Below, one piece after another: positions 1 to 64,000 of a DNA stretch of 64,000 nucleotides; positions within the stretch are counted from its first letter, which is position 1, and each line of letters starts with the position of its first letter. This DNA is from Chryseobacterium sp. FP211-J200. Its GTDB lineage: Bacteria > Bacteroidota > Bacteroidia > Flavobacteriales > Weeksellaceae. Location: assembly GCF_001643375.1 (NCBI RefSeq), contig NZ_LSHB01000016.1, forward strand, positions 1 through 64,000. Direction: 5' to 3'. A model generated the notes under the pieces. The model was not told the origin of the DNA, ran no database searches, and saw only the letters and a list, made by a program, of their open reading frames with translations. The translations under genes and the position numbers were made by a program.

Positions 1-15
1 ATAATGCACTACGGG

Positions 16-987
16 TTATTTCTGATAATTGACCTGAAGCAGATCTTCGAAGTCTAAGAACAAGCGGTCACTTTGACGCTTCGTAAATTCCGACTCTTTC
101 ATTTTGGTTTTCAAGATGGCCATCACAAATTCGGAGTTTTTACTTTTCTTTTGCGCAATGGCTTCCAACTCATCCGTCCAAGGCAACGTCGAGTTTTTCT
201 GAGCTTTTACAATTTCGAAATGATCTGTCAATCTCTGCAATTCGGCTTCCGTGGGATAATCCGGATTTGGGATTCGCTTCGCATGATTCACGATAAAACC
301 TTCCTTTTCCAGTTCGTTATTGTAAAGACTTCTTAGGAAATGCATCATGCTGCCGTTGTAGGCATTCATCCGATTAAGTGTAATATCTTTCCGAAAACTG
401 CTTTCCTTGAAGAATGAAGTTCCCAGATAACTGGTACTTTTCGCTTTGAAGTCAGCCTGGAAATTGATCAGATTGTATTGGATTGTGTAGCCCAATTTCT
501 TATTTTCGATGACCAAAGTTTGTGGCGCTTTCACTTTCAGAAATTGATTTTTCTTATCAAATGAAAACTTGAGCGTCCGTTGATTTTTGATTCTCACATC
601 ATCCTGGTCAAATCCAATAAACTGATCCAGAAAATAATTGATAAAATCTTTGTAAGCCTGCTCTGTGTAAGGAATGATAACGACTTCCTCAATCTCACTT
701 ATTGGGTTTATGATCACTTTCACAGATTTCCCGATTGCCTTTTCTAATGGAAAAATACTGGTCTCGTAATTATCTTTTTGAAAGATGATATTCCCGCTTT
801 TCTGTGCCTGTACATCCAGCTGGAAACTTCCGTCGCCATTGGAAACTGACGAGACTTTTGTTCCATCCAAGTAGACATTCACATTCGAAATGGCTGAACC
901 ACTTTCAGTCTGGACCTTGCCCGAAATGGTTTGGGAATAAAGAAATAAAGTCCCGAAAAAGAAAAATAAAAACTGTAAAAACCTCAC
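16..987 (-). CDS. CarboxypepD_reg-like domain protein, secreted
   Basis: The N-terminus has a hydrophobic signal peptide ending in a YSQ-type site. It is followed by a carboxypeptidase regulatory-like beta-sandwich (about residues 20-95, ISGKV...AISNVNVYL...GSFQL). The remaining ~230 residues match no family I recognise. Such domains are common in Bacteroidota envelope proteins, often as adaptors or as N-terminal parts of TonB receptors. I prefer a GTG start at 985-987, directly before the signal peptide; an in-frame ATG at 1041 would add 18 residues that do not fit a signal peptide. The stop at 16-18 is inside the window, so the gene is complete. It resembles the 57.3-kb gene only in the N-terminal domain. 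Function unknown; probably periplasmic or outer membrane. Confidence 0.7.
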   Translation of the reverse strand: MRFLQFLFFFFGTLFLYSQTISGKVQTESGSAISNVNVYLDGTKVSSVSNGDGSFQLDVQAQKSGNIIFQKDNYETSIFPLEKAIGKSVKVIINPISEIEEVVIIPYTEQAYKDFINYFLDQFIGFDQDDVRIKNQRTLKFSFDKKNQFLKVKAPQTLVIENKKLGYTIQYNLINFQADFKAKSTSYLGTSFFKESSFRKDITLNRMNAYNGSMMHFLRSLYNNELEKEGFIVNHAKRIPNPDYPTEAELQRLTDHFEIVKAQKNSTLPWTDELEAIAQKKSKNSEFVMAILKTKMKESEFTKRQSDRLFLDFEDLLQVNYQK

Positions 988-1170
988 GTGAAATATTTGA
1001 ACTTCTAAATTAACAAATAAAAAAAGGATTTCGCCATGCAAAACCCTTTGAATCTATTTTTCATCATTTTAGTTGGTTAATATTTAAAAAGATTGTGATA
1101 ATTCATAACGATCTTGTCTTAATCAAGTTTTAAAAAACCGTATAAAGCACTGAAATGCAAAAAATTGCAC

Positions 1171-1359
1171 TTGATTGCCTTCACGGAGTGGTTGAACGCC
1201 TCAACGGAGCGGTTGATTGTCTTCACGGAGCGGTTGATTGCCTCAACTAACTACTTGAACGCTTCAACTAAGTGGTTGATTGCTTCAACTAAGTGGTTGG
1301 ACGACTTAACAAAGTAATTGATTACCTTAACTAAGTAGTTGGTTATTTCAACTTATGAT
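1171..1359. repeat. Nine-unit 21-bp tandem repeat
   Basis: Nine consecutive imperfect 21-bp units, each starting with TTG and of the form TTGATTGC-TCAACTAAGTGG (early units read CACGGAG instead of CAACTAAG). The period is a multiple of three, and both strands are nearly open across it. The plus frame reads heptads such as LIASTKW until a TAA in the seventh unit; the minus frame reads heptads such as NHLVEAI interrupted by one TAG. No start codon or leader clearly serves it. It fills much of the 570-bp gap between the first two genes. Confidence 0.85.
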
Positions 1360-1440
1360 TCAACGCTTTAAACAAATGTTCTTTACAATAACGGAATAAT
1401 TTAAATCCCTAGACTAGATAATTGAATCTAAATTTTAAAA

Positions 1441-1600
1441 ATCCCAGAGGGATGACCTGTTATTAGAAAATAAAATCCATCATTGTGCTAAAGCTCCGTA
1501 GGAGCGGCCTGATAATAAATGTGATTAACAGGTCTCTCCTACGGAGCTTTTTGCTTGTCTATCTAATGTTGCTATTAACAGGTTACTCCGCTGGAGCATT
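1441..1600. repeat. REP-like palindromic repeat cluster
   Basis: Four related modules pair a CTCC-type palindrome with an AACAGGT/ACCTGTT box. The core is a near-perfect inverted repeat, 1491-1510 against 1530-1549 (18 of 20 match; arms AAGCTCCGTAGGAG). Two divergent half-modules lie at 1441-1466 and 1574-1600. Elements of this look recur between genes in Flavobacteriia and could mark REP-type transposition or transcript ends. It lies just downstream of the minus-strand dioxygenase gene. Confidence 0.75.
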
Positions 1601-1613
1601 TTGGAAAAACCAT

Positions 1614-2441
1614 TTATCCAATTCTTATCGAAGTCATACTCAATGAACCGCCAATCAAAGAATCGTTGAATAATGAAAGTTCTTCTGATTTATCTTTAAG
1701 TCCGAGATTATAGATCAATGGTAAATAATGATCGGGCGTCGGAACGGCGTATTGCAAGAATGTTCCTTGTTTTTGATAATCGATAAGTTTCTGGAAATCG
1801 CCATCCAGAAGCCAATTGTTGGTTTTCTCTCTCGCTTCTATCGCCCAATCCCAGCCTGCTCCAACGGTGTCAATATTTTTCCAGTCAATCAATCTGAGAT
1901 TATGCACTATGTTTCCACTTCCAATAATAAGAATTCCTTTTTCCCGAAGTTTGGATAATTTCTTGGCCAACTCAAAATGATACTGTGGCGGTTTTGAATA
2001 ATCAATACTTAGCTGAATGACCGGAATATCCGCATCAGGATAAAGATGCCGAAGAACCGACCACGCGCCGTGGTCCAATCCCCAATTGTGGTCTTCTTCC
2101 ACCAAAACCGGAGACAATAATTCTGCAGTTTCTCTGGCTAATTCAGGATTTCCTTTTGCCGGATACTGGACATCGAACAAGGCTTGCGGGAAACCTCCAA
2201 AATCGTGAATGGTCTTGGGAAGTTCCATTGCTGTGACGAAGGTTCCGTTGGTAAACCAATGTGCCGAAATACAGATGATGGCATTCGGTTTTGGAATTTC
2301 TTTGCTGATATTTCGGAAACCTTGCACAAAAATATTTTCTTCGATGGCGTTCATCGGAGAGCCGTGTCCCAGGAAAAGGACGGGCATTTTTTGGGTGGTT
2401 CTGAAGTTATCGGAGATGTTGGAAAGGTCGTTGAGGTTCAT
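1614..2441 (-). CDS. ygiD: 4,5-DOPA dioxygenase extradiol family protein (YgiD/LigB)
   Basis: A full-length (275 aa) member of the class III extradiol ring-cleavage dioxygenase family (LigB fold). His26 (in HGSPMN), His61 (in SAHWF) and His238 (in PTPDHY) fall where the three metal-binding histidines of E. coli YgiD are found. His124 and His132 (DHGAWSVLRH) match further conserved residues. The family is cytosolic and opens catechol-type rings such as L-DOPA using Zn or Fe; the physiological substrate in most bacteria is not known. It appears to be a single-gene unit: the next minus gene upstream, yceI, ends in its own terminator. Family assignment is firm, substrate is not. Confidence 0.9.
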   Translation of the reverse strand: MNLNDLSNISDNFRTTQKMPVLFLGHGSPMNAIEENIFVQGFRNISKEIPKPNAIICISAHWFTNGTFVTAMELPKTIHDFGGFPQALFDVQYPAKGNPELARETAELLSPVLVEEDHNWGLDHGAWSVLRHLYPDADIPVIQLSIDYSKPPQYHFELAKKLSKLREKGILIIGSGNIVHNLRLIDWKNIDTVGAGWDWAIEAREKTNNWLLDGDFQKLIDYQKQGTFLQYAVPTPDHYLPLIYNLGLKDKSEELSLFNDSLIGGSLSMTSIRIG

Positions 2442-2491
2442 TTTTATTTTGTAAAAAGTAAAATGTATTAATGTAAAATGTATTTTATTTT

Positions 2492-2521
2492 CTCGCAGAT
2501 TTGGCGGATTGAGCAGATTTT
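2492..2521. repeat. Short dispersed repeat (CTCGC-GATTTGGC type)
   Basis: A CTCGC-GATTTGGC-ATTG-GCAGATTT stretch that recurs with few changes at 58376-58402. Both copies lie next to larger dispersed repeats, so it looks like part of the same class of intergenic debris. Confidence 0.5.
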
Positions 2522-2632
2522 TGAAACACTTAAGTTGATTTTTTTTGAACTACAAAAGTCACATAAGAACAATTAAGATTTTGAAATCTTCGATTTTGGA
2601 CGATTGTGAATTGATAGACAAAAGTTCAACTT

Positions 2633-2752
2633 TGCGAAGCGCAGCCCGACTTGAGTGGAAATCCTTTTTTGCGTGTACTCAAGTTCTATTTAAAATGAAA
2701 TCGTCTGCAAAAAAGATTGGGAACGGAAGGCGGATTAGCTGCCCAAATTATT
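2633..2752 (+). repeat. Dispersed hairpin repeat, copy A1
   Basis: Conserved frame: a GCGAAGCGCAGCCCGAC head, GTGGAAATCC, a variable hairpin, then AAGATTG, CGGA and a CTGCCCAAATTA tail. The hairpin arms are a perfect 9-bp inverted repeat (2664-2672 and 2707-2715, CTTTTTTGC/GCAAAAAAG). Related copies occur at 13186-13288 and 55544-55676 (opposite orientation) and, more distantly, at 11699-11828 and 58465-58608. No gene is visible in this ~400-bp gap apart from this repeat, the yceI terminator and the short repeat at 2492. Confidence 0.8.
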
Positions 2753-2773
2753 AAAATCAAAACGATTGAAATC

Positions 2774-2810
2774 AAAAAAGCGTGAACAAAGTTGCCTTTG
2801 CTCACACTTT
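2774..2810 (-). terminator. Intrinsic terminator of the YceI gene
   Basis: On the minus strand a ~13-bp stem (GTGAGCAAAG/CTTTGTTCAC core, with G-U pairs) closes a GCAA tetraloop and is followed by TTTTTT. It lies 34 bp past the yceI stop codon. Confidence 0.85.
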
Positions 2811-2843
2811 AAAAAACTCAAACTATAAAAATACTATGATGTA

Positions 2844-3353
2844 TTATTGTTTTACGAACTGCAGTTCTCCTGCAATTTTCACGTCTTCGCTTACCATCAC
2901 GCCACCTGTTTCCAATGCTGCGTTCCAAGTAAGACCGAAGTCTGATCTTTTGATCTTCCCTTCGAAAGAGAAACCTGCTTTGGTGTTACCCCACGGATCA
3001 GAATTTATTCCGCCGAAGTCAACGTCCAAACTGATTTCTTTGGTAATACCGTTCAATGTTAGGTTTCCAGTCACATCGCCGTTCAAAGTTGAAGCTTCGA
3101 AAGTGATTTTCGGATTGGCTTCTGCGTTGAAGAAATCTGCTGATTTCAGGTGATTGTCTCTGTCTGTATTGTTGGTGAAGATAGAATCTGTATCGATGAA
3201 AGCAGAAACTTTTGCGCTTGCGAATGTGTCATCTTCTGCGTCGATCTCTGCATTGAAAGTTGTGAATTCTCCTTTCACGTTGGAGATCATCAGGTGTTTT
3301 ACTTTGAAAGTGATTTCGCTATGCGTTGGGTCTAATAACCATTTAGTTGCCAT
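2844..3353 (-). CDS. YceI family lipid-binding-like protein
   Basis: The whole 169-aa protein is a YceI domain, starting with the characteristic W-x-LDPTHSEITFKVKHL and ending in GGVMVSEDVKIAGELQFVK. The fold is a lipocalin-like barrel that in homologues binds polyisoprenoid or amide lipids. Unlike E. coli YceI there is no signal peptide, so this copy is probably cytoplasmic. It is a single gene with its own TAnnTTTG promoter box upstream and a strong terminator downstream. The physiological ligand is unknown. Confidence 0.9.
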   Translation of the reverse strand: MATKWLLDPTHSEITFKVKHLMISNVKGEFTTFNAEIDAEDDTFASAKVSAFIDTDSIFTNNTDRDNHLKSADFFNAEANPKITFEASTLNGDVTGNLTLNGITKEISLDVDFGGINSDPWGNTKAGFSFEGKIKRSDFGLTWNAALETGGVMVSEDVKIAGELQFVKQ

Positions 3354-3385
3354 AATTTTTAATATTTTGTTGATTAATTATAGTG

Positions 3386-3393
3386 CAAATTTA
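3386..3393 (-). promoter_or_regulatory. Putative -7 box for the YceI gene
   Basis: The minus strand reads TAAATTTG, a perfect match to the Bacteroidota -7 consensus TAnnTTTG, about 33 bp upstream of the start codon. No clear -33 TTG is seen at the expected distance. Confidence 0.5.
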
Positions 3394-3497
3394 GAGCGCT
3401 GACGTTCCTCTCACATTGATGTAAGTTAAGAATTACTTTTTTGTGAATTTTTTAACGATTGCCATGTTTCGGCACAAAGATTTCTGTGTTGAGAACA

Positions 3498-5525
3498 ATG
3501 AAAAAACTTTCCTACCTATTTTTACTTTCCAGCGTGTTTTATTTTTCGCAGAAGAGCGATTCTGTAGCACTAATTTCAGAGGTTAAAATCGATGCTTATA
3601 AAAAACCTGTTTCTTTTATTGCTTCCACCAAATCTGTGTCTGTGGTTTCGGAAAATTTGCTTTCTCAGAATCCGCCAGACCGTTTGCTGGAATCTGTGAA
3701 CCAAATTGCTGGTGCGAGAATGGAAGAACGTTCGCCGGGAAGTTACAGGATTGCGGTGCGCGGAAGTTCTTTGCTTTCGCCTTTTGGCGTTCGGAATGTA
3801 AAAGTTTATCTGGACGATTTTATTTTGTCCGATGCTTCGGGGAATACTTATTTTAATCAGATCTCGCCGGATTTAATTCATAAAATCGAGATTTACAAAG
3901 GTCCCGAAAGTGGTGATTTTGGTGCAGTGACTGGCGGAACTTTGTTGCTTCAAACTCAGAATTCTGATGACTTGTCTTTGAATCTTTCGTCTGGAAGTTA
4001 TGGGACTTTTAATGAAAGTATCAATTTTTCAAAGGAATTGGGGAAGCATTTTTTTCAAGTCTATCAAAATTATTACAGAACAGATTCTTACCGGGAACAA
4101 TCGGCGGTTGAGCGAAAGCAAATTTTCATTAAGGACAATTTCAAATACTCTGACAAAGGCGAACTGAAAGCGCTGCTACTCTTTTCCGATTTTGATTACG
4201 AGACGCCTGCTGGATTAACATTGGCGCAAATGGAAGCCAACCGAAAACAAGCCCGACCGGCAACGGCAACACTTCCCGGAGCGAAAGAGCAAAATGCAGG
4301 AATCAGAAATAAAATGGTCTTGGCTGGACTTTCCAATCAATATCAATTGACAGACGGACTTTCACATTTTGTTTTGGTTCAAGGCTCTTATGTCGATTTT
4401 GAGAATCCTTTCATCACCAATTTTGAAAACCGATTTGAAAGTAATTATGCACTTAGAACGCATTTCAATTACGAGAAAAATTGGAATAATGTTTCAGCTG
4501 AATGGCGATTAGGTTACGAAGGTGCGACCAATACAATTTATATCAAAAACTATGACAACAATAGTGGAATAGAAGGGAATCCACAGAATTTTGATAAGCT
4601 GAGAAACAATTCCGGGTTCTATTTTCTATCGCAGAAACTGAATGTTAATGAGCGGTTATTTACTGATATTTCCATTAGTTTAAATTCAAATGCTTACAAA
4701 TGGCAAAAGATTTTTCCGACTTCTGAAACTGGAAATGTAAAATTTAAGAATCAATGGTTGCCCAATTTTGGAATGACCTACGTTTTGGATAAAAGATTTT
4801 CTGTGAGAGGAAAAATCGGGAAAGGTAACTCGGCGCCGACAAATGAAGAGATCCGTTCTTCCAATCAGGAATTCAATTTCAATCTCGTTCCGGAATATGG
4901 CTGGAATAAGGAAATTGGCGTACGGAAACAATTTGGAAACACGGTTTTTGTGGAACTGAATTATTTTGATTTCCGAATGAAAGATGCGATTGTCCGAAGG
5001 CAGAATGAAGCTGGCCAGGAATATTTTGTGAATCAAGGAAACACGGTTCAGAAAGGTTGGGAATTTCTTTTGGAATCGAAGCGGTTTGATTTGAAAAATG
5101 ATATTTTGAGTCATTTCAAATTCAGATTTTCGGGAAGTCTTTATGATTTTAAATTTAAAAATTATGTTCAGGGAACTTCTGACTTTTCAGGAAATGCTTT
5201 GACAGGCGTTCCGAAAACCACCATCAACAGTTTGCTGAATTTCACTTTCTTCAAAAAATTAGCCGTTGATTATTCTCAATTTCTGACTTCAAAAATTCCT
5301 TTGACAGACTCGAATTCTGTTTGGTCGGAACCGAGTTTGGTTTCTAATATTCAATTCCGATACCCAATTGTTTTTGAAAAATCAAAGTTGGATTTGTATT
5401 TCCAAATTCAGAATTTGTACAATACGGATTATGTTTTAGGATTTGACATCAATGCTTTTGGAAACCGATTTTATAATCCATCGGCAAAACGGAATTTTGT
5501 GGTGGGCGCGACTATTCAATTATAA
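3498..5525 (+). CDS. TonB-dependent outer-membrane receptor
   Basis: From the chosen ATG the protein (675 aa) begins with a clear signal peptide, MKKLSYLFLLSSVFYFSQ; an upstream in-frame ATG at 3459 would put 13 residues in front of it. A plug domain follows (about residues 45-155, with ERSPGSYRIAVRGSS and VKVYLDDF...GPESGDFGAVTGG). The rest is a 22-strand-type barrel ending in the hydrophobic NFVVGATIQL. TonB receptors import siderophores, cobalamin, glycans or metals across the outer membrane. No substrate-specific neighbour (SusD, periplasmic permease, siderophore gene) is present. It converges with the next gene, with 3 bp between the stops. Confidence 0.88.
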   Translation: MKKLSYLFLLSSVFYFSQKSDSVALISEVKIDAYKKPVSFIASTKSVSVVSENLLSQNPPDRLLESVNQIAGARMEERSPGSYRIAVRGSSLLSPFGVRNVKVYLDDFILSDASGNTYFNQISPDLIHKIEIYKGPESGDFGAVTGGTLLLQTQNSDDLSLNLSSGSYGTFNESINFSKELGKHFFQVYQNYYRTDSYREQSAVERKQIFIKDNFKYSDKGELKALLLFSDFDYETPAGLTLAQMEANRKQARPATATLPGAKEQNAGIRNKMVLAGLSNQYQLTDGLSHFVLVQGSYVDFENPFITNFENRFESNYALRTHFNYEKNWNNVSAEWRLGYEGATNTIYIKNYDNNSGIEGNPQNFDKLRNNSGFYFLSQKLNVNERLFTDISISLNSNAYKWQKIFPTSETGNVKFKNQWLPNFGMTYVLDKRFSVRGKIGKGNSAPTNEEIRSSNQEFNFNLVPEYGWNKEIGVRKQFGNTVFVELNYFDFRMKDAIVRRQNEAGQEYFVNQGNTVQKGWEFLLESKRFDLKNDILSHFKFRFSGSLYDFKFKNYVQGTSDFSGNALTGVPKTTINSLLNFTFFKKLAVDYSQFLTSKIPLTDSNSVWSEPSLVSNIQFRYPIVFEKSKLDLYFQIQNLYNTDYVLGFDINAFGNRFYNPSAKRNFVVGATIQL

Positions 5526-5528
5526 AAT

Positions 5529-6287
5529 TTAGAATTTCTCAGTCAAATATTTCCAATAACGTTTCGGGACGTGTTGGACGTGGAGCTTGATATTTTTCCT
5601 TTCTTTGATATTCGTTTTCGTGAAATAACTTTTCCAAAGTTCCTGATAATTGATTTCTTCCTCGTGGAATTTCTGTTGGTATTGATTGAGATTAAATTTT
5701 TCGTCAGGATAAAAAAATTCACACTCCTCTAAATCATAAAACAAGCCGTAATGTCGTTTGAGGTCGTAAATCATCCATTTTTGGTCCGCGTATCTGTCTT
5801 TGAAATGTTTTCGAATCAAAGGTATAACATCAAAATCAGGGTCAATCTTAGCGAAATAAATATCGTCCTTCATTTTCTCAAACCTGACAAACGCAGTCAT
5901 CCGATGGCGTTCTCGACTGACGGATTTGCAGATTTTTGAGATCTGAAGAATATCATCGTTGGCGAAATTCTGCAGGACATTATTTTCAGGACTTTTAATA
6001 GATTGTTTGATGGCTGAAAAAATCAAATCTTCAGATTCCGGAAGTTCTGAGAGGAAAACCATCAGCAATTGTTTGATTCCGGATTTTCCAATGCTCGATT
6101 CTAATTTTTTGAGAACTCTGTCAGATTTCTCATTTTGAGTCACAACCTCGTGGATTTCGGCGAACATATTTTCCTGTTGAAATCTTTCCCTGTTTCGGAT
6201 TTCGACATCATTGTACTTGTATTCAAAAACTTCGAATACTGCGGTCAAAAGTCCGTCGAAACTGCCGTCGTAGAGGAGGGTTTTCAT
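5529..6287 (-). CDS. TIGR03915 family putative DNA repair protein
   Basis: The start MKTLLYDGSFDGLLTAVFE is the typical N-terminus of the TIGR03915/DUF4130 family, so I place the start there rather than 21 codons upstream. Members are nearly always encoded beside a TIGR03916 radical SAM protein and are sometimes fused to a uracil-DNA-glycosylase domain, which gives the DNA-repair label. The ~250-aa length here corresponds to the unfused form. The expected partner is present at 6791-8047 but separated by an unrelated-looking 141-aa gene. The biochemical activity is not established. Confidence 0.85.
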   Translation of the reverse strand: MKTLLYDGSFDGLLTAVFEVFEYKYNDVEIRNRERFQQENMFAEIHEVVTQNEKSDRVLKKLESSIGKSGIKQLLMVFLSELPESEDLIFSAIKQSIKSPENNVLQNFANDDILQISKICKSVSRERHRMTAFVRFEKMKDDIYFAKIDPDFDVIPLIRKHFKDRYADQKWMIYDLKRHYGLFYDLEECEFFYPDEKFNLNQYQQKFHEEEINYQELWKSYFTKTNIKERKNIKLHVQHVPKRYWKYLTEKF

Positions 6288-6362
6288 TTTTGAGAGTTGA
6301 AGATTTTTGGAGTTGAGAGAACGCAATTTGTCATTCTTCAGGAATATCAATTTAGTTACAAA

Positions 6363-6788
6363 TTACTTGTAACAAATAAGCTTCAATTCATTTTCATCTA
6401 ATTCCAAATCAAATTCTCCAACATTTTTTATTATGGCTGATATTCTGTTTAAGTCTTGATTCGTACTTGGATTTATGATTTTAGGAAAAATCAAATATTC
6501 GATTTCTCGATATTCAAGCCATTCGTTAAAAGAATTATTACCTTCAAAAGCACTTTGCCAATAATCAAATTCGAAAATACTTTCTTCATTCAAATACAAC
6601 TCTCCAATTCTGTCATTTTGAATCTTCTTGAATTCTATTTTCATTATTTCATTATTGTGAACAACTATTTGCTCAATCAATCTAATCCATTTTGAATTTG
6701 ACATTAATTGTTGAGAAAATTTCGAAATTGAATTTTCAATCTCATTAATTTTTAGTCCGTCGTGGCGAAACGCTTTTTTTGTTCTCAT
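6363..6788 (-). CDS. Hypothetical protein between the TIGR03915 and TIGR03916 genes
   Basis: I do not recognise this 141-aa protein. It is lysine-, asparagine- and isoleucine-rich, with no signal peptide, membrane segment or cysteine motif. The C-terminal half (SFNEWLEYREIEYLIFPKII and LELDENELKLICYK) is acidic. Its start is 2 bp below the radical SAM stop, so it is probably cotranscribed. Its codons are more AT-rich than those of its two partners, which usually sit side by side, suggesting a late insertion. It could be an accessory of the pair or a small immunity-like gene; nothing decides this. Confidence 0.6.
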   Translation of the reverse strand: MRTKKAFRHDGLKINEIENSISKFSQQLMSNSKWIRLIEQIVVHNNEIMKIEFKKIQNDRIGELYLNEESIFEFDYWQSAFEGNNSFNEWLEYREIEYLIFPKIINPSTNQDLNRISAIIKNVGEFDLELDENELKLICYK

Positions 6789-6790
6789 AT

Positions 6791-8047
6791 TTAAAACAAA
6801 GTCAATTGCTGAGAAAACTGATTTTGAAATTTCGACTGACTTCCGCCGATAATTAATTTTCTCAAATTCAAATCTGTCAAATGTTTCAAAAATGGATTGC
6901 CGTAACTGAAATCGATGAAATATTTTGCACGATTGACAGCTGCGCCTAACTTTTTCAAATTATCGATATTCAAAACCTGGAAACGTCTGGAGCTGACAAT
7001 CTTCATCGCCGTTTTCACACCAATTCCCGGAATTCTAAGAATCATTTTGTAATCAGCGGTTTGAAGATTGACTGGAAATTGGTCTAAGTGACGCAACGCC
7101 CAACTTAATTTGGGGTCCACTTCCAAATCCAGAAACGGCATATTGGAATCCAAAATTTCATCTGCTTTGAAACCATAAAAACGCATCAACCAATCGGATT
7201 GATACAAACGATTTTCTCTCAAAACAGGAACTTCCGCCGTGATTGCCGGCAATCGATTGTCCGACGTCACAGGAATATAACCTGAATAATAAACGCGTTT
7301 CATTCCGTAATTTTGGTAGAAATGGTCGGCGACTTTGATGATTTGCAAATCGTTTTCGTTGGTTGCGCCGACAATCATTTGGGTGGATTGTCCTGCTGGA
7401 GCAAACTTCGGAACGCTTTTGATGATTTTCTTCTCGTCTTTGTATTGCTGGATTCCTTTTTGCACGATTCGCATTGGTTGCAACATATCTTCCCGATTTT
7501 TGTCCGGCGCCAAAAGCTTCAATCCAGATTCTGTCGGAATTTCCAGATTTACGGAAAGTCGGTCTGCGTAAAGTGCGGCTTCCTGCATCAAAATATCACT
7601 CGCTCCAGGAATCGATTTTAAGTGAATATAACCATTGAAGTTATGCTCATTTCTCAATTTTTTTGCCACCCGAACCAAACGTTCCATCGTCGTATCTGCA
7701 TCTTTGAAAATTCCTGAACTTAAAAATAATCCTTCGATGTAATTTCGGCGGTAAAAACTGATGGTCAAATCCACCACTTCTTCCACCGTGAAAGCGGCGC
7801 GTTTGATGTCATTTGATTTTCTGGAAACGCAGTAGATGCAATCGTAAATGCAATGGTTGGTCAAAAGGATTTTAAGAAGCGAAACACATCGCCCATCCTC
7901 TGTATAAGTATGACAAATTCCGCTGGCAGAACTGTCTCCTAATCCGCCATTATTTTTCCTTTTCCCGCCACTTGATGAGCAGGAAACGTCGTACTTTGCA
8001 GCGTCGGCAAGTATTTCCAGTTTTTCTTTTGTGCGGTCGAAGTTCAT
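6791..8047 (-). CDS. TIGR03916 family radical SAM putative DNA modification/repair protein
   Basis: A 418-aa radical SAM protein with the CxxxCxxC cluster motif HCIYDCIYC (about residues 67-75), which holds the 4Fe-4S cluster that cleaves S-adenosylmethionine. The C-terminus has a helix-hairpin-helix DNA-binding element (RIPGIGVKTAMKIV, about residue 340). N-terminal SCSSSGG and GICHTYTEDGRCVSLLKIL are typical of the family. It works with TIGR03915; known context links the pair to uracil-DNA-glycosylase-like repair, but the reaction is uncharacterised. It is the first gene of a three-gene minus-strand unit. Confidence 0.9.
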   Translation of the reverse strand: MNFDRTKEKLEILADAAKYDVSCSSSGGKRKNNGGLGDSSASGICHTYTEDGRCVSLLKILLTNHCIYDCIYCVSRKSNDIKRAAFTVEEVVDLTISFYRRNYIEGLFLSSGIFKDADTTMERLVRVAKKLRNEHNFNGYIHLKSIPGASDILMQEAALYADRLSVNLEIPTESGLKLLAPDKNREDMLQPMRIVQKGIQQYKDEKKIIKSVPKFAPAGQSTQMIVGATNENDLQIIKVADHFYQNYGMKRVYYSGYIPVTSDNRLPAITAEVPVLRENRLYQSDWLMRFYGFKADEILDSNMPFLDLEVDPKLSWALRHLDQFPVNLQTADYKMILRIPGIGVKTAMKIVSSRRFQVLNIDNLKKLGAAVNRAKYFIDFSYGNPFLKHLTDLNLRKLIIGGSQSKFQNQFSQQLTLF

Positions 8048-8200
8048 ATTTTGGAGGGTTTTATTAAGAAGAATTAAGCTCTAAAATTACGTCAAAAATA
8101 AGTCCAATTAATTACAACTTTGATAGTTTTTGTCAATTAAGTTACTAACAAATTTTACTTAAAATAATTCCACAGCACAATTAAAAAATCAAAATAATTC

Positions 8201-8977
8201 TCATTTTAAACAATAAATCTGCGCTTTGAAATCTTCTAAAATATAAACTTTATCAAATTTAGAATCATAGTTTTTGAACAGATGTTCATCCTCATCAAAT
8301 ATTTCATATGATTCAGGAGAAGAATGAGAAACAACAATTAGTAACCAGATTTCATCTAAATTTTTCTGTTTATAATTTATAATTTTTCCTTCTTTTTTTA
8401 AAATTGTGTTGCTAACCAATTCTGGTGTCAAACTATTAACCATATAACCACCAGGATTATATGAAAATGAAAGTTGTGAATTACTTATAATTTCAACTTC
8501 TTCAATTATTTCACAATCATTAAAAAATGTATGCTGTCTATAAATATTATAAATGTGGTTAGCTATTTTTTCAGCTTCTTCAAAAAGTTGATGTTTCTGA
8601 AGCTTTAATTCTTCATTTTTAAAATAGACATTCGCAAGAAAATTTACATCTGGATATTTTTCAATAAATTTTTGTTCTGAAAGTTTTATTAATTGCTGCT
8701 TGAACTTTTCGTATTCAATGTTTTTAGTAAAAATACCTACTATTTCAACTCCAATCTTTTTGTATTCATTTTCGATAATAAAATCAGGAGATTCAGTTAT
8801 TGATTTAATATTATATTTTTCTTCAAGTTTATATAGAAATTTTCCTAAATGAGATAACTCAATAGTTTTAGCCGTACTTAAGTCATCACTGAGAAAAGGA
8901 CTAATTATCTCACGAACAGAATTAGATTCAATTTTAAATTGCTCAATTTGATTCTTTAATTTTTCTATATCAAACAT
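8201..8977 (-). CDS. Hypothetical protein, possible degenerate PD-(D/E)XK fold
   Basis: I cannot name a family for this 258-aa protein. It has an N-terminal helical part and then SPDFIIENEYKKIGVEIVGIF (split here as SPDF...KIGVEIV, residues ~62-81). This resembles motifs II and III of PD-(D/E)XK nucleases, with the usual E-x-K lysine replaced. A hydrophobic strand LDEIWLLIVVSHSS and FDKVYILEDF follow near the C-terminus, as in many nuclease-fold hypotheticals. It stands alone, is AT-rich compared with its neighbours, and has its own promoter box. Fold assignment is an inference; it may be catalytically dead. Confidence 0.5.
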   Translation of the reverse strand: MFDIEKLKNQIEQFKIESNSVREIISPFLSDDLSTAKTIELSHLGKFLYKLEEKYNIKSITESPDFIIENEYKKIGVEIVGIFTKNIEYEKFKQQLIKLSEQKFIEKYPDVNFLANVYFKNEELKLQKHQLFEEAEKIANHIYNIYRQHTFFNDCEIIEEVEIISNSQLSFSYNPGGYMVNSLTPELVSNTILKKEGKIINYKQKNLDEIWLLIVVSHSSPESYEIFDEDEHLFKNYDSKFDKVYILEDFKAQIYCLK

Positions 8978-8999
8978 TTTAGTAAATTTTGATTACTTA

Positions 9000-9007
9000 C
9001 AAATATA
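9000..9007 (-). promoter_or_regulatory. Putative -7 box for the 8201-8977 gene
   Basis: The minus strand reads TATATTTG (TAnnTTTG consensus) 23 bp upstream of the ATG. A TTG at 9024-9026 lies 16 bp further up, slightly closer than the usual 17-23. Confidence 0.5.
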
Positions 9008-9149
9008 CAAACCAATCCTATCACAATCTCCCAAAATCCTTATCTTTACAAACATAAAATTTCATAATGTTTTTATTAATTCAAGACTCGATTTTCAGTT
9101 TTAAATTATTTAAAATCAATTATCATTTATTAATTATCAATCATCACTT

Positions 9150-10478
9150 ATGAACCATCAACCAGTTGAAGGTTTTTCCAAATTGTCAAAACAAAGAAAA
9201 ATCGATTGGCTAATCACCGAATATCTAAGCAACGACAGAAGTTACGAGCAGATTCTGCAGCAATATTGGAACAACGATTCTAATCTGCAAAAAATGCACG
9301 ACGAGTTTTCTGAAAACACGATTTCCAATTTTTATATGCCTTACGGAATTGCTCCAAACTTCCTGATTGACGGGAAATTACTAGCACTTCCAATGGCAGT
9401 TGAAGAAAGTTCCGTAGTGGCTGCAGCGAGTAAAGCGGCCAAATTCTGGATTGACAAAGGTGGTTTCAAAACAACCATCATCAATACAGAAAAACTGGGT
9501 CACACGCATTTTATCTTCAAAACCGAAGCTCATAAATTGTTGCATTTTTTCAATTTTAAACTGAAGAAAAAATTGTTGGAAGCCACGGAAGACATTACCA
9601 AAAATATGCGCAACCGCGGCGGCGGAATCCTAAATATCAAACTCATCGACAAAACTGCTGAACTGGAAGATTATTTCCAACTGAAAGCGAGTTTTGATAC
9701 TGTGGATTCTATGGGCGCCAATTTCATTAACTCTTGTCTGGAACAATTCGGAAAAACTTTGAAGGAAGAAGTTGCAAAGGAAGAAAGTTTCTCTCAGGAA
9801 GAAAAAGACTCTTTACAGATTGTGATGAATATCCTTTCCAATTACACGCCGGATTGCATCGTAAGAGCCGAAGTTTCCTGCAAAATTGAAGATTTGAAAG
9901 ACGACAGCGGGATTTCTAATGAGGAATTTGCGTGGAAATTCAAACGTGCGGTGACGATTGCAGAGATTGAACCTTACAGAGCAACCACGCATAACAAAGG
10001 GATTATGAATGGTGTTGATGCTGTAGTCATCGCGACTGGAAATGATTTCCGTGCGACGGAAGCTTGTGCGCATGCTTATGCGGCGAGAAACGGGAAATAT
10101 TCTTCACTCACGCATTGCACAACGGACAACGGGATTTTCAGATTTTGGATCGACTTGCCGATTTCAGTCGGTGTGGTTGGCGGATTGACGAATCTCCATC
10201 CGTTGGTAAAATTCTCTTTAGCACTTCTTGGAAAACCATCTGCTCAGGAATTGATGAGTATTTTGGCGGTTTCAGGTTTGGCGCAGAATTTTGGAGCGCT
10301 TCGTTCTTTGGTGACAACGGGAATCCAGAAAGGTCATATGAAGATGCACCTTTTCAATATTTTGAATCAATTTGGTGCAACAGAAGAGGAAAAACAGCAT
10401 TTTGTGACCTATTTCAAAGATAAAACGGTGAGCCATCACGAGGTGATTTCGGAGTTGGAGAAATTGAGAAATAAATAG
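9150..10478 (+). CDS. mvaA: Hydroxymethylglutaryl-CoA reductase, class II
   Basis: A 442-aa class II HMG-CoA reductase. It shows the substrate motif AVEESSVVAAASKAA (about 84-97), the DSMGAN motif (186-191), the TGNDFRATEACAHAYAARNG block (about 292-310) and the GHMKMH histidine motif near the C-terminus. The enzyme interconverts HMG-CoA and mevalonate. Class II enzymes are called degradative from Pseudomonas, but in Flavobacteriia, which use the mevalonate route, the likely role is isoprenoid biosynthesis. It is cytosolic. A small membrane-protein ORF follows at 4 bp. Confidence 0.93.
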   Translation: MNHQPVEGFSKLSKQRKIDWLITEYLSNDRSYEQILQQYWNNDSNLQKMHDEFSENTISNFYMPYGIAPNFLIDGKLLALPMAVEESSVVAAASKAAKFWIDKGGFKTTIINTEKLGHTHFIFKTEAHKLLHFFNFKLKKKLLEATEDITKNMRNRGGGILNIKLIDKTAELEDYFQLKASFDTVDSMGANFINSCLEQFGKTLKEEVAKEESFSQEEKDSLQIVMNILSNYTPDCIVRAEVSCKIEDLKDDSGISNEEFAWKFKRAVTIAEIEPYRATTHNKGIMNGVDAVVIATGNDFRATEACAHAYAARNGKYSSLTHCTTDNGIFRFWIDLPISVGVVGGLTNLHPLVKFSLALLGKPSAQELMSILAVSGLAQNFGALRSLVTTGIQKGHMKMHLFNILNQFGATEEEKQHFVTYFKDKTVSHHEVISELEKLRNK

Positions 10479-10482
10479 ACAT

Positions 10483-10653
10483 ATGTTTGGGATCTTACTT
10501 TCAGCCTTTATTTTGTTCTTTGGGATATTTTTAAAATTCACAAAGGATCCGGGATTTGCAGGTGCCAAACGATTTTCTTGGCTACTCATTGTGTTGGGAT
10601 TATTAACGATTGCAGGAAAACTTATTATTTTATATCAAAAAGGAGAATTGTAA
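10483..10653 (+). CDS. Small two-helix membrane protein
   Basis: A 56-aa ORF starting 4 bp after the HMG-CoA reductase stop. It has two hydrophobic segments (FGILLSAFILFFGIFLKF and WLLIVLGLLTIAGKLIILY) separated by a short polar loop, and ends in YQKGEL. The tight spacing suggests cotranscription with mvaA. I do not recognise the family. Coding likelihood rests on the clean membrane-protein pattern and position. Confidence 0.6.
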   Translation: MFGILLSAFILFFGIFLKFTKDPGFAGAKRFSWLLIVLGLLTIAGKLIILYQKGEL

Positions 10654-10702
10654 TTATAAAACGGTAAGTAATTGCAGAATTGAAAAATTAAGGAATAGAT
10701 AA

Positions 10703-11032
10703 ATGTGGTATATCTTTGACAATTCAAATTCAATTGGTAAAAAAGGTTCTGAAGGAGGAATTATTCTTTCAGATTTTGAAAATAGCAATGGTGCGAGAAT
10801 AACAATTGAACAAGATGGCAACATTGCACCTTTTTCTGTAACAATCGGAATTTACAACCTGATGTTTCACACTTATTTTTGTAGTTCCCAAGAAGAAGCG
10901 ATTTCTTTTAGAGAAGAAACTATAGAAAAAATTGATGACATATTTAACTTATTGAAAGTCGACAACGAAAATAGAAATGAAGAATGGGAAATTAATTTCA
11001 ATCATAAAATTGAAGAAATCTGTAAAAATTAA
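10703..11032 (+). CDS. Hypothetical protein (MWYIFDN type)
   Basis: A 109-aa soluble protein beginning MWYIFDNSNSIGKKGSEGG, with a beta-rich first half (ARITIEQDG, FSVTIGIYNLMFHTYF) and an acidic helical C-terminus. Small proteins of this look occur as scattered hypothetical genes in Bacteroidota, sometimes near polymorphic-toxin loci as possible immunity proteins; nothing here shows a toxin partner. It ends 3 bp before the DUF423 gene. Confidence 0.6.
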   Translation: MWYIFDNSNSIGKKGSEGGIILSDFENSNGARITIEQDGNIAPFSVTIGIYNLMFHTYFCSSQEEAISFREETIEKIDDIFNLLKVDNENRNEEWEINFNHKIEEICKN

Positions 11033-11035
11033 AAT

Positions 11036-11422
11036 ATGAAAAACTTTACTTTAATTATCGGCGGAATTTACGGTTTATTGTCCGTAGTTCTCGGTGCATT
11101 TGGGGCACACGCCTTCAAAAAAATATTATCAATCGAAAGATTAGAAAGCTTCGAAACAGGTGTTCGTTATCAAATGTATGCGGCGTTTTTCCTTCTCATT
11201 GTCGGATATATTTTAAAATTCGAAACGACATCTGAGAAATGGATTTCAATTTTAATGATTGCCGGAACTTTTATCTTTTCTGTGAGCATTTATTGTCTGG
11301 CTTTCCAAGATGTTTGGGGCGTAAATCTTAAATTCCTTGGACCAATCACACCACTTGGCGGTTTGTTTATGATCATCAGTTGGGGAATGTTGATCTGGTA
11401 TTTTGCGAAGGCTAAGTTCTAA
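11036..11422 (+). CDS. DUF423 family integral membrane protein
   Basis: A 128-aa membrane protein of the YgdD/DUF423 type, with four predicted membrane helices. The first carries the family motif GAFGAHAFKK (about residues 20-29), and the third loop has PITPLGGLFMIISW. The function of the family is not established. It sits between two small hypothetical genes in the same direction, with only a few bases between them. Confidence 0.88.
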   Translation: MKNFTLIIGGIYGLLSVVLGAFGAHAFKKILSIERLESFETGVRYQMYAAFFLLIVGYILKFETTSEKWISILMIAGTFIFSVSIYCLAFQDVWGVNLKFLGPITPLGGLFMIISWGMLIWYFAKAKF

Positions 11423-11431
11423 TCATCCCCA

Positions 11432-11692
11432 ATGTTTTTCATCTTCGGAATCAAAACCAAACTCGTAGGAAAAGAAGACCGTAAAGTTCTGAAAAACGGC
11501 TTTATGGCGAACGCTATTGTTTCGGTTTACAAGAATTATTTCGAGTTGTTTTTCATTCCGATTTTTCCATTTGGTAAGAAATACAGCATTTACATTCCAC
11601 ATTCGGATGAATATTATGAGACGGGATTTGGATCATCTAATATGCCGAAAGAATATCTGGAACTTTGTAAAGAAGTTGGAAGGAACTACTGA
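11432..11692 (+). CDS. Zinc-ribbon-type small protein lacking the ribbon cysteines
   Basis: The 86-aa sequence begins MFFIFGIKTKLVGKEDRK and contains VYKNYFELFFIPIFPFGKKYSIY. This follows the layout of zinc_ribbon_15-type proteins, in which the opening FFxFGxxTK is followed by CPxCG pairs and the FFIPxxPxGK core. Here the cysteine positions read MANAI and IPHSDEYY, and the only Cys is near the C-terminus, so metal binding is unlikely. The gene is cotranscribed with the DUF423 gene. Function unknown. Confidence 0.65.
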   Translation: MFFIFGIKTKLVGKEDRKVLKNGFMANAIVSVYKNYFELFFIPIFPFGKKYSIYIPHSDEYYETGFGSSNMPKEYLELCKEVGRNY

Positions 11693-11698
11693 AAACCC

Positions 11699-11828
11699 AA
11701 GCTGTGTGAGCGATGGTAGTGGAAATCCCGGAATACGCGCTGGCCAAAGCCTCGGAATGAGGAATTGCAGCGGACGTAGCGACCCGAGCGGCTGGAACTT
11801 AGCGCTGGCGAGGGACACACCCAGATAA
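11699..11828 (+). repeat. Dispersed hairpin repeat, copy B1
   Basis: It begins within 10 bp of the preceding stop codon. Frame: GCTGTGTGAGCGATGGTAGT, GGAAATCCC, variable part, GATTGCAGCGGAC-like block (here GAATTGCAGCGGACG), GACCCGAGCGG, GGCGAGGG and a CACCCAGATAAT tail. It is the closest relative of 58465-58608. It is conspicuously GC-rich compared with its surroundings. The ORFs that cross it are by-products. Confidence 0.8.
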
Positions 11829-11883
11829 TATTGAAAACTGATTTCAATCAGACATTTATATAATGTAATTCATCACTTTTTCT

Positions 11884-11891
11884 TAAATTTG
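11884..11891 (+). promoter_or_regulatory. Putative -7 box for sucC
   Basis: TAAATTTG matches the Bacteroidota -7 consensus and lies 39 bp before the sucC ATG, in an AT-rich leader. No convincing -33 TTG is present. Confidence 0.45.
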
Positions 11892-11930
11892 TGAATCTTA
11901 TAAAATCTAAAAATTAATCAATAATATATT

Positions 11931-13124
11931 ATGAATCTTCACGAGTATCAATCAAAAGAGATTTTAGCAAAATACGGGGTTAATATCCAACGTGGTTTTG
12001 TTGCAAACAATGTGGATGAAGCTGTAGCGGCTGCCGAAAAACTTACTGCTGAAACGGGAGCGCAAGCTTGGGTAGTAAAAGCTCAGATCCACGCTGGTGG
12101 TAGAGGAAAAGGTGGTGGTGTAAAGTTCTCTCCAAATATGGACAAACTGAAAGAAAACGCTGGAAACATCATCGGAATGCAACTGATCACACCTCAGACT
12201 TCTGCTGAAGGTAAAAAAGTACATTCTGTTTTGGTAGCTGAAGATGTATATTATCCAGGAGAATCTGAAACTAAAGAATTTTATGTTTCTATCCTTCTAG
12301 ACAGAGCTTTAGGTAAAAACACGATCGTTTATTCTACAGAAGGTGGGATGGACATCGAGCACGTTGCAGAAGTGACGCCACATTTGATCCACAAAGAAGT
12401 GATCGACGCAGCTTACGGATTGCAAGGTTTCCAGGCTAGAAAAATTGCTTTCGGACTAGGTCTTGAAGGGAATGCTTTCAAAGAATTCACAAAATTCATC
12501 ACGTCTCTTTACAACGCTTACATCGGAATCGATGCTTCTCTTTTCGAGATCAACCCGGTTCTTAAAACTTCAGACAACAAGATCATCGCTGTAGATGCAA
12601 AAGTAACTTTGGACGACAACTCATTGTTCCGTCACAAAGACCTTGCTGAATTGAGAGATACAAGAGAAGAAGATCCATTGGACGTAGAAGCTGGCGAAGC
12701 TGGTCTTAACTTCGTGAAGTTGGACGGAAACGTAGCTTGTATGGTAAACGGAGCTGGTCTTGCAATGGCGACTATGGATATCATCAAATTGTCTGGCGGA
12801 AATCCTGCAAACTTCTTGGACGTTGGTGGAACAGCTGATGCACAAAGAGTTCAGACTGCTTTCGGAATCATCTTGAGAGACCCGAACGTAAAAGCGATCT
12901 TGATCAACATCTTCGGAGGGATCGTAAGATGCGACAGAGTAGCGCAAGGTGTTGTAGACGCTTACCACGCGATGGGAAGCCTTCCAGTTCCATTGATCGT
13001 AAGATTGCAAGGAACCAACGCTGTAGAAGCTAAAAAACTAATTGACGAGTCTGGACTACCTGTTCACTCTGCAATTACTTTGGAAGAAGCTGCAAACAAA
13101 GTAAAAGAAGTTCTAGCTAGCTAA
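11931..13124 (+). CDS. sucC: Succinate-CoA ligase (ADP-forming) subunit beta
   Basis: A full-length 397-aa SucC. It has the N-terminal ATP-grasp domain (MNLHEYQSKEILAKYGV, KAQIHAGGRGKGGGVK at about 50) and the CoA-ligase domain with GGTADAQRVQTAF and NIFGGIVRCDRVAQGVV (about 300-345). With SucD it converts succinyl-CoA, ADP and phosphate to succinate, CoA and ATP in the TCA cycle. The sucD gene is not next to it, a common arrangement in Flavobacteriia. The gene is bounded by its own promoter box and a strong terminator. Its GC-richer, regular codon use suggests high expression. Confidence 0.97.
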   Translation: MNLHEYQSKEILAKYGVNIQRGFVANNVDEAVAAAEKLTAETGAQAWVVKAQIHAGGRGKGGGVKFSPNMDKLKENAGNIIGMQLITPQTSAEGKKVHSVLVAEDVYYPGESETKEFYVSILLDRALGKNTIVYSTEGGMDIEHVAEVTPHLIHKEVIDAAYGLQGFQARKIAFGLGLEGNAFKEFTKFITSLYNAYIGIDASLFEINPVLKTSDNKIIAVDAKVTLDDNSLFRHKDLAELRDTREEDPLDVEAGEAGLNFVKLDGNVACMVNGAGLAMATMDIIKLSGGNPANFLDVGGTADAQRVQTAFGIILRDPNVKAILINIFGGIVRCDRVAQGVVDAYHAMGSLPVPLIVRLQGTNAVEAKKLIDESGLPVHSAITLEEAANKVKEVLAS

Positions 13125-13147
13125 GAATTTTCTAAAATAAATATCAG

Positions 13148-13180
13148 ATCCGTTCAATTTTTTTGAGCGGATTTTTTTTT
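13148..13180 (+). terminator. Intrinsic terminator of sucC
   Basis: A 10-bp stem (ATCCGTTCAA against TTGAGCGGAT, one G-U pair) with a short T loop is followed by nine T residues. It lies 24 bp after the sucC stop. Confidence 0.92.
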
Positions 13181-13185
13181 GCATT

Positions 13186-13288
13186 ATAATTTGGGCAGCT
13201 TTATCCGCCTTCCACTCCCGCTATTTTTCCCACCGCATTTCCCGCCGCAAAAAATGAGCTCCGTTCAAGTCGGGCTGCGCTTCGCATA
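13186..13288 (-). repeat. Dispersed hairpin repeat, copy A2
   Basis: The reverse orientation of the A1 repeat: the tail TTGGGCAGCTTTATCCGCC comes first and the head CGGGCTGCGCTTCGCA last. The inner arms (ATTTTTCCCACCGC / CCGCCGCAAAAAAT) pair less well than in the other copies. With the sucC terminator it accounts for most of the 350-bp gap before the DUF2339 gene. Confidence 0.75.
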
Positions 13289-13451
13289 CATTCAACATTG
13301 TTTGGAAATTGAATATTTTCTCTTTCTTCGACGATTTTTCAAGTCTTTTTTTGGTATTAATAAAGAATAACAAAATTGCTTAAATAATAGTCAAGTTTTA
13401 TAAACATAACTTTCTGATAGCAAACATCAGGAGACCTAATTTTAATTATAT

Positions 13452-13459
13452 TATATTTG
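13452..13459 (+). promoter_or_regulatory. Putative -7 box for the DUF2339/DUF3999 operon
   Basis: TATATTTG (TAnnTTTG) lies 17 bp before the DUF2339 ATG. No clear -33 element is seen. Confidence 0.45.
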
Positions 13460-13476
13460 TTACAGATAGAACACTT

Positions 13477-16053
13477 ATGGAAGTAGCATTACTCTTAGCG
13501 ATTTTGATTTTCACTTTGATTATTTACAACAAAACGAATCAAAAACCCGCCGACCAACAACAGAACTTCAAACAACTCAATGACAAGATCGATGACCTGA
13601 AAGAGCAGATCTCGACCCTTCGATTCATTCTTAATGATTTGTCAAAACCAACGTCTAAAGAAGAAAAACTTCCAATCGCTGAATCTGAACCAATAGTGGT
13701 TGTTGAACCAGAAATTGAAGAACCAGTTATTGAGGAAACAATTGTTGAAGAGCCGATCATCGAGGAACAAGAAATTATAGAAGAGATCATTCCACAGGAA
13801 GAAGCGCAAATTTCTCAAGTTGCTTTCAGTTCCAACGAAAATCCAGTTGAGGTGAAAGAAGAAACTCTTGAACCTGCAATTCCAATCATTTCAGAACCGA
13901 TTGTTCCAAAAAAATCCTGGATAGAAAACTTCAAAGAGAAAAATCCGGACATCGAGAAATTCATCGGTGAAAACCTCATCAACAAGATCGGGATCCTGAT
14001 CTTGGTCCTAGGAATCAGTTTCTTTGTGAAATATGCGATCGACAAAGACTGGATCAATGAGCCAGCGCGTGTCGGCATCGGCATCCTAAGTGGCGCCATC
14101 GTGATGGTCATCGCCCACCGATTGAAGAAAAATTACGCCGCATTCAGTTCTGTTTTTGTGGCCGGCGCAATCAGTATTTTCTACCTCACGATTGGAATTG
14201 CCTTCCACGATTACAAATTATTCAGCCAAACCGTCGCCTTCATCATTATGGTGGTGATCACCATTTTCAGTGTGCTGGTTTCGGTCTCTTACAATAGAAA
14301 AGAATTAGCAGTTCTGTCATTGATTGGCGGTTTTGCCGTTCCATTTATGGTCAGCACAGGCGAAGGAAACTACAAAGTTCTCTTTACCTACATTGCGATC
14401 CTCAACATTGGAATGCTGATCATTGCCTATTTCAAGAAGTGGAATCTGGTGACGTTGTTGGCGTTCATTTTTACGTGTGTCTTGTTCTCTGGATGGTTCG
14501 GCGTCGAGTTTTCCGATAACAAACTTCCGTATCGTGGTGGGTTGTTTTTCGCGACCATTTTCTACATCATCTTTAGCATTGCAGCGGTCATTAATAATAT
14601 TCGTAACAAAGGTGGATTCACCAAGATGGAATATTTCCTGATGTTGGCAAACACGTTTTTCTATTTCGGAATGGGCGCGACCATGATCCAAAGTTGGAAA
14701 CCTGAGTTCAAAGGAATTTTCACGATTGCGTTAGCATTGTATAACTTGGTTTTTGCAATGATTTTGTACCGAAAATTCGGGATCAACAAAAACGCGATCT
14801 ACTTTTTGCTAGGCTTGGCTTTGACGTTTATCACGCTGACCATTCCATTCCAGTTCAATGGAAATTACATCACCTTATTCTGGGCTGGCGAAGCGGTTTT
14901 GCTGTTGTGGCTTTCTCAAAAATCAAAGATCGCGACTTTCAAATTTGGTGCAATTGTCGTTCAAATCTTGATGCTTTTCAGTTTGTTCATCGATTGGAAT
15001 CAATATTATCACGAGTTTACGGATATTACTTTGAAACCATTTTTCAACAAGATCTTCATCACAGGTTTGGTAGCGTTGGCTTCATTGGTTGCAACTTATT
15101 ACTTATTAAAGAAAGAACGAGAGATCACGATGTTCTATTTCCTCGAGATCGATCCAAAAATATACAGAACTACGGCAATAATCTTGGCTGTAATTATTGG
15201 TTATTTCGTCGGAATGTTCGAGGTTTATTACCAGTCTAACGAATATATTTCCAATTATTATTCGGCGACATCGCTTCCGGTCTTGTACCATTTCATTTTC
15301 AGTGCAGGCTTGATTTTCTTTGTTTTAAAACAGAAAAACAACTTCAATACAAGCTTTGCCATTAGTTTAGCCGGAATCAACATTTTACTCTACCTCATCA
15401 TCTATTTCCAACTGACGACGAACGAAATGGTTGAAAATGTAACGCAATCTACATCAAGTAAAGTTGCATATTTCACGCATTATTTGTTGTTGATCTGCAT
15501 AGGATATTTCCTTTATATTATCGTTAAAAATAGAGCCAACAATGAGTTTTCAAAATTCCTGAATCACAAATTCGCACTTTGGCTTTTGGCTTTTTGTGTC
15601 GTCTACATTTTGAGCAATGAAGTGATGATCCACAGTCTGATGTTCTCTAGCGATATTGTAGATCAGGTAGAATTGGCGAAAACGTATCCGATCAAAGATG
15701 GTCTATACAATGGCGATAAAGTTTCATTTATCGATAACAAATTCTCTTTAGCAAAAATGCAGATCGTCAAGATCGGTTACCCAATTCTCTGGGGCGTTCT
15801 ATCTTTTGCCTTCCTGATTGTTGGTATCAAAAGACAGAACAAACCTTTGCGTATCATTTCCCTTTCGTTATTAGGTTTAACGATCGCGAAACTATTCCTG
15901 TTCGATATCAAAAATGTATCAGAAACTGGTAAGATCATTGCATTTATTTTGCTGGGCGTTCTTATTTTAATTATCTCATTCGTTTATCAGAAGATCAAAA
16001 AACTGGTGATCGATGAGCAACCTCAAAACACAGACAATGAAGAAAATATTTAG
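13477..16053 (+). CDS. DUF2339 polytopic membrane protein
   Basis: An 858-aa protein. It opens with one N-terminal membrane helix (ALLLAILIFTLIIYN) and a coiled-coil segment (about 25-55), then a Pro/Glu-rich acidic linker (about 65-125, repeated VEEPIIEE-like units). The family signature WIENFKEKNPDIEKFIGENL...NKIGILILVLG follows, leading into 20 or more membrane helices to the C-terminus. DUF2339 proteins are large inner-membrane proteins of unknown function, often paired with DUF3999, as here. The downstream gene starts inside this one, indicating translational coupling. Confidence 0.9.
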   Translation: MEVALLLAILIFTLIIYNKTNQKPADQQQNFKQLNDKIDDLKEQISTLRFILNDLSKPTSKEEKLPIAESEPIVVVEPEIEEPVIEETIVEEPIIEEQEIIEEIIPQEEAQISQVAFSSNENPVEVKEETLEPAIPIISEPIVPKKSWIENFKEKNPDIEKFIGENLINKIGILILVLGISFFVKYAIDKDWINEPARVGIGILSGAIVMVIAHRLKKNYAAFSSVFVAGAISIFYLTIGIAFHDYKLFSQTVAFIIMVVITIFSVLVSVSYNRKELAVLSLIGGFAVPFMVSTGEGNYKVLFTYIAILNIGMLIIAYFKKWNLVTLLAFIFTCVLFSGWFGVEFSDNKLPYRGGLFFATIFYIIFSIAAVINNIRNKGGFTKMEYFLMLANTFFYFGMGATMIQSWKPEFKGIFTIALALYNLVFAMILYRKFGINKNAIYFLLGLALTFITLTIPFQFNGNYITLFWAGEAVLLLWLSQKSKIATFKFGAIVVQILMLFSLFIDWNQYYHEFTDITLKPFFNKIFITGLVALASLVATYYLLKKEREITMFYFLEIDPKIYRTTAIILAVIIGYFVGMFEVYYQSNEYISNYYSATSLPVLYHFIFSAGLIFFVLKQKNNFNTSFAISLAGINILLYLIIYFQLTTNEMVENVTQSTSSKVAYFTHYLLLICIGYFLYIIVKNRANNEFSKFLNHKFALWLLAFCVVYILSNEVMIHSLMFSSDIVDQVELAKTYPIKDGLYNGDKVSFIDNKFSLAKMQIVKIGYPILWGVLSFAFLIVGIKRQNKPLRIISLSLLGLTIAKLFLFDIKNVSETGKIIAFILLGVLILIISFVYQKIKKLVIDEQPQNTDNEENI

Positions 16054-17257
16054 CCTTCTTTCCACTTTTTTTGCATTGAGTTTTTCATTAGCACAAAATT
16101 ATCAAGGGCAAATAAATCAAGTTTCAGAAAGTGGTTTGCATCAAATCGTGCTTTCGCCGGAAGTGCGTTCTGCATCGCAAAATAACTTGGATTTTTTAAG
16201 AATTTTCGATGCGAAAAACAATGAAGTTCCTTACGTTCTTTTTGAAGGAAGATCTACGGATCTACAATATGAGAATTTGACGATCGTATCAAGAAATGCG
16301 GTTCCAAACAAAGTAACTTCTGTAGTGGTTTCGAATGAAAAAGCGTTGAATCTGGAACATCTGATTTTGAAAATCGCCAATACAGATGTTGATAAAACTT
16401 ACAGCATTAGCGGAAGCAACGATAATCAGGAATGGTTCGGTCTGGTCATTAATCAAACCATAAACGATTTGAATGACAGCGGAAAAACCTCTGTGGAACG
16501 CAATTTTTCTTTTCCGCTAAATAATTATAAGTTTCTGAGATTTGATTTCATTGATAAAAATTCGCTTCCAATCAATGTGTTGGAAGTTCGATTGGAGAAA
16601 AATTATGCTGTCAAAAAATCAAAAATAGAACTTCAAAACTTCGAACAAAAAATAACGACGGATAAAAAGAAGAAGCAAACGAAGATCCATATCAGCTTCA
16701 AAGATCCACAAGTGATCGATGCGATTGGTTTTGATATTTCGGCGCCCAATTTCTATTTGAGAGAAGCTCGGATCGTCATCAATAAAACCAGAACTCAGAA
16801 AAGAACTGAAGTTGATTATAATGAAACGGTTAGCAATTTCCAACTGAATTCAAAAGTCAAAAACAGTTTTGAAGTTTCAGAATTGTTCGTTAAAGAGTTC
16901 ACGATAGAAATTGATAACCAAGACAATCCAGAATTACAGATCAACAAAATCTCTTTGTTCCAAGATCCAGTGAGCATTCTTGCAGACCTGAAAGCCAATG
17001 AAAATTACACTTTAAAAATCGATTCGAAACTTTCTGCTCCAGCTTATGATCTGGCTCACTCAGGCATTGATTTTAATCAAAACTATCCTGTTGCAACAAT
17101 TTCAAATTTAGACAAAATTGATGATCCAAAAGAAGCCGATTCATCTAAGACCTTTTGGCAAACCTCTTTGTTCATGTGGCTTTGCATTGGTTTTGCGGTG
17201 TTGATCATTGGTTATTTTGCCATGACGATGATAAAGGATCTAAATAAAGAAAATTGA
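16037..17257 (+). CDS. DUF3999 family protein
   Basis: From the chosen ATG the protein (406 aa) has a signal peptide, MKKIFSLLSTFFALSFSLAQ, then a beta-rich extracytoplasmic region with discoidin-like features (YSISGSNDNQEWFGL, LRFDFIDKNSLPINVLEV). It ends in a membrane helix (LFMWLCIGFAVLIIGYFAM) and a short charged tail. An in-frame ATG 24 bp upstream would mask the signal peptide. The start overlaps the DUF2339 gene by 17 bp. The two presumably act as a membrane complex; its role is unknown. It converges with the MscS gene with 4 bp between. Confidence 0.88.
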   Translation: MKKIFSLLSTFFALSFSLAQNYQGQINQVSESGLHQIVLSPEVRSASQNNLDFLRIFDAKNNEVPYVLFEGRSTDLQYENLTIVSRNAVPNKVTSVVVSNEKALNLEHLILKIANTDVDKTYSISGSNDNQEWFGLVINQTINDLNDSGKTSVERNFSFPLNNYKFLRFDFIDKNSLPINVLEVRLEKNYAVKKSKIELQNFEQKITTDKKKKQTKIHISFKDPQVIDAIGFDISAPNFYLREARIVINKTRTQKRTEVDYNETVSNFQLNSKVKNSFEVSELFVKEFTIEIDNQDNPELQINKISLFQDPVSILADLKANENYTLKIDSKLSAPAYDLAHSGIDFNQNYPVATISNLDKIDDPKEADSSKTFWQTSLFMWLCIGFAVLIIGYFAMTMIKDLNKEN

Positions 17258-17261
17258 TCAT

Positions 17262-18140
17262 TTAGACTTTGTCATCATGATTGACCTGTTCTTTAGCAGC
17301 TTCTTGTGAGGTCGTAACATTGATGCTTGTCGGCGTTACGAGGCTGACGCCTTCTTTCACCAATCTTTCGTTGATCTGCATGATCGCACCACTTTTAAGT
17401 TGGCTAAAGTTGTTGCCTTTCTCCAACCAGAATTTGACCTGCAGATTGAAAACGCCTTGTTTTACATTGGTGAACAAAACCTCAGTCGCATCGGTCTTAT
17501 CGACATGTGCCAAAGTTTTGATCTCATCCAAGATTGCCGCCTTTGTTTTCTGAATATCTTCACCAACAGGAATTTCGAAGTCCAAAATGATCCTGCGCTG
17601 TGGTGAAGCCGTCACATTGAAAAACGGTGCGTTGAAGATGATCTGGTTTGGAATGTAAACTTTCTTTCCATCATCTGTGATCATTTTGGTGGTCAACAAT
17701 CCAATGTCCTGAACAGTTCCAGAGTTGCCGCCAATCGTGACATAATCTCCAATTTTAAAAGCTTTGTCTACACCGACCAACATTCCGGAAAACATACTTG
17801 ATACAAGATCTTTCAGCGCAACCCCCGCAATTACCCCGGCAACACCCAAACTTCCCAAGAACTTGATAAAGAAGCCACTGAACCCCATAATCTCCAATGA
17901 GATGAAGGCACCCATTAGAATGATCAGAAATTTGAATACGGAGATCAGGGTGACCACAGATTCGTTTTTCGTTTTTGGGAAAAGCTTGTGAAAAAGTTTT
18001 ACAGACCAACGACTCAGGTAAGTACTGGTCATCAGGAAAAAGAGGAAGACCAGAATCCCAACGATGAGCCTTGGTGTAAGTTCTGCAAAACTGATGTACC
18101 ATCTTTTTAGGACGGCGTAAACGGTGTGTAAATATTCCAT
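17262..18140 (-). CDS. Small-conductance mechanosensitive channel, MscS family
   Basis: A 292-aa MscS-type channel. It has three membrane segments (about 20-45, 65-90 and 95-125); the third has the glycine/alanine pore helix FLGSLGVAGVIAGVALKD. The cytoplasmic beta domain follows (GDYVTIGGNSGTVQDIGLLTTKM, VYIPNQIIFNAPFFN). It opens under membrane tension to release solutes during osmotic downshock. The C-terminal tail (TTSQEAAKEQVNHDDKV) is polar. A terminator of the upstream gene separates it from the outer-membrane barrel gene, so it is likely transcribed alone. Confidence 0.93.
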   Translation of the reverse strand: MEYLHTVYAVLKRWYISFAELTPRLIVGILVFLFFLMTSTYLSRWSVKLFHKLFPKTKNESVVTLISVFKFLIILMGAFISLEIMGFSGFFIKFLGSLGVAGVIAGVALKDLVSSMFSGMLVGVDKAFKIGDYVTIGGNSGTVQDIGLLTTKMITDDGKKVYIPNQIIFNAPFFNVTASPQRRIILDFEIPVGEDIQKTKAAILDEIKTLAHVDKTDATEVLFTNVKQGVFNLQVKFWLEKGNNFSQLKSGAIMQINERLVKEGVSLVTPTSINVTTSQEAAKEQVNHDDKV

Positions 18141-18151
18141 AATGTGATATT

Positions 18152-18182
18152 AATAAAAAAAACCGACAAAAGCCGGTTTTAT
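18152..18182 (-). terminator. Terminator of the outer-membrane barrel gene
   Basis: On the minus strand AAACCGGC...GTCGGTTT forms a 6-8 bp stem followed by an eight-T run. It lies between the barrel stop codon and the MscS start. Confidence 0.8.
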
Positions 18183-18200
18183 TGTATGCTGAGTCTAAAA

Positions 18201-18791
18201 TTATTTAGCTTCGTTTGCAATTCTTTTTGCTTGTCCGCTTGGTAAATAGATACTGAAACCAACGTTGAAAGTGATATTCGAATTCAAACCTTCGTTACCG
18301 AAACCTGACTGTCCTACATATTTTACCAACCCTTCGATACCGATGTTAGGCGTAATAAAGTAAGAATAACCTGGACCTACTCCGAAATCTAATCCAGTTG
18401 TTGAATTTCCATTTTCTACTGAAGAACCTCCAACCCCTAAGTTACCTTCGAAGAACCAACGTCCGTGATTAAGAAGGTTGTCAACACCTGCCTCACCTGG
18501 AGAAATATAATAACGACCCAAAGCTCCTACGCCATAATCAAATCTTGTAGGTGAACCCTTTGTCACTTTGCTGATCCCTAAATTGACATAACCTCCCAAC
18601 GCCACATTATCTTTGATGAAATAGGCTGCTTTCGGCTGTAATGCGATATCATAACCAGCACCAGTGTTAAGACCAAAATTACTTGAAAGTAAACTACTTC
18701 CTACCATCCAGTTTCCTTCTTGTATCTGAGCGTTTGCTGTAGAGAATAATCCTGCAACTAACACTACTGCTCCTAATAATAATTTTTTCAT
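18201..18791 (-). CDS. Outer-membrane beta-barrel protein
   Basis: A 196-aa protein with a textbook signal peptide (MKKLLLGAVVLVAGLFSTANAQ). Alternating glycine/aromatic strands of an OmpW/OMP_b-brl type small barrel follow (NWMVGSSLLSSNFGLN, DFGVGPGYSYFITPNIGIEGLVKYVG). The function of these abundant Bacteroidota proteins is usually unknown. It is a single gene with its own terminator. The polar C-terminal tail (PSGQAKRIANEAK) after the last strand is slightly unusual, since most barrels end in an aromatic residue. Confidence 0.88.
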   Translation of the reverse strand: MKKLLLGAVVLVAGLFSTANAQIQEGNWMVGSSLLSSNFGLNTGAGYDIALQPKAAYFIKDNVALGGYVNLGISKVTKGSPTRFDYGVGALGRYYISPGEAGVDNLLNHGRWFFEGNLGVGGSSVENGNSTTGLDFGVGPGYSYFITPNIGIEGLVKYVGQSGFGNEGLNSNITFNVGFSIYLPSGQAKRIANEAK

Positions 18792-18940
18792 ATTGTTAAA
18801 TTTTTCGTTAATAATTATCTTTTCTACATTTTACAAAGGTTGTGCCATTCCGGAAAATGAGACTGCAAAATGTCACGTAGCTACTTTTAACAGAAATTGG
18901 TAAAAATCGAAAAATACATAAAAAGAGTTTATTTTTATGT

Positions 18941-18975
18941 AAAATAAAAAAGCCAATCTTTGCAGATTGGCCTTT
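18941..18975 (-). terminator. Terminator of the T9SS-secreted protein gene
   Basis: An 8-bp stem GCCAATCT/AGATTGGC with a TTGC-type loop is followed on the minus strand by TTTTTATTTT. It lies 21 bp past the stop codon. Confidence 0.85.
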
Positions 18976-18995
18976 ATTATTTAGTTGGTGAGTTT

Positions 18996-21689
18996 TTACA
19001 AGATCACCTTTTTGGTTGTTATTCCTTTATCAGAAGTGATCTTTAGGATATAAACCCCTTTGATCAAACCTGAAGTATTTATTCTAACCTCTTTTTGACT
19101 CTTACCTGCAACAGACTGAACTAGTTTTCCAGAAGCGTCGAACACATCAATTACGGTGATGTTGTTTGTGGTATCTCTCACCACTACGTCCACCTCATCT
19201 TTGGCAACACTTACGCTTCCTGCAGACCTGTTCACAGAATCGAAAGACAGGATGTCTTGGTAGATTACCTCGAATCTTATGTCGTTTGTACCTTTACTAG
19301 CTGCGAAAGTATATTGACCTTCCTCAGAAAGGTTGATCACTTTGTTCAGTTGTTTATCTTTCAGATAGATTGCCTGATCTGTGTCGAAAATACCTTCTTT
19401 CTCCTTCAGGAAAATAGTGTAGTTACCAGTTTCAAAATATTTTGTTCCCAATGTTACCACATCATCTGCTCTCAATGGATATTTTCTACCTTGGATGGCC
19501 AATTTAGCAGTACCATTTGTTGTATAGAAAGCATCTGAACCTAATACCAAGATATCTGCATCATACAATCTCTCATAACCGTCTGTAGCACCTGGCATGT
19601 AAGATACCAATATCGTGTTGTTGATGTTTGAAGGCGATTTTAGATTTAACCAATACCTGTCTTTTGACTTAACTTCCTGCTTGTTGAAGAAGATGCTAGA
19701 TGCACTGTAACTTCTCATACTGTTGTTGAACTGTAATGGCTGATTGTGCGAACCGCTCATACTTTGAACCAAGAATCCTTGACCCACTTTGATGTATTGT
19801 GTAGGGACAGGAGAATCTACACCATCCTGGAACGTTGCCGGTACACCACCACTTCTGTTGTAGATGGCGTAGTTAGAACCAGAATAGTTACCCCCTTGCT
19901 GATCTGGAACATATTGTTGGTTTGTCCAGAAATATGCTGTTCCATATATCAAAGAGCTATTAGCATCGTACAAAGCATCAAAATCTAAATTCGAAGGATA
20001 AGGATTACCTACCAAGTTGTAGCCGTGAGCTGCATTTGTCCATTTTAAGTTTTGAAAAGCTAAGTTTCCATTATTTGGAATACCAGTGAATGTAAATGTA
20101 TATGGAGCAGGGCTGTTAAAATTTGTATTATAACTGTCTTTACCTCTGATTGCGTAACCTTGACCTACTCTAAAGCTATACGCATCATTAATTCCATAAA
20201 AGTCGAATAAATCCGTGGACTCACTGTAAATAAAGAATCTATTTTTAGGTGTTCCACCTACTAATCCTCCATCTGAAAATGCATACATATTTTGACCTGA
20301 TACTGGTGCACTCCAATACGTAAAATGCATTTTTGCCATGTTAGAAATCCTTTTCACTGTGATTGCTCCATTATTCTCTGAATTGGAACTTTGCATGATA
20401 TTAGCATCGCTTTCGACAACAAATCTATCAGATGTGATGCCATTAATATAACGACTTGCTGTAATTACTGTATTAGGACTTACGGTCAATAGCCCATTGT
20501 TATTTATTGTTAAGTCTTTTGCAATAAAAGAGCCTTTAGTGCCGGTAACATATGGTTCGAAAATGTAAGTATTCAAAGTGGCATTAGGTAATCCGTTGGA
20601 CCAGCCTACAACACTGTTGCTTTCTCTCCAAACCGTTTTATTGACCAATACCGATGAAACACCAACTCCTGTTCCATTACATGAGGCATCAGAGACTGCT
20701 GTCACTTGATAATTGGTATCCACCTCCGGAGAGACTGTCAGAATAAATGGTGAATTTGTTATGCCTGTTATGGTTTGAGGATTTGCACCATTGGCAGTAT
20801 AAGTAATTGACCAAGGGGCCGTTCCTGTCAGTGCAACTTGCAGGTTTACTGAACCTGGTTCGGTATCAATCGTTCCACCACCTGTCAAAGTTGCTGTAGG
20901 CGTAACATTGGTATTAACATTTATAATCTTTGTATCCGTAAATGTTCCAAAAGAATTGGTGTATGTTCCAAATGCAGTATAAGTTGCGTTCTGTGAAGGG
21001 TTGGCTGTTACTGAAGCGCCTGTATTCTGAACGAGATTACCACCAACAGTGCTAGACCAGGTATAGTTAAAAGGTGCTGAACTTTGAGCTGTCAAAACCA
21101 CTGGCGTATTAGGACAGACAGTTTCAGTACTGGACGAAAGGACGAATGAGTGATTTACCACTACTCTGTCTAAGAATATTGATTTACCAGAAGTTCTCGA
21201 AATTCTAAATTTTATATTGTCGCTATAATCATTGACCGGAATTGTAAAATTTTCAACAGTTAAAGTCTTTGGTGTAATTACATTATACGACCCTACTGAT
21301 GTCCAGCTACCATTATTAATACTTTTCTCCACCAAAACTCTTGTGGTTTCTGTATAATTTATATTTATAGGCCTTACCGCTACCAAAACAGTGATTGACC
21401 GTGCACCCCCTTTTGCTATAGTCGGAGTAGTTAAAGTTCCGGCAACTTCTGTAGACTTAGAAATTGCAAGTTCTACATAACCATTCAAAGAAATACTCGC
21501 GCTTCCTGCAGGATACACCGATGCTCGGGTCATATTCCATACTCCTGCTGTTGATACTTGTGTATAATTTCCAACAGCATATTTTGCTGTCCAATTATTG
21601 AATTCTGCAACAACAACTTGTGCCTTCATTGTTATGGCCATCAAGAACATAATCAAAAACACACTTTTAAAAAGTATATTTATTTTCAT
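18996..21689 (-). CDS. Large secreted protein with T9SS type A sorting domain
   Basis: An 897-aa protein. The signal peptide (to about residue 24, MKAQ end) is followed by a discoidin/jellyroll-like N-terminal region (about 25-180) and Ig/PKD-like repeats (VCPNTPVVLTAQSSAPF, about 190-350). Long beta-rich middle regions seen in flavobacterial surface proteins follow. The last ~75 residues are a type A C-terminal domain (IDVFDASGKLVQSV...INTSGLIKGVYILKI...TKKVIL). That domain directs export through the type IX system and removal or anchoring at the cell surface. No catalytic domain is visible, so adhesion or matrix roles are more likely than enzymatic ones. It lies directly downstream of the polysaccharide locus but has its own promoter box. 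Confidence 0.9.
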   Translation of the reverse strand: MKINILFKSVFLIMFLMAITMKAQVVVAEFNNWTAKYAVGNYTQVSTAGVWNMTRASVYPAGSASISLNGYVELAISKSTEVAGTLTTPTIAKGGARSITVLVAVRPININYTETTRVLVEKSINNGSWTSVGSYNVITPKTLTVENFTIPVNDYSDNIKFRISRTSGKSIFLDRVVVNHSFVLSSSTETVCPNTPVVLTAQSSAPFNYTWSSTVGGNLVQNTGASVTANPSQNATYTAFGTYTNSFGTFTDTKIINVNTNVTPTATLTGGGTIDTEPGSVNLQVALTGTAPWSITYTANGANPQTITGITNSPFILTVSPEVDTNYQVTAVSDASCNGTGVGVSSVLVNKTVWRESNSVVGWSNGLPNATLNTYIFEPYVTGTKGSFIAKDLTINNNGLLTVSPNTVITASRYINGITSDRFVVESDANIMQSSNSENNGAITVKRISNMAKMHFTYWSAPVSGQNMYAFSDGGLVGGTPKNRFFIYSESTDLFDFYGINDAYSFRVGQGYAIRGKDSYNTNFNSPAPYTFTFTGIPNNGNLAFQNLKWTNAAHGYNLVGNPYPSNLDFDALYDANSSLIYGTAYFWTNQQYVPDQQGGNYSGSNYAIYNRSGGVPATFQDGVDSPVPTQYIKVGQGFLVQSMSGSHNQPLQFNNSMRSYSASSIFFNKQEVKSKDRYWLNLKSPSNINNTILVSYMPGATDGYERLYDADILVLGSDAFYTTNGTAKLAIQGRKYPLRADDVVTLGTKYFETGNYTIFLKEKEGIFDTDQAIYLKDKQLNKVINLSEEGQYTFAASKGTNDIRFEVIYQDILSFDSVNRSAGSVSVAKDEVDVVVRDTTNNITVIDVFDASGKLVQSVAGKSQKEVRINTSGLIKGVYILKITSDKGITTKKVIL

Positions 21690-21713
21690 AACCTTTTATT
21701 TTTATTATTTCTG

Positions 21714-21740
21714 CAAAATTAAAGAATTAATTATTATCAA
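21714..21740 (-). promoter_or_regulatory. Putative promoter of the T9SS-secreted protein gene
   Basis: The minus strand reads TTG, 16 bp, TAATTTTG (TAnnTTTG), overlapping the 3' end of the neighbouring glycosyltransferase gene and 25 bp upstream of the ATG. Confidence 0.5.
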
Positions 21741-22878
21741 TCAGAGAATAATATTCATTTTTTATAGATTCCCACACATTACTTTGTTCATAGGCCTTTG
21801 CTATAAGCGACCTGCAGATATTTTCATTAGGTGACCCATCGTTGTTATTCTTTAACCGAGCTGACATCGCCTTGAACAATTCATTTTTATCCCTTACCGG
21901 TATGACCTGGCCATTCAATCCGTTTTTAATGATCTCATTACTCCCGCTGATGTCCGTAACGATACTAAACAAGCCCATCGCACCAGCTTGTAACAGCACA
22001 TTTGGAAAGCCTTCCCTATAGCTTGGAAAAATAAATGTATCCGATATCGCAAAGTACGGCCGAACATCTTTTTGAAATCCTACTGAAATGATATTCGCAT
22101 TATTCTGTATCTTATTTTTCGTTTCTGGTAAAACAGGATCAAGCTCTTCTTCAAAAGGCCCGACCAACAATAATTTAGTTTTGGGAGACTTAATATTCAG
22201 TTCCACAAAAGCCTCAACTAACTCATTGATTCCTTTGTCTCTCACTAAACGCCCTACAAACAAGAATACAAAATCGGTTCCATCAATCTCTAATTCGTTT
22301 CTTAGTGCGAGCTTGTCAATTTCAGAAAACAGTACAGGGTCAAAATAGGCTATATCGATGCCGTTGACATTTCCATTTGCGATGACTTTCAAAGGCTTTT
22401 TTGTAATCTCGTATTGCTCCAGATCTTTCTTAACGCCTTGTCCTTCGGGATAAATATTGGTAGCACAGTAACATAAAAGTCTGTCCATCATTATCAGAAC
22501 CTTCTGCATCAATCCATTTTTATATGGAAAAACCAAGCCTGTAAAGGTGTGCATCCTTATGGGAATACCAGCCAATTTGCCAGCGATCATGGACAGCAAT
22601 CCCGCTTTGGGTGTTATGGAATGAATAATGTCCGGTCTCTCCTTTTTGAAATACCAATAAAGTTTGACCAGTGATATGAGATCTTTAAAAGGCGAGATCG
22701 GACGCTGCATCTCGATCACATGCGTCTTCACATTTTCCCTTAGCCTGGTGTCATCCAGATCTTGGCCAGACCCGGAAATCGCAGTAATCTCAAAAAACTG
22801 GTTCAAATACCTCAGCTGCCCTTTCAGAAGGATATTGAGAGAGCTTGGCACCGTGGAAATGCGAAATACTTTTTTCAT
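21727..22878 (-). CDS. Glycosyltransferase family 4 protein
   Basis: A 383-aa GT-B enzyme. The N-terminal acceptor domain starts MKKVFRISTVPSSLNILLKG and includes RMHTFTGLVFPY. The C-terminal donor domain has FLFVGRLVRDKGINELVEAF (about 210) and the GT4 donor motif YREGFPNVLLQAGAMG (about 290-305). It would add a sugar from a nucleotide donor to a lipid-linked oligosaccharide on the cytoplasmic face. It is the last gene of the polysaccharide locus, cut off from the rest by the 2.2-kb DUF6266 repeat island. Confidence 0.88.
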   Translation of the reverse strand: MKKVFRISTVPSSLNILLKGQLRYLNQFFEITAISGSGQDLDDTRLRENVKTHVIEMQRPISPFKDLISLVKLYWYFKKERPDIIHSITPKAGLLSMIAGKLAGIPIRMHTFTGLVFPYKNGLMQKVLIMMDRLLCYCATNIYPEGQGVKKDLEQYEITKKPLKVIANGNVNGIDIAYFDPVLFSEIDKLALRNELEIDGTDFVFLFVGRLVRDKGINELVEAFVELNIKSPKTKLLLVGPFEEELDPVLPETKNKIQNNANIISVGFQKDVRPYFAISDTFIFPSYREGFPNVLLQAGAMGLFSIVTDISGSNEIIKNGLNGQVIPVRDKNELFKAMSARLKNNNDGSPNENICRSLIAKAYEQSNVWESIKNEYYSLIDNN

Positions 22879-23004
22879 AGTCTAGCGATAATGGGCAAAG
22901 ATATTGGTTTTTGGTCTACTTTTTCTGCCGAAGATTTCCATAGATCATTTTTAAACAATATTATAACATTTCTTGATTCATCGCCTTAAGGTGGCATTTA
23001 AAGG

Positions 23005-23030
23005 TAAGGGTGTCTTAGATATTATGACAT
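23005..23030 (+). repeat. CCCTAAAGGG/TGTCTTAG array, copy 1 (degenerate)
   Basis: It carries GTAAGGGTGTCTTAGAT...GACAT but has lost the CCCTAA half of the core palindrome. It is the outermost copy on the glycosyltransferase side. Confidence 0.6.
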
Positions 23031-23122
23031 GGCTTCACACAAGGCGGAATTATTAATTTTATTAAATTTCGATAGCGGCAAATTGGTTTGAAGGTGATAC
23101 TGGATGTGATGGGTATTTTCTG

Positions 23123-23159
23123 CCCCGACCCTAAAGGGTGTCTTAGATGTGAGGACATT
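23123..23159 (+). repeat. CCCTAAAGGG/TGTCTTAG array, copy 2
   Basis: A full copy: CCCCGACCCTAAAGGGTG then TCTTAGATGTGAGGACATT. The ~40 bp in front (TTGGTTTGAAGGTG...GGTATTTTCT) also align with the sequence in front of copy 6, so the repeated unit is longer than the core. Confidence 0.85.
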
Positions 23160-23193
23160 AATTACGTTAAGCTTTATTCTTAATAATAAAAAA

Positions 23194-23284
23194 CTGTCTT
23201 AGCTAACATTCGGTTTGTATCAAAATAGAGGTGGTCATTGGACGTGCTATATTTATCACCCACCGATTTTTTTTGCTAAGACAG
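23194..23284 (-). terminator. Long inverted repeat downstream of the DUF6266 gene
   Basis: Perfect 10-bp arms (23194-23203 CTGTCTTAGC and 23275-23284) enclose about 70 nt that contain an inner GGTGG/CCACC pair. Read on the minus strand, the second arm is followed by TTTTTTATTATT, as in a terminator for the DUF6266 transcript, although the loop is unusually long. The arms contain the same TGTCTTAG octamer as the array. Confidence 0.5.
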
Positions 23285-23298
23285 CCTTTAAAGTGCTC

Positions 23299-23943
23299 TT
23301 AAGGAACCATCACGCTTCCCACATAGGCCGATAATGAGACCTGCATCATGTCCAGTGCACGGAATGCTATCCATACATGGACCATTTTTCCTTGTAGATT
23401 GGGTGGCACGGTAACTGTCAATGTTGTATCTACCCTTTCGCCCATGTTTTCTATGAACACTGGACTCTTTTGACCTTCTGCCATGTACAATAACTGAAGC
23501 TGATCAGTTTCCCTGTCAGGGTCACCCGCCGCATTGTTGTACCATTCGACTTCAAAACTGCCTGCAGCAGGAGATGTGAGGCCTGTCGGAATCGGAGCCA
23601 ACAAATTACCCCTTGCAAATTCAATCTCGGTATATTCCGGCGTGATCGTCAGTAGCGTAAAATCTAATTTGTAAGCATTCAGCAAATTCGTGATCGCCTG
23701 ATTGTAGCATGATCTCAAACCGACCTTGGTTCCAAAATACAAAGACGCAAAACCTTTGTAAGGCAGAATAAAATCATAACACTGTCTCATCCTGTCCTGA
23801 ATCAACAGTTGCTTGGATGAGGGTGCGGAGGTCTTTTTGCGAGGACGCACTCTCAAAATTTCTGTTCCGGCAACATTTGCCACCACTAAGCGGCCTGTGC
23901 GACCGCTGGATCCTGATAATAAAGAATCATTTAATTTTCCCAT
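23299..23943 (-). CDS. DUF6266 family protein
   Basis: A 214-aa soluble protein matching the DUF6266 pattern. It has the N-terminus MGKLNDSLLSGSSGRTGRLV with a basic RVRPRKKTSAPSSKQLLIQDRM segment (about 30-52), a conserved middle LYFGTKVGLRSCYNQAITN, and a beta-sandwich-like C-terminal half with SFEVEWYNN and LQLLYMAEG. As far as I know the function is unknown; family members are frequent and often multi-copy in Bacteroidota. The gene lies inside the CCCTAAAGGG repeat array, within an otherwise continuous polysaccharide locus, which suggests it arrived with the repeats. Its GC content is clearly higher than that of the flanking glycosyltransferase genes. Confidence 0.85.
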   Translation of the reverse strand: MGKLNDSLLSGSSGRTGRLVVANVAGTEILRVRPRKKTSAPSSKQLLIQDRMRQCYDFILPYKGFASLYFGTKVGLRSCYNQAITNLLNAYKLDFTLLTITPEYTEIEFARGNLLAPIPTGLTSPAAGSFEVEWYNNAAGDPDRETDQLQLLYMAEGQKSPVFIENMGERVDTTLTVTVPPNLQGKMVHVWIAFRALDMMQVSLSAYVGSVMVP

Positions 23944-23970
23944 TGTTGTATTTTTTTTGGGTTAATGTTC

Positions 23971-23978
23971 CAAAATTA
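23971..23978 (-). promoter_or_regulatory. Putative -7 box for the DUF6266 gene
   Basis: The minus strand reads TAATTTTG (TAnnTTTG) 27 bp before the ATG. No clear -33 box. Confidence 0.45.
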
Positions 23979-24068
23979 GAAACATGCCCCATTAATCTAT
24001 TTGGCACTTCCAAAATTTGCCGAAATTTTCCTTTTTGATATAAGAAATAAACATTTGGCTATACTTTC

Positions 24069-24128
24069 TATAGGCCCGCTATAGGTTTTGGAAGTCACTG
24101 TATAGGCTTTGTCTTAGGTTTGTATAGG
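24069..24128. promoter_or_regulatory. Four phased TATAGG motifs upstream of the DUF6266 gene
   Basis: TATAGG occurs at 24069, 24080, 24101 and 24123, spaced 11, 21 and 22 bp apart, that is, on one face of the helix. A TGTCTTAG octamer lies between the last two (24110-24117). This could be a cooperative protein-binding site about 130-180 bp upstream of the DUF6266 start. Confidence 0.4.
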
Positions 24129-24212
24129 GATTGTTATGATGTGGAGGATTTGGGGTTGGAGCGTGGGAGTGTTTTGAGTGTAACTCGGGATGATTGTGGT
24201 GAAGGGTGTTTT

Positions 24213-24269
24213 TACCCTGGCCCTAAAGGGTGTCTTAGATGTGTGGACATTCTTGGTAAGCTGTAACTT
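24213..24269 (+). repeat. CCCTAAAGGG/TGTCTTAG array, copy 3
   Basis: TACCCTGGCCCTAAAGGG, TGTCTTAGATGTGTGGACAT, then TCTTGGTAAGCTGTAACT. The sequence after it (TTTTTAAGTTTTGATTATTG) is repeated after copy 5, so copies 3-4 and 5-6 form two tandem ~228-bp units. Confidence 0.85.
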
Positions 24270-24338
24270 ATATTTAAGATTTTTAAGTTTTGATTATTGA
24301 CTAAATTGTTTAAAACACTGACTAAAGTGGCTGGTATC

Positions 24339-24368
24339 TACCCCACCCCTAAAGGGAGTCTTATATTA
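24339..24368 (+). repeat. CCCTAAAGGG/TGTCTTAG array, copy 4
   Basis: TACCCCACCCCTAAAGGG then AGTCTTATATTA; the octamer is changed at two positions. It is 126 bp after copy 3. Confidence 0.75.
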
Positions 24369-24440
24369 ATTTCGATATTAAATAATAAGGTATTTCTCGA
24401 TTTATTGCGTGATGTTGATAATCGCGGTAAAGAAAATTTT

Positions 24441-24500
24441 CACCCCGACCCTAAAGGGTGTCTTAGATGTGTGGATAGTAATTCTTGGTAAGCTGTAACT
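24441..24500 (+). repeat. CCCTAAAGGG/TGTCTTAG array, copy 5
   Basis: Nearly identical to copies 2 and 3: CACCCCGACCCTAAAGGGTG, TCTTAGATGTGTGGATAGTA, ATTCTTGGTAAGCTGTAACT. Confidence 0.85.
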
Positions 24501-24565
24501 CCTACTTAGATTTTTAAGTTTTGATCATTGACTTACTGGTTTGGAAAAGATCACTAAAAGTAACT

Positions 24566-24631
24566 GGCATTTTCTATCCTGACTCTAAAGGCTGTATAAG
24601 ATGCGAGGAATGTAATTTTTAGTGGGTTGTA
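24566..24631 (+). repeat. CCCTAAAGGG/TGTCTTAG array, copy 6 (degenerate)
   Basis: TATCCTGACTCTAAAGGCTG, TATAAGATGCGAGGAATGTA, then GTGGGTTGTAAC. It aligns along its whole length with copies 3 and 5 but with many substitutions, as expected of the oldest unit at the array edge. Confidence 0.7.
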
Positions 24632-24732
24632 ACTGATATTTACATCTTAAAATTAAGTGTTTTCTTTTAAGTGTCACTCAATTGAGGAAATCCTTAATGA
24701 AAGAAATGGAAATATCTTTTAGAAATTTTATC

Positions 24733-24754
24733 AAATTACGGAAACCCGTAATTT
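24733..24754. promoter_or_regulatory. Palindrome upstream of the small HTH gene
   Basis: A perfect 9-bp inverted repeat AAATTACGG/CCGTAATTT with an AAAC loop, followed by TTATTG, 40 bp before the HTH gene start. It could be an operator for that protein or a terminator reading rightward out of the repeat array. Confidence 0.5.
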
Positions 24755-24794
24755 TTATTGAGTTGGAATTTCTAAATTCGTCTCAAATACACAA

Positions 24795-25085
24795 ATGATG
24801 GAAAAATTTTCACTTTTCAGTGAGGGCCAGATCCGTGAATGGTATTTGGACCTCAAAAAGATGTACCAACAGATAAACATCGTAGAACTACCCTTTGACC
24901 AAGATCATATTCTTCCTGAGGAGCGCGTAGCAGCAGTGCTAGGTGTCAGTAAACGAACGATGAGGGCGTACCGAGCTCGCAAACGTCTGTCGTTTTTGAA
25001 ATTAGAAGGCCAGGTCTATTATATCAAAGTTCTTCTTTATGCGGAACTTATCCTGCTGTGTTTGGACAGTCGGAAAGATTGTTAA
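24795..25085 (+). CDS. Small helix-turn-helix protein
   Basis: A 96-aa protein (95 if the second ATG at 24798 is used). The N-terminus is helical (EGQIREWYLDLKKMYQQINIVEL). A MerR/excisionase-like helix-turn-helix follows, LPEERVAAVLGVSKRTMRAYRA (about 42-62; the second helix is VSKRTMRAYRA), then a wing-like basic turn and a hydrophobic C-terminus. Small HTH proteins of this kind are found in Bacteroidota mobile elements. It is the only plus-strand gene inside the polysaccharide locus and stands next to the repeat island. A palindrome in its leader suggests autoregulation. Confidence 0.7.
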   Translation: MMEKFSLFSEGQIREWYLDLKKMYQQINIVELPFDQDHILPEERVAAVLGVSKRTMRAYRARKRLSFLKLEGQVYYIKVLLYAELILLCLDSRKDC

Positions 25086-25141
25086 AACTCATCAATAATA
25101 TATTGCATTTTATTGAGATTTTTACATAAACATTGGTAATA

Positions 25142-26473
25142 TCAATCTTCATATAAATTAATAATATCTGACATGATCCTATTTCGACTCACATCCAGTT
25201 TATAAAGGTAATCACTGATTTTATTTTTGCTTAACTCGTAATTATCCGTAATCTCATTGAACATTTTTATCAATGAATTAGAAGTGACGTCCTCTATCTG
25301 GACGACCAGATTATCAAAATTAAAATCCCCCATAATACCTTTCGCCTTATTACCTCCATAACCTATGGCAATCGAGGGCACTAGAGAGGTTAAAGAAAAA
25401 ATAACTGAATGAAAACGCGTTCCGACAAAAACTGAAAAGTACGAATAAAGAGCTTTCAAATCATCACAATCCAAATTTTCATTGATCCAGAACACATTAC
25501 TGTTGGTTCCAAATTTCTTTAATAAATCTCTAATTGCATTGCGGTCGTCTTCATGAGAATTAGGCCCAATCGATTGATTACATAAGGCAATTTTGAATCC
25601 TTTGCTGATTGCATATTGAGCCAGCTGATAAACAGAATCCAGATAGTTTGCATAGAGTTCCAAAGGATTGTCCTTACCTGGGAAACGCCAAGGCCTAACT
25701 GTGACCCCCACAATTTTATCGGCTATATCAAGACCGTATTTTTCAAGAATCTCCACCGCCTTTTGTTCAGAGCCTTTCTCAAGAAAAAATCCGAGATCCA
25801 TTTCGACTGGTATATTCTTACCTAACAACCCGGACATTGCATCCGAAGAAACTTTCTCTCTTGCGTACACCAAATCCAATGTGCTAAAGACATTTTTGAC
25901 CTGTGACTTTACTGTTACCCCATGAAATGGACCATAAGAATTGGGGAAGAAAATCACTTTCTTTTTCATTTTTTTTGCAAGCCTAACATAAAACAAGAAA
26001 TACCACATTAGATAAGGAGCTGTCTTCTCACCATATGCGTGGATAAATCCGCCACCTTTTACAAAAACAGCATCAGACTCTCTGAAATGAGAAACCGTTG
26101 TCTGCGTTTTTTTGCCGTAAAATAATTTTACAAGCTGTGTGTTGTTTGCAATTAAAATCAAAAACCAAGTGCTCAAAAAATCCAGTCCAGCATTTTTGAT
26201 TTGTTTTGCAAGCTCTAATTTGGACTCCTTGATGTGTTCATCTTTTTTGTGCTGACCTCTTCTCGGATGCTTTAGAATATTTTCCAATATAGGGAAGCCT
26301 CTTTTATGTGTCTGCTCGCTAAGATTTTTTTTCTCTTCATCTGTATCGCCAGAATTTAGAATGTAGATATCCTGGTAGAGACCAGTATCCTTTACCAATC
26401 TGTAACTCTCCCAGACCAGCGCCTGGTCTCCTTTGTTCATATCTGTAATTCCAGGGACTATGATCGCCTTCAT
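25142..26473 (-). CDS. Polysaccharide pyruvyl transferase family protein
   Basis: A 443-aa protein of the CsaB/PssM-like pyruvyl transferase family (GT-B-like fold). Diagnostic segments are VPGITDMNKGDQALVWES (about 5-22, nucleotide-fold loop), AVFVKGGGFIHAYG (about 130) and GTRFHSVIFSLTSLVPSIAIGYGGNKAKG (split: GTRFHSVIFSL, about 365-375, and IGYGGNKAKG). Members transfer pyruvate from phosphoenolpyruvate to a sugar as a ketal, adding negative charge to the exported glycan. It directly follows a GT2 gene, with no gap, in the locus operon. Confidence 0.88.
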   Translation of the reverse strand: MKAIIVPGITDMNKGDQALVWESYRLVKDTGLYQDIYILNSGDTDEEKKNLSEQTHKRGFPILENILKHPRRGQHKKDEHIKESKLELAKQIKNAGLDFLSTWFLILIANNTQLVKLFYGKKTQTTVSHFRESDAVFVKGGGFIHAYGEKTAPYLMWYFLFYVRLAKKMKKKVIFFPNSYGPFHGVTVKSQVKNVFSTLDLVYAREKVSSDAMSGLLGKNIPVEMDLGFFLEKGSEQKAVEILEKYGLDIADKIVGVTVRPWRFPGKDNPLELYANYLDSVYQLAQYAISKGFKIALCNQSIGPNSHEDDRNAIRDLLKKFGTNSNVFWINENLDCDDLKALYSYFSVFVGTRFHSVIFSLTSLVPSIAIGYGGNKAKGIMGDFNFDNLVVQIEDVTSNSLIKMFNEITDNYELSKNKISDYLYKLDVSRNRIMSDIINLYED

Positions 26474-27382
26474 TTATTTTTTATTTAAGGTTTTATTTAC
26501 GGCTGTTTTATTTGTGTTTTTGATATAATAATAAAGCATGACTCCAAATGGATACGCTAAAAGCGTGGTCAATTTGGCAGGAGAATCCTTTAGAAGTCCA
26601 GTACGGTTTCCTAATAATTTTGAAGAAACATAATGGATAGCATTCTGAAATCTCTCTTTGTAGTTGAGAGCGAATTTCATCTTAGCAATCCTGTAAAAAG
26701 CAAAAGAATCCGGGCTTTCTCTGTACTGTTTTATCAGATTATTAGAAAGACCATCCTCCATATACTCTACAATACAGAACACCTCATTAAAAATCAACAA
26801 CTTATGCTTCTGTTCTATAAAGAGGTAAAGGTAACTTGTAACAGGGAATTTCTCATTTCCCAATCTTGGATATGGTAGGTATTGATTAAAAACTTTTCTG
26901 TTATGGATAAATTTTTTGTCGCCACTGATCTTGTAATTCGTATAAAGTTCGGAGAATTTGCATTCTTTGATATCAGGTAATTTAGTACCTATGATTTTTC
27001 CGTTGGTATAGGCATCCAGACCTACCATTCCGGCAGAATCTTCGTAACCATATTTCTCCCAAAGACCCAATATTTTCTCTATCCCGTCATCCGGCATATG
27101 ATCATCAGAATCTATGCAAATGCAAAGTTCCGTCGTCATAAGGTAGTGGGCGGTATTGTGAGCCGCCACCATTCCTTGATTCTCTTGAAAATGATAAACG
27201 ATTTTTATTTCACCTTCTTTGATCCAAGCACTAACCACCTCTTCCGTATTATCTACAGAGCCATCATCTATTATGAGCCATTCGAAGTCTCGCAAAGATT
27301 GTCTTTTTAAGCTGTCATAAAGCTTTGGTAAAAGATGTGCGCGATTATAGGTTGGCGTGAAAACTGTTATCCTACTTTCCAT
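26474..27382 (-). CDS. Glycosyltransferase family 2 protein
   Basis: A 302-aa GT-A enzyme with VFTPTYNRAHLLPKLYDSL at the N-terminus, WLIIDDGSVDNTE (about 35-47) and the metal-binding CIDSDDHMPDDGIEKI (about 90-105, DSDD). It is probably a cytoplasmic, membrane-associated sugar transferase in repeat-unit assembly. It overlaps the EpsG gene by 11 bp and abuts the pyruvyl transferase gene. Confidence 0.9.
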   Translation of the reverse strand: MESRITVFTPTYNRAHLLPKLYDSLKRQSLRDFEWLIIDDGSVDNTEEVVSAWIKEGEIKIVYHFQENQGMVAAHNTAHYLMTTELCICIDSDDHMPDDGIEKILGLWEKYGYEDSAGMVGLDAYTNGKIIGTKLPDIKECKFSELYTNYKISGDKKFIHNRKVFNQYLPYPRLGNEKFPVTSYLYLFIEQKHKLLIFNEVFCIVEYMEDGLSNNLIKQYRESPDSFAFYRIAKMKFALNYKERFQNAIHYVSSKLLGNRTGLLKDSPAKLTTLLAYPFGVMLYYYIKNTNKTAVNKTLNKK

Positions 27383-28466
27383 TTTTCAAAAACATTAGAT
27401 ACGTGAACAAATAATAAATACTTAGTATAATCCCGAACATTTTATACTGATCCTTCCATATTTTATACTTGAACATTGGATAGGCTATTACAGGCGCCAT
27501 CATGAACCAAGACAAATAAGCAAAACGGTTACTATAATTGGCTGTAATAACTAATATCCAAAATGCATTTGCAATGCTGTAAATACCAAATAGATGAATA
27601 TAAAATTTGTCATGTATATTTTTTACAAATATAAAATAGTAGCCCGCGATAATACCAAAAGAGCTGTATAATAAAAAGTCCCACCTAAAGCCTGATGACG
27701 AGAAAGAACCTTCCACACTTTCGCCTTCCATATAGCCACTAGTACGATCAGAAAATCCCAAATTATTAAAAAATAATTCTTGCCAGACACTTCCACCTGC
27801 AAGAGAAAGAGGAATTGCTGCCAGCCATATATATAAGTACACTTTCGGGTCTTTGTAAAGACTTGAAGTAATATATGCCGCCAACGGAATTACCAAAGAA
27901 CTATGAAATAACATACCAATTAGGAACCAAAGATACATCATCCATTTTTTCTCATAATAACAAAGTGCTAAAATAAAAAATGAAGTTGCCAGACCATTTC
28001 TGATGCCATTGGTCCCATACGCCCAAAACGAGAAAGAGCCAGCAAACATAAAAAATGCGTAAAACCAATAACTTGAAAAATATTTTTTCGAAAAGATGTA
28101 ACATGGAATGATATAAAGTACATCAACAATGAAGAAAAAATATTTGTGATGCATAATTTGTGAACATGCCCACATAAAATAATTGAATGCATAATCATGT
28201 TCAATTTTTACAACACCTCTCTGCATCAATAGATATCCTTTTCTATAAGTAGCCATATCAGCAAAGTAACGCCCACTAACAGGACGAAAACCCATATACA
28301 GAATCATTACGACTATAAGGATGTAACCTAAAACATGAAAAAAATCAAGACTTTTTTTCTCGCGAATATCATAGACCATTGAATGTAATAATACCATCAG
28401 CATAATCACAAACATAACGTTGTAATAAACTGCAGAATATATTGGCAACGGCACAAAATCAAACAT
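27372..28466 (-). CDS. EpsG family polysaccharide polymerase (Wzy-like)
   Basis: A 364-aa protein with about ten membrane helices and the EpsG-type arrangement. It has an early periplasmic loop with a FRPVSGRYFADMATYRKGY motif (about 60-80) and the mid-protein FWAYGTNGIRNGLATSFFILAL (split: FWAYGTNGIRNGLA, about 147-160). It would polymerise lipid-linked repeat units on the outer face of the inner membrane. It is the only polymerase-like gene in the locus. It overlaps its neighbours on both sides by 8-11 bp, so it is in the operon. Confidence 0.85.
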   Translation of the reverse strand: MFDFVPLPIYSAVYYNVMFVIMLMVLLHSMVYDIREKKSLDFFHVLGYILIVVMILYMGFRPVSGRYFADMATYRKGYLLMQRGVVKIEHDYAFNYFMWACSQIMHHKYFFFIVDVLYIIPCYIFSKKYFSSYWFYAFFMFAGSFSFWAYGTNGIRNGLATSFFILALCYYEKKWMMYLWFLIGMLFHSSLVIPLAAYITSSLYKDPKVYLYIWLAAIPLSLAGGSVWQELFFNNLGFSDRTSGYMEGESVEGSFSSSGFRWDFLLYSSFGIIAGYYFIFVKNIHDKFYIHLFGIYSIANAFWILVITANYSNRFAYLSWFMMAPVIAYPMFKYKIWKDQYKMFGIILSIYYLFTYLMFLKNGK

Positions 28467-29574
28467 GCTGCAAATTTAACAAATTGCACCATAGTTCCAT
28501 TACACGGTCATTATTGAAACGTTGGACATTTATCTTTGCTGAATTTCCCATTTCTAATCTTTTGTTCTCATCATTTATTAATTCTAACAGCTTTTCAGCA
28601 AGACTACGCTTATTTCTATACTCCGCCAAAAGTCCATCTTCTTTATCCCTAATAATATTCCTTGGACCATTTGGACAATCATAAGATACAATAGGAAGAC
28701 CTACCGACAATGCCTCTAACAAAACCATTGGAAAACATTCTGTAATAGAAGACATTGCATAGATGCTATAATGTTGCATAACGTACGGGAGGTCTTTTAC
28801 ACTTTCTTTGAAAGAAATCACATCTTGAAGCTCCAATTGACCAATAAGCTCTGAGAGTTTTTCCCCAGTGTCTAAATAGTCGTCACCATAGATGTGCAAT
28901 TGCCAATCGGGGAAATTATCATAGACAACCTTCCACGCCTGTATCAACTCATCAAATGCTTTAACAGGCGAGATACGTCCCGCAGCAATAACGGTCTTAT
29001 TTTTTAGCTCAGCTTTGTATTCTGGAACACAGACAGAGTTCGGGATAACAACTGCATTGTTGGATTTTACATATTTCTTTTCATCTTCATTAAGGACAAC
29101 AATATGACTATATTTACTATCTAACCAATTATTAAAGGCAAATTTAAGTCTATTCAAAAATGAGGTGTTTTTTCTAAGCTTATCTTCAAAAAACCTTGAA
29201 CCATGTCTCTCTTTTATCACTTTGACCTTGGATAGTAAAAAGGGCAGCCAATAATGATCAAAATTAAAGTTTGCAGAAATAACAACATCCGGCTGCAATA
29301 TTTTGTACAATTCATATTGACGACGAAAATGCTGAAAGGTCTTTTTAAGATTTCTTTTTGAAAGATAACTTAGCCGACGGTCATAATTGATACCTAAGTC
29401 TATTAGTGTAACTCTTGCATCTAAAAAATAACATGGTAACTTGCCGTTTTGTTCTGTTGTAACAATATAAACATGCACATTGGGAATATTAACAAAATAA
29501 TTAGCCTTGGTTGCCATTGTTTTTTCTATTCCACCATGAAGGAAGGTCTGATCTGTATTAAAAATTATTTTCAT
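28459..29574 (-). CDS. Glycosyltransferase family 4 protein
   Basis: A 371-aa GT-B enzyme. The donor domain has VIAAGRISPVKAFDELIQAW (about 193-212) and SSITECFPMVLLEALSVGLP (about 273-292) followed by PNGPRNII, which is typical of amylovoran/galactosyl-type GT4 enzymes. It is the closest visible relative of the next gene upstream (28.5- and 29.6-kb genes share the layout), so the pair may be an old duplication. Confidence 0.9.
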   Translation of the reverse strand: MKIIFNTDQTFLHGGIEKTMATKANYFVNIPNVHVYIVTTEQNGKLPCYFLDARVTLIDLGINYDRRLSYLSKRNLKKTFQHFRRQYELYKILQPDVVISANFNFDHYWLPFLLSKVKVIKERHGSRFFEDKLRKNTSFLNRLKFAFNNWLDSKYSHIVVLNEDEKKYVKSNNAVVIPNSVCVPEYKAELKNKTVIAAGRISPVKAFDELIQAWKVVYDNFPDWQLHIYGDDYLDTGEKLSELIGQLELQDVISFKESVKDLPYVMQHYSIYAMSSITECFPMVLLEALSVGLPIVSYDCPNGPRNIIRDKEDGLLAEYRNKRSLAEKLLELINDENKRLEMGNSAKINVQRFNNDRVMELWCNLLNLQHV

Positions 29575-30651
29575 TTATAAATTTTTAAACAAATTATTCC
29601 ATTGTTCTACAATCATTTGCGGTGAAAATCGCTTTACATTTTGCTTGGCCGATTTTCCAAACTCTATTCTTTTTTCCCGATTTTCAATTAAATACTCGAT
29701 TTTTCTTGACAGCTCATCTACGTTTTCTTTTTGTACCAGAAAACCATCAATCCCGTCACTTATTATATCCGAAGGCCCATAATTGCAATTGAAACTGATG
29801 CAAGGAACACCACATGCCATTGCTTCTATCAACACCATACCAAAGCCTTCAAAACGTGATGACATCACGTAGATGGAACTAGCAAGATACTTTTCTTTGA
29901 TATTTTTTGCTGGAGGGTACCAGGACACATTTTCAGGTAAAGTAGATGTATCCAGAAAATTACGATTCTCTTTACCGTATAATTCCAAAGTCCAGTCTGG
30001 AAATTGTTGAGTTATATTTTTCCATGCCTTTAATAAAAGATCTTGACCTTTCTGAAATGAGATCTTTCCCACACAAATCACCTTCTTATTATCTAAATGA
30101 GAAGACATTTCTGGATAGAATGACAATGGATTGGGCACAACCTCTATATTTCGTAATGACCCCCATTCTTTTTTATTACCTTCGGTCAATACAACAAAGC
30201 TATCAAACTTCTTACCTAACATTTCCATCAGCAACCATTTTATACGGGTACTAGCCTTCTGTAAAATTGATTGATTTGAATTTGTCTCTGCTAATTTTGA
30301 CACATGTCTTTCATAGATTATCTTGGCTTTCGTTCTCACAAATTGCGGGATGAAAAAACCTTTCAAACCATCATCACAGACAGAAATAATGTTAGGTTTG
30401 ATTTCGTTTATTACCCTTTGTATTCCATTTTTATAACTCAAAACATACCCAATTGGATTTCCTCCAACCTCGATGGAATAGAATCTGATTCTGGAACTGA
30501 AATTGTAAAACGGAGCTTTGTCGGAATCATTAAGCACCAATATTGAAACTTCATAGCCATAGTTCTCTGCCAACAAAGATGCTTTCAAAGAAAGAACTCT
30601 TTCTAATCCACCAGAACCATTGATGCCATTTGTGATGTAGAGTAACTTCAT
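29575..30651 (-). CDS. Glycosyltransferase family 4 protein
   Basis: A 358-aa GT-B enzyme with GINGSGGLERVLSLKASLLA at the N-terminus (acceptor-domain glycine loop). It also has VICVGKISFQKGQDLLLKAW (about 190) and SSRFEGFGMVLIEAMACGVP (about 265-285) with NYGPSDII. It is similar in order to the 28.5-kb gene. It overlaps the acyltransferase gene upstream by 4 bp (ATGA) and abuts the next gene. Confidence 0.9.
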   Translation of the reverse strand: MKLLYITNGINGSGGLERVLSLKASLLAENYGYEVSILVLNDSDKAPFYNFSSRIRFYSIEVGGNPIGYVLSYKNGIQRVINEIKPNIISVCDDGLKGFFIPQFVRTKAKIIYERHVSKLAETNSNQSILQKASTRIKWLLMEMLGKKFDSFVVLTEGNKKEWGSLRNIEVVPNPLSFYPEMSSHLDNKKVICVGKISFQKGQDLLLKAWKNITQQFPDWTLELYGKENRNFLDTSTLPENVSWYPPAKNIKEKYLASSIYVMSSRFEGFGMVLIEAMACGVPCISFNCNYGPSDIISDGIDGFLVQKENVDELSRKIEYLIENREKRIEFGKSAKQNVKRFSPQMIVEQWNNLFKNL

Positions 30652-31682
30652 TTGATTAATTTTTGAATCTGTAAGTTGATAAAATTAATAACATAAGAGC
30701 AAAGAACGCAAATCATAAGCAACATGAAAAATATTATGGAAGGATATCTGAATGAATAAATAAAACTTGGGAAAAATATCGAATAAAAGAACATATGTAT
30801 CAACCATATATTTGTTGAATGAGGTATGAGAAAATCTAAACCTTTTGATATGTATAAACCTAATTCTATTTGGCAGAATAGAAATATGAAACAAAGTGCT
30901 ATGAAGGGTGAAATAATAAAATTGGGTATAGTAGCGTGCAATACTATCAATCCTGAAATCAGGATTAAGATTGTTATATTTTTATACCTGATATTTTTGA
31001 ACCATTGACTTACAATTTTGTTCCAATTGTATTTCAACGCGAAAGCACCTAGCATAAATTGGGAAAGTGTATAGAAAAATAATATTAAATCTTTAAGAAA
31101 GATATTTAACACCTCAAAAGAGGTTCTCTCTTCCCAAAATCTATTAAGTCTCAAGTAAAAATAAACTATATAAACTATAAATAAAATAAAAATATACAAA
31201 TAGGGATCAAGCCTCTGTAGTAAGATAAACCAAAAATTGCTTGTAAAAACAAAAATCACGTATGTCGTAAAAAACCACCAAGCTCCATTGTAGGAGTTAT
31301 CAAAAGCGATGATATTATAAATGACTTTTGTGATACTACCGGGATAATCAGGAAATTTTAGAATCAATCCAAGTGTCACAGGAAAAATTAAAATAATGAT
31401 CCAGTAATTGACGTATAACCTCTTTAGTCTAGCAAAATTCCCATTAGCAAAAGCTGCTTTATCATTTTGGAATTTATAATATAATCCATAACCACTTACA
31501 AATGCAAAAATTGGCATGCAAGCATCACAAAATAATGACCAATAAAATACTAGAGGTTGTTTCCCAACAAAAAGAAAAGGTTCAAAAAGTCCTTTATAGT
31601 TTCTATTAAATAGATGCAGGCAAAGCATCATTAATATTGCTACTACTTTTAATTGATTAGATTTTTGAACGCTTATACTCAT
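30648..31682 (-). CDS. Acyltransferase family 3 membrane protein
   Basis: From the start MSISVQKSNQLKVVAILMM (345 aa) this is an integral-membrane acyltransferase with about ten helices. Its N-terminal signature SNQLKVVAILMMLCLHLFNR carries the conserved histidine, and FYWSLFCDACMPIFAFVSGYGLYYK is the second signature (split: FYWSLFCDACMP and IFAFVSGYGLYYK). Such proteins O-acetylate or otherwise acylate surface glycans. I chose the ATG 1 bp below the upstream stop; an upstream in-frame ATG would overlap that gene and adds non-family sequence. It is one of three acyltransferases in the locus. Confidence 0.85.
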   Translation of the reverse strand: MSISVQKSNQLKVVAILMMLCLHLFNRNYKGLFEPFLFVGKQPLVFYWSLFCDACMPIFAFVSGYGLYYKFQNDKAAFANGNFARLKRLYVNYWIIILIFPVTLGLILKFPDYPGSITKVIYNIIAFDNSYNGAWWFFTTYVIFVFTSNFWFILLQRLDPYLYIFILFIVYIVYFYLRLNRFWEERTSFEVLNIFLKDLILFFYTLSQFMLGAFALKYNWNKIVSQWFKNIRYKNITILILISGLIVLHATIPNFIISPFIALCFIFLFCQIELGLYISKGLDFLIPHSTNIWLIHMFFYSIFFPSFIYSFRYPSIIFFMLLMICVLCSYVINFINLQIQKLIK

Positions 31683-31683
31683 C

Positions 31684-32757
31684 CTATTTAAAAATAAGAG
31701 TTTTAATTTTTTTTGATATTGGATTTTCCCAATATTTATAACAATAGATCCCAAAAATAAAACAAATTATCAATAGAGCCACTCCAACAATCCAATTGAA
31801 TCCAACTAGATAAGGACTCAATTTATTAATAATAATAACCCCGATATTTTCATGTATCAAATACACAGAGTAAGAACATATTCCCAATCTAGATATTACA
31901 GGATTTTCTAAAAACCTCAGATAATGAGGCGAGTAAATAAACATTATTAAAATAATATATACAAAAAAGCAAAACAACAATGTCTCCTTTCCCATACCTA
32001 GTAATAAGGTTTGTACTATAAAAAAAGCTGAGAATAATAGAAGGTTTTTAATTTTTCTGTAACGAAACATCTCTAACAATTGCATACCTATGTAAAACCA
32101 CAATCCCATCTCCATTATATTGAAAATAGTAACAAACTTTCTTATGACATCATATTGATCTTCACTTAAAATTTTTGTTACGACCAATTTGCCTGTTCCC
32201 GAAATAAATAAAAAATGAACAATTACGAAAAACATCGCAGCTAGCCCGTAATTTCTCATTAGATTCTTTTTACTAATAAAATACAACACAGACACTATAA
32301 AATAAAAAGAGATCTCAACCCATAAAGACCAATATGCTCCATCTGTGTAACTGAACTGGGTATTGAAAATCCAATTGATCAAACTTGGGCTTATAAAAGT
32401 ATTTGATATCAATAGATTCTTAAAATCATGAGATCCAGGGAACAATAATTGGTGGTCAAAGGAAATTACAAAAACAAAAGTAAGCAAGGAACAAAGAAAC
32501 ATGGCGGGCCAAAGACGGATAATTCTTTTTTTCAAAAAATCAAAAATATCTTTGCTTTTATCCAAAGTCAATGTGATTACGAAGCCTGATATAATAAAAA
32601 ACAACTCCACTCCAAGATAACCAAAGTGAAAGACATTTTTCGTGTTGACAGAATAAGAGTAATGAATACCAAAATATCTACTGTAATAATGATAAAGAAT
32701 GACCATTAAAATAGCAACGACTCTTAATCCGTCTAATATATCTATACGCTTTGACAT
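31684..32757 (-). CDS. OafA/YrhL-type acyltransferase
   Basis: A 357-aa acyltransferase family 3 protein. It has the N-terminal motif RIDILDGLRVVAILMVILYH (catalytic-type histidine at about residue 22) and HFGYLGVELFFIISGFVITL (about 45-64), followed by about ten membrane helices and a charged tail. No SGNH domain is attached. It probably adds acetyl groups to the growing glycan at the inner membrane. It forms a tandem with the 30.6-kb acyltransferase but the two are not close copies. Confidence 0.9.
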   Translation of the reverse strand: MSKRIDILDGLRVVAILMVILYHYYSRYFGIHYSYSVNTKNVFHFGYLGVELFFIISGFVITLTLDKSKDIFDFLKKRIIRLWPAMFLCSLLTFVFVISFDHQLLFPGSHDFKNLLISNTFISPSLINWIFNTQFSYTDGAYWSLWVEISFYFIVSVLYFISKKNLMRNYGLAAMFFVIVHFLFISGTGKLVVTKILSEDQYDVIRKFVTIFNIMEMGLWFYIGMQLLEMFRYRKIKNLLLFSAFFIVQTLLLGMGKETLLFCFFVYIILIMFIYSPHYLRFLENPVISRLGICSYSVYLIHENIGVIIINKLSPYLVGFNWIVGVALLIICFIFGIYCYKYWENPISKKIKTLIFK

Positions 32758-32824
32758 ATTAGGAAATTTTATTTGAAATGTTATACATATACTTTTGGAA
32801 TTTCATTAGACAACTAAAACAATC

Positions 32825-33709
32825 TTACTTAATTAAACTTTTAAGCATCAATATGAAGTCCGAAAAAACAAAACTTCTGATATAAATATCCCAATATAAT
32901 CTTGCTGCTTTTTGTCGGTTCACTCGTGATTCAGAATTATACAGACTAATACCAATTTTACGTAAACCATCTATTTCAATATATTTCCATTCTTGTTTCG
33001 TAAAATCCTGTCTTCGAGCCTGTAACCAAACCATCATCTGATCAATAGATTTTTGCGTCTTTTCAATGGATTTTGATGTTATTCTTTCAGAATCATGTTC
33101 ATACATTATATGCAGTTGATCCATAATAACTTCAAATTTAAAATCTTTTTCCAGCATCGTCATCATATAAAATCTGTCTTGGAAACGCGGAATATCTATA
33201 AATCCTCCACTTAGTGAAAAAGAATCTTTTCGAATACAAATCATCGGCGTAAAAAAATTACCATTTGCAACGAAATTTTTAAAATCTCCTACTACAGGAA
33301 AATTACTATTTGCAATAATTTGCGTTCCATTTGTATTAACTCTTTTAAAAGCAGCCAAACAACCATCATATTTTGGATTGTTGTCTAAAAAATCAACCTG
33401 CATTTGAACTTTATCAGTAAGATACTCATCATCATCATCTAGAAAAAACAAGTATTGGCCCTCTGCCAGTTTTGCACCTCGATTACGCGCAATACAAGCC
33501 CCAGAATTAGTTTCCAAGATAATATATTTTACATTTTCAAATCCATTTACAATCTTTAAAGTTTCAATTTGTGCCGGTGTAGCTATTCCATTATCATCTA
33601 CTACAATTATCTCAAATTCATAATTTGTTTTTTGAGTTTTGCAGCTTGATATAGCGCGCTTCAAAAACTCCGGACGATTATATGTTGTAATGATGATGGA
33701 TGCTTTCAT
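32825..33709 (-). CDS. Glycosyltransferase family 2 protein
   Basis: A 294-aa GT-A enzyme with SIIITTYNRPEFLKRAIS, IIVVDDNG (about 35-42) and the acidic donor/metal motif YLFFLDDDDEYL (about 88-99). The C-terminus is basic and helical. It shares one base with the next gene upstream (33709). A 67-bp gap before the acyltransferase start is one of the few gaps in this part of the operon. Confidence 0.9.
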   Translation of the reverse strand: MKASIIITTYNRPEFLKRAISSCKTQKTNYEFEIIVVDDNGIATPAQIETLKIVNGFENVKYIILETNSGACIARNRGAKLAEGQYLFFLDDDDEYLTDKVQMQVDFLDNNPKYDGCLAAFKRVNTNGTQIIANSNFPVVGDFKNFVANGNFFTPMICIRKDSFSLSGGFIDIPRFQDRFYMMTMLEKDFKFEVIMDQLHIMYEHDSERITSKSIEKTQKSIDQMMVWLQARRQDFTKQEWKYIEIDGLRKIGISLYNSESRVNRQKAARLYWDIYIRSFVFSDFILMLKSLIK

Positions 33710-34575
33710 TAATTAAAATTATAATATGCATTTTTTATCTGTGATATATTTCTCAATAAATAAAAAAATAATCTGAGATAATTTTTACTCTGTTTTTTGT
33801 CTGAAATATTACGAAAACATTCAACGAATATACTATAATTTGTTTTAAAGAAGCTTTTGTAGAATCCTCCAGAAATTGACTTAATCTGGATTAAATGATT
33901 TGCAACCAAATGATTCCAAATCCTATCATCTGACAACACTCTTTCTTTGCGATCGTGTACAACACTTGCATTTTTGATAATACCTATTTTATAACCTTTT
34001 TTTTTCGCTCGCAAACAAAGGTCTATATCTTCACCATAAAAAAAGAAAATGGGATCAAATCCCCTTACCTTTATCAAGCATTCTTTTGAAATAAACAAAA
34101 ATGCTCCATTTATCAAATCTACATTTATCACTTCGTTATTATTTTTTCCCAAAGTATTTCCGAGGTATCTTTTAAATCCAAAATCAAAATCTTTTAATGT
34201 CGCATCAAAATGAATTGGAGATAAAAGTCCATATTTTGTGTACTCCTCATCAGAAAGTATAGGCAATGTTTTCTTCCAAAATTCTGGTAACAACCAACCA
34301 TCATGATTTATTAGAAAGACAAAATCATAACCAATTTCTAATGCATATAAAAAAGCCAAATTATTAGCGGCTCCAAAACCTAAGTTCTTTCCTGATTCTA
34401 TAATTTTTACTTCCGGAAAATTATTCTTAATAATATTAATTGTGCTATCATTGGATGCATTATCTACTACCAGAATCTCAATATCTACTCCTTCACTATT
34501 ATTAAGTATTGAAGTGATATTTTTTTTAATCCAATATTCAGAATTGTAGGTTATTATTACTGATAAAATTTTCAA
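33709..34575 (-). CDS. Glycosyltransferase family 2 protein, rhamnosyltransferase-like
   Basis: A 288-aa GT-A enzyme with SVIITYNSEYWIKKNITSIL, ILVVDNASNDST (about 33-44), the FLINHDGWLLPEF region (about 88-100) and FYGEDIDLCLRAKKKGYKIG (about 185-204). The ED-x-DLCLR block is typical of rhamnosyltransferase-type GT2 enzymes (WbbL-like), so the donor may be dTDP-rhamnose; this is inference. It lies in the AT-richest part of the locus. Confidence 0.88.
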   Translation of the reverse strand: MKILSVIITYNSEYWIKKNITSILNNSEGVDIEILVVDNASNDSTINIIKNNFPEVKIIESGKNLGFGAANNLAFLYALEIGYDFVFLINHDGWLLPEFWKKTLPILSDEEYTKYGLLSPIHFDATLKDFDFGFKRYLGNTLGKNNNEVINVDLINGAFLFISKECLIKVRGFDPIFFFYGEDIDLCLRAKKKGYKIGIIKNASVVHDRKERVLSDDRIWNHLVANHLIQIKSISGGFYKSFFKTNYSIFVECFRNISDKKQSKNYLRLFFYLLRNISQIKNAYYNFN

Positions 34576-34584
34576 TTGCTACAA

Positions 34585-35490
34585 TTAAGTTAGAGTTATA
34601 ATAATCGAATTCTCGTACTCGATGTTTTTGAAAGACTCAGAGTTCGACTGAGTATTTACCACTTCGTTAAGTATCTTTCCCTTTATTGGTACTTTGTCTG
34701 TGGCTTTCATTTTAAACCATTCATACTCTACATCAATATGACCTAAATCTAAAGATCTGATACCTTTTTGAGCCAAGTTGTAAGCTAAGACAGTAGCTGT
34801 TGGTCCTAGAGCAAGAATAATTATATCATCCTTGTTATAATTATTCACTATTTCTTTTTCAATGGTCTCTATCTTTTCAAAAGCATTCTTCGAGGGACAT
34901 ATAATTCTTTTTAAGGATGCCGAATTTGCAAAAAAATTATTTATAGTTCCTAACTTACTATCCGTTCCTTCTACTATTATAATATTTTGCCCCTCCCACA
35001 ATAACCTTACTTTTGCGAACCTTTCAGCAATTTTTGGATTATTTTTATCTTTATAGCCCATGTACAATCTTGATAATCCTGTATCAGCATAGAACTTATT
35101 TTTAACTAAAATTGGATATAATTTATAATAAAGTGTCCCATAAAAATGTCGCCAAAAATCAAATGAATAGGGCAATAAATCATCCATATAGATTATGTTA
35201 TGAGGAATGGCCACTATCAATCCCTTCACATCATTTTTTAAAATTTTTTTTAGACTTTGTTGTAATTCCAAAGAATTTTTTTGAAAACCTAAACTACTTC
35301 TTCCAAAAATGAGATGAAATTCTCCATCTCCCAATCTGCTTATAGAACTTTTTGTCTTTAACAGAAAATCTATGGTCTCATCTACATTATATACATTTTT
35401 AATAGGAAATATTTTCTTCAACAATAGATTTATCTGTACAGAAACCTTTGTGACAATATTATTAATTTTGATTTTGAGGTATTTTAGCAC
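34585..35490 (-). CDS. GT-D fold glycosyltransferase (DUF1792/SP_1767 family)
   Basis: A 301-aa protein with the GT-D signature SSISRLGDGEFHLIFGRSSL (about 49-68), in which DGE holds the metal-sugar donor. It also has KNDVKGLIVAIPHNI, LLWEGQNIIIVEGTDSKLG (about 170-190) and ILALGPTATVLAYNLAQKGI (about 225-244) with LDLGHIDVEYEW. GT-D enzymes of this family act as third-sugar glucosyltransferases on serine-rich adhesins in streptococci; in capsule loci they are presumed glycan transferases. Confidence 0.87.
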   Translation of the reverse strand: MLKYLKIKINNIVTKVSVQINLLLKKIFPIKNVYNVDETIDFLLKTKSSISRLGDGEFHLIFGRSSLGFQKNSLELQQSLKKILKNDVKGLIVAIPHNIIYMDDLLPYSFDFWRHFYGTLYYKLYPILVKNKFYADTGLSRLYMGYKDKNNPKIAERFAKVRLLWEGQNIIIVEGTDSKLGTINNFFANSASLKRIICPSKNAFEKIETIEKEIVNNYNKDDIIILALGPTATVLAYNLAQKGIRSLDLGHIDVEYEWFKMKATDKVPIKGKILNEVVNTQSNSESFKNIEYENSIIITLT

Positions 35491-35500
35491 TTTTAAATTT

Positions 35501-36448
35501 TTAGATAGATTTTATATTTGACCTTGTGATTTTTTTAATAAAAAACTGCAGCAATCTATTGACTCTTAATTTTTTATCAATATTTTTCTCATCTATTATA
35601 TTAAATAGCAGTGAGCTAAAATTATAAAAGCCTTTTTCTAAATATGAGTCCAATGCTGATCTTCCTCCGCTTGTCATTTTGATGATTTTGGGAATAATTT
35701 GGGGCGGTTTACTGAATAGCATTACATTTTGTATCACACAAGGTTGAGTGAATACGTAATTATATGAATAGAAATGTCCCATATCACCTGCTTTGATAAG
35801 CGTAAGTTTATAATCTTTATTCCTCCTCATAATTACTGCAACTGATACATACGGCAAAAGATAACTAGGATTCCATATATTTTGCAAAACACTGGCATCC
35901 AAATCCTTATAGTAAACTTGGCGATTTCCAGAGAATATACAATTGTTATACTCTACAAACCAATCAGTTATAAATTTAGAATGTTTCGGAGCTCCAAAAA
36001 ACCAATTTTCAACTATTGGATATTCTAAATTTATAGTGCAATCGTCAGAATAAAACCCAACAAATTCGGATTTATATTGAATTTTGAGTTTTTCAATCCA
36101 CTTAAAGTTATCTGTAACCAATATGCTTGCATCCAACCAATATCCTCCAAATTCTTTTATCAAATATAATCTGATCCAATCAGCAATATTAGCCAGAGGT
36201 AAATCATTAAATTTTGGTGGATTCGTAATATATTCATCTATATTGTCAAAGTCAATGACTCTAATTTCATAGTCAGCAAGTCTTTTTTTTAAGTTTTCAA
36301 TACAAATATTGACAAAAATAGATGGCTTTTTTGATTGCCAAAACATCCAAATGATTTTGGGTATATCTTGAAAGTCATCTTCACCTTTTCCCCAAGATAG
36401 GATTTTGGGTTCCGGCGCATTTTTTATTTTGATTGATTTGAAAGACAT
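35501..36448 (-). CDS. Capsular polysaccharide synthesis protein (Caps_synth, GT32-like)
   Basis: A 315-aa protein with the DXD-type sugar-transferase region IPKIIWMFWQSKKPSIFVNI (about 28-47), NIADWIRLYLIKEFGGYWLD (about 84-103, DXD-like YWLDASI) and NWFFGAPKHSKFI. This matches the Caps_synth/GT32 family that includes the alpha-1,6-mannosyltransferase-like OCH1 fold. It would act in the cytoplasm on the lipid-linked precursor. It has 10- and 12-bp gaps to its neighbours. Confidence 0.87.
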   Translation of the reverse strand: MSFKSIKIKNAPEPKILSWGKGEDDFQDIPKIIWMFWQSKKPSIFVNICIENLKKRLADYEIRVIDFDNIDEYITNPPKFNDLPLANIADWIRLYLIKEFGGYWLDASILVTDNFKWIEKLKIQYKSEFVGFYSDDCTINLEYPIVENWFFGAPKHSKFITDWFVEYNNCIFSGNRQVYYKDLDASVLQNIWNPSYLLPYVSVAVIMRRNKDYKLTLIKAGDMGHFYSYNYVFTQPCVIQNVMLFSKPPQIIPKIIKMTSGGRSALDSYLEKGFYNFSSLLFNIIDEKNIDKKLRVNRLLQFFIKKITRSNIKSI

Positions 36449-36460
36449 TCTTTTTGACTC

Positions 36461-37345
36461 TTATTTTATTAAGCCTATTCTTTTAAGATTATTTTTAATC
36501 AAAGGTTTTAAATATTCATTATTAAGTTTTTCAATGGTCTTTAAATCAAACAATGTCATAAAAACTAGTTCAAAATAAAAAAAAATCGTATAATTTTTGA
36601 CTCCGTATCCTAGCAAATGAAATTTTAATATATTTCTCTTTCGAAAGTTCAAATTATTTTTTTTCACAAATAATCCATATGAGTTCATCACATTTTTTTT
36701 ACCACTATGCGTAATTCTGTCTGGCCTTTCACTATGTTCAAAAATATAAGTATCAAAAGGAATTTTTTTAATTTTTTTTTTATTACTAAGTAATCTGTAC
36801 CAACAATCGAAATCCTGCCAGATTTTATATTCTTTATCGAAACCATTTATATTTCTTAAATCCGCTGTTCGTAAAAAGACTTGATTTCCAATATCATTTT
36901 TATAAAGGAGGTCGTCCTGCATAATATAAAAAGGTTTTAAATCATTTCTCGTTTCTCCAACTATGCCATCAATTTTATTGCTCTTGTAAGCAGAAAGCCC
37001 AATCGTACTTTCATCATCTTCCCAATTGTCAATAAAAATCTTTAATCTGTCTGGCTTGAACTCGTCATCATCATCCAAACCTGTAATAAAATCTCCGGTT
37101 GCTAAAGAAAGTGCATCATTTCTTGATACACAAGCGCCAAGTGATTCTGTATGATGTATTACTTTTACTCTCGTATTCTTTGAGACCAATTGATCAAGAT
37201 ACTTTTTTGTTTCATCGGTAGAAGCATCATTTACAATGATCAATTCCCAATTTTTATAAGTTTGTTCTAAAACGGAATTAACCGCATTTATCAGCAGCGA
37301 CAACCTGTTTTTGGTTGGCATATATATAGTGATTCTACTATCCAT
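36461..37345 (-). CDS. Glycosyltransferase family 2 protein
   Basis: A 294-aa GT-A enzyme with TIYMPTKNRLSLLINAVNSV, LIIVNDASTDETKKYL (about 35-50) and DFITGLDDDDEFKPDRL (about 87-103). The unusual MPTKNR in place of the common PTYNR is seen in a GT2 subgroup from capsule loci. It is followed 3 bp later by a GT4 gene. Confidence 0.9.
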   Translation of the reverse strand: MDSRITIYMPTKNRLSLLINAVNSVLEQTYKNWELIIVNDASTDETKKYLDQLVSKNTRVKVIHHTESLGACVSRNDALSLATGDFITGLDDDDEFKPDRLKIFIDNWEDDESTIGLSAYKSNKIDGIVGETRNDLKPFYIMQDDLLYKNDIGNQVFLRTADLRNINGFDKEYKIWQDFDCWYRLLSNKKKIKKIPFDTYIFEHSERPDRITHSGKKNVMNSYGLFVKKNNLNFRKRNILKFHLLGYGVKNYTIFFYFELVFMTLFDLKTIEKLNNEYLKPLIKNNLKRIGLIK

Positions 37346-37348
37346 TTT

Positions 37349-38443
37349 TTAGAAAAGTGTTTTCTCTAAAATTTCCAAATGACTCTGCATTGAAAAATTT
37401 TGTTTCACATAATTCCTGCCTTTTTCACCCATCATCTTTGCCCTATCGGTATTTTCTATTATTTGAATGATTGCATTCGCCATTCCATTAATGTCATGTT
37501 CCTCCACCAATATTCCTGTTTCGCCATTGATTACAACTTCTGGAATCCCTGCATGTAATGTAGAAATAATTGGCAACCCTGCAAGACTAGCTTCCAAAAT
37601 AGCAACAGGTGTACCCTCCTTATCTCCATCTTCGGCAGTTATAGAGTGCTGAACAAATGCTGCTACCTTTTGAAAATAACGAATATAACTATTTTGATCC
37701 TGGACACCAATGAATTTTATATTTGAATTCAAGTTAAAATAATTAACCAATCTCTTTGATGTTTCTTCTAAAACACCATTGCCTCCAAAATATAATTTAG
37801 TTTCGGGATATTTTTCTATTACCTTTTTAAATGCCAAGATTGTAGAATCTGGAGATTTTTTGTTAACAAACCGCCCAAGTGCAATAAAAGATTTTGGTTC
37901 TTCAAAGGATGGTTGTACCTTGAGAAAAATATCACTTGCGGCACATGGTGAATAGACAATTTTTTTTTCATCACACCCAAGAGAGATCAATTGCTCTTTC
38001 ATATCTAGAGACACTACCATGATAGCTTTACAATATTCGAAAAGCGCTTTATATTGATTTGCATATTCTTTTAAAACTTCCGTTTTGTAAGCATCAAATC
38101 CAAAAAAATAGGTAACAAGTGGCATATTTTCCTGTCTACAAATATCCAATATATGAACAGCATTTGTTCCAAATTCTGATAATACTGTATCAATTTTGTT
38201 TTCCTTCAAAGACTCTCTGAATAGATATGCAGAAATATTTTTATTTTTAAAAAGTCTATAATATAATCTATGAATTATTTGTTTAAACGAATGCTTATAT
38301 AATGGACCATAATTCTCTAACATTTCAGGAATTCTTCCAGAATAATAAAAAAATACATTTGCATCAATATTTTTATGAGCCTGTATGAAAGTCTCACTAT
38401 ACAAATTATTTGAATTGGTAACTATTGCAATATTTTTTTTCAT
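37349..38443 (-). CDS. Glycosyltransferase family 4 protein, colanic-acid type
   Basis: A 364-aa GT-B enzyme with FIALGRFVNKKSPDSTILAF (about 195-215), KFIGVQDQNSYIRYFQKVAA (about 240-260) and EGTPVAILEASLAGLPIIST (about 278-297) followed by HAGIPEVV. The EDGDKEGTP loop and the PEVV(I)NGETGILV end resemble WcaL/AmsK-type enzymes of colanic acid and amylovoran assembly. The start codon overlaps the upstream stop by 4 bp. Confidence 0.9.
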   Translation of the reverse strand: MKKNIAIVTNSNNLYSETFIQAHKNIDANVFFYYSGRIPEMLENYGPLYKHSFKQIIHRLYYRLFKNKNISAYLFRESLKENKIDTVLSEFGTNAVHILDICRQENMPLVTYFFGFDAYKTEVLKEYANQYKALFEYCKAIMVVSLDMKEQLISLGCDEKKIVYSPCAASDIFLKVQPSFEEPKSFIALGRFVNKKSPDSTILAFKKVIEKYPETKLYFGGNGVLEETSKRLVNYFNLNSNIKFIGVQDQNSYIRYFQKVAAFVQHSITAEDGDKEGTPVAILEASLAGLPIISTLHAGIPEVVINGETGILVEEHDINGMANAIIQIIENTDRAKMMGEKGRNYVKQNFSMQSHLEILEKTLF

Positions 38444-39327
38444 GGATGGAGAACAGTTTTTATTATTTTTATAAAAATCAATAAATTGGTTTTCGCTGAA
38501 AAACGAAAATTATCATTAAAAACTTTCCACTTAGAAATCCACTTTTTTAGAAAATTAATTTTTCGAATTCCAAAACCTTTCTTTAATTCTAAAACAGCCT
38601 CAAGACCTTCTAAAAAAGATAAACCTTTCTTCATCGAAGGATTACTCACATTATTATTATGTCGTCTAAAATAATTTAGGTATTCATGAACCTCTATAAC
38701 ACAACCTTTTTTTATTATATCACCAAAAAATAGCCAGTCTCCAGCATATTTATAATTAGTTAGCTTTTTATAAATATTTTGGTCTATGTATTCCTTGTTA
38801 AACAAAACCATACTTGCATTATAAATATCATTTTGATATATTAAATTTGAGAGTATATAATCTTTTCCATGAGCGACATTATGTTCTATCGATAATGGTC
38901 TTTTTCTAATTGTCTTATTATTCAAATCGACTTCTTCTGAAAGGGAAAAACCTAATACTGCATCCGAATTATCTATAGCATCAAGTACATTTTCTAAAAA
39001 ATTTTCTTTACAATAATCATCACTTTCTGCAATCCAGATCCATTTTCCTTTTGCCAAATCTATACCTTTTTTCCACTGTTTGAATGTTGACCCTGAGTTT
39101 TCCTTATTATAAACAATATGAGAAATTTTTGGATGATCTCTATATTTTTCAATAACTTCCATACTATGATCAGAGGAACAATCGTCTAAAATAATCACCT
39201 CAAAATCTAAAAAAGTTTGTTCCAACACAGAGTCTATCCTCTGCTGGAGATAATCAGCGTGATTATAATTAGGAATAATAACTGAAACTTTTTTCACATT
39301 ATTTTTTTTTAACACGTTGTTGTACAT
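38440..39327 (-). CDS. Glycosyltransferase family 2 protein
   Basis: A 295-aa GT-A enzyme with VSVIIPNYNHADYLQQRIDS, EVIILDDCSSDHSMEVIEKY (about 48-67) and WIWIAESDDYCKENFLENVL (about 95-115, ESDD). The annotated ATG overlaps the upstream gene by 29 bp. A GTG at 39295-39297, right before KKVSVIIP and 1 bp past the upstream stop, is an equally good start. Confidence 0.88.
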   Translation of the reverse strand: MYNNVLKKNNVKKVSVIIPNYNHADYLQQRIDSVLEQTFLDFEVIILDDCSSDHSMEVIEKYRDHPKISHIVYNKENSGSTFKQWKKGIDLAKGKWIWIAESDDYCKENFLENVLDAIDNSDAVLGFSLSEEVDLNNKTIRKRPLSIEHNVAHGKDYILSNLIYQNDIYNASMVLFNKEYIDQNIYKKLTNYKYAGDWLFFGDIIKKGCVIEVHEYLNYFRRHNNNVSNPSMKKGLSFLEGLEAVLELKKGFGIRKINFLKKWISKWKVFNDNFRFSAKTNLLIFIKIIKTVLHP

Positions 39328-40393
39328 TCTTTAAAAAATTATAAGTCACTGGCAATTGCCCTTTAATAAAAACACTTGCACTATTGTAAACTAATTCTTT
39401 CACGTACTCCCTATTTTCAATCAATGTCAAGTAATCTTTTGCATTGCGATGGGACTTTAAAAAAAACAACTCAATTAATTTATAATTAAGCATAGGTCTT
39501 TTTGATCTTCTTATTAGTGTAAAGACAGTGTTTCTTACCAACCTGTTTTTCTTATCAGCTGAAGCCAATGTGGTTTCGAAAATCCTATCAAGAATAACTC
39601 GAAGACTTTCATTACTTATATTTTTTATGTTCTCAAATGCCTCACTACTGTGTTTCTCTAACAAATCCTTTTCACCATTTTCTAATAATTGAAGATTCTG
39701 TTTGATTACTTCTGTCATCCTTATTTGCATCAATCTTTTCTCTGGTACGACAGTTGCGCCATCACTTCGTAGAAATCTTTTATACAAAAATTCCTGAATT
39801 GTGTAGAAGTCACATTTGAAACTTAACCTTGCCCACAGATCGTAATCTTGGGCAAATTTGAAAAATTCACGATATCCTCCAACTTCATCGTGCAAAGCTT
39901 TTCTAAACATGACTTCGCCATGGGTAAAGATGTTTCTACTTTTCAATATTTCGGTAGCGCTTCCATCAATAGAATTTTTCATTAGAGCCATATCTTCTCC
40001 TTCTTCATTCACCGTAATATTTTCCACAAATGTACCAACTACACCAATCTCAGCCCGACTATTTAAAACATCAACCTGTTTTTCTATCCTTGTGGGGTAA
40101 GAAAAATCGCCAGAACCGTGTATGGCAATATATTCGCCTTTTGCAGATTCTACAGCAGCTATCAATGACTTTACAAAACCTTTGTTTTCTGCATTTCTAA
40201 CGAGTCTGATTCTAGTGTCTGTGCTTGCAATTTTCACAAGCTTGTCATAGGTTTTATCCGTAGAACAATCATCAAAAATAATGATTTCTGTATTCTTATA
40301 CGTTTGATTAATCAAACTTTGTATAGAATCATCTACGAAATCTTCTCTATTGTGATAGCCTGAAATAATACTTACTAAAGGTTGTTGTTCCAT
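39299..40393 (-). CDS. Glycosyltransferase family 2 protein
   Basis: A 364-aa GT-A enzyme with VSIISGYHNREDFVDDSIQS, IIIFDDCSTDKTYDKLVKIA (about 34-53) and YIAIHGSGDFSYPTRIEKQV (about 92-111). The usual D-x-D metal motif here reads GSGDFS, keeping only one aspartate of the common DADD pattern, so donor binding may differ. The ~130 residues past the GT-A domain are helical and family-specific. Confidence 0.87.
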   Translation of the reverse strand: MEQQPLVSIISGYHNREDFVDDSIQSLINQTYKNTEIIIFDDCSTDKTYDKLVKIASTDTRIRLVRNAENKGFVKSLIAAVESAKGEYIAIHGSGDFSYPTRIEKQVDVLNSRAEIGVVGTFVENITVNEEGEDMALMKNSIDGSATEILKSRNIFTHGEVMFRKALHDEVGGYREFFKFAQDYDLWARLSFKCDFYTIQEFLYKRFLRSDGATVVPEKRLMQIRMTEVIKQNLQLLENGEKDLLEKHSSEAFENIKNISNESLRVILDRIFETTLASADKKNRLVRNTVFTLIRRSKRPMLNYKLIELFFLKSHRNAKDYLTLIENREYVKELVYNSASVFIKGQLPVTYNFLKNVQQRVKKK

Positions 40394-40405
40394 ATATTAT
40401 TAATT

Positions 40406-42349
40406 CTAAAGAATAGATTTTACTTTTTGACCCAGTGCCTTTGTCACGATTTGTGTTCCTTGATAGCTTAGCTGATCATCATCATAATATAAAACATCTT
40501 TACTACTAATTATTTTAATTGAATCATTCTTAGAAAATAATTTGTAGACATTAAAAATATTTATATTTTCATATTTTTTTTTAAGTTTTTCTAAAGATTG
40601 ATTTTTATCTAAAACTTTTTTCTCATTTAAAATCTTTACGAATTGAACTTTGTTATTAGGTGAAAAACCTAAGAATGATAAATACTGAACAGAATTTTTA
40701 TCTATAAATGAATCAGTTACCGGCGGTTGATTCAATATCAATACTTTTTTATCTTTTGATTTTAAATATTGAAGTAAGTCTTCAAAATATTGCCAATCTT
40801 TTTTACTTATTGTCTCCCATCTGCAAGCTAAAATGATAAGTTCGGAATTACAATCATCTATTTTATTTTTCAGATTTTGAGCATAATCTATACGTTCTTT
40901 TTGAGTAAAACTTTTTGTAGCCTGCTGATTATCTACATCGTTTATATTATAAAACGGACTATTCCCTACACTTGTGTAAAATGATATTTTTGTATTCATT
41001 TCATCAGAAATTTCTCTAAGAACCTTTGCCCACATGGCACCGTGGGAATCTCCTATAACTACAGTTTTAGAATCTGAGTCACTTTTGCCAAATGTCATTC
41101 CTCCATTTTTGTATGCATTTTTATAATAATCTTCCCTAATTGGTGCAATTATTCCTTCTCTTTTTGCTTTATTGATTTCTGACACCTCTTTGATAGTGGG
41201 CGAGATATCATAGTATAGTCCATAAAAGATAACTTTGTTAAAATCATTCTTATAAGTTTTATCAAAGCTATCCGATTTTAGAAAAATACAGGATAAGATT
41301 GTAACAATACCCAAAGACAATGCAAATTTTGGAGTCCATGATGCAAATCTTGTTCGCTTTTCGACCAGATGATAAGACAAAATTGATAATACAAATGTTA
41401 AACATACTATCCCAACATTGAGATATATATGAGAAAACCTGTACTCGTAATATTTCGCAATCAAGATAATCGGCCAATGCCACAAATACAGGGAATAAGA
41501 GATTTTCCCGATGTAGACAATGACAGGATTGGATATTATGTTCTTTACAAAACTCTGTTGAGTTGAATACAAAATAAACATCGCAGATCCCAAAACCGGT
41601 AATATTCCAAAAATACTCACGCTACCCGAACCCGGAAAAACGAAGTAAGACAGGAATATTAAAATTAATCCAAATGATGAAAATATGCCGCTGAATTTAT
41701 TTTTAACATCGTTAGGCTTTATAATACTTATCAACGCACCTGCTGCCAATTCCCAGGCTCTGGTCGGCAAAAGATAAAATGTAGACTGTGGGAACTTGTA
41801 ACTCCCAATAATGAATAGCAAAAAACTGATCACAATAATACCTACAAGCCACATCTTTATATTTCTCTTTTTTCTAAATAAGAAATAAAGCAAAAATGGA
41901 TAGAAGAGATAAAACTGTTCTTCTACAGATAAAGACCAACAGTGTAAAAAGAAAGATTGCTCCGCGGTTCCGCCCCAATAATTTCCAAACGCAAACAGAG
42001 AATGGAAATTGGAATACGAAAATATAGCTGGCACCGCATCTGTTACCAGTGCTGGAATATCACCTTTGAAGATTAAAAATGGTGCTAACAGCAAAACGAT
42101 AAAGATCATGGTGTACAAAGCAGGTAGAATCCTCTTGGCCCTTTTGATCCAAAAATCCTTGAAACTGAACTTATCTTGATCCAGATTTCTTAGAATGTTG
42201 GAAGTGATAAGAAATCCAGAAATAACAAAAAAGACATCTACACCGTAGAAGCCTCCTTTGATCCAAGAAAAACCCATGTGGAAAAGAATTACAGGGATTA
42301 CTGCTATCGCTCTTAATCCATCAATTTCTGGTCTGTACTTTATGCTCAT
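40406..42349 (-). CDS. Acyltransferase with C-terminal SGNH domain (OafA type)
   Basis: A 647-aa protein. The N-terminal acyltransferase-3 domain has YRPEIDGLRAIAVIPVILFH (about 4-23) and GFYGVDVFFVISGFLITSN (about 32-50) plus ten to eleven helices to about residue 370. A periplasmic SGNH esterase-like domain follows, with the block I motif VVIGDSHGAMWAKVL (about 425-440). At block V the expected D-x-x-H-L-S reads YYDDDQLSYQGTQ, so the catalytic histidine is a glutamine. Such two-domain proteins O-acetylate glycans; this copy may be impaired or use another base. Confidence 0.88.
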   Translation of the reverse strand: MSIKYRPEIDGLRAIAVIPVILFHMGFSWIKGGFYGVDVFFVISGFLITSNILRNLDQDKFSFKDFWIKRAKRILPALYTMIFIVLLLAPFLIFKGDIPALVTDAVPAIFSYSNFHSLFAFGNYWGGTAEQSFFLHCWSLSVEEQFYLFYPFLLYFLFRKKRNIKMWLVGIIVISFLLFIIGSYKFPQSTFYLLPTRAWELAAGALISIIKPNDVKNKFSGIFSSFGLILIFLSYFVFPGSGSVSIFGILPVLGSAMFILYSTQQSFVKNIISNPVIVYIGKISYSLYLWHWPIILIAKYYEYRFSHIYLNVGIVCLTFVLSILSYHLVEKRTRFASWTPKFALSLGIVTILSCIFLKSDSFDKTYKNDFNKVIFYGLYYDISPTIKEVSEINKAKREGIIAPIREDYYKNAYKNGGMTFGKSDSDSKTVVIGDSHGAMWAKVLREISDEMNTKISFYTSVGNSPFYNINDVDNQQATKSFTQKERIDYAQNLKNKIDDCNSELIILACRWETISKKDWQYFEDLLQYLKSKDKKVLILNQPPVTDSFIDKNSVQYLSFLGFSPNNKVQFVKILNEKKVLDKNQSLEKLKKKYENINIFNVYKLFSKNDSIKIISSKDVLYYDDDQLSYQGTQIVTKALGQKVKSIL

Positions 42350-42353
42350 CCTT

Positions 42354-43211
42354 CTAAATAACTCTTTGTTCCACTTCTAACTCGAAGCCGTATTTTTCTT
42401 TGACCATACTTTGGACATGCTCTATCACGGCTAATATATCCTGACCAGTTGCCTGATCATGGTTGACTATAAAACCGCCATGTTTCTCAGAGATCTTTGC
42501 ACCACCTATAGAAAATCCTTTCAGCCCTAATTCATCCATTATTGCGCCTACAAAATAACCTTCAGGCCTTTTAAAAACGCTACCTGCATTAGGAAAATCT
42601 CTAGGTTGCTTTGCCCAACGTTGATTTTTTATAGTTTGCATTTTCCCAAGAATGTCATCTTTGTTTCCTCTCTTAAGTTGTAAACTCACTTCGGTGATTA
42701 TGAGATGTGGATTTTTCTGAAAAAAGCTGTTTCTGTATTCGAAATTGATATCTTCTTTTGCAATCGAATGAAAAGTTGCTTCATTCGGGTCAAAGTATCT
42801 GGTTTCTACAAGCAGGTCTTTGATATCTTCTCCATTTGCTCCAGCATTCATAACTACTGCACCGCCTAAAGAACTTGGAATGTCATAAAAAATCTCTAGT
42901 CCAGACAACTCATTTTCCAATGCCAATTCGCTCAATGTTAAAAGGTCAATTCCTGATAACGCTTTTATATTTGTCTCATTAATTTTTACATCATTGAAAC
43001 AATCTGAAAAGATGATAAAATCCTCGTCATAATATTCTTTTGACAAAATGATATTATGTCCGCTGCCAATGATTATTTTCTTGGAATCAGGATATTGAAA
43101 ATATATAGAGTTGATATCTTCCTCTGTATTTGGGAAAAAAGCTCTCTTACAAACCGCCGAAATTTTGTAGGAATTATATTGAGACAAATCAAAATTTTCC
43201 GCAATTATCAT
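42354..43211 (-). CDS. murB: UDP-N-acetylenolpyruvoylglucosamine reductase (MurB)
   Basis: A 285-aa MurB of the short type II class. It has the FAD-binding IIGSGHNIIL (about 47-56), YDIPSSLGGAVVMNAGANGE (about 109-128), Arg160, the proton donor Ser211 in NAGSVFKRP, GGAKISEKHGGFIVN (236-250) and Glu281 near the C-terminus, matching E. coli Arg159, Ser229 and Glu325. It reduces UDP-GlcNAc-enolpyruvate with NADPH to UDP-MurNAc. It sits next to a murA inside the polysaccharide locus, not in the dcw cluster, so it is probably a second copy. The housekeeping copy is not in this window. The gap to murA is 9 bp. Confidence 0.9.
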   Translation of the reverse strand: MIIAENFDLSQYNSYKISAVCKRAFFPNTEEDINSIYFQYPDSKKIIIGSGHNIILSKEYYDEDFIIFSDCFNDVKINETNIKALSGIDLLTLSELALENELSGLEIFYDIPSSLGGAVVMNAGANGEDIKDLLVETRYFDPNEATFHSIAKEDINFEYRNSFFQKNPHLIITEVSLQLKRGNKDDILGKMQTIKNQRWAKQPRDFPNAGSVFKRPEGYFVGAIMDELGLKGFSIGGAKISEKHGGFIVNHDQATGQDILAVIEHVQSMVKEKYGFELEVEQRVI

Positions 43212-43220
43212 TACTCTCTA

Positions 43221-44519
43221 TTATTGATTAGAAATCACCTTGAATTCTACACCAAGATTTTTCAGTTTATCTTCCAAATTATTGTAGCCTCTCAGAGCCA
43301 TTTCAACATTATTGATCGTGGACTCACCTTTCGCTAACAATGCTGCCATTACTACGGCCATGCTACCACGTAGATCGGTAGAATCCGCTTCAGCAGGAAT
43401 AATTTCTTTGCCTCCAAAAATCTTAATGGTGCCAGCTTTTGCATCTAATGCTTTAGGGTAGAATTTGTTCAACTCTTCGCAATATTTGATTCTCTCCGGA
43501 TATCTGTAGTCAAAAATCCTACTGATGCCGTTCGCATGCAATCCAAGTAAAGTATAGAAAGGCTGCATATCGGATATAATACCTGGATGCGTACCACAAG
43601 CCAATTCAAAAGGCTGGATATCGCCATTAACCAGACATTCTGGAGAGATGATGACGTTATTGGAATTTCGGTAAATTTCTATGCCGGCATGTTTGAGATG
43701 GATCAATGGAATCTCCATCATATCAAAAGGCACATCCTCAATAGTGATATTACCGCCTGAGATAATCCCGTAGACAATCCAGGTAATAGCTTCTATCCTA
43801 TCTGGGATAACAGGAAATAAAGTACCTCGTAGATATTTGGTTCCTTTCACCTTGATAAAACTATTTCCAACCACTTCGATATGAACTCCCAATCTTTTAA
43901 GAAAATCAATGAGACTGTTGACCTCTGGGCTGATGTAAGCGTTCTTGATCACAGTTTCACCCACAGCTATAGAAGCCGAAATAAGCGCATTTTCTGTACC
44001 TCCAATTGTAGAGATAGGAAAATCTATTTCTCCTGCTGTGAAGCCAGATGGCGCAGACACTTCTATGTAATTTTCTTTTTCCGTAATCGTTGCTCCAAGT
44101 TTTTCCCAAACCATCATATGGAGATCATAACCTCGATCTCCAATCTTACAGCCACCCGGATATGGAATTCTGGCTATCCCAGTTTTTTTTATCAAACCTG
44201 GAACGAGCAGATAGGTTGTTCTAATAGGATAATTATAATCTTCTAAAATAGAACTAGTGATACTACCACTGTCAATCGTCAACTCTTCTTTGTCTGTATC
44301 TACAGTAATATTACCTCCTGATTTCCTAATAAAATCAATTTTGTATTGTGCATCTACAAGCTGAGTAGGAAAATTTGAAAGTGTAACCTCTTCATCAGAG
44401 ATCAGTGCTGCTGCCAATAGTCGGGTGCTTGCATTTTTTGCGCCACTTACGCGAACCTTACCTTGGGGAATTTGACCCCCTCTGATTTTTGCTGTCAGGT
44501 TATTTCTTATAATATCCAT
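43221..44519 (-). CDS. murA: UDP-N-acetylglucosamine 1-carboxyvinyltransferase (MurA)
   Basis: A 432-aa EPSP-synthase-fold enzyme with all key MurA residues. It has Lys28-Asn29 in SGAKNA, the PEP-binding Cys124 in PGGCKIGDR (fosfomycin target; E. coli Cys115), the catalytic Asp317 in IISDMQ, Arg384 in TDLRGSMA and Arg410 in ALRGYNNLEDKL. It transfers enolpyruvate from PEP to UDP-GlcNAc. Together with the adjacent MurB it would make UDP-MurNAc. The pair stands between the ABC exporter and the acyltransferase, pointing to a lactyl-sugar in the exported glycan. Identity is firm; the glycan role is inferred. Confidence 0.92.
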   Translation of the reverse strand: MDIIRNNLTAKIRGGQIPQGKVRVSGAKNASTRLLAAALISDEEVTLSNFPTQLVDAQYKIDFIRKSGGNITVDTDKEELTIDSGSITSSILEDYNYPIRTTYLLVPGLIKKTGIARIPYPGGCKIGDRGYDLHMMVWEKLGATITEKENYIEVSAPSGFTAGEIDFPISTIGGTENALISASIAVGETVIKNAYISPEVNSLIDFLKRLGVHIEVVGNSFIKVKGTKYLRGTLFPVIPDRIEAITWIVYGIISGGNITIEDVPFDMMEIPLIHLKHAGIEIYRNSNNVIISPECLVNGDIQPFELACGTHPGIISDMQPFYTLLGLHANGISRIFDYRYPERIKYCEELNKFYPKALDAKAGTIKIFGGKEIIPAEADSTDLRGSMAVVMAALLAKGESTINNVEMALRGYNNLEDKLKNLGVEFKVISNQ

Positions 44520-44520
44520 A

Positions 44521-46329
44521 TTAATTTTCTAATGCTATGTTTTGATACTGGATCATTCTGCTGAACTTCGGCGATATTGATTTTAATTCTTCGAAATCTC
44601 CTACCGCTTCTATCCTTCCTTTTTCTAACAGACAGATCTTATCCGCCGTCTTTATTGTTGATAATCTGTGTGCAATGACAATAATCGTGTATTGGCCATG
44701 AAGCTCATTAATACTATCTTGAATAAAGTTTTCAGTTTCTGAATCCAAAGCAGAAGTTGCTTCGTCCATTACCAAGATATCTACTTCTTTGAACAATTCT
44801 CTAGCTATTGTTATTCTTTGTTTTTGACCACCTGAGATCAGTAGTCCATTGTCTCCTAGTTGGGTATCTTCTTTCTCAGATAGATCCTCCATAAAATCTG
44901 TCAAAGAAACTTTTTCCATAATATTATGGAATTTAGTCAAATTTTCTTGAGTCTTTGGAGCCCAGAATGTTACATTATTGTAAATATTATCGTTATATAT
45001 GACAGGCTCTTGTGTAATATAACCTATCTTCTTTCTGAAACTATCCAGATCAAAATCATTATACGATTTGTCATCTATTTTAATCTCTCCAGAAACAGGC
45101 GATATCAGGCTTACAATGAGATTAGCAATTGTTGATTTTCCAGAACCACTTTCTCCAACAAAGGCAATGGTCTCATTTTTTTTGATATGTAAATTGATAT
45201 CCGATAAAACCTTTCTTTCCCCATAGGAGAAAATTACATTATTTAAATTAATGCCAGCATGAAAGCCATTATACTTTTCTTTATTGTTGAATGATTCTTC
45301 ATTCTCTTTAAGTTGGGAATTAAATTGACTAATAGATTCTATAGATCCAACATTTTGCATAAAGCTTTGCCAGCTGCTTTGCACACCCATTAATCCGTTC
45401 AATGCTCTATAAAACAATAACAAAGCTAAAATTATTGAGCCTAAAGTAGCATCCATCCAATAGACCTGAATTAAAATAGCACCTGAAATAATGACCATTA
45501 AAATAGGTTCCCTAACACTTGCGGTAATAGCTTGGTTTTTTCCAATTCGTCTGTTCATCATTTCTATATCTTTCATTACATCAACTATTTTATTGGTGTA
45601 CAAACTAAACCCGGCGGTAGATTTTAGGTATTTGAAAGATTGAATTGCTTGAATAATATACCCACTAAAAAGATTACCTCTTTTGGACATCAGAATCGAA
45701 GTCTCTTTAATAAGCTTATTAAGTTTTTTAAATATCATATTCGATAAAAAACCACCAACAATGATAAACATTGCAAATTGCCAATTTGCAATAAATGCCA
45801 AAACAACATATGTACTTAGTAAAATAATAGCTTTGGAGGTATTCAAAAATTGAATCATCGCATTTAAGTTTTTACCAACTTCTGCTGTAACGGTATTCTG
45901 TATAATCCCAGAATCGACCTTTAAAAAACCTTTGTAACTTAAATTTTTAAGAAGGTTAATTTGATTCAGACGTAATGACACCATATATTTCTGTCGTAAA
46001 TCGACCTGCTCCATCGTGAGGATATAGTTTAATAAGCCCTTCAAAGTAAATATGATAACGATAAGTAGTAGAATTGTTAAAAGATTTACAGGAATACCCA
46101 TAGCTTTATATCCATCTAAAACAAAAGTCATCCCACCTAGACTTTCGTTTTTATCTGCCGACTGTCCTCCGCTTACCATTTGTAGCAATGGAATAAATAA
46201 AGCTAGACCAATACCGTCAAATAAGCCCAAAAGAGTCGATAATAAAATATTAAAAATGAGTTTGAAACCCATCGCTCGATAGAAATACTTAAAGTATCCA
46301 AAAGGCGTATGTGAAATTTTATCAGCCAT
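44521..46329 (-). CDS. ABC transporter, fused permease and ATPase (MsbA/PglK type)
   Basis: A 602-aa half-transporter. The N-terminal six-helix exporter domain spans about residues 15-330. The ATPase domain has Walker A FVGESGSGKSTIANL (about 391-405), signature ISGGQKQRITIAREL (about 502-516; ISGGQ instead of LSGGQ), Walker B VDILVMDEATSALD and H-loop VIAHRLSTIKTAD. In a polysaccharide locus that lacks Wzx, it is the likely flippase for the lipid-linked repeat unit, as PglK is for Campylobacter heptasaccharide. It lies 1 bp from murA. Confidence 0.9.
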   Translation of the reverse strand: MADKISHTPFGYFKYFYRAMGFKLIFNILLSTLLGLFDGIGLALFIPLLQMVSGGQSADKNESLGGMTFVLDGYKAMGIPVNLLTILLLIVIIFTLKGLLNYILTMEQVDLRQKYMVSLRLNQINLLKNLSYKGFLKVDSGIIQNTVTAEVGKNLNAMIQFLNTSKAIILLSTYVVLAFIANWQFAMFIIVGGFLSNMIFKKLNKLIKETSILMSKRGNLFSGYIIQAIQSFKYLKSTAGFSLYTNKIVDVMKDIEMMNRRIGKNQAITASVREPILMVIISGAILIQVYWMDATLGSIILALLLFYRALNGLMGVQSSWQSFMQNVGSIESISQFNSQLKENEESFNNKEKYNGFHAGINLNNVIFSYGERKVLSDINLHIKKNETIAFVGESGSGKSTIANLIVSLISPVSGEIKIDDKSYNDFDLDSFRKKIGYITQEPVIYNDNIYNNVTFWAPKTQENLTKFHNIMEKVSLTDFMEDLSEKEDTQLGDNGLLISGGQKQRITIARELFKEVDILVMDEATSALDSETENFIQDSINELHGQYTIIVIAHRLSTIKTADKICLLEKGRIEAVGDFEELKSISPKFSRMIQYQNIALEN

Positions 46330-46408
46330 TATTATTAAACATAAAAAAAATTAAATAAATAACTTACATTATTGACTAAAAATTATTAAAATAAGAATTA
46401 TAATCTTT

Positions 46409-48733
46409 TTATGATTTTTTCTTTGTAAACAAAGACCTTAATTTTGATTTAGGCTTGTTGTAAGAATAATAGCCATAACCATACTTATATCCATATTTAG
46501 AATATTCAGGCTTTACATTATTAAGTACAAACACCATATTTTGGATTTGATTATCCTTTCTGAAACTTTGTGCAAATGACAGCATCTCATTATCCGAAAA
46601 TTCTGATTTCACTGTATATATTACCAGATCAGCAATATCTACCAAATGCATAGAATCACTCACCAGCATCACCGGTGCAGAATCCATAATGATGTAATCA
46701 TAATCTTTCTTAAGGAGCAAAATCATATCATCGAACTTCCTCATATCCAGAAGGTCATTTGGATTAGGTGCTTTTGCCCCACTAAACAAGACATCCAAAT
46801 TCTTATCTAAACCAGAGTTTGTAATAAAATCATGAACAGTCTCATGACTTGAAACCAAATAATCCGTAAGTCCTTTCGTTTTTTTACTTATGAAACGGTG
46901 AAGCTGCGGGTTACGGATATCTGCCCCGATCAATAATACTTTACCACTACCGGAAAGGCTCAGGGCTGTATTCATTGAAATGGTGGTCTTACCTTCACCT
47001 TTTACTGATGATGTTACTAGTATCACCCCACCTTTGTCAATTTCTTTTGCTCGAAGAATAAATTTTATATTGGATGTCAGGATCCGGAATGATTCTGCAA
47101 AAATAGAAAAGTCATTTTTTTCTATCAATGTTTTTCCACTTTCTTCAAATGGTATCTCTGAAATCACCGGAATATTAGGAACTAAATTCTGAATATCATC
47201 TTTCGTTCTGACTTTAACATCTAGTATCCTGATAAAGAAAATGATTGCCAAAGGAAAGAAGAATCCAACGATCAGTGATGCTGTTTTAATTTGACTGTAA
47301 TTAGGTGTCACAACTCCAGTCGTATAAGCAGGATTTACCACTTTTGTCTTTGGCGCTGTAACAGCCAAAGTAATTGCATTTTCCTCACGCTTCTGTAATA
47401 GATAAAGATATAAGGATTCTTTTAGATTTCTTTGTCTTTCTATATTTCTAAAGGTTCGTTCTTGCGTGGGATATTTGTAGATAGAGGCCTTGTCTTCGCC
47501 CATTTCATAATTGGTCTGCCCCAATCTTTTCTGGATCTGTGCACGACTTTCCTGTATATTTTTACGAATGGCCACTCCCAGCTCTGCAAGTTCCTTATCG
47601 AAGGCCTTAATTGCGGGATTGGCCGTGGTTGCCTGCTTCAGTGTTCTTTTTTTTGTCAACAGTAACTCATTGTATTGTGACAAAAGTGTTTCGGTTGCGC
47701 CAGGAAGACCTAGCCCTGTTGGAAACAACTGCTCTTTGCCGGAATCAGCCAAAGTCGAAACCGCATTCAAAACCTCTAACTGAGCAGATTGATTAAATAT
47801 ATTTTCAACATTACCAGTCAAGCGATTGACAGCAATACCCGCTTGTACATCAAGATCTGTGATCTTATTGGCTTTTTTGAAATTCTCCTTATCTCCTTCT
47901 ATTTTTTCGAGATCATGGGAGATCAATCCTAAACGGCTGTCAATAAACTCAGCAGAATTCTGAGCTTCGATATTCTTATCATTTACTCCATCAATATTAT
48001 ACTGCCTCGCCAACTCATTGAGAATATCCTCTGACTTTTGTGGAATCGGGCCAACCAGACTAAGATCCATAAGCAAACCAGTTTGGACTTGAGCCTTTAC
48101 TCCAGACTCTAATCTTCGTACTACATTCTTCATTGAACCGAAGATGACTTTAAGCTTGTATGGACTGATCTTTGGTACTTTGTCAATAATCACAGTACCA
48201 AAGGGTAAGTTAGCTGGTCTTCCATACTGGAATCTATCCCCCGCCAATAACCTTCCTTCCGATAATTTATACGTATTTTGATCTACTGGTTCTATGTAGT
48301 ATGACGCCCCTGAAAATCCATCCTTTTCCTTGATGATCTGACCTTTGAAGGGTGACTTGTCATATAGCTCAACCTCTCTTATCTTTCCCTTTACAAAAAA
48401 ACTAACGTCAAGATTTAAATTCTTACCAACTCTTTGAAGTATCGGTTTCGATATAATAATAGCCGCCTCTCCTTGTAACTCATCACCATCACTAACGCCC
48501 ATCCCAAGACTCTTCAAATCACCTAAAGCACCTTTTCCGCCAGACGCTTCCTGAAATAGCAATGTGGTTTTTGATTGGTATTGTGGTTGTGTATATTTCA
48601 GATAAAAATACGCTGCCAAATAAAACACCACCATGCTCAGAATGATCCATGGCCAATATTTCAAAAAACGAATAATCTCTTTTTTGAAATTTATCTTTTT
48701 ATTGGGACTGAAGTCCTGGTCTAATAATTCCAT
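46409..48733 (-). CDS. Wzc-like polysaccharide co-polymerase and tyrosine kinase
   Basis: A 774-aa protein. It has a Wzz domain with the first membrane helix (WPWIILSMVVFYLAAYFYLK, about 30-49), a long periplasmic coiled-coil region (about 250-440), and a second helix with YSQIKTASLIVGFFFPLAII (about 480-500). A BY-kinase domain follows, with Walker A VKGEGKTTISMN (about 570), Walker A' LLIGADIRNPQ and Walker B YIIMDSAPV. The C-terminus holds a tyrosine cluster (YSKYGYKYGYGYYSYN) that would be autophosphorylated. It controls chain length and export together with the Wza-like lipoprotein gene 8 bp upstream. Confidence 0.93.
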   Translation of the reverse strand: MELLDQDFSPNKKINFKKEIIRFLKYWPWIILSMVVFYLAAYFYLKYTQPQYQSKTTLLFQEASGGKGALGDLKSLGMGVSDGDELQGEAAIIISKPILQRVGKNLNLDVSFFVKGKIREVELYDKSPFKGQIIKEKDGFSGASYYIEPVDQNTYKLSEGRLLAGDRFQYGRPANLPFGTVIIDKVPKISPYKLKVIFGSMKNVVRRLESGVKAQVQTGLLMDLSLVGPIPQKSEDILNELARQYNIDGVNDKNIEAQNSAEFIDSRLGLISHDLEKIEGDKENFKKANKITDLDVQAGIAVNRLTGNVENIFNQSAQLEVLNAVSTLADSGKEQLFPTGLGLPGATETLLSQYNELLLTKKRTLKQATTANPAIKAFDKELAELGVAIRKNIQESRAQIQKRLGQTNYEMGEDKASIYKYPTQERTFRNIERQRNLKESLYLYLLQKREENAITLAVTAPKTKVVNPAYTTGVVTPNYSQIKTASLIVGFFFPLAIIFFIRILDVKVRTKDDIQNLVPNIPVISEIPFEESGKTLIEKNDFSIFAESFRILTSNIKFILRAKEIDKGGVILVTSSVKGEGKTTISMNTALSLSGSGKVLLIGADIRNPQLHRFISKKTKGLTDYLVSSHETVHDFITNSGLDKNLDVLFSGAKAPNPNDLLDMRKFDDMILLLKKDYDYIIMDSAPVMLVSDSMHLVDIADLVIYTVKSEFSDNEMLSFAQSFRKDNQIQNMVFVLNNVKPEYSKYGYKYGYGYYSYNKPKSKLRSLFTKKKS

Positions 48734-48741
48734 GTGAACAA

Positions 48742-49524
48742 TTAACGTGAAAATCTAATAACTAAAGCCACTAAACTTAAGCCTACTGCCAAAAGTTGTA
48801 AGAACAAGGCTCTATTAGGATTCGTTGTATTGGCTGCAATCTGAGCATTTCTATCCGGTTCTACATAGAGAATATCATTTTGCTGTAAATAATAATAAGG
48901 CGAATTCACGATGCTGGCATCAGAAAAATCTATAGCTACCAGGGTATCTTTCTGTGTTTCTTCAGAATATCTCAACAGTTTTACGTTTGTTCTATCTGCC
49001 GCTGGATTCATATCGCCAGCCAAGGCTATCGCTTGGAAGAGATTAAGCTTTTCCTTGTTGGTGGTCTTTTGCCCAGGACTTCCCACCGCTCCCAAAATAC
49101 TGACGCTGAAATTTGTCAATTTGATATCCACCCTTGGATCTGTCAAATAGACCTTTAAGCGTTCCTCAATATCAGTTTCCAGCTGCTTCTTTGTCATTCC
49201 CAAACAATACACCCGTCCTAATACAGGCATCACGACATAACCTTCCGGAGAAACCGTATATTGCCCATCAGCACCCGCATTACCCTCTTGGTTGGGATCG
49301 TTGGTTGTTGCCATTGAAGTTAAATTGAAAGGCTTAACCGCTATCTCGTCAAAAGCGGACACTTTGATATCCAAAACATCCGCTTCTTTAATTTTCAGCC
49401 CAGTATATCTGGCTTGGCTAACTTCCTGCTCGAAGTTGTGATTGCTCATGTAGATCATGTTCTCTTTGGGCTTACAAGAACAAGCCAAAAAGAATATCAG
49501 CAATAGAAATATTTGTTTCTTCAT
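48742..49524 (-). CDS. Wza-like polysaccharide export lipoprotein
   Basis: From MKKQIFLLLIFFLACSCKPK (260 aa) the protein has a lipoprotein signal with a LACSC lipobox. A polysaccharide export domain follows (LKIKEADVLDIKVSAFDEIA, about 50-70; YTVSPEGYVVMPVLGRVYCL, about 95-115), then an SLBB-type soluble ligand-binding beta-grasp (VSILGAVGSPGQ, about 150). It ends in a C-terminal membrane helix (NRALFLQLLAVGLSLVALVI). It forms the outer-membrane export channel partner of the BY-kinase. An upstream ATG adding seven residues is less likely because it would precede the lipobox signal. Confidence 0.9.
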   Translation of the reverse strand: MKKQIFLLLIFFLACSCKPKENMIYMSNHNFEQEVSQARYTGLKIKEADVLDIKVSAFDEIAVKPFNLTSMATTNDPNQEGNAGADGQYTVSPEGYVVMPVLGRVYCLGMTKKQLETDIEERLKVYLTDPRVDIKLTNFSVSILGAVGSPGQKTTNKEKLNLFQAIALAGDMNPAADRTNVKLLRYSEETQKDTLVAIDFSDASIVNSPYYYLQQNDILYVEPDRNAQIAANTTNPNRALFLQLLAVGLSLVALVIRFSR

Positions 49525-49571
49525 TTTAAGTCTGCAAAAGTACAAAAAACTTTCACAGTAATATTTTAACG

Positions 49572-50228
49572 TTAATACGACTCCCCTAAGTAATAACTAA
49601 CGCCAATTGCCAGGAATCTATTGTATGTGGTCTGAGCTGTGTAATCTGGGTAGATCTTTGCAAAGCCTCTATCAAATCTAATAAACACCTCCAAAGACTC
49701 AGCCACCTTAGCACCTGCCTTCACAGAAAGTCCGTAACTGAATTTATTCATTCTCTGACCCAGACCAAATAATTTTGGATCTTTTCCAGCAGCCAAGGCT
49801 TCATTTACCGCATTCCCTTCATCTGTTTTCTCGCTTGCCAAAAACTCCAATTTGGGACCCGCCATAAAGTAAATATCGCCTTTGTAGCCTTGATTCTTTA
49901 GATAATATTTGATATAAAGTGGTACGCCTACATAGACATTGCTGTACTTTTGGTAGTTGATCTTATCCTCGTTCCAATCACCTTTCTCACCCATGGTGTA
50001 AACTTCCAACTGCGGTGTGAAATACAACCAAGCAGAGTCATAGATGTCATTTGGCACCAATGCAAAGTCTGCAAAAACCCCAATATTACCACCCCAAGCA
50101 GGTTTTCCAACGCCATGGATCCCAGGCATTGAGCTTTTATGCACACTCCCCGTCACACCATACTTTATAGACTGCGCACCTACAAACCCAAACAACAAGA
50201 GCGTGTATATAAGAATAAGTTTTTTCAT
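49572..50228 (-). CDS. PorT-like outer-membrane beta-barrel protein
   Basis: A 218-aa protein with a signal peptide (MKKLILIYTLLLFGFVGAQ) and the strand pattern of an OMP_b-brl_2 barrel (YGVTGSVHKSSMPGIHGVGK; VPLYIKYYLKNQGYKGDIYF; FLAIGVSYYLGESY). It leads the polysaccharide locus 47 bp upstream of the wza-like gene and may be cotranscribed with it, although the barrel is also common as a lone gene. Role unknown. Confidence 0.82.
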   Translation of the reverse strand: MKKLILIYTLLLFGFVGAQSIKYGVTGSVHKSSMPGIHGVGKPAWGGNIGVFADFALVPNDIYDSAWLYFTPQLEVYTMGEKGDWNEDKINYQKYSNVYVGVPLYIKYYLKNQGYKGDIYFMAGPKLEFLASEKTDEGNAVNEALAAGKDPKLFGLGQRMNKFSYGLSVKAGAKVAESLEVFIRFDRGFAKIYPDYTAQTTYNRFLAIGVSYYLGESY

Positions 50229-50328
50229 GAACTTTAAATTGAGCTAATTTGGGACGAAATTATGAATTTTTTATTTATTTTAAGAAAATAATTTGTTTTT
50301 GATGTGTTAATTACAATATTAATTTAAT

Positions 50329-50805
50329 TTAACTTTGAATATCCTGATTATTAAAAACTTCCAAGATCACGTCATATTCGTAGCCTTTGGACATCAAATG
50401 TCTGATCGTTTTGCTTTTCTTCTGGTAGTCCTTCAAACCTTTTTGGGTGGAGAAATAATTTTGATAAAGCTTGGCCAGGGTTTTTTCATAATCCTCTTCG
50501 TAGATCTCATCCATAGAATTTGAGATCAATTTTTCATTGATCCCTTTTTGCTTCAGATTCATCCTGATCTTGTTCCTTCCCCACTGCTTGATATAGAACT
50601 TCCCTCGAATATAGCTTCTCGTGAAACGTTCTTCATTCAGATAATTCTCTTTCATCAAGTAGAGAAAGATCTCATCTTTCGCTTCCGGAATCAGTAAAAA
50701 ATCTCTCATCTTCTGCTCTACCTCAGCATGACAACGGTCTTGATAGACGCAGTAGTTGACCATCTTTTGTTTGATCTCGTCAAAAGTGTAGGATTTCTTT
50801 TCCAT
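50329..50805 (-). CDS. recX: Regulatory protein RecX
   Basis: A 158-aa protein with the three-helix RecX repeats: YCVYQDRCHAEVEQKMRDFL (about 17-37), YLMKENYLNEERFTRSYIRG (about 49-68) with KFYIKQWGRNKIRMNLKQKG, and KTIRHLMSKGYEYDVILEVF (about 133-152). RecX inhibits RecA filaments and ATPase activity. It is not next to recA here. The glyA terminator lies between it and glyA, so transcription is probably independent. Confidence 0.9.
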   Translation of the reverse strand: MEKKSYTFDEIKQKMVNYCVYQDRCHAEVEQKMRDFLLIPEAKDEIFLYLMKENYLNEERFTRSYIRGKFYIKQWGRNKIRMNLKQKGINEKLISNSMDEIYEEDYEKTLAKLYQNYFSTQKGLKDYQKKSKTIRHLMSKGYEYDVILEVFNNQDIQS

Positions 50806-50817
50806 TGGTATTCAAAC

Positions 50818-50850
50818 AAAAAAGAATGAACGAAATTGTCCATTCTTTTA
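50818..50850 (-). terminator. Intrinsic terminator of glyA
   Basis: The minus strand reads AAAGAATG...CATTCTTT as an 8-bp stem followed by a T run. It lies 21 bp past the glyA stop and upstream of recX. Confidence 0.75.
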
Positions 50851-50870
50851 TTGTCAAGTTTAAAATTTTA

Positions 50871-52139
50871 TTAATAATTGAAAAGTGCGTGACCCTCCAT
50901 CAATTCATTCACTTTCTTTTTAACTGAACCTAAAACTTCTTCATTCGTAATATTATCGACAACCTCTGAAATTAAATTAGCAATAGTTGCCATATCATTT
51001 TCTTTTAATCCTCTTGTTGTAATTGCTGCAGTTCCCAGTCTGATCCCGGAAGTTGTAAATGGCGATTTGTCATCAAATGGCACCATATTTTTATTACAAG
51101 TGATGTCTGCTTTTACCAATGCTTTCTCGGTCTCTTTTCCGTTCACATTCTTGTTACGAAGGTCGATCAACATCAAGTGGTTATCCGTTCCGCCGCTTAC
51201 AATTTCGAAACCGTTATCTACCATTGATTTTGATAATGCCTGCGCATTGGCCTTAACTTGCTTAGCATAAACTTCGAATTTAGAATCGATCGCTTCAGCA
51301 AATGCCACCGCTTTTGCACCAATCACATGCTCCAAAGGACCACCTTGGATTCCTGGAAAAACGGCGCTGTCCAAAACGGCACTCATCAGTTTCGTTTCGC
51401 CTTTTGGTGTTTTGTGCCCGTAGGTATTTTCGAAATCTTTTCCTAGCATGATCATTCCTCCTCTCGGACCTCTCAAGGTTTTATGCGTTGTAGTCGTCAC
51501 CACGTGGCAATGTGCAAATGGGTCATTTAAAAGTCCTTTTGCAACCAAACCAGCCGGATGTGCAATATCTGCCCAAAGTGTAGCCCCAATTTCGTCTGCC
51601 ACTTCTCTAAACTTGGCATAATCCAAATCTCTGGAGTAAGCTGAGAATCCAGCGATCAACATTTTTGGTCTTTCTCTCAAAGCCACTTCTCTCATCTGGT
51701 CATAATCGATCAGACCAGTTTCTCTTTGAACACCGTAAGAACAAACTTCATATTGAATTCCGGAGAAATTGACTGCAGAACCGTGCGTCAAATGTCCTCC
51801 CATAGAAAGGTCCATTCCCATCACTTTATCGCCGGGCTTCAAAATGGAAAGGTAGATGGCCGCATTGGCCTGAGAACCAGAATGTGGCTGTACATTCACA
51901 TAATCCACGCCGAAAAGCTCTTTGGCTCTATCGATCGCTAATTGCTCTACTTGATCCACCACTTCGCAACCGCCGTAATAACGTCTGCCAGGATAGCCTT
52001 CTGCATATTTGTTGGTTAGTACACTTCCCATCGCCTTCATCACATTTTCGGAAACAAAATTTTCCGAAGCGATCAATTCGATTCCGTGGGTTTGTCTTTC
52101 TCTTTCTTTTTCAATGAGGTCAAAGATCGGGTCTTGCAT
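50871..52139 (-). CDS. glyA: Serine hydroxymethyltransferase
   Basis: A 422-aa PLP enzyme with [19 protein letters not shown] (about 10-28), [20 protein letters not shown] (about 49-68), and the PLP-lysine motif [15 protein letters not shown] (about 214-228). It also has the mid-domain [17 protein letters not shown]. It interconverts serine and glycine, passing the hydroxymethyl group to tetrahydrofolate, and is the main one-carbon source. It appears to be a single transcription unit with its own -7 box and terminator. Confidence 0.97.
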
Positions 52140-52156
52140 TTTAGATTTATTTTTGT

Positions 52157-52164
52157 CAAAAATA
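52157..52164 (-). promoter_or_regulatory. Putative -7 box for glyA
   Basis: The minus strand reads TATTTTTG (TAnnTTTG) 17 bp before the glyA ATG. Confidence 0.45.
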
Positions 52165-52302
52165 AGAAATTCTGAAGATATTTTTATAACTTTCGCCGAT
52201 TAACATTTAGTTAATATAATTTGACATCTTTTGGAAATTCAAACTTTCATTAGTGTGATGCAATAACATATGACCTTAAAAAAAATAATAAATATCTACA
52301 AT

Positions 52303-52599
52303 ATGAATTCTAAGAAAAAATATAAAAAAGAGCTTCTGAAATCTTTAAAATATATGGAAGCGGCGGAAAGCACTTCTCTGAAGGTGATGACCAACCTTAT
52401 GCTTTTGAAAGAGTTAAAGGAAAACAACATCAGTTTCAAAAAAGGTGATGTCTTTTCTTTTGAAGACAACATCTTCGACTACAGTGAGGACAAAAATGTC
52501 CGCATTCTTGCCAAACTTCGTAAGAAAACGATGAAGGCGATGAACAAACTGGTTGAAAATAACAATTTCAAGGATAAAGAGCTTAAGTTTTTGGCTTAG
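52303..52599 (+). CDS. Hypothetical small basic protein
   Basis: A 98-aa lysine-rich protein starting MNSKKKYKKELLKSLKYMEA, largely helical with leucine/lysine periodicity, with one acidic patch (FSFEDNIFDYSEDKN). An in-frame ATG at 52270 would add 11 residues; I prefer the inner one, which fits the charge pattern better. No family recognised. It diverges from glyA and is followed by two terminator hairpins. Confidence 0.55.
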   Translation: MNSKKKYKKELLKSLKYMEAAESTSLKVMTNLMLLKELKENNISFKKGDVFSFEDNIFDYSEDKNVRILAKLRKKTMKAMNKLVENNNFKDKELKFLA

Positions 52600-52633
52600 G
52601 CCACCCCGTCAAAAATTCTTTGAATTTTCGTCG

Positions 52634-52656
52634 CCCCTCCAAGGGAGGGGAATTTT
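52634..52656 (+). terminator. Terminator hairpin after the 52303-52599 gene
   Basis: GCCCCTCC/GGAGGGG stem with a short AAG loop followed by AATTTTT, 35 bp downstream of the stop. Confidence 0.65.
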
Positions 52657-52668
52657 TGAAAAAAATTA

Positions 52669-52700
52669 ATTCCCTTCGAACTGAAGGGAATTTTTATTTT
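52669..52700 (-). terminator. Bidirectional terminator between convergent genes
   Basis: A perfect 9-bp stem ATTCCCTTC/GAAGGGAAT with a GAACT loop. T-rich tracts on both sides (TTTTATTTTT on plus, AATTAATTTTTTT on minus) let it serve both the 52303 gene and the DUF72 gene. Confidence 0.85.
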
Positions 52701-52712
52701 TCTTTGAATCGA

Positions 52713-53600
52713 TTAAAATAAAGTCGGTTGACCGTCCGCCATGACAGGAACATGAATATCCGTTTTCCATTCCTCATTCATTTTTTCAATTAAATGTGCG
52801 GATAAAAGTGGCGATGCTTTTTCAATATTTTGATGGACGAAGAAATATAAGTTTTGAAGTCCTTCTTTTTTCCATTTGGTCAGTCTTTTCAGCCAATCTT
52901 CCAATCTTTCGTAATCGCTGTCGGCATTGGCACCAACGTAACGGATAAAAGCATTCGGCGTCGTCAATCGCATATGAAGCATATCTCGTCTTCCTGCTGT
53001 ATCGACGATGATATTGGTAATGTTATTCATTTCGAACAATTCACAAACCGTATTGAAAACCTCTTCATCGGTGAACCATTCCGTATTTCTGAGTTCAACC
53101 GCCAAGGGCACTTCTTTTGGCCAATCTTTTACAAATTTCTCCAGTCGTTCATAATCTTTTGGCTTGAAATTATCATGAAGCTGTAAGAAAACCATTCCCA
53201 ACTTTTCATCAAAATTAAGAACTGCCGAAGCGAACTGCGTGACAACATCAGTTATATTCAACAATCTTCGGAAGTGGGAAACTGTATTGGTAATTTTCGG
53301 AAAGAATTTGAAATCTTTTGGTGTTTTCTCTTTCCAGGTCTTAACTTGTTCGGCAGTTGGCATTCCATAAAATGTAGCATTCAATTCAATCGAATTGAAT
53401 TGTGTGGAATAATAAGTCAGTTCGTCTTTAGTTCCTTTGGGATAAAAGCCTTTAAGGTCGGTCTTGTTCCACTTGGCACAACCAATGGAGATATTCTCCA
53501 AACCTTTCTTATTGTGCTCGAGAATGAATTTGGTTTGAGGATGGTCTTTTGGCAATGTAAAATCTATCTGTGAAGGATCTGCAACTTGTCCGAATTTCAT
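52713..53600 (-). CDS. DUF72 domain-containing protein
   Basis: A 295-aa TIM-barrel protein of the YecE/DUF72 family. It has ISIGCAKWNKTDLKGFYPKG (about 37-56), QFNSIELNATFYGMPTAEQV (about 67-86), FFPKITNTVSHFRRL (about 97-111) and the C-terminal LYFFVHQNIEKASPLLSAHL (about 248-267). The function of the family is uncertain. It is a single gene converging on the previous one. Confidence 0.92.
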   Translation of the reverse strand: MKFGQVADPSQIDFTLPKDHPQTKFILEHNKKGLENISIGCAKWNKTDLKGFYPKGTKDELTYYSTQFNSIELNATFYGMPTAEQVKTWKEKTPKDFKFFPKITNTVSHFRRLLNITDVVTQFASAVLNFDEKLGMVFLQLHDNFKPKDYERLEKFVKDWPKEVPLAVELRNTEWFTDEEVFNTVCELFEMNNITNIIVDTAGRRDMLHMRLTTPNAFIRYVGANADSDYERLEDWLKRLTKWKKEGLQNLYFFVHQNIEKASPLLSAHLIEKMNEEWKTDIHVPVMADGQPTLF

Positions 53601-53676
53601 TTTGTAAGAAGTTAGAGGTTAGAAACTAGAAGTTAGTTTAGAACTTTAAAGTTAGGGAAAAGTTTTAATTATTTTA

Positions 53677-53751
53677 AACGCAAAGTCCGCAAAGATTTTT
53701 TGGAATATAAATCTGTTTTTAGGGTTCGCAAAGACGTAAAACTCACCAAAG
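53677..53751. repeat. Dispersed repeat (ACGCAAAGTCCGC / TTCGCAAAGACG type)
   Basis: AACGCAAAGTCCGCAAAGAT, T tract, then GTTCGCAAAGACG and CTCACCAAAG. A related copy is at 58290-58362. Both lie in intergenic DNA between minus-strand genes. Confidence 0.65.
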
Positions 53752-53761
53752 AAATTCAAAC

Positions 53762-53792
53762 AAAAAAAACCACAGAAAATTCTGTGGTTCAA
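53762..53792 (-). terminator. Intrinsic terminator of nrdA
   Basis: A perfect 9-bp stem AACCACAGA/TCTGTGGTT with an AAAT-type loop, followed on the minus strand by eight T residues, 24 bp beyond the nrdA stop. Confidence 0.92.
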
Positions 53793-53815
53793 TTATTAAT
53801 TCATTTTTTTTATTC

Positions 53816-55474
53816 TTAAGCCTCACAAGCCGAGCAACTCACAAAGTTGACCATCATTTCCTTAGAAACCGATGAACTTCTTTGGTAATACAAAGTTTTC
53901 ACACCTTTCTTCCAAGCTTCGATCATCACATAATTCACATCTTTCACTGGCATTGTAGATGGAATCTGCAAGTTAAGTGATTGCGCCTGATCGATATATT
54001 GTTGTCTTTGAGCCGCCTGAGAAACGATCTCCATTGGAGAGATCTCACGGAACGTTTTGAATACTGCTTTTTCCTCATCAGACAAACCTTCAAGATGTTG
54101 TACAGAACCGTGGTTTAGCATAATCGTTCTCCAAGTTTCTTCGTTGTCCAAACCTTTTGCGTCTAGCAATTTCGCAAGATATTTGTTCTTACGCATAAAG
54201 TTTCCTTTTGCAAGACCCGCTTTGTAGTAGTTAGAAGCAAACGGCTCGATTCCAGGAGAAGTTTGTCCAAGGATTGCTGAACTTGAAGTCGTTGGCGCGA
54301 TGGCCATCAAAGTCGTGTTTCTCAATCCGTAACCTTTCAACATATCCGGTTCGCCATAGATGTTTGCCAATTCTTTGGAAGCAATTTCAGATTGTTCTTT
54401 GATATGACGGAACGCCCTTGCATTGAACTGAGTCGCTTCGAAACTTTCGAACGGGATCATATTTTTCTGCAAATAAGAATGGTATCCTAAAACACCCAAT
54501 CCTAAAGCTCTGTGACGCATTGCAAAATTTCTAGCAGAAGTCAAATAATAATTCCCTTCCGTTTTATCAATGAATTCTGAAAGAACCGCGTCTAGGAAAT
54601 AGATTGCCAATTTCACAGCATTCGTATCTTTCCATTCGTCGTACAATTCCAAGTTCATAGAAGATAGACAACAGATGAACGATTCGTTGGCCGTAGAAGG
54701 CAACATGATCTCGGAACAAAGGTTACTTGCGTTCACCATCAATCCGGAATCTTTGTAAACCTGAGGCTTGTTTCTATTCACATTATCCGTAAAGAAGATA
54801 TAAGGCAAACCTTTTTGCTGACGACTTTCTAGAACTCTCGCCCAGATCTTACGTTTGTCTGCATCACCATCGATCATATCCTGCATCCAGTAATCTGGAA
54901 CGCAGATTCCTGTAAACAAGTTTTGGATCGGACTTCCGATATCTTTGATACTCAAAAACTCCTCGATATCGCCGTGGTCGATGTCAAGATACGCTGCAAA
55001 AGCACCTCTTCTTACACCACCTTGCGACACAACATCCATCGCTGTATCATATAATTTCATAAACGAAACCGCCCCGGAAGATTTTCCGTTGTCTGTCACC
55101 GCAGTTCCTCTGTTTCTTAATTCTCCAAAATAACCGGACGTTCCACCACCGATTTTCGTCTGCATGATCACCTCGCCCAACTTGTGCGTGATGCCTTCGA
55201 TATTATCCGGCACATGAACATTGAAACAAGAGATCGGCAAACCACGTTGTGTTCCCATATTCGCCCAAACAGGAGAAGAGAAACTGATCCAGCCTTTCAC
55301 TATCATTTCCTTGAAAGCCGGTTGCAATTCCGGTTTGTAAAGACGTTTTGCAGCTGCCGTTGTAATACGGTCGATTGCGCCATCTACAGTTTCACCTTTC
55401 AAAAGGTAGCCTCTGTTCAGCATTTGTTCAGACTCTTCGTTAAGCCACCAGATATCTATATTTTCGTCCATCAT
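53816..55474 (-). CDS. nrdA: Ribonucleoside-diphosphate reductase subunit alpha, class I
   Basis: A 552-aa catalytic subunit of the short Bacteroidota type, lacking an N-terminal ATP cone. It has the redox cysteine in GLPISCFNV (about 79-87), the thiyl-radical cysteine in SNLCSEIMLP (about 250-260), ESFICCLSSMNLELY, the barrel motif RHRALGLGVLGYHSYL and the C-terminal swinging thiol pair CSAC. It reduces NDPs to dNDPs together with NrdB. Absence of the ATP cone suggests regulation of overall activity differs from E. coli or lies elsewhere. nrdB lies 478 bp upstream in the same direction. Confidence 0.95.
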   Translation of the reverse strand: MMDENIDIWWLNEESEQMLNRGYLLKGETVDGAIDRITTAAAKRLYKPELQPAFKEMIVKGWISFSSPVWANMGTQRGLPISCFNVHVPDNIEGITHKLGEVIMQTKIGGGTSGYFGELRNRGTAVTDNGKSSGAVSFMKLYDTAMDVVSQGGVRRGAFAAYLDIDHGDIEEFLSIKDIGSPIQNLFTGICVPDYWMQDMIDGDADKRKIWARVLESRQQKGLPYIFFTDNVNRNKPQVYKDSGLMVNASNLCSEIMLPSTANESFICCLSSMNLELYDEWKDTNAVKLAIYFLDAVLSEFIDKTEGNYYLTSARNFAMRHRALGLGVLGYHSYLQKNMIPFESFEATQFNARAFRHIKEQSEIASKELANIYGEPDMLKGYGLRNTTLMAIAPTTSSSAILGQTSPGIEPFASNYYKAGLAKGNFMRKNKYLAKLLDAKGLDNEETWRTIMLNHGSVQHLEGLSDEEKAVFKTFREISPMEIVSQAAQRQQYIDQAQSLNLQIPSTMPVKDVNYVMIEAWKKGVKTLYYQRSSSVSKEMMVNFVSCSACEA

Positions 55475-55543
55475 AACTTTTATATTTTAGGGAATTAGCA
55501 ACTTATTAATTTTATTTGACTTACGTCGAACCACTTTGTTAGG

Positions 55544-55676
55544 TTTTGGGCGCCTTCATCCGTCTTCCGTTCCCGCTTTTTTCTGTCATTGCGAACGATG
55601 TGAAGCTATCCAATTGAACATTTCCACATCGCAATGCCAGAAAAAGAGCTCCACTCAAGCCGGGGCGCGCTTCGCC
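55544..55676 (-). repeat. Dispersed hairpin repeat, copy A3, with nested repeat in its loop
   Basis: The reverse orientation of A1, with the tail TTTTGGGCGCCTTCATCCG and the head CTCAAGCCGGGGCGCGCTTCGCC. The variable hairpin has 17-18 bp arms (55576-55593 and 55630-55646) built on TTTTCTG-CATTGCG. Between them is TCATTGCGAACGATGTGAAG, which itself looks like the widespread TCATTGCGA repeat, so one repeat has taken another as payload. It occupies part of the 478-bp nrdB-nrdA gap. Confidence 0.78.
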
Positions 55677-55789
55677 ATTTTTGACGATTTCACATAAAAA
55701 AGAAAACTCCAAGAATTAAAAACATTTCTCAAAATTTTCTTTTTTACACCTTTCTCAGTTTGAAACTTTGAAAGGATTTTTATTCAGTT

Positions 55790-55895
55790 TTGTCATTTCG
55801 TAGGAATCTCGACAGCTTTGTTTAATTTCCTGCAGAATGGCAATGTGATGTACTTGTTGGATACAAAGTCCTTCGACTCCGTTCAGGATGACAAC
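55790..55895. repeat. Dispersed repeat (GTCATTTCG ... CAGGATGACA type)
   Basis: An imperfect inverted repeat with ends TTGTCATTTCG and TTCAGGATGACAA. It contains GGAATCTCGACAG and CCTTCGACTCCG, a pattern often seen between genes in Flavobacteriia. With copy A3 it explains most of the nrdB-nrdA spacer. Confidence 0.6.
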
Positions 55896-55952
55896 GCTGA
55901 TATCAAAAGTTTACGACTCGCCAGCTTCAGACATCCAGCTTCCTGGCATAAA

Positions 55953-56927
55953 TTAAAATAAATCGTTCGCAGTAATACTCTTATCGTGTTTTGTGTAATC
56001 TACCGGACGTTTTGCAAAGAAATCATCCATAGAGTTGGCGAAAACTTCTTCTTCGAACCATACCATTGGACGGTAATCTTCCGGAGAAACGTTATATCTT
56101 GTTTTAACACCTATTTTTTTCAAAGAGTCATCTACTCTGTATTTCATAAAATCTAATAGATTCTTTTTAGAAACTTTTTGCAATTCGCCTTGCTCGAAGA
56201 TCCAGTCCAAAATGTTAGATTCCATTTCTATAGATTCGTCAACCAGGTCATAGATCGCTTCTATGTCTTCATCTGTCAACAGGTCAGGTTGTTCTTCACG
56301 GATCTTGTTGATCAAATAGATCCCGCCATTGGCGTGGATCTGCTCATCTACAGAAGTCCAGGCGATGATGTTGGACACATTTTTCATATAACCTTGGAAT
56401 CTTGTAAACGACAAAATAATCGCAAACTGACTGAACAGGGACACGTTCTCTATCAAAATACTGAAAAGCAACAATGAAGAAACGTAAGCTTTCGGATCCT
56501 GAGAATTGGCGTTTTTCAACATTTTTCCAAGATATTCGATTCTGTCTTTTACGGCTGGAACATTCACCACTTCCATAAAGTCGTCGTTGTAACCCAACAC
56601 TTCCAACAATCTGGAGTAAGCTTCGGAATGGCGGAATTCGCATTCTGCGAAAGTGGCACCCAGACCATTAAGTTCCGGCTTCGGAAGGTGGTCGTAAAGA
56701 TTTCCCCAGAATGTTTTTACATTGACCTCTATCTGTGCGATCGCCAACAAAGCATTTTTGACCGCGTTTTTCTCGTGAGGCTCAAGCTGGGAATGGAAAT
56801 CCTGAACATCGGCTGTAAAATCCACTTCTGAATGTACCCAATAAGACTTGTTGATAGCCTCTACAAATTGCATTACTTCTGGATATTCAAAAGGTTTGTA
56901 GCTTATTCTTTTATCGAAAATTCCCAT
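55953..56927 (-). CDS. nrdB: Ribonucleoside-diphosphate reductase subunit beta, class I
   Basis: A 324-aa ferritin-like radical subunit. Metal ligands are in LLAIAQIEVNVKTFWG (Glu) and AECEFRHSEAYSRLLEVLGY (Glu and His, about 95-115), and further on in FSILIENVSLF and DEQIHANGG (second E...E-x-x-H). The tyrosine in HSEAYSRLL matches the position of E. coli Tyr122, supporting a tyrosyl-radical class Ia enzyme. It hands the radical to NrdA, whose gene is downstream across a spacer filled with repeats. The C-terminal peptide SITANDLF would dock to NrdA. Confidence 0.95.
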   Translation of the reverse strand: MGIFDKRISYKPFEYPEVMQFVEAINKSYWVHSEVDFTADVQDFHSQLEPHEKNAVKNALLAIAQIEVNVKTFWGNLYDHLPKPELNGLGATFAECEFRHSEAYSRLLEVLGYNDDFMEVVNVPAVKDRIEYLGKMLKNANSQDPKAYVSSLLLFSILIENVSLFSQFAIILSFTRFQGYMKNVSNIIAWTSVDEQIHANGGIYLINKIREEQPDLLTDEDIEAIYDLVDESIEMESNILDWIFEQGELQKVSKKNLLDFMKYRVDDSLKKIGVKTRYNVSPEDYRPMVWFEEEVFANSMDDFFAKRPVDYTKHDKSITANDLF

Positions 56928-57031
56928 TATCAGCTGTTTTTATCAATTAATTAGTTTCTATGAAAAGATAATGAATCGTAACGGAATATTTCTGCCTGAG
57001 AAATGCGTTATTTTTATCTTCTAAGTGATTA

Positions 57032-57039
57032 CAAAAATA
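57032..57039 (-). promoter_or_regulatory. Putative -7 box for nrdB
   Basis: The minus strand reads TATTTTTG (TAnnTTTG), 105 bp upstream of nrdB. The 375-bp gap before the next gene also contains TTTTCCACA (about 57111-57119), one mismatch from a DnaA box. Apart from these I see nothing in it. Confidence 0.4.
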
Positions 57040-57302
57040 GAAATTGAAGTCTATAAATGAAAGGGCAAAATGAGGAAATGAGTCAAAAAACTGACAATCA
57101 TCGGCAAAAGTTTTCCACATTATGTTAAAAGGTGGATGGATAGGGAATTCTTGATAATTTGAAATTCTCTAACAGCGTTAACTTGTCAAATTTAAATTAA
57201 ACAAATGATGAAAAAACCCAATAACAAAGCATCAAAACAGTTAAACAAATAGAAGCACAAGGTCGGCTTCACGAAAAATGGAGATGGAAATGGTTAAAAA
57301 TA

Positions 57303-58118
57303 TTAACCTTCTGTCACCTTCTTGGAGAAGTTGTGCGTCTTGATATATTCCGCAAACACGACTTTGAGTTGGGTTTCTATCGCCACCTTGTTGAAATTGT
57401 TCCTGTAATTCTTGGAAAGGTCTTTCTGATCGTCGGCATAAGCCAGGAAAACATCAAAGTCATATTCGTCCAGACCGTATTCTGTATAGTAATCCAAATT
57501 GACCACGGCTTTCACACGTTTGTAAAACTCCTGTTTCTCAGAATAATTGGCGGTGGTTTTGGGCGATTGTGTGGCCTTCCCCAATAATTTCCCTACAACG
57601 CCAGCCAGTTTTACCATATCCATTTGTCCTGCCAATAGATTGGGCTGTTGGAAAGAGGAAGGTACTTTTGCTGATGGTGACACTTCATTTGGCGGCGTCC
57701 TCATATAATTGTTTATCGCCATATTGAGCGCAGTCACCTTGGGTGGCGGGTTGAGTCTGGCGACATCTTTTTTAAGGATCCCTGTTGGGCGGAATGTGAG
57801 TTTCACCTCTTCTATTTCTAATGGGATCGTGAAAAGTTTGACGTCCATGCTTTTTGAGAAATTCTCTGTGTTTACGATCAGATTTTTACGTTCGTAGCCT
57901 TGTCGTGCAATCCTCAGTTCGTCAGAAGCCTTGGCTGCGATGACGAAGTTTCCCATAAAATCCGAAACGACCACCTGATCGGTCCGAAGATTCACGATGC
58001 TGGCATTGGGCAATTTGTCGCCGTTCTCATTGGAGATATTTCCCATCACATAGTCTGACTGGGAAAATGCCTTGATGAAGAAAAGAAATATGATGAGTGA
58101 CAGTAATTTGATTTTCAC
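57303..58118 (-). CDS. CarboxypepD_reg-like domain protein, secreted
   Basis: A 271-aa protein with a signal peptide (MKIKLLSLIIFLFFIKAFSQ) and a carboxypeptidase regulatory-like domain (YVMGNISNENGDKLPNASIV, about 23-42; VSDFMGNFVIAAKASDELRI, about 51-70). The ~170-residue C-terminal part (RPTGILKKDVARLNPPPKV...YYTEYGLDEYDFDVFLAYAD) belongs to a widespread flavobacterial hypothetical group. Export to the periplasm is likely; function unknown. It is transcribed toward nrdB but separated from it by 375 bp. Confidence 0.78.
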   Translation of the reverse strand: MKIKLLSLIIFLFFIKAFSQSDYVMGNISNENGDKLPNASIVNLRTDQVVVSDFMGNFVIAAKASDELRIARQGYERKNLIVNTENFSKSMDVKLFTIPLEIEEVKLTFRPTGILKKDVARLNPPPKVTALNMAINNYMRTPPNEVSPSAKVPSSFQQPNLLAGQMDMVKLAGVVGKLLGKATQSPKTTANYSEKQEFYKRVKAVVNLDYYTEYGLDEYDFDVFLAYADDQKDLSKNYRNNFNKVAIETQLKVVFAEYIKTHNFSKKVTEG

Positions 58119-58135
58119 GGATTCTACGTTTTGTG

Positions 58136-58143
58136 CAAAATTA
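58136..58143 (-). promoter_or_regulatory. Putative -7 box for the 57303-58118 gene
   Basis: The minus strand reads TAATTTTG (TAnnTTTG) 17 bp before the ATG. Confidence 0.4.
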
Positions 58144-58289
58144 ATTCTAATTGATCGAGTTATTATATGAAGGGGATCTTTGGATTGATAGTTTAACCGA
58201 CTTTAAGGAGTTTTGTGATTTTTTTAGAAATTGGAGGTTTTGGTTTTGTTAAAATTTTTCTGACAACAATTTGAACCGTTAATAATTTG

Positions 58290-58362
58290 AACGCAAAGTC
58301 CGCATTTTTTATCATTGCTGAAAATATTTTTAAGATTCGCAAAGACGCTTCGCTCAACAAAG
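58290..58362. repeat. Dispersed repeat (ACGCAAAGTCCGC / TTCGCAAAGACG type), second copy
   Basis: GAACGCAAAGTCCGCATTTT and TTCGCAAAGACGCTTCGCTC plus AACAAAGG. It pairs with 53677-53751 and is followed at 58376-58402 by the short CTCGC-GATTTGGC repeat also seen at 2492. Confidence 0.65.
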
Positions 58363-58464
58363 GGTTGGGAATCTCTCGCTGATTTGGCAAATTGTGCAGA
58401 TTTATCAACTATGGATTTTGTTCTTATTGAAATGTTCTGGAAATGGACAAAACTTAAATTGTGG

Positions 58465-58608
58465 CGAAGCTGCGTAAGGGATGGTAGTGGAAATCCTTTT
58501 TGTCTTTGTGGAAGCGTCTTTCTTAGACCGATGGTGAAAGACAAAAAGATTGCAACGGACAGCCCGACCCGAGCTGCGGGAAAGTTTGGCGAGGGGTACG
58601 CCCAAATA
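58465..58608 (+). repeat. Dispersed hairpin repeat, copy B2
   Basis: GAAGCTGCGTAAGGGATGGT, AGTGGAAATC, hairpin, GATTGCAACGGACAGCCCGA, CCCGAGCTGCGGG, GGCGAGGGGTACGCCCAAAT. The hairpin arms are a perfect 12-bp inverted repeat (58496-58507 and 58537-58548, CTTTTTGTCTTT type). ORFs over it are by-products. It lies in the ~600-bp gap before ssrA. Confidence 0.82.
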
Positions 58609-58663
58609 TTGATGAATGATGAATGATGATTGATGAATTATAAATGATAAGTGGTGATTGGAA

Positions 58664-58695
58664 TTGGATTGGTAAATTAATTTTTTGTAAATTTG
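58664..58695 (+). promoter_or_regulatory. Promoter of the tmRNA gene
   Basis: TTG at 58664-58666, 21 bp, then TAAATTTG at 58688-58695: both elements of the Bacteroidota consensus with correct spacing, 18 bp before the mature tmRNA 5' end. Confidence 0.65.
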
Positions 58696-58713
58696 TCGTC
58701 TTATTTAAAAATT

Positions 58714-59109
58714 GGGGTTGACTGGTTTCGACAGCAAGGTCAATGGGTAAGTAAGCATGCAGAGAACCGTAGCGCGATCTCTTAAATCCCTTGCTACACA
58801 CTTTTAACTGGCAACGAAGAGTTCGCTCTTGCAGCTTAATCCGAAGTTTAGTAGGATCCAGCGCTTTCCCGAAGATAGTAAGGAAGCAAGATGTCTCACA
58901 AACGCTCTGTTCTGCGGCGTTTGATCCTGGGGCATAGCAATGCAGAAATAAGGTTTTGGGCACTTCGACCAAGATTCGAAAATCTCAGAAGATAAGGTTT
59001 AGGTTGGGTGTTTGCTCTCTGCCTGAGCTCGAAAATCAATAGCGAAATAAGCATGTAGAAATCTTATGTATTGCTTGTTTGGACGAGGGTTCGAATCCCT
59101 CCAACTCCA
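58714..59109 (+). ncRNA. ssrA: Transfer-messenger RNA (tmRNA, SsrA)
   Basis: The 5' end GGGGTTGACTGGTTTCGACA and 3' end GGTTCGAATCCCTCCAACTC form the tRNA-like domain; the acceptor stem pairs GGGGUUG with CAACUCC (one G-U). The reading frame GGC...GCT TAA at 58810-58839 encodes the tag GNEEFALAA with the usual ALAA protease signal. It rescues stalled ribosomes with SmpB and marks the products for degradation. The terminal CCA is not encoded (the DNA reads ACAACC), so it must be added after processing. Its 3' end is the likely attachment site of the integrase element that follows. Confidence 0.97.
59085..59109 (+). other. Likely att core at the ssrA 3' end
   Basis: The T-arm and acceptor 3' strand (GGGTTCGAATCCCTCCAACT) directly precede an integrase gene oriented away from ssrA. 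Tyrosine integrases commonly use this part of tRNA and tmRNA genes. The other att copy should lie beyond the right window edge; the exact boundaries are not determinable here. Confidence 0.55.
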
Positions 59110-59122
59110 CAACCTACACAAC

Positions 59123-59149
59123 AAAGGCACTCTTGCGAGTGCCTTTTTT
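59123..59149 (+). terminator. Intrinsic terminator of ssrA
   Basis: A 10-bp stem AAAGGCACTC/GAGTGCCTTT with a TTGC loop, followed by a T tract, 13 bp after the mature RNA end. If the att core is in ssrA, this terminator is supplied by the element. Confidence 0.9.
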
Positions 59150-59257
59150 CATTTAATTTTCATTTTAAAAACAACATTAACTGTCTGTTAATCAGCACCA
59201 ATATAGTAGTTTAGTGTTGTTTGATATTTCTTGTTGTTTAAAGAAATTTGCACAAAC

Positions 59258-59309
59258 ATTACTACAATTCAATTTTTATTTTACATTTGTAGTAGAACAA
59301 TTACTACAA
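59258..59309 (+). promoter_or_regulatory. Integrase promoter with flanking direct repeats
   Basis: A TACATTTG -7 box (59282-59289) is framed by two exact copies of ATTACTACAA (59258-59267 and 59300-59309), with an inverted half (GTAGT, 59289-59293) between them. The second copy ends 3 bp before the integrase ATG. A repressor or excisionase bound here would block transcription. Confidence 0.5.
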
Positions 59310-59312
59310 AAA

Positions 59313-60608
59313 ATGGCTTACAGTTTTTTTCTCAGAGGTACAAAGGATGTAAAGAAAATTTATATCTCCATAACGCACGGTTCCGATCTAAAAGTTATCC
59401 GGCCAACAGATTTTAAGGTCGATGTTAATAGCTGGGATAAAGTTCAGAAAAGAATGAAACTAAATGAAGTCGAAAGTCAGCTTAAGAATAGCGCGCCAAT
59501 TAAAATACAGCGCCAGAATGCAATTGCTGACTTTAATAAAAAATTCTCTGATTTTGAGCAGGATTTTATCAGCTACTTCAATTCTCTACTGGATAACAAT
59601 CGATTGACTGAAACAAAGCTTGTAGAATTCTTCACCGGACAAAATAAAACGAACGAAATCCCGACTGATTTTAAAAGTTTCGTAGATTATTATTGCGATA
59701 TGAATATCGGGATAACAGAAAGCACGAAGAAAGTTTATAAAAGAACCAGAAATCTAGTGTCTGGGTTTAATCCTAAATTAAGAATGCAGGATATTGATGA
59801 TCGATTCAAAAAAGATTTTGGGAGTTATCTTGACAAAAACAATTATCAAAGGTCGTATATCAGAAAAACTATCGGAAATGTTAAAGACTTCTGGAAATAT
59901 GCAAAGAGAAAGAAAATCAATGTGTCTGATGATCCGGAATGGTGGGAACTGACAAAGGATTTCCCTGACTTAGCAAAAGACCTGGCAGATGATCCTTATT
60001 TAACGTGGGAAGAATTGGAAGCAATAAGATTAGTTGTGTTTGATAACAATTACCTTGACAACGCCAGAGATTGGCTCTTGATTAGCTGTTGGACCGCGCA
60101 GCGAGTATCTGATTTAATGGAATTCACTTTTGATAAAATTATCACTGACGAAAAAGGAAGTAAGTTTCTTCCAATCATCCAAGAAAAGACAGGTTCTAAA
60201 ATAACGATTCCTTTATTTCAAGAAGTTGAAAGCATCCTTAACAAAAGGGATGGGAACTTTCCTAGGAAAATTAGTGATCAGAAGTACAATGATTATATAA
60301 AGCTTGTATGCAAGGAAGCAAAAATAACAGATATGGTTTTCGCTCCAAAATATAGACAGCCGGTCATAGTCAATGGCAAAACGGTGTACAGGAAAATTGT
60401 AGGCTTTTTTCCAAAGAATGAAGTGATCACAAGTCACGTTGGCCGGAGGACATTCGTTTCATTATTCATTAACAATGTAGATCTGGATTCGATCAGGAAA
60501 ATAACTGGACACACACGCGATAAGATGGTAGAAGTTTACAATCGACTCAATTCCCTTGAAAGAGCTGAAATCACCAAAGCAAAATTCAGGGATGCTGGGT
60601 TTGAATAG
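59313..60608 (+). CDS. Tyrosine-type site-specific integrase
   Basis: From MAYSFFLRGTKDVKKIYISI (431 aa) it has an arm-binding beta domain (to about 60), a SAM-like core-binding domain (FKSFVDYYCDMNIGITESTK, about 115-220) and a catalytic domain. The catalytic arginine is in TAQRVSDLMEF, a lysine in EKTGSKITIPL, HVGRRTF supplies His and Arg, GHTRDKM the second His, and the nucleophilic tyrosine is in VEVYNRL. It would integrate the element at ssrA. I chose the ATG directly after the promoter rather than the ORF start 99 bp upstream, which precedes the -7 box. Confidence 0.93.
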   Translation: MAYSFFLRGTKDVKKIYISITHGSDLKVIRPTDFKVDVNSWDKVQKRMKLNEVESQLKNSAPIKIQRQNAIADFNKKFSDFEQDFISYFNSLLDNNRLTETKLVEFFTGQNKTNEIPTDFKSFVDYYCDMNIGITESTKKVYKRTRNLVSGFNPKLRMQDIDDRFKKDFGSYLDKNNYQRSYIRKTIGNVKDFWKYAKRKKINVSDDPEWWELTKDFPDLAKDLADDPYLTWEELEAIRLVVFDNNYLDNARDWLLISCWTAQRVSDLMEFTFDKIITDEKGSKFLPIIQEKTGSKITIPLFQEVESILNKRDGNFPRKISDQKYNDYIKLVCKEAKITDMVFAPKYRQPVIVNGKTVYRKIVGFFPKNEVITSHVGRRTFVSLFINNVDLDSIRKITGHTRDKMVEVYNRLNSLERAEITKAKFRDAGFE

Positions 60609-60647
60609 AAACAAAAATCAATCAATAATATTTTAAAACAAAACAAT

Positions 60648-61232
60648 ATGAAAACAAATGTTAAAAAAATGCTCTGGGAAACAGAGGAAGGATGCTACGT
60701 GTATATAGACTCAAATGTACTCCTGGATGATTTAAAATTTAATAAAGGAAATCAATATCTGATGGAAATTTCCGGTATTGGTATCGTTAGAATGGTTCCT
60801 TATAGCATTAATAAAGAGAAAGGACACCTTGTTTATGACTGCCTTACAAATAAGGACCTATACAATGTCTCTCTTGATAGAATTTTATCAATCAAAGAAA
60901 TTATTTCATATCCCTTACAACATTCTCCGGCAAAACATTTTGACGAGATTGAAAACAAGTATAGCGAGGAATTAATTTATAATATCGATAATCTTTTATC
61001 TGTGATTGAAGATAATGCAGTGGATATTTCCGAGAATGAATATTTGGATGAACCATTATGTGAAGAAGCAATTTACAGAAAGGCTTCTCAGATGGCTTCA
61101 ATGTTACGTATTGCAAAAAAGGAAATTGATCATTTTAGTAATATTGTAATCGATGTAAACAAACTAAGAAAAGCAATTTATCCAGGAGAAAATATTGCAT
61201 CCAGATACAGTAATAAATACTGCCCTGCGTAA
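60648..61232 (+). CDS. Hypothetical protein of the integrated element
   Basis: A 194-aa acidic protein (MKTNVKKMLWETEEGCYVYI start), with no signal peptide or membrane segment. The first ~80 residues look beta-rich (YLMEISGIGIVRMVPYSINK), the rest helical (EELIYNIDNLLSVIEDNAVD; MASMLRIAKKEIDHFSNIVI). I do not recognise a family. Its stop codon overlaps the next start (TAATG), so the two are translationally coupled. Confidence 0.65.
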   Translation: MKTNVKKMLWETEEGCYVYIDSNVLLDDLKFNKGNQYLMEISGIGIVRMVPYSINKEKGHLVYDCLTNKDLYNVSLDRILSIKEIISYPLQHSPAKHFDEIENKYSEELIYNIDNLLSVIEDNAVDISENEYLDEPLCEEAIYRKASQMASMLRIAKKEIDHFSNIVIDVNKLRKAIYPGENIASRYSNKYCPA

Positions 61233-61543
61233 TGGAAATCACTCATAATAATCTGCCAGAAGCTTTGGCGCTACTCCTGCAGGAAGTTCGAGATCTTCGG
61301 CAACAAGTCAGTCAGCTGGAACCGCCAAAGCAAAAAGAAGAATTCTACGGAATTGCTGGAATTGCAAAGATCCTCAACTGCTGTAATACGACAGCACAGC
61401 GGATAAAAAACACAGGATATATAGATGGAGCATTGTATCAGGCAGGCAGGCAAATCTTGATTGATAAAGACAAGCTGCAGCAACTGTATAAAGAGAATGA
61501 ACACAAGATAAAATCAAAAATCAGAAAATCCCTCGCGAAATGA
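61232..61543 (+). CDS. DUF3853 family HTH protein
   Basis: A 103-aa protein with an N-terminal coiled coil (ALALLLQEVRDLRQQVSQLE, about 9-28) and an excisionase-like helix-turn-helix (FYGIAGIAKILNCCNTTAQR, about 38-57; IKNTGYIDGALYQAGRQILI; DKDKLQQLY). This layout matches DUF3853, found in Bacteroidota conjugative and mobilizable elements next to integrases. A role as excision factor or element regulator is likely. The noncoding hairpin array follows immediately. Confidence 0.82.
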   Translation: MEITHNNLPEALALLLQEVRDLRQQVSQLEPPKQKEEFYGIAGIAKILNCCNTTAQRIKNTGYIDGALYQAGRQILIDKDKLQQLYKENEHKIKSKIRKSLAK

Positions 61544-61544
61544 A

Positions 61545-62170
61545 TGGTTTTATAATGTGATTCAAACTCACCTTTTAAATACGGCCAAAAACCACATTAT
61601 AGTAGGCCTACAGCAAACAAGGGTTGTCCACAATTGGACAAGGTGTTTTTATACTCGCCAAAACACTGTAAATCAGGCGACATAGAAAAACACTATGTCG
61701 CTCATAAAACGAAAATAATAGTCTGATGGTTTACCATAAAATTGTGGTAAACCTCAAATTTTAGATCTGTCCACAATTGGACAGACGTATTTCAAAGGGC
61801 AGATTAGCCTTTTGGAAATTAAAAAATATTAACTATAAAGGGTTCGACAAGTTTGTCGAGAGCAACGAAGTTAAAGATTTGAGCGTTTTCACAATTGTAT
61901 GAAAGCGGGAGGAAGACTGATAGATCCGCACAAAGCTGTGCAGATGATAAAAGTGCAACTGTACATTTTAATGGGTATGCTCAAAATTGAGCCGACCTAC
62001 CTCAGTTTGAGGAAGTATAAAAACGACAATTCACGCTTTTATGGAATCGGCTGAGATTTCAGCCGATTACTACAAAGATTTGTTGACTCCTCAAATTTGA
62101 GGTATCATAAAAACACAAATTCGTGTTTTTATGGAAATGGTTGAAGGTGGGAATGGCTGAAATTTCAGCT
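61545..62170. repeat. Array of about fifteen different short hairpins
   Basis: A ~650-bp stretch without genes contains a dense series of small perfect or near-perfect inverted repeats with 2-8 nt loops. Main stems: 61624-61641 (7 bp), 61643-61666 (7), 61677-61701 (9), 61729-61752 (8), 61766-61785 (8), 61843-61860 (7), 61884-61907 (8, one G-U), 61928-61941 (5), 61979-61992 (5), 62000-62012 (5), 62017-62042 (6+2), 62045-62068 (10), 62089-62102 (palindrome), 62106-62133 (11), 62156-62169 (palindrome). A GTAGGCCTAC palindrome is at 61602-61611. The stems differ in sequence, except that 61625-61640 and 61768-61783 share TGTCCACAATTGGACA. Confidence 0.85.
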
Positions 62171-62246
62171 GTGAATAACAAAATAAAAGTTGTTTTTCAG
62201 CCTACATTTTCTACATTAGCTACATTTCGAGTAAAAATTGATAATT

Positions 62247-62993
62247 ATGGATTACCTAAAAACTGGCTTGCCGGATCGATTTAAAAATGTTGTAACTGAA
62301 TCAACGGATTTTGAAAATACAATTTTGTCGAACTTGGATAGGCAAATCATTGAAATTGCAAAGGAGATAAATTATTCGAGAGAAGAATTATCATTCTATT
62401 ACTATGTCGAAAATATTAAGCGCAATATCTTAGAATTAAAAGCCGGCAACCAGCGCTCAATAATAAATTATATTACTGAGCAAACCGTTCCATTATTCGC
62501 AATTGCAAAAGATCAGGAAGTGACCAAATCCTTATTTCAAAATGATGTGATTAAAACCAGATTACCTCAAGCAGAAATCGACAGGAGAATAAATATTTTA
62601 TCAAATGCCCTTTTAGGTATCTATCCGAAGGAAATAATTGAAAAAGAATATAACTTTTGTGACTTTACAATACATGACTACGACGAAAGGACAATCGAAA
62701 GTTTCTTAGGATACGCTAAATTCATTGAAAGTCAAAATTTCTCGCAAATCCGGAAGGCTATCTTAATTTTCGTGTTGATCGACCAAGGAGTTATCAAAGA
62801 AGGAATGCCATTAAAACCGGTCTTAGCTTCAATCTACGGAAACAGGAACATCAATAAGGTATATGAGCACCTCAGAGATTATGAAGAAGGATGCAGCTTT
62901 ATTGATGACATAAAAAAAGATATTACCCATAACAAATACAAAATTTATATAGAAATCGAAAAAGGTGTGCTGTCACACTTTTCACACAAATAA
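62247..62993 (+). CDS. Hypothetical protein of the integrated element
   Basis: A 248-aa soluble, largely helical protein starting MDYLKTGLPDRFKNVVTEST; a TTG codon 9 bp upstream is a less likely start. It has no recognisable motif. KAGNQRSIINYITEQTVPLF and VFVLIDQGVIKEGMPLKPVL-like stretches (the latter reads FVLIDQGVIKEG) suggest a globular all-alpha domain. By position, between an HTH gene and the replication primase, it may serve replication or maintenance of the element; this is inference only. Confidence 0.62.
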   Translation: MDYLKTGLPDRFKNVVTESTDFENTILSNLDRQIIEIAKEINYSREELSFYYYVENIKRNILELKAGNQRSIINYITEQTVPLFAIAKDQEVTKSLFQNDVIKTRLPQAEIDRRINILSNALLGIYPKEIIEKEYNFCDFTIHDYDERTIESFLGYAKFIESQNFSQIRKAILIFVLIDQGVIKEGMPLKPVLASIYGNRNINKVYEHLRDYEEGCSFIDDIKKDITHNKYKIYIEIEKGVLSHFSHK

Positions 62994-63176
62994 AGAAACA
63001 ATCATTTATACCTTTGTATTAAGTAAAACAAAAAACCTGACCGAAGCCAGGCAGAAAAAAGAGATAATTCCCTCAATTATACTGATTTGAATATTCGAAC
63101 CTCCAAATCAGACTCTCCAAAATTACAAATTTTCTGCAAGCTTAGGAAGGATTTAAACAATTTTAAAACCGAACCT

Positions 63177-63470
63177 ATGAAACCTACATTAGAACAGGTC
63201 CCTGCAATCGTTTCCAACATTCTGGAATCTCAACAAAAAATTGAAAAGTTACTTTCTGATTTTGGATCGAAATTCCAGTCCGTTAGCTCAGTTCCTCAGA
63301 AAGAACTTCTAACCAATAAAGAAGCGTGTGCGCTACTGGATATCAACCGGACTACTCTATGGAAGTGGGAAAAAGAAGGCATAATACAAGCACACGGTTT
63401 AGAAGGGCGCCGATATTTCAAATATTCCGAAATAATGGAAGCTTTAATTCCTCTTAACAATAAAAATTAA
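63177..63470 (+). CDS. Small HTH (excisionase/MerR-like) protein
   Basis: From MKPTLEQVPAIVSNILESQQ (97 aa) it has an N-terminal coiled coil (SNILESQQKIEKLLSDFGSK) and a helix-turn-helix (KELLTNKEACALLDINRTTL, about 42-61; WKWEKEGIIQAHGLEGRRYF), as in the HTH_17/excisionase family. An ORF extension of 30 residues upstream carries no family features. It ends 3 bp before the primase gene. It resembles the DUF3853 protein in plan, so the element encodes at least two such regulators. Confidence 0.78.
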   Translation: MKPTLEQVPAIVSNILESQQKIEKLLSDFGSKFQSVSSVPQKELLTNKEACALLDINRTTLWKWEKEGIIQAHGLEGRRYFKYSEIMEALIPLNNKN

Positions 63471-63473
63471 GAT

Positions 63474-64000
63474 ATGGGAATTGTTGACGAAATAAGACCT
63501 AAAAGAGAAACGGTCAAGGATCAAAGCCTAAATCAAAATCAGATTTTATCTGAAATAATTAAAAACCTAAAGCCCGCGGATTTCGTCGCGGAAGTCTTCC
63601 CAGTTGTTATTGAGCTCAGAGAAAAACACCAAAATGCTGATGAAGAAGAAAAGACTAAGATTGCGGAAAAGATTTCTAAACTAAAACTGCAGCAGAAAAA
63701 CTACATCGTAATAGCGATTGAGAAAACTCTGCAGTTAGCTGAAAATCTGAAATTAGATTTTTGCTTACACAACAACATAGTATATACCTACAATGGTGTT
63801 TACTGGCAAAGCTTAGAGGATAATGAATTGGAAAGATTTTTAGGAGATTGTGCAAAAACTCTGGGAGTACCAAAATACGATGCATCATATTTCGATTTTC
63901 GAAGTAAAATGGTAAAACAGTTTTTTTCAGTTGCTCACCTTCCAAAACCGGAAACAAAAACAGAATCTGTACTTATCAATCTCCAAAATGGAACTCTCGA
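63474..64000 (+). CDS. D5/P4-type primase-helicase, N-terminal part (cut by window edge)
   Basis: An open frame from ATG to the window end (about 175 codons) with no stop. After a polar leader (MGIVDEIRPKRETVKDQSLN) and a helical segment come FCLHNNIVYTYNGVYWQSLE and DNELERFLGDCAKTLGVP, then SVLINLQNGTL at the edge. The order 'what the cell shows, YNGxYW, FLG..A..LG, NLxNGTL' is that of the D5_N region of phage/plasmid P4-family primases (DUF5906-like), which precedes an SF3 helicase. The helicase Walker motifs would lie beyond the edge. It indicates that the element replicates itself. Confidence 0.72.
   Translation, partial: MGIVDEIRPKRETVKDQSLNQNQILSEIIKNLKPADFVAEVFPVVIELREKHQNADEEEKTKIAEKISKLKLQQKNYIVIAIEKTLQLAENLKLDFCLHNNIVYTYNGVYWQSLEDNELERFLGDCAKTLGVPKYDASYFDFRSKMVKQFFSVAHLPKPETKTESVLINLQNGTL

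Follow-up and report, generated by a model that had tools for sequence, protein, structure and literature searches.

An array of hairpins in a tmRNA-integrated element of Chryseobacterium: possible capture of palindromic DNA sites from phage regulator genes

An integrated element of Chryseobacterium sp. FP211-J200 carries a dense array of short hairpins at positions 61545 to 62170 of the window (the whole stretch of 64,000 nucleotides that was analyzed, the beginning of contig NZ_LSHB01000016.1). At the level of sequence comparison, pieces of this array match segments of phage regulator genes, retain their stems although no longer within a coding sequence, and are drawn from a common pool of modules. 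Our leading explanation, which we put forward tentatively and with somewhat less than even confidence, is that the array consists of palindromic DNA sites captured from phage regulator genes of the AntA, Bro-N, pRha, and KilA-N types and that it serves as a decoy or self-recognition set. KilA-N, Bro-N, AntA, and ORF6N genes occur commonly in both phages and bacteria. We found no description in the open-access literature of an intragenic palindrome that coevolves with a helix of the encoded protein or of such an array.

RESULTS

Structure and setting of the array

An earlier note on this DNA had described a run of short inverted repeats between a DUF3853 gene and a replication module, and its coordinates, gene context, and hairpins all check out. 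The array comprises 16 stems of 5 to 11 bp within 640 bp, between the DUF3853 gene (61232-61543) and the D5_N/primase-type gene that begins at 63474; an operon that begins at 62247 lies directly downstream of the array, and the primase-type gene follows. A 248-aa gene downstream of the array (62247-62993) gave no family and no relative in scans of genome contigs or viral contigs. The note had also called the region gene-free, which is accurate for intact genes; recognizable coding remnants of phage regulators are nevertheless present.

When both strands were folded and compared with shuffled sequence, as the note had proposed, the excess of folding was large (z about -10 on both strands). RNA folding gave a z of -11.0 for the plus strand and -10.5 for the minus strand, and DNA folding of the plus strand gave -9.7, each relative to 20 dinucleotide shuffles. 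Ten stems of at least 6 bp with loops of at most 8 were present, compared with 1.4 expected and a maximum of 5 in 200 shuffles, and there were 7 stems of at least 7 bp versus 0.4 in shuffles. Folded singly, 13 of the 16 hairpins were each stronger than almost all shuffles; the three that were weak as single hairpins lie at 61550, 61997, and 62014. The sole exact long unit, TGTCCACAATTGGACA, is present twice, and other units recur at 71 to 76% identity, so the array is not a repeated single-sequence unit of the kind found in a CRISPR or iteron array. A search of the whole array against phages and plasmids gave no real match. The features are listed below, with the strand where one was assigned and the supporting observation.

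61545..62170: hairpin (palindrome) array; folding, single-hairpin tests, stem counts
61553..61603: module common to the arrays of genomes G143, G105, G018, G281, and G087; coding remnant LLNTAKNHII, which resembles a KilA-N/AntA remnant of the same element (contig 75090-75117)
61624..61641: hairpin TTGTCCA(caat)TGGACAA, pRha-type (LSTIGQ), first copy; translated remnant, stem search
61664..61717, plus strand: Bro-N remnant HCKSGDIEKHYVAHKTKI with a 9-bp hairpin at 61677-61701; the Bro-N/ANT gene of G154 (HCKSGDTTKRFVAHKNGI) and modules in G143 and G281 are homologues
61728..61766, minus strand: AntA-type remnant FEVYHNFMVN, hairpin GGTTTACCA/TGGTAAACC; module found again in the arrays of G053 and G202 and, in G125, upstream of AntA
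61761..61796, plus strand: pRha remnant LDLSTIGQTYFK, hairpin TCTGTCCA/TGGACAGA; match to the pRha gene of G007
61790..61823: hairpin module CAAAGGGCAGATTAGCCTTTTGGA; 24/24 identical in G279 (beside AntA/pRha remnants) and G256
61813..61887, plus strand: AntA remnant NYKGFDKFVESNEVKDL, hairpin TCGACAA/TTGTCGA; 90% identity over 49 bp to the AntA gene of G020
61866..61909, plus strand: AntA-type remnant RFERFHNCMKAG with hairpin; match to a remnant at contig 74987-75031 in the same element
61928..61941: hairpin GCACA(aagc)TGTGC; stem search, single-hairpin test
61979..61992: hairpin GCTCAA(aa)TTGAGC; module also in the G143 array
62011..62055, plus strand: hairpin-bearing remnant GSIKTTIHAFMESAE; G221 and G089 have homologous regulator genes (phrog_2657)
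62045..62068: 10-bp hairpin AATCGGCTGA(gatt)TCAGCCGATT; module also in the G053 array
62089..62102: hairpin CCTCAA(at)TTGAGG; stem search
62099..62145, plus strand: second IKxxIxxFMEM remnant, 11-bp hairpin CATAAAAACAC/GTGTTTTTATG; 85% identity over 47 bp to the G221 regulator gene
62156..62169: hairpin GCTGAA(at)TTCAGC; stem search

The host element is delimited by the tmRNA gene (58714-59110) and by a repeat of the 3′ end of that gene (TCCCTCCAACTCCAC) at contig position ~76080, the right end of the element, giving a length of ~17 kb. Its genes encode a tyrosine integrase, the DUF3853 protein, an HTH_17 protein, the D5_N/primase-type protein, and a tape-measure-like protein, and decayed KilA-N/AntA remnants lie near its right end. 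A KilA-N fragment of the element matched phrog_6287 (BstA) weakly (E = 0.0017).

Array modules match segments of phage regulator genes

When 320 genomes of the bacterial family were searched by BLAST, the array gave short matches; for the hairpin part, these fell at 15 places outside its own contig. Five of these lie inside regulator coding sequences: AntA in G020, Bro-N/ANT in G154, pRha in G007, and, in G221 and G089, a Rha-related regulator akin to phrog_2657. The other 10 comprise an AntA leader (G125), a site beside AntA/pRha remnants (G279), three similar arrays, and five further places, at least three of which look like chance. The matching pieces are 24 to 53 bp long, the matched gene segments span a palindrome within the coding sequence, and identity between the array and the gene copies is only 77 to 96% for most modules. 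The reversed array, with the same composition and stems, found one chance place, in two sister genomes. Each of the four antirepressor-type families is present in 14 to 17 of 100 genomes; since such genes make up roughly 0.02% of a genome by our rough estimate, 5 matches of 15 cannot be due to chance. Translated remnants gave matches in the same direction (HCKSGDIEKHYVAHKTKI to Bro-N, 9e-6; NYKGFDKFVESNEVKDL to AntA, 7e-7; LDLSTIGQTYFK to pRha, 6e-4; and SIKTTIHAFMESAE to a regulator, 5e-4), and a parent gene could be assigned for about half of the 16 hairpins. Against a general library of intragenic palindromes, the palindromes of the array did not match above chance; the matches are to particular relatives only. 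Between an array module and its gene homologues, four pairs have changed on both sides, and such compensatory changes support the claim of the earlier note that structure was selected, as opposed to units being duplicated.

A separate observation concerns G125 (L070:4950-5100), where a fragment, FEVFHKIVENPKRRK, with its hairpin immediately precedes another AntA gene and looks like a leftover of gene replacement.

Related elements carry arrays built from a common module pool

Arrays or looser clusters are present in elements of G143, G105, G053, G087, G202, G018, and G281. All-against-all comparison indicated a common pool of modules whose order and orientation differ among elements; five genomes, for instance, contain the TTGCCCAAAATGGCAA module, and six contain the AATGTGA-N7-TCACATT type. 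Three related arrays had folding z values of -7.2, -3.7, and -6.1. A strict hairpin-array count, applied to 1.18 Mb of mostly mobile-element loci, was passed only by the array studied here and those of G143 and G053. The arrays vary in length and density, which suggests that some decay is under way. The stretch 61545-62170 as a whole is not conserved in relatives. In G143 and G105, whose elements are prophage-like, the array sits between the 3′ ends of convergent genes and so is not a promoter.

DUF3853 did not serve as a marker of arrays, since neither the element of G020, in which this protein is 76% identical, nor a viral contig had a dense array adjoining the gene. Hairpins are thus absent at this position from a homologous element, an outcome that the earlier note had listed as counting against its reading, but related elements carry arrays at other places.

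The parent gene families carry a palindrome at a fixed place

KilA-N, Bro-N, and AntA genes carry a palindrome at a fixed place of the DNA-binding domain, with arms that covary in alignments. Synonymous-codon shuffles served as controls throughout. In 73 genes of four families from this bacterial family, in which perfect stems of at least 7 bp were scored, the score was 216 versus 64 in shuffles (3.4-fold); flanking open reading frames gave 171 versus 156 (1.1-fold). The large searches scored the best candidates per genome. In viral contigs of widely differing G+C content, the values were 124 versus 21 for Bro-N and 206 versus 46 for KilA-N, and stems of at least 8 bp were present in 61% of AntA genes versus 12% in shuffles. 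Palindrome positions cluster, mostly at codons 60 to 75 in KilA-N, 53 to 67 in Bro-N, and 39 to 59 in AntA.

The KilA-N palindrome encodes the segment NF[N/K]xxEFxx[I/V/F]K and is centered on GAATTC. Across 53 sequences, the 13 pairs of its arms are 95% paired, with 152 compensatory cells versus 45 in shuffles and a score of 0.570 versus 0.173; in 48 of the 53 sequences, K occurs with F and N occurs with I or V. Mismatches in parent gene stems were G-U in 11 cases and A-C in 24, and this lack of preference for the mismatch that mRNA would tolerate favors a role at the DNA level.

No copy of the palindrome was found above control in the promoters of KilA-N and Bro-N genes. ORF6N alone showed one: in two or three ORF6N genes (L136, L131, and L132), a similar palindrome precedes the start codon by 55 to 130 bp. 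The upstream palindrome of L136 is identical in sequence to the one inside the L132 gene.

Palindrome sequence covaries with a helix of the encoded protein

If the encoded protein reads the palindrome, then palindrome type should track the recognition helix rather than the remainder of that protein. In KilA-N, Bro-N, and AntA, the sequence of the palindrome covaries with residues of the presumed recognition helix of its own protein. For KilA-N, the partial r was 0.46 with the N-terminal half (given C-terminal distance) and 0.008 with the C-terminal domain (given N-terminal distance). The strongest KilA-N columns outside the palindrome lie at -22, -25, -21, and -26 relative to it, and residues 41, 42, 45, and 46 form one face of a helix spanning residues 40 to 47 (AlphaFold model, pLDDT 89), which would be the recognition helix given its place within the helix-turn-helix. 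The strongest Bro-N columns lie at -22, -18, -19, and -14, and in AntA (52 sequences) the top residues likewise flank a conserved Trp. Among 249 two-codon windows along the gene, those of the palindrome ranked at the top for four helix residues in both KilA-N and Bro-N (redundancy <80% identity). These helix positions had been selected on the same data set, a selection that accounts only in part for how the windows rank along the gene. Linkage by itself is an insufficient explanation, because nearer codons score much lower. Each protein thus probably reads, to judge from this covariation, a DNA palindrome inside its own gene.

A Foldseek search with the KilA-N model returned one match below 1e-3, to DdrC of Deinococcus, a DNA-binding protein, with a low TM-score. 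DdrC is a DNA damage protein, and, in an observation on L083 and L108, a solo Bro-N protein weakly matches the models of DinD and DdrC.

DISCUSSION

A decoy or self-recognition set and its alternatives

In the model that we favor, each regulator protein would bind the palindrome within its own gene, and the array, acting as DNA, would present multispecific decoy or self-recognition sites. It could titrate the corresponding proteins of rival phages or exempt the element from them, much as a prophage encoding BstA is exempted from that protein by intragenic aba. The host genome (G000) yielded no Bro-N, pRha, or AntA gene above cutoffs, so the cognate proteins would have to come from outside. The listing of their relatives in PADLOC as stand-alone defense candidates is compatible with these proteins being an attack to be evaded. 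The earlier note's idea of binding sites for helix-turn-helix proteins is near the mark, but our observations point to the DNA-binding proteins of many different phage regulators and defense candidates and not to the small HTH proteins of the element itself. A broader version, in which mobile elements gather tags from both rival regulators and stand-alone defense proteins as a multispecific pass, that is, a sequence-memory anti-defense array with neither nuclease nor guide RNA, strikes us as doubtful. Were each gene to contain the site that its own protein binds, such sites could be read from thousands of gene sequences and specificity would be directly testable; arrays of them would constitute a new kind of weapon or shield between mobile elements, aba-like in logic and covering many specificities at once.

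The antirepressor locus of prophage-like elements evolves fast, and recombination there could leave gene fragments behind, with the hairpins as idle relics of gene palindromes. The remnants do translate to AntA, Bro-N, and pRha pieces with stops and frame changes, longer decayed remnants are found in G279 and at the right end of this element, and some related arrays are weaker. However, it is mostly the palindrome part of each gene that has been retained, the array stems equal or exceed the gene stems in quality and show compensatory changes, several genomes share these modules in rearranged order, and the folding z is about -10. We therefore regard idle relics as unlikely. We also consider it improbable, to a similar degree, that the palindromes are an operator block upstream of the replication operon, sensing antirepressor or regulator proteins of coresident phages and switching the replication genes. 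Such a block would fit the location of the array, immediately ahead of the operon at 62247 and with the primase-type gene further on, as well as the coevolution of palindrome and recognition helix and the upstream palindromes of the ORF6N genes. In two related elements, however, the array lies between convergent 3′ ends, where it could not serve a promoter, and for this reason we prefer decoy or self-recognition sites over operators.

Mobile palindromes resembling Rickettsia palindromic elements, inserting in frame into regulator genes and piling up in intergenic arrays, could explain why modules recur in differing order and orientation among elements. The palindromes nevertheless occupy one place of conserved domains and vary in sequence from gene to gene, whereas a parasite would share its sequence, and they coevolve with helix residues ~20 codons away; we consider this origin very unlikely. 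A structured or antisense RNA, a possibility that the earlier note had raised in general form and that would here act on antirepressor mRNAs in the manner of C4, appears more improbable still. RNA folding is strong on both strands, and phages such as P1 and P22 provide a precedent for antisense control of antirepressors, but the Rfam search of the array found no family (five chance-level matches, best E = 0.43, all far below gathering scores), G-U was not favored over A-C in parent gene hairpins, modules occur in both orientations, and identity to the gene copies reaches only 77 to 96% for most modules. Least probable by our estimate is the single-strand replication origin or oriT that the note had also suggested: the array adjoins a primase-type gene, and hairpins are common at such sites, but the stretch is made up of regulator gene remnants, related elements, two of which have their arrays between convergent 3′ ends, do not conserve it as a unit, and no relaxase scored above the curated cutoff among the proteins of the element that were searched.

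Comparison with known systems

The nearest parallel to decoy or self-recognition sites is aba of the BstA abortive-infection system (Owen et al. 2021), which acts as DNA, is cognate specific, and works in trans at high copy (PMC8585504). It is a 63-bp sequence that spans the start codon and requires CCCGCC direct repeats; its description does not include a palindrome (PMC8585504). Like aba, the palindromes of KilA-N, Bro-N, and AntA genes are short DNA elements inside the gene of a KilA-N-like protein; the array itself lies outside such genes. The palindromes differ from aba in that they lie mostly at codons 39 to 75 and lack CCCGCC repeats, the protein families are others, and arrays of several specificities have not been described for aba. 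The bstA gene of phage BTP1 has no comparable intragenic palindrome. The array does not belong to the aba family, because it has none of the defining sequence features and bstA contains no such palindrome. Coevolution of helix and palindrome is what cognate reading would predict.

The AntA/ANT, Bro-N, pRha, KilA-N, and ORF6N antirepressor families are the source genes of array modules and the carriers of intragenic palindromes, a trait that, together with helix coevolution, is not described for them in the open-access literature searched. PADLOC PDC-S22, PDC-S13, and PDC-S05 correspond to stand-alone KilA-N, Bro-N, and ORF6N proteins, respectively, but these are predicted defense genes only, and the library attaches no palindrome or immunity element to them. 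The C4 antisense RNA of phages P1 and P7 is likewise a noncoding element that controls antirepressor genes; it acts as antisense RNA, whereas the evidence here favors DNA palindromes.

Other features of the element and its relatives

The tape-measure-like gene of the element (G000 contig 16, 68417-72274; L009:9918-13772) is accompanied by no virion structural family among the other proteins of the element that were searched, and a long gene of this type is also present in elements of G105, G281, and G256. At L011 (G007), att-like repeats of the tmRNA 3′ end at 11174 and 15212 flank a remnant with a pRha fragment, and this remnant adjoins a second integrated element. The motif CTACATTTTCTACATTAGCTACATT is repeated every ~10 bp at 62176-62230 and again near the right end of the element (contig 75914-75964). 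Further copies are found where the integrase gene of G105 begins and at the ends of other elements, and these repeats may be integrase arm sites or an operator.

What the first reader, a model, noticed from the sequence alone, without database searches (positions are those of the whole stretch)
62000..62169. Duplicated three-hairpin module with compensatory changes
Within the array the series CCTCA-TGAGG, ATAAAA-TTTTATGG, GGCTGA-TTCAGC occurs twice (62000-62068 and 62089-62169). Between copies the middle stem differs at several positions on both arms (AAACG/CGCTTT against AAACAC/GTGTTT), and the paired changes largely preserve base-pairing. This is in-window evidence that the paired state is what matters. 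The spacing in the second copy has grown by about 18 bp.
Basis: seen in the sequence. Interest (0 to 1): 0.72.

Follow-up and report, generated by a model that had tools for sequence, protein, structure and literature searches.

The report
Array of palindromic antirepressor-gene DNA tags
A mobile element carries a row of about fifteen short DNA palindromes copied from the middle of many different phage regulator and defence genes, where each palindrome looks like the DNA site recognised by the very protein its gene encodes, so the row may be a set of passwords that shields the element from those proteins.

Summary
The three-hairpin module occurs twice, and it is part of a longer array (61551-62172) with far more palindromes than shuffles give (9 against 0.39). 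The duplicate shows only one clean compensatory pair, so the pairing argument from the two copies alone is weak. Relatives supply it. The array palindromes match short coding pieces of phage-type Bro-N, KilA-N, AntA and Rha genes. In those families, and in ORF6N, genes carry a palindrome in a variable coding segment. In 53 distinct KilA-N tags the arms covary strongly (0.44 against 0.14 shuffled), and 43 of 55 genes beat synonymous-codon shuffles. G.T mismatches are not favoured over A.C (8 and 12), and both strands fold equally well, which points to double-stranded DNA sites rather than RNA hairpins. The palindrome core also co-varies with one face of a helix (residues 40, 41, 44, 45, 48) of the KilA-N protein, as expected if the protein reads the site inside its own gene. 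Similar arrays occur in elements of other genera. Best explanation: an array of cognate DNA tags that decoys such proteins, like the aba element of BstA but different in form. The function is inferred; anatomy and covariation are shown.

The parts
61551..62172 (.). array of palindromic tags, between a DUF3853 gene and an ORF of unknown family; no long open frame
   Evidence: z -13.7 / -11.8 on the two strands
61573..61602 (+). tag A1, class 'ILNT..NHIIKSKxGKGGGT' (KilA-N-like)
   Evidence: 90% of 29 nt to L010:17090-17118; same coding context in viral genes L082 and L094
61624..61641 (+). tag A2, same core GTCCACAATTGGAC as the Rha tag A6
   Evidence: 16-nt exact repeat of A6 (family D6)
61677..61701 (+). 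tag A4, Bro-N class (HCKSGDIEKHYVAHK)
   Evidence: 80% of 46 nt to L108, a Bro-N + ANT gene
61728..61753 (-). tag A5, AntA class (VYHNFMVN), reverse orientation
   Evidence: 90% of 31 nt to L107, hairpin just upstream of an AntA gene; coding counterparts L229 and L254
61766..61785 (+). tag A6, Rha class (DLSTIGQT)
   Evidence: 83% of 45 nt to the Rha gene in L007; exact 18-mer inside the Rha gene of viral contig L316, the only match in IMG/VR
61790..61817 (-). tag A7, KilA-N class 'KxRKSxLxDLVKV', reverse orientation
   Evidence: core identical in arrays of G149 (L057/L311), G224 (L103/L312) and L315, with different flanks
61841..61864 (+). tag A8, AntA class (GFDKFVES)
   Evidence: 90% of 49 nt to the AntA gene in L002, E 1.4e-11
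61884..61907 (+). tag A9, AntA class (RFHNCMKA)
   Evidence: 84% over about 45 nt to L010:16988-17032 downstream of the element's own KilA-N gene; the copy there differs by a compensatory pair
61924..61945 (.). palindrome GCACAAAGCTGTGC, class unknown
   Evidence: similar palindrome (GCACAAAATTGTGC) in the L310 array
61979..61992 (.). palindrome GCTCAAAATTGAGC, class unknown
   Evidence: identical in the L310 array of another genus
62000..62012 (.). hairpin a, module 1, class unknown
62016..62044 (+). hairpin b, module 1: tag of the 'KTGGRGENKS' gene family (IKTTIHAFME)
62045..62068 (+). hairpin c, module 1: Rha-type tag (AEISADYY)
   Evidence: resembles the Rha tag GACGAGATTTCGGCC (DEISA) in L057
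62089..62102 (.). hairpin a, module 2
62106..62134 (+). hairpin b, module 2 (IKTQIRVFME)
   Evidence: 85% of 47 nt to the gene in L102, E 1.1e-7
62155..62169 (+). hairpin c, module 2: Rha-type tag (AEISA)
58714..59112 (+). tmRNA gene, integration site of the element; its 3' end is repeated at contig position 76079 (L010:18080)
59304..60608 (+). tyrosine recombinase (integrase) of the element

Best explanation
The array is a collection of cognate DNA recognition sites ('tags') of phage antirepressor- and defence-type proteins (Bro-N, KilA-N, AntA, Rha). SHOWN: genes of these families carry a palindrome inside the coding sequence, in a variable segment of the N-terminal domain; in KilA-N genes it is hypervariable with compensating arms; the array palindromes are homologous to such coding segments but lie outside any long open frame, in both orientations, and similar arrays occur in other elements. 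STRONGLY SUPPORTED: the palindrome is a double-stranded DNA site read by the protein of the same gene. INFERRED: the element carries the array so that such proteins, made by a resident or rival prophage, are titrated or recognise the element's DNA as 'self', much as aba protects the BstA prophage from BstA. Each array member would confer one specificity, and duplication followed by compensatory change would add new ones.
For: Array pieces match coding segments of AntA (90% of 49 nt, E 1.4e-11), Rha, Bro-N and KilA-N-type genes; an exact 18-nt Rha tag has a single IMG/VR match and it lies in a Rha gene. 43 of 55 KilA-N genes exceed all 40 synonymous-codon shuffles, nearly all at the same codons; 53 distinct tags are 93.5% paired with covariation 0.440 against 0.143 shuffled and 0.09-0.14 when slid. 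The AntA tags also have more complementary pairs than independence predicts at most positions, and 18 of 69 AntA genes beat all 30 shuffles. No G.T preference (8 against 12 A.C). Core similarity correlates with residues 41, 45, 40, 44, 48 (r 0.55 to 0.37; 95% of permutation maxima below 0.22), while most residues closer to the tag do not. Asp41+Lys44 occurs in 12/12 genes with core ..GGTC and in 1/37 others; Arg48 in 40/42 with C and 0/7 without C at the innermost variable base. The fold resembles the DNA-binding domains Mbp1 (Z 8.0) and PCG2 (Z 7.6) and the DNA-binding protein DdrC (Z 10.9). The KilA-N protein is PADLOC candidate defence family PDC-S22, E 8.6e-138. Arrays in G240 (L310), G224 (L312) and the window element lie in elements with a long tape-measure-like gene.
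Against: No binding or phage assay. Helix 39-48 may pack against the tag-coded helix 69-78, so part of the protein-DNA correlation could be contact inside the protein. The coevolution test on AntA was weak (top r 0.26 against 0.17). bstA, the one gene with proven self-immunity, has no intragenic palindrome (p 0.99). Several array members (61924, 61979, hairpin a) have no gene class yet. The Rha assignment of hairpin c rests on a short resemblance.
Confidence: 0.5

Rival explanations
1. Debris: a decayed patchwork of antirepressor genes, whose fragments keep their palindromes because these are recombination hot spots for domain shuffling or because intrastrand template switching perfects them.
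For: About 7-16 nt of gene-like flank remains around tags; the element has a truncated KilA-N gene with similar remnants at L010:16700-17250; template switching can create compensatory changes without selection (general knowledge).
Against: Palindromes are near perfect although reading frames are lost; the A7 core is identical in arrays of several genera while the flanks differ; tags from at least four families lie in one 620-bp stretch, and similar dense arrays occur in other genera.
Confidence: 0.25
2. Regulatory operators: the array is a control region bound by the element's own or superinfecting antirepressor-like proteins, regulating the downstream operon (unknown ORF, Xis-like protein, primase) or replication.
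For: It lies upstream of the ORF at 62247, an excisionase-like gene and a primase gene; a single AntA-class tag stands just upstream of an AntA gene in L107.
Against: Tags of many specificities, some for families not found in this genome by the searches made (AntA, Rha), are hard to explain as one operator; array positions differ between elements.
Confidence: 0.15
3. A structured or antisense RNA: a transcript of linked hairpins that pairs with the matching hairpins in antirepressor mRNAs.
For: Very stable fold on the + strand, z -13.7.
Against: No G.T preference in coding tags, near-equal stability of both strands, both orientations of tags in one array, fixed tag lengths, no Rfam match in the array.
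Confidence: 0.07

Closest known systems
BstA and its anti-BstA element aba (Owen et al. 2021, PMC8585504)
   Same: prophage-associated protein with a KilA-N-like domain; a short DNA element at its own locus gives cognate, variant-specific self-immunity, works as DNA, and works in trans on a multicopy replicon
   Different: aba is 63 bp across the bstA start with CCCGCC direct repeats, not a palindrome; bstA has no intragenic palindrome; no arrays of aba elements of many specificities were found in the papers searched
KilA-N, Bro-N, AntA, Rha and ORF6N phage regulator genes (Pfam PF04383, PF02498, PF08346, PF09669, PF10543); KilA-N member = PADLOC PDC-S22
   Same: source of the tags
   Different: no intragenic palindrome or tag array was found described for them in the papers searched
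Rickettsia palindromic elements (recalled, not tested)
   Same: palindromic DNA inside open reading frames
   Different: those are inserted mobile repeats; here the palindrome sits at one homologous place and its arms co-vary

Membership tests
BstA-aba self-immunity system | aba-type element at the 5' end of a bstA gene with terminal CCCGCC direct repeats | tested here: not met
   array and coding tags are palindromes, without such repeats in the sequences read; bstA itself lacks an intragenic palindrome
BstA-aba self-immunity system | DNA element suppresses the cognate protein's block of phage replication | not testable with these tools
   needs plaque and induction assays
BstA-aba self-immunity system | specificity differs between variants (cognate pairs) | tested here: inconclusive
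   sequence coevolution of tag and helix 40-48 is consistent with cognate pairs; not shown by assay
structured noncoding RNA | match to a described RNA family | tested here: not met
   no Rfam hit in the array at gathering thresholds
structured noncoding RNA | G-U pairs tolerated over A.C mismatches | tested here: not met
   8 G.T against 12 A.C at the variable positions of 53 coding KilA-N tags; few mismatches in the arrays themselves
CRISPR or iteron array | one repeated unit sequence | tested here: not met
   palindromes differ in sequence; only one 49-nt, 76% repeat pair plus short pairs

The most novel reading that the evidence does not exclude
Genes of the KilA-N/Bro-N/AntA/Rha/ORF6N group carry inside their coding sequence a hypervariable palindrome that is the binding site of their own product, so gene, protein specificity and DNA tag travel as one unit; mobile elements collect tags of many specificities into arrays that act as a multi-valent pass against these proteins.
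Probability: 0.45. Interest if true: 0.95.

Novelty: categorically new. Interest (0 to 1): 0.85.

Why it matters
It would explain why phage antirepressor-type genes keep a variable coding segment, give a readable recognition code (helix residues 40-48 against a DNA palindrome) for a large poorly understood protein group, and show self/non-self tagging in phage competition at the DNA level, with arrays as a new kind of counter-defence. It can be tested directly with binding and plaque assays.

Tried and rejected
Structured or antisense RNA (no G.T bias, strand symmetry, no Rfam match). Plasmid and phage DNA searches with the whole array found no meaningful match. The pattern scan for tag A1 in IMG/VR gave mostly chance hits, with two true genes. 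The A7 20-mer in GTDB contigs gave three places: one beside another palindrome near a tRNA (L315) and two that look like chance or a terminator. The Bro-N tag A4 has no exact IMG/VR match. The unknown ORF at 62247 has no Pfam or PHROG match and no relative in 295 other genomes of the family, so synteny of the array could not be followed through it. Palindrome-rich windows in L215, L221 and L282 were set aside: L215 is GC-rich (0.67); the other two were not examined. The coevolution test on AntA was weak. Foldseek alone gave no match below E 1e-3.

Full report
WHAT IS THERE. The window holds the left part of an element integrated at the 3' end of the tmRNA gene (58714-59112); the repeated tmRNA end lies at contig position 76079 (L010:18080). 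The element has an integrase, a DUF3853 gene, an ORF of unknown family, an excisionase-like protein, a phage-type DNA primase and a 1285-aa protein that looks like a tape measure (the tape-measure name is a reading of the sequence, not a database hit). Between the DUF3853 gene and the unknown ORF lies a dense series of palindromes. Nine palindromes score 7.5 or more against 0.39 expected in shuffles; the two strands fold about equally well.

THE DUPLICATION. Hairpin b has one pair changed on both sides and kept paired (G-C to A-T). Two other arm differences are unpaired in copy 1 and paired in copy 2. Hairpins a and c show no double change. With six gene copies added, the b tag (29 columns, no gaps) shows five pairs with changes on both sides and covariation 0.299 against 0.131, 0 of 500 shuffles.

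WHERE THE PALINDROMES COME FROM. Searches of related genomes matched pieces of the array to coding sequence of phage regulator genes: AntA (L002, 90% of 49 nt), Rha (L007), Bro-N with ANT (L108, 'HCKSGDTTKRFVAHK'), a KilA-N-like family with 'KTGGRGENKS' (L102, L111; no Pfam match at 0.01, so the KilA-N likeness is a reading of the sequence), and the remnants behind the element's own truncated KilA-N gene. The 18-mer CTGTCCACAATTGGACAG of the array has one exact match in 2.9 million viral contigs, inside a Rha gene at the expected place. The alignments reach about 7-16 nt beyond the palindrome on either side. In the array the reading frames are lost, and some tags stand in reverse orientation.

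A GENERAL FEATURE OF THESE GENES. KilA-N genes of the family carry a 26-34 bp palindrome, mostly centred on GAATTC, coding for F[KN]xxEFxxF[KR] or close variants. In 55 viral-contig KilA-N genes 43 exceed every one of 40 synonymous-codon shuffles. Over 53 distinct tags the six core positions form complementary pairs in 280 of 318 cells, against about 123 expected under independence; mismatches there are 8 G.T and 12 A.C. The covariation score is 0.440 against 0.143 shuffled, and 0.09-0.14 when the partner is slid. AntA genes show a 24-nt palindrome after 'ENxDF' (18 of 69 beyond all 30 shuffles; most positions above independence). Rha and ORF6N examples are; ORF6N identity of L076 is by Pfam.

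WHO READS THEM. Similarity of the palindrome core, after removing overall protein similarity, correlates with residues 41, 45, 40, 44 and 48 (r 0.55 to 0.37), then 102 and 88; 95% of permutation maxima are below 0.22. The result holds with pairs above 60% identity removed. Most residues nearer to the tag in sequence do not correlate, so linkage does not explain it. Asp41+Lys44 goes with cores ending GGTC (12/12 against 1/37), and Arg48 with C at the innermost variable base (40/42 against 0/7); these counts ignore relatedness, and after thinning to 25 proteins below 65% identity the first association is 4/4 against 1/21. The predicted structure (pLDDT 90) puts 39-46 in a helix and the tag-coded segment in helix 69-78; the N-terminal domain resembles Mbp1 and PCG2, and the whole DdrC, all DNA-binding. 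Caveat: helices 39-48 and 69-78 may touch, so part of the signal may be contact within the protein. The palindrome itself does not depend on this.

OTHER ARRAYS. L310 (G240, another genus) has 7 palindromes scoring 7.5 or more against 0.42 expected, sharing GCTCAAAATTGAGC with the window, in an element with a similar long gene and a related short gene near its end. L312 (G224) has three tags next to a long tape-measure-like gene. L057/L311 (G149) has about five beside a CRISPR array. L160, a viral contig, has three tandem tags downstream of a KilA-N gene with different, compensated cores. The A7 core is identical in the window, G149, G224 and L315 while flanks differ.

MECHANISM. The own-genome KilA-N protein is a PADLOC candidate defence protein, PDC-S22. 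BstA, with a KilA-N-like domain, blocks phage replication and is neutralised by cognate DNA at its own locus, also in trans (PMC8585504). By analogy I propose that the palindromes are self-recognition tags and the array a multi-specific decoy. bstA itself has no intragenic palindrome, so this is not a member of BstA-aba; it may work like it.

LIMITS. No binding data; the literature held is open access only; the families of about four array members are unknown; the debris model remains possible.

Noticed in passing
L160:3740-3835: three tandem palindromes with compensated cores (GGCACTGTCAATTTGACAGTACC, GGCACTTCCAATTTGGAAGTACC, GGCGCTTGCAATTTGCAAATCC) between a KilA-N gene and a gene that looks like Bro-N, on a viral contig
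   Followed up: partly
G000:C22:39930-40754 (L020): the window's own genome has a stand-alone KilA-N gene with tag TTTTAAACCCCTCGAATTCGAGGGGTTTAGGA; PADLOC candidate defence family PDC-S22
   Followed up: yes
window 62171-62226 and contig 75914-75970: 56-nt inverted repeat, 86% alike, linking the right edge of the array with the region just inside attR
   Followed up: no
window 62247-62993: ORF of about 250 aa directly after the array, with no Pfam or PHROG match and no relative in 295 other genomes of the family
   Followed up: partly
L311 (G149:C31), left of position 9000: a CRISPR-like array of direct repeats directly abuts the palindrome array
   Followed up: no
window 58464-58573: Rfam Flavo-1 RNA directly upstream of the tmRNA gene
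   Followed up: no
L010:16535-16551 and 16786-16802: a palindrome upstream of the element's KilA-N gene (AGTGCGAAAAAGCACTT) repeats one inside the gene (AGTGAGAAAAAGCACTT)
   Followed up: partly
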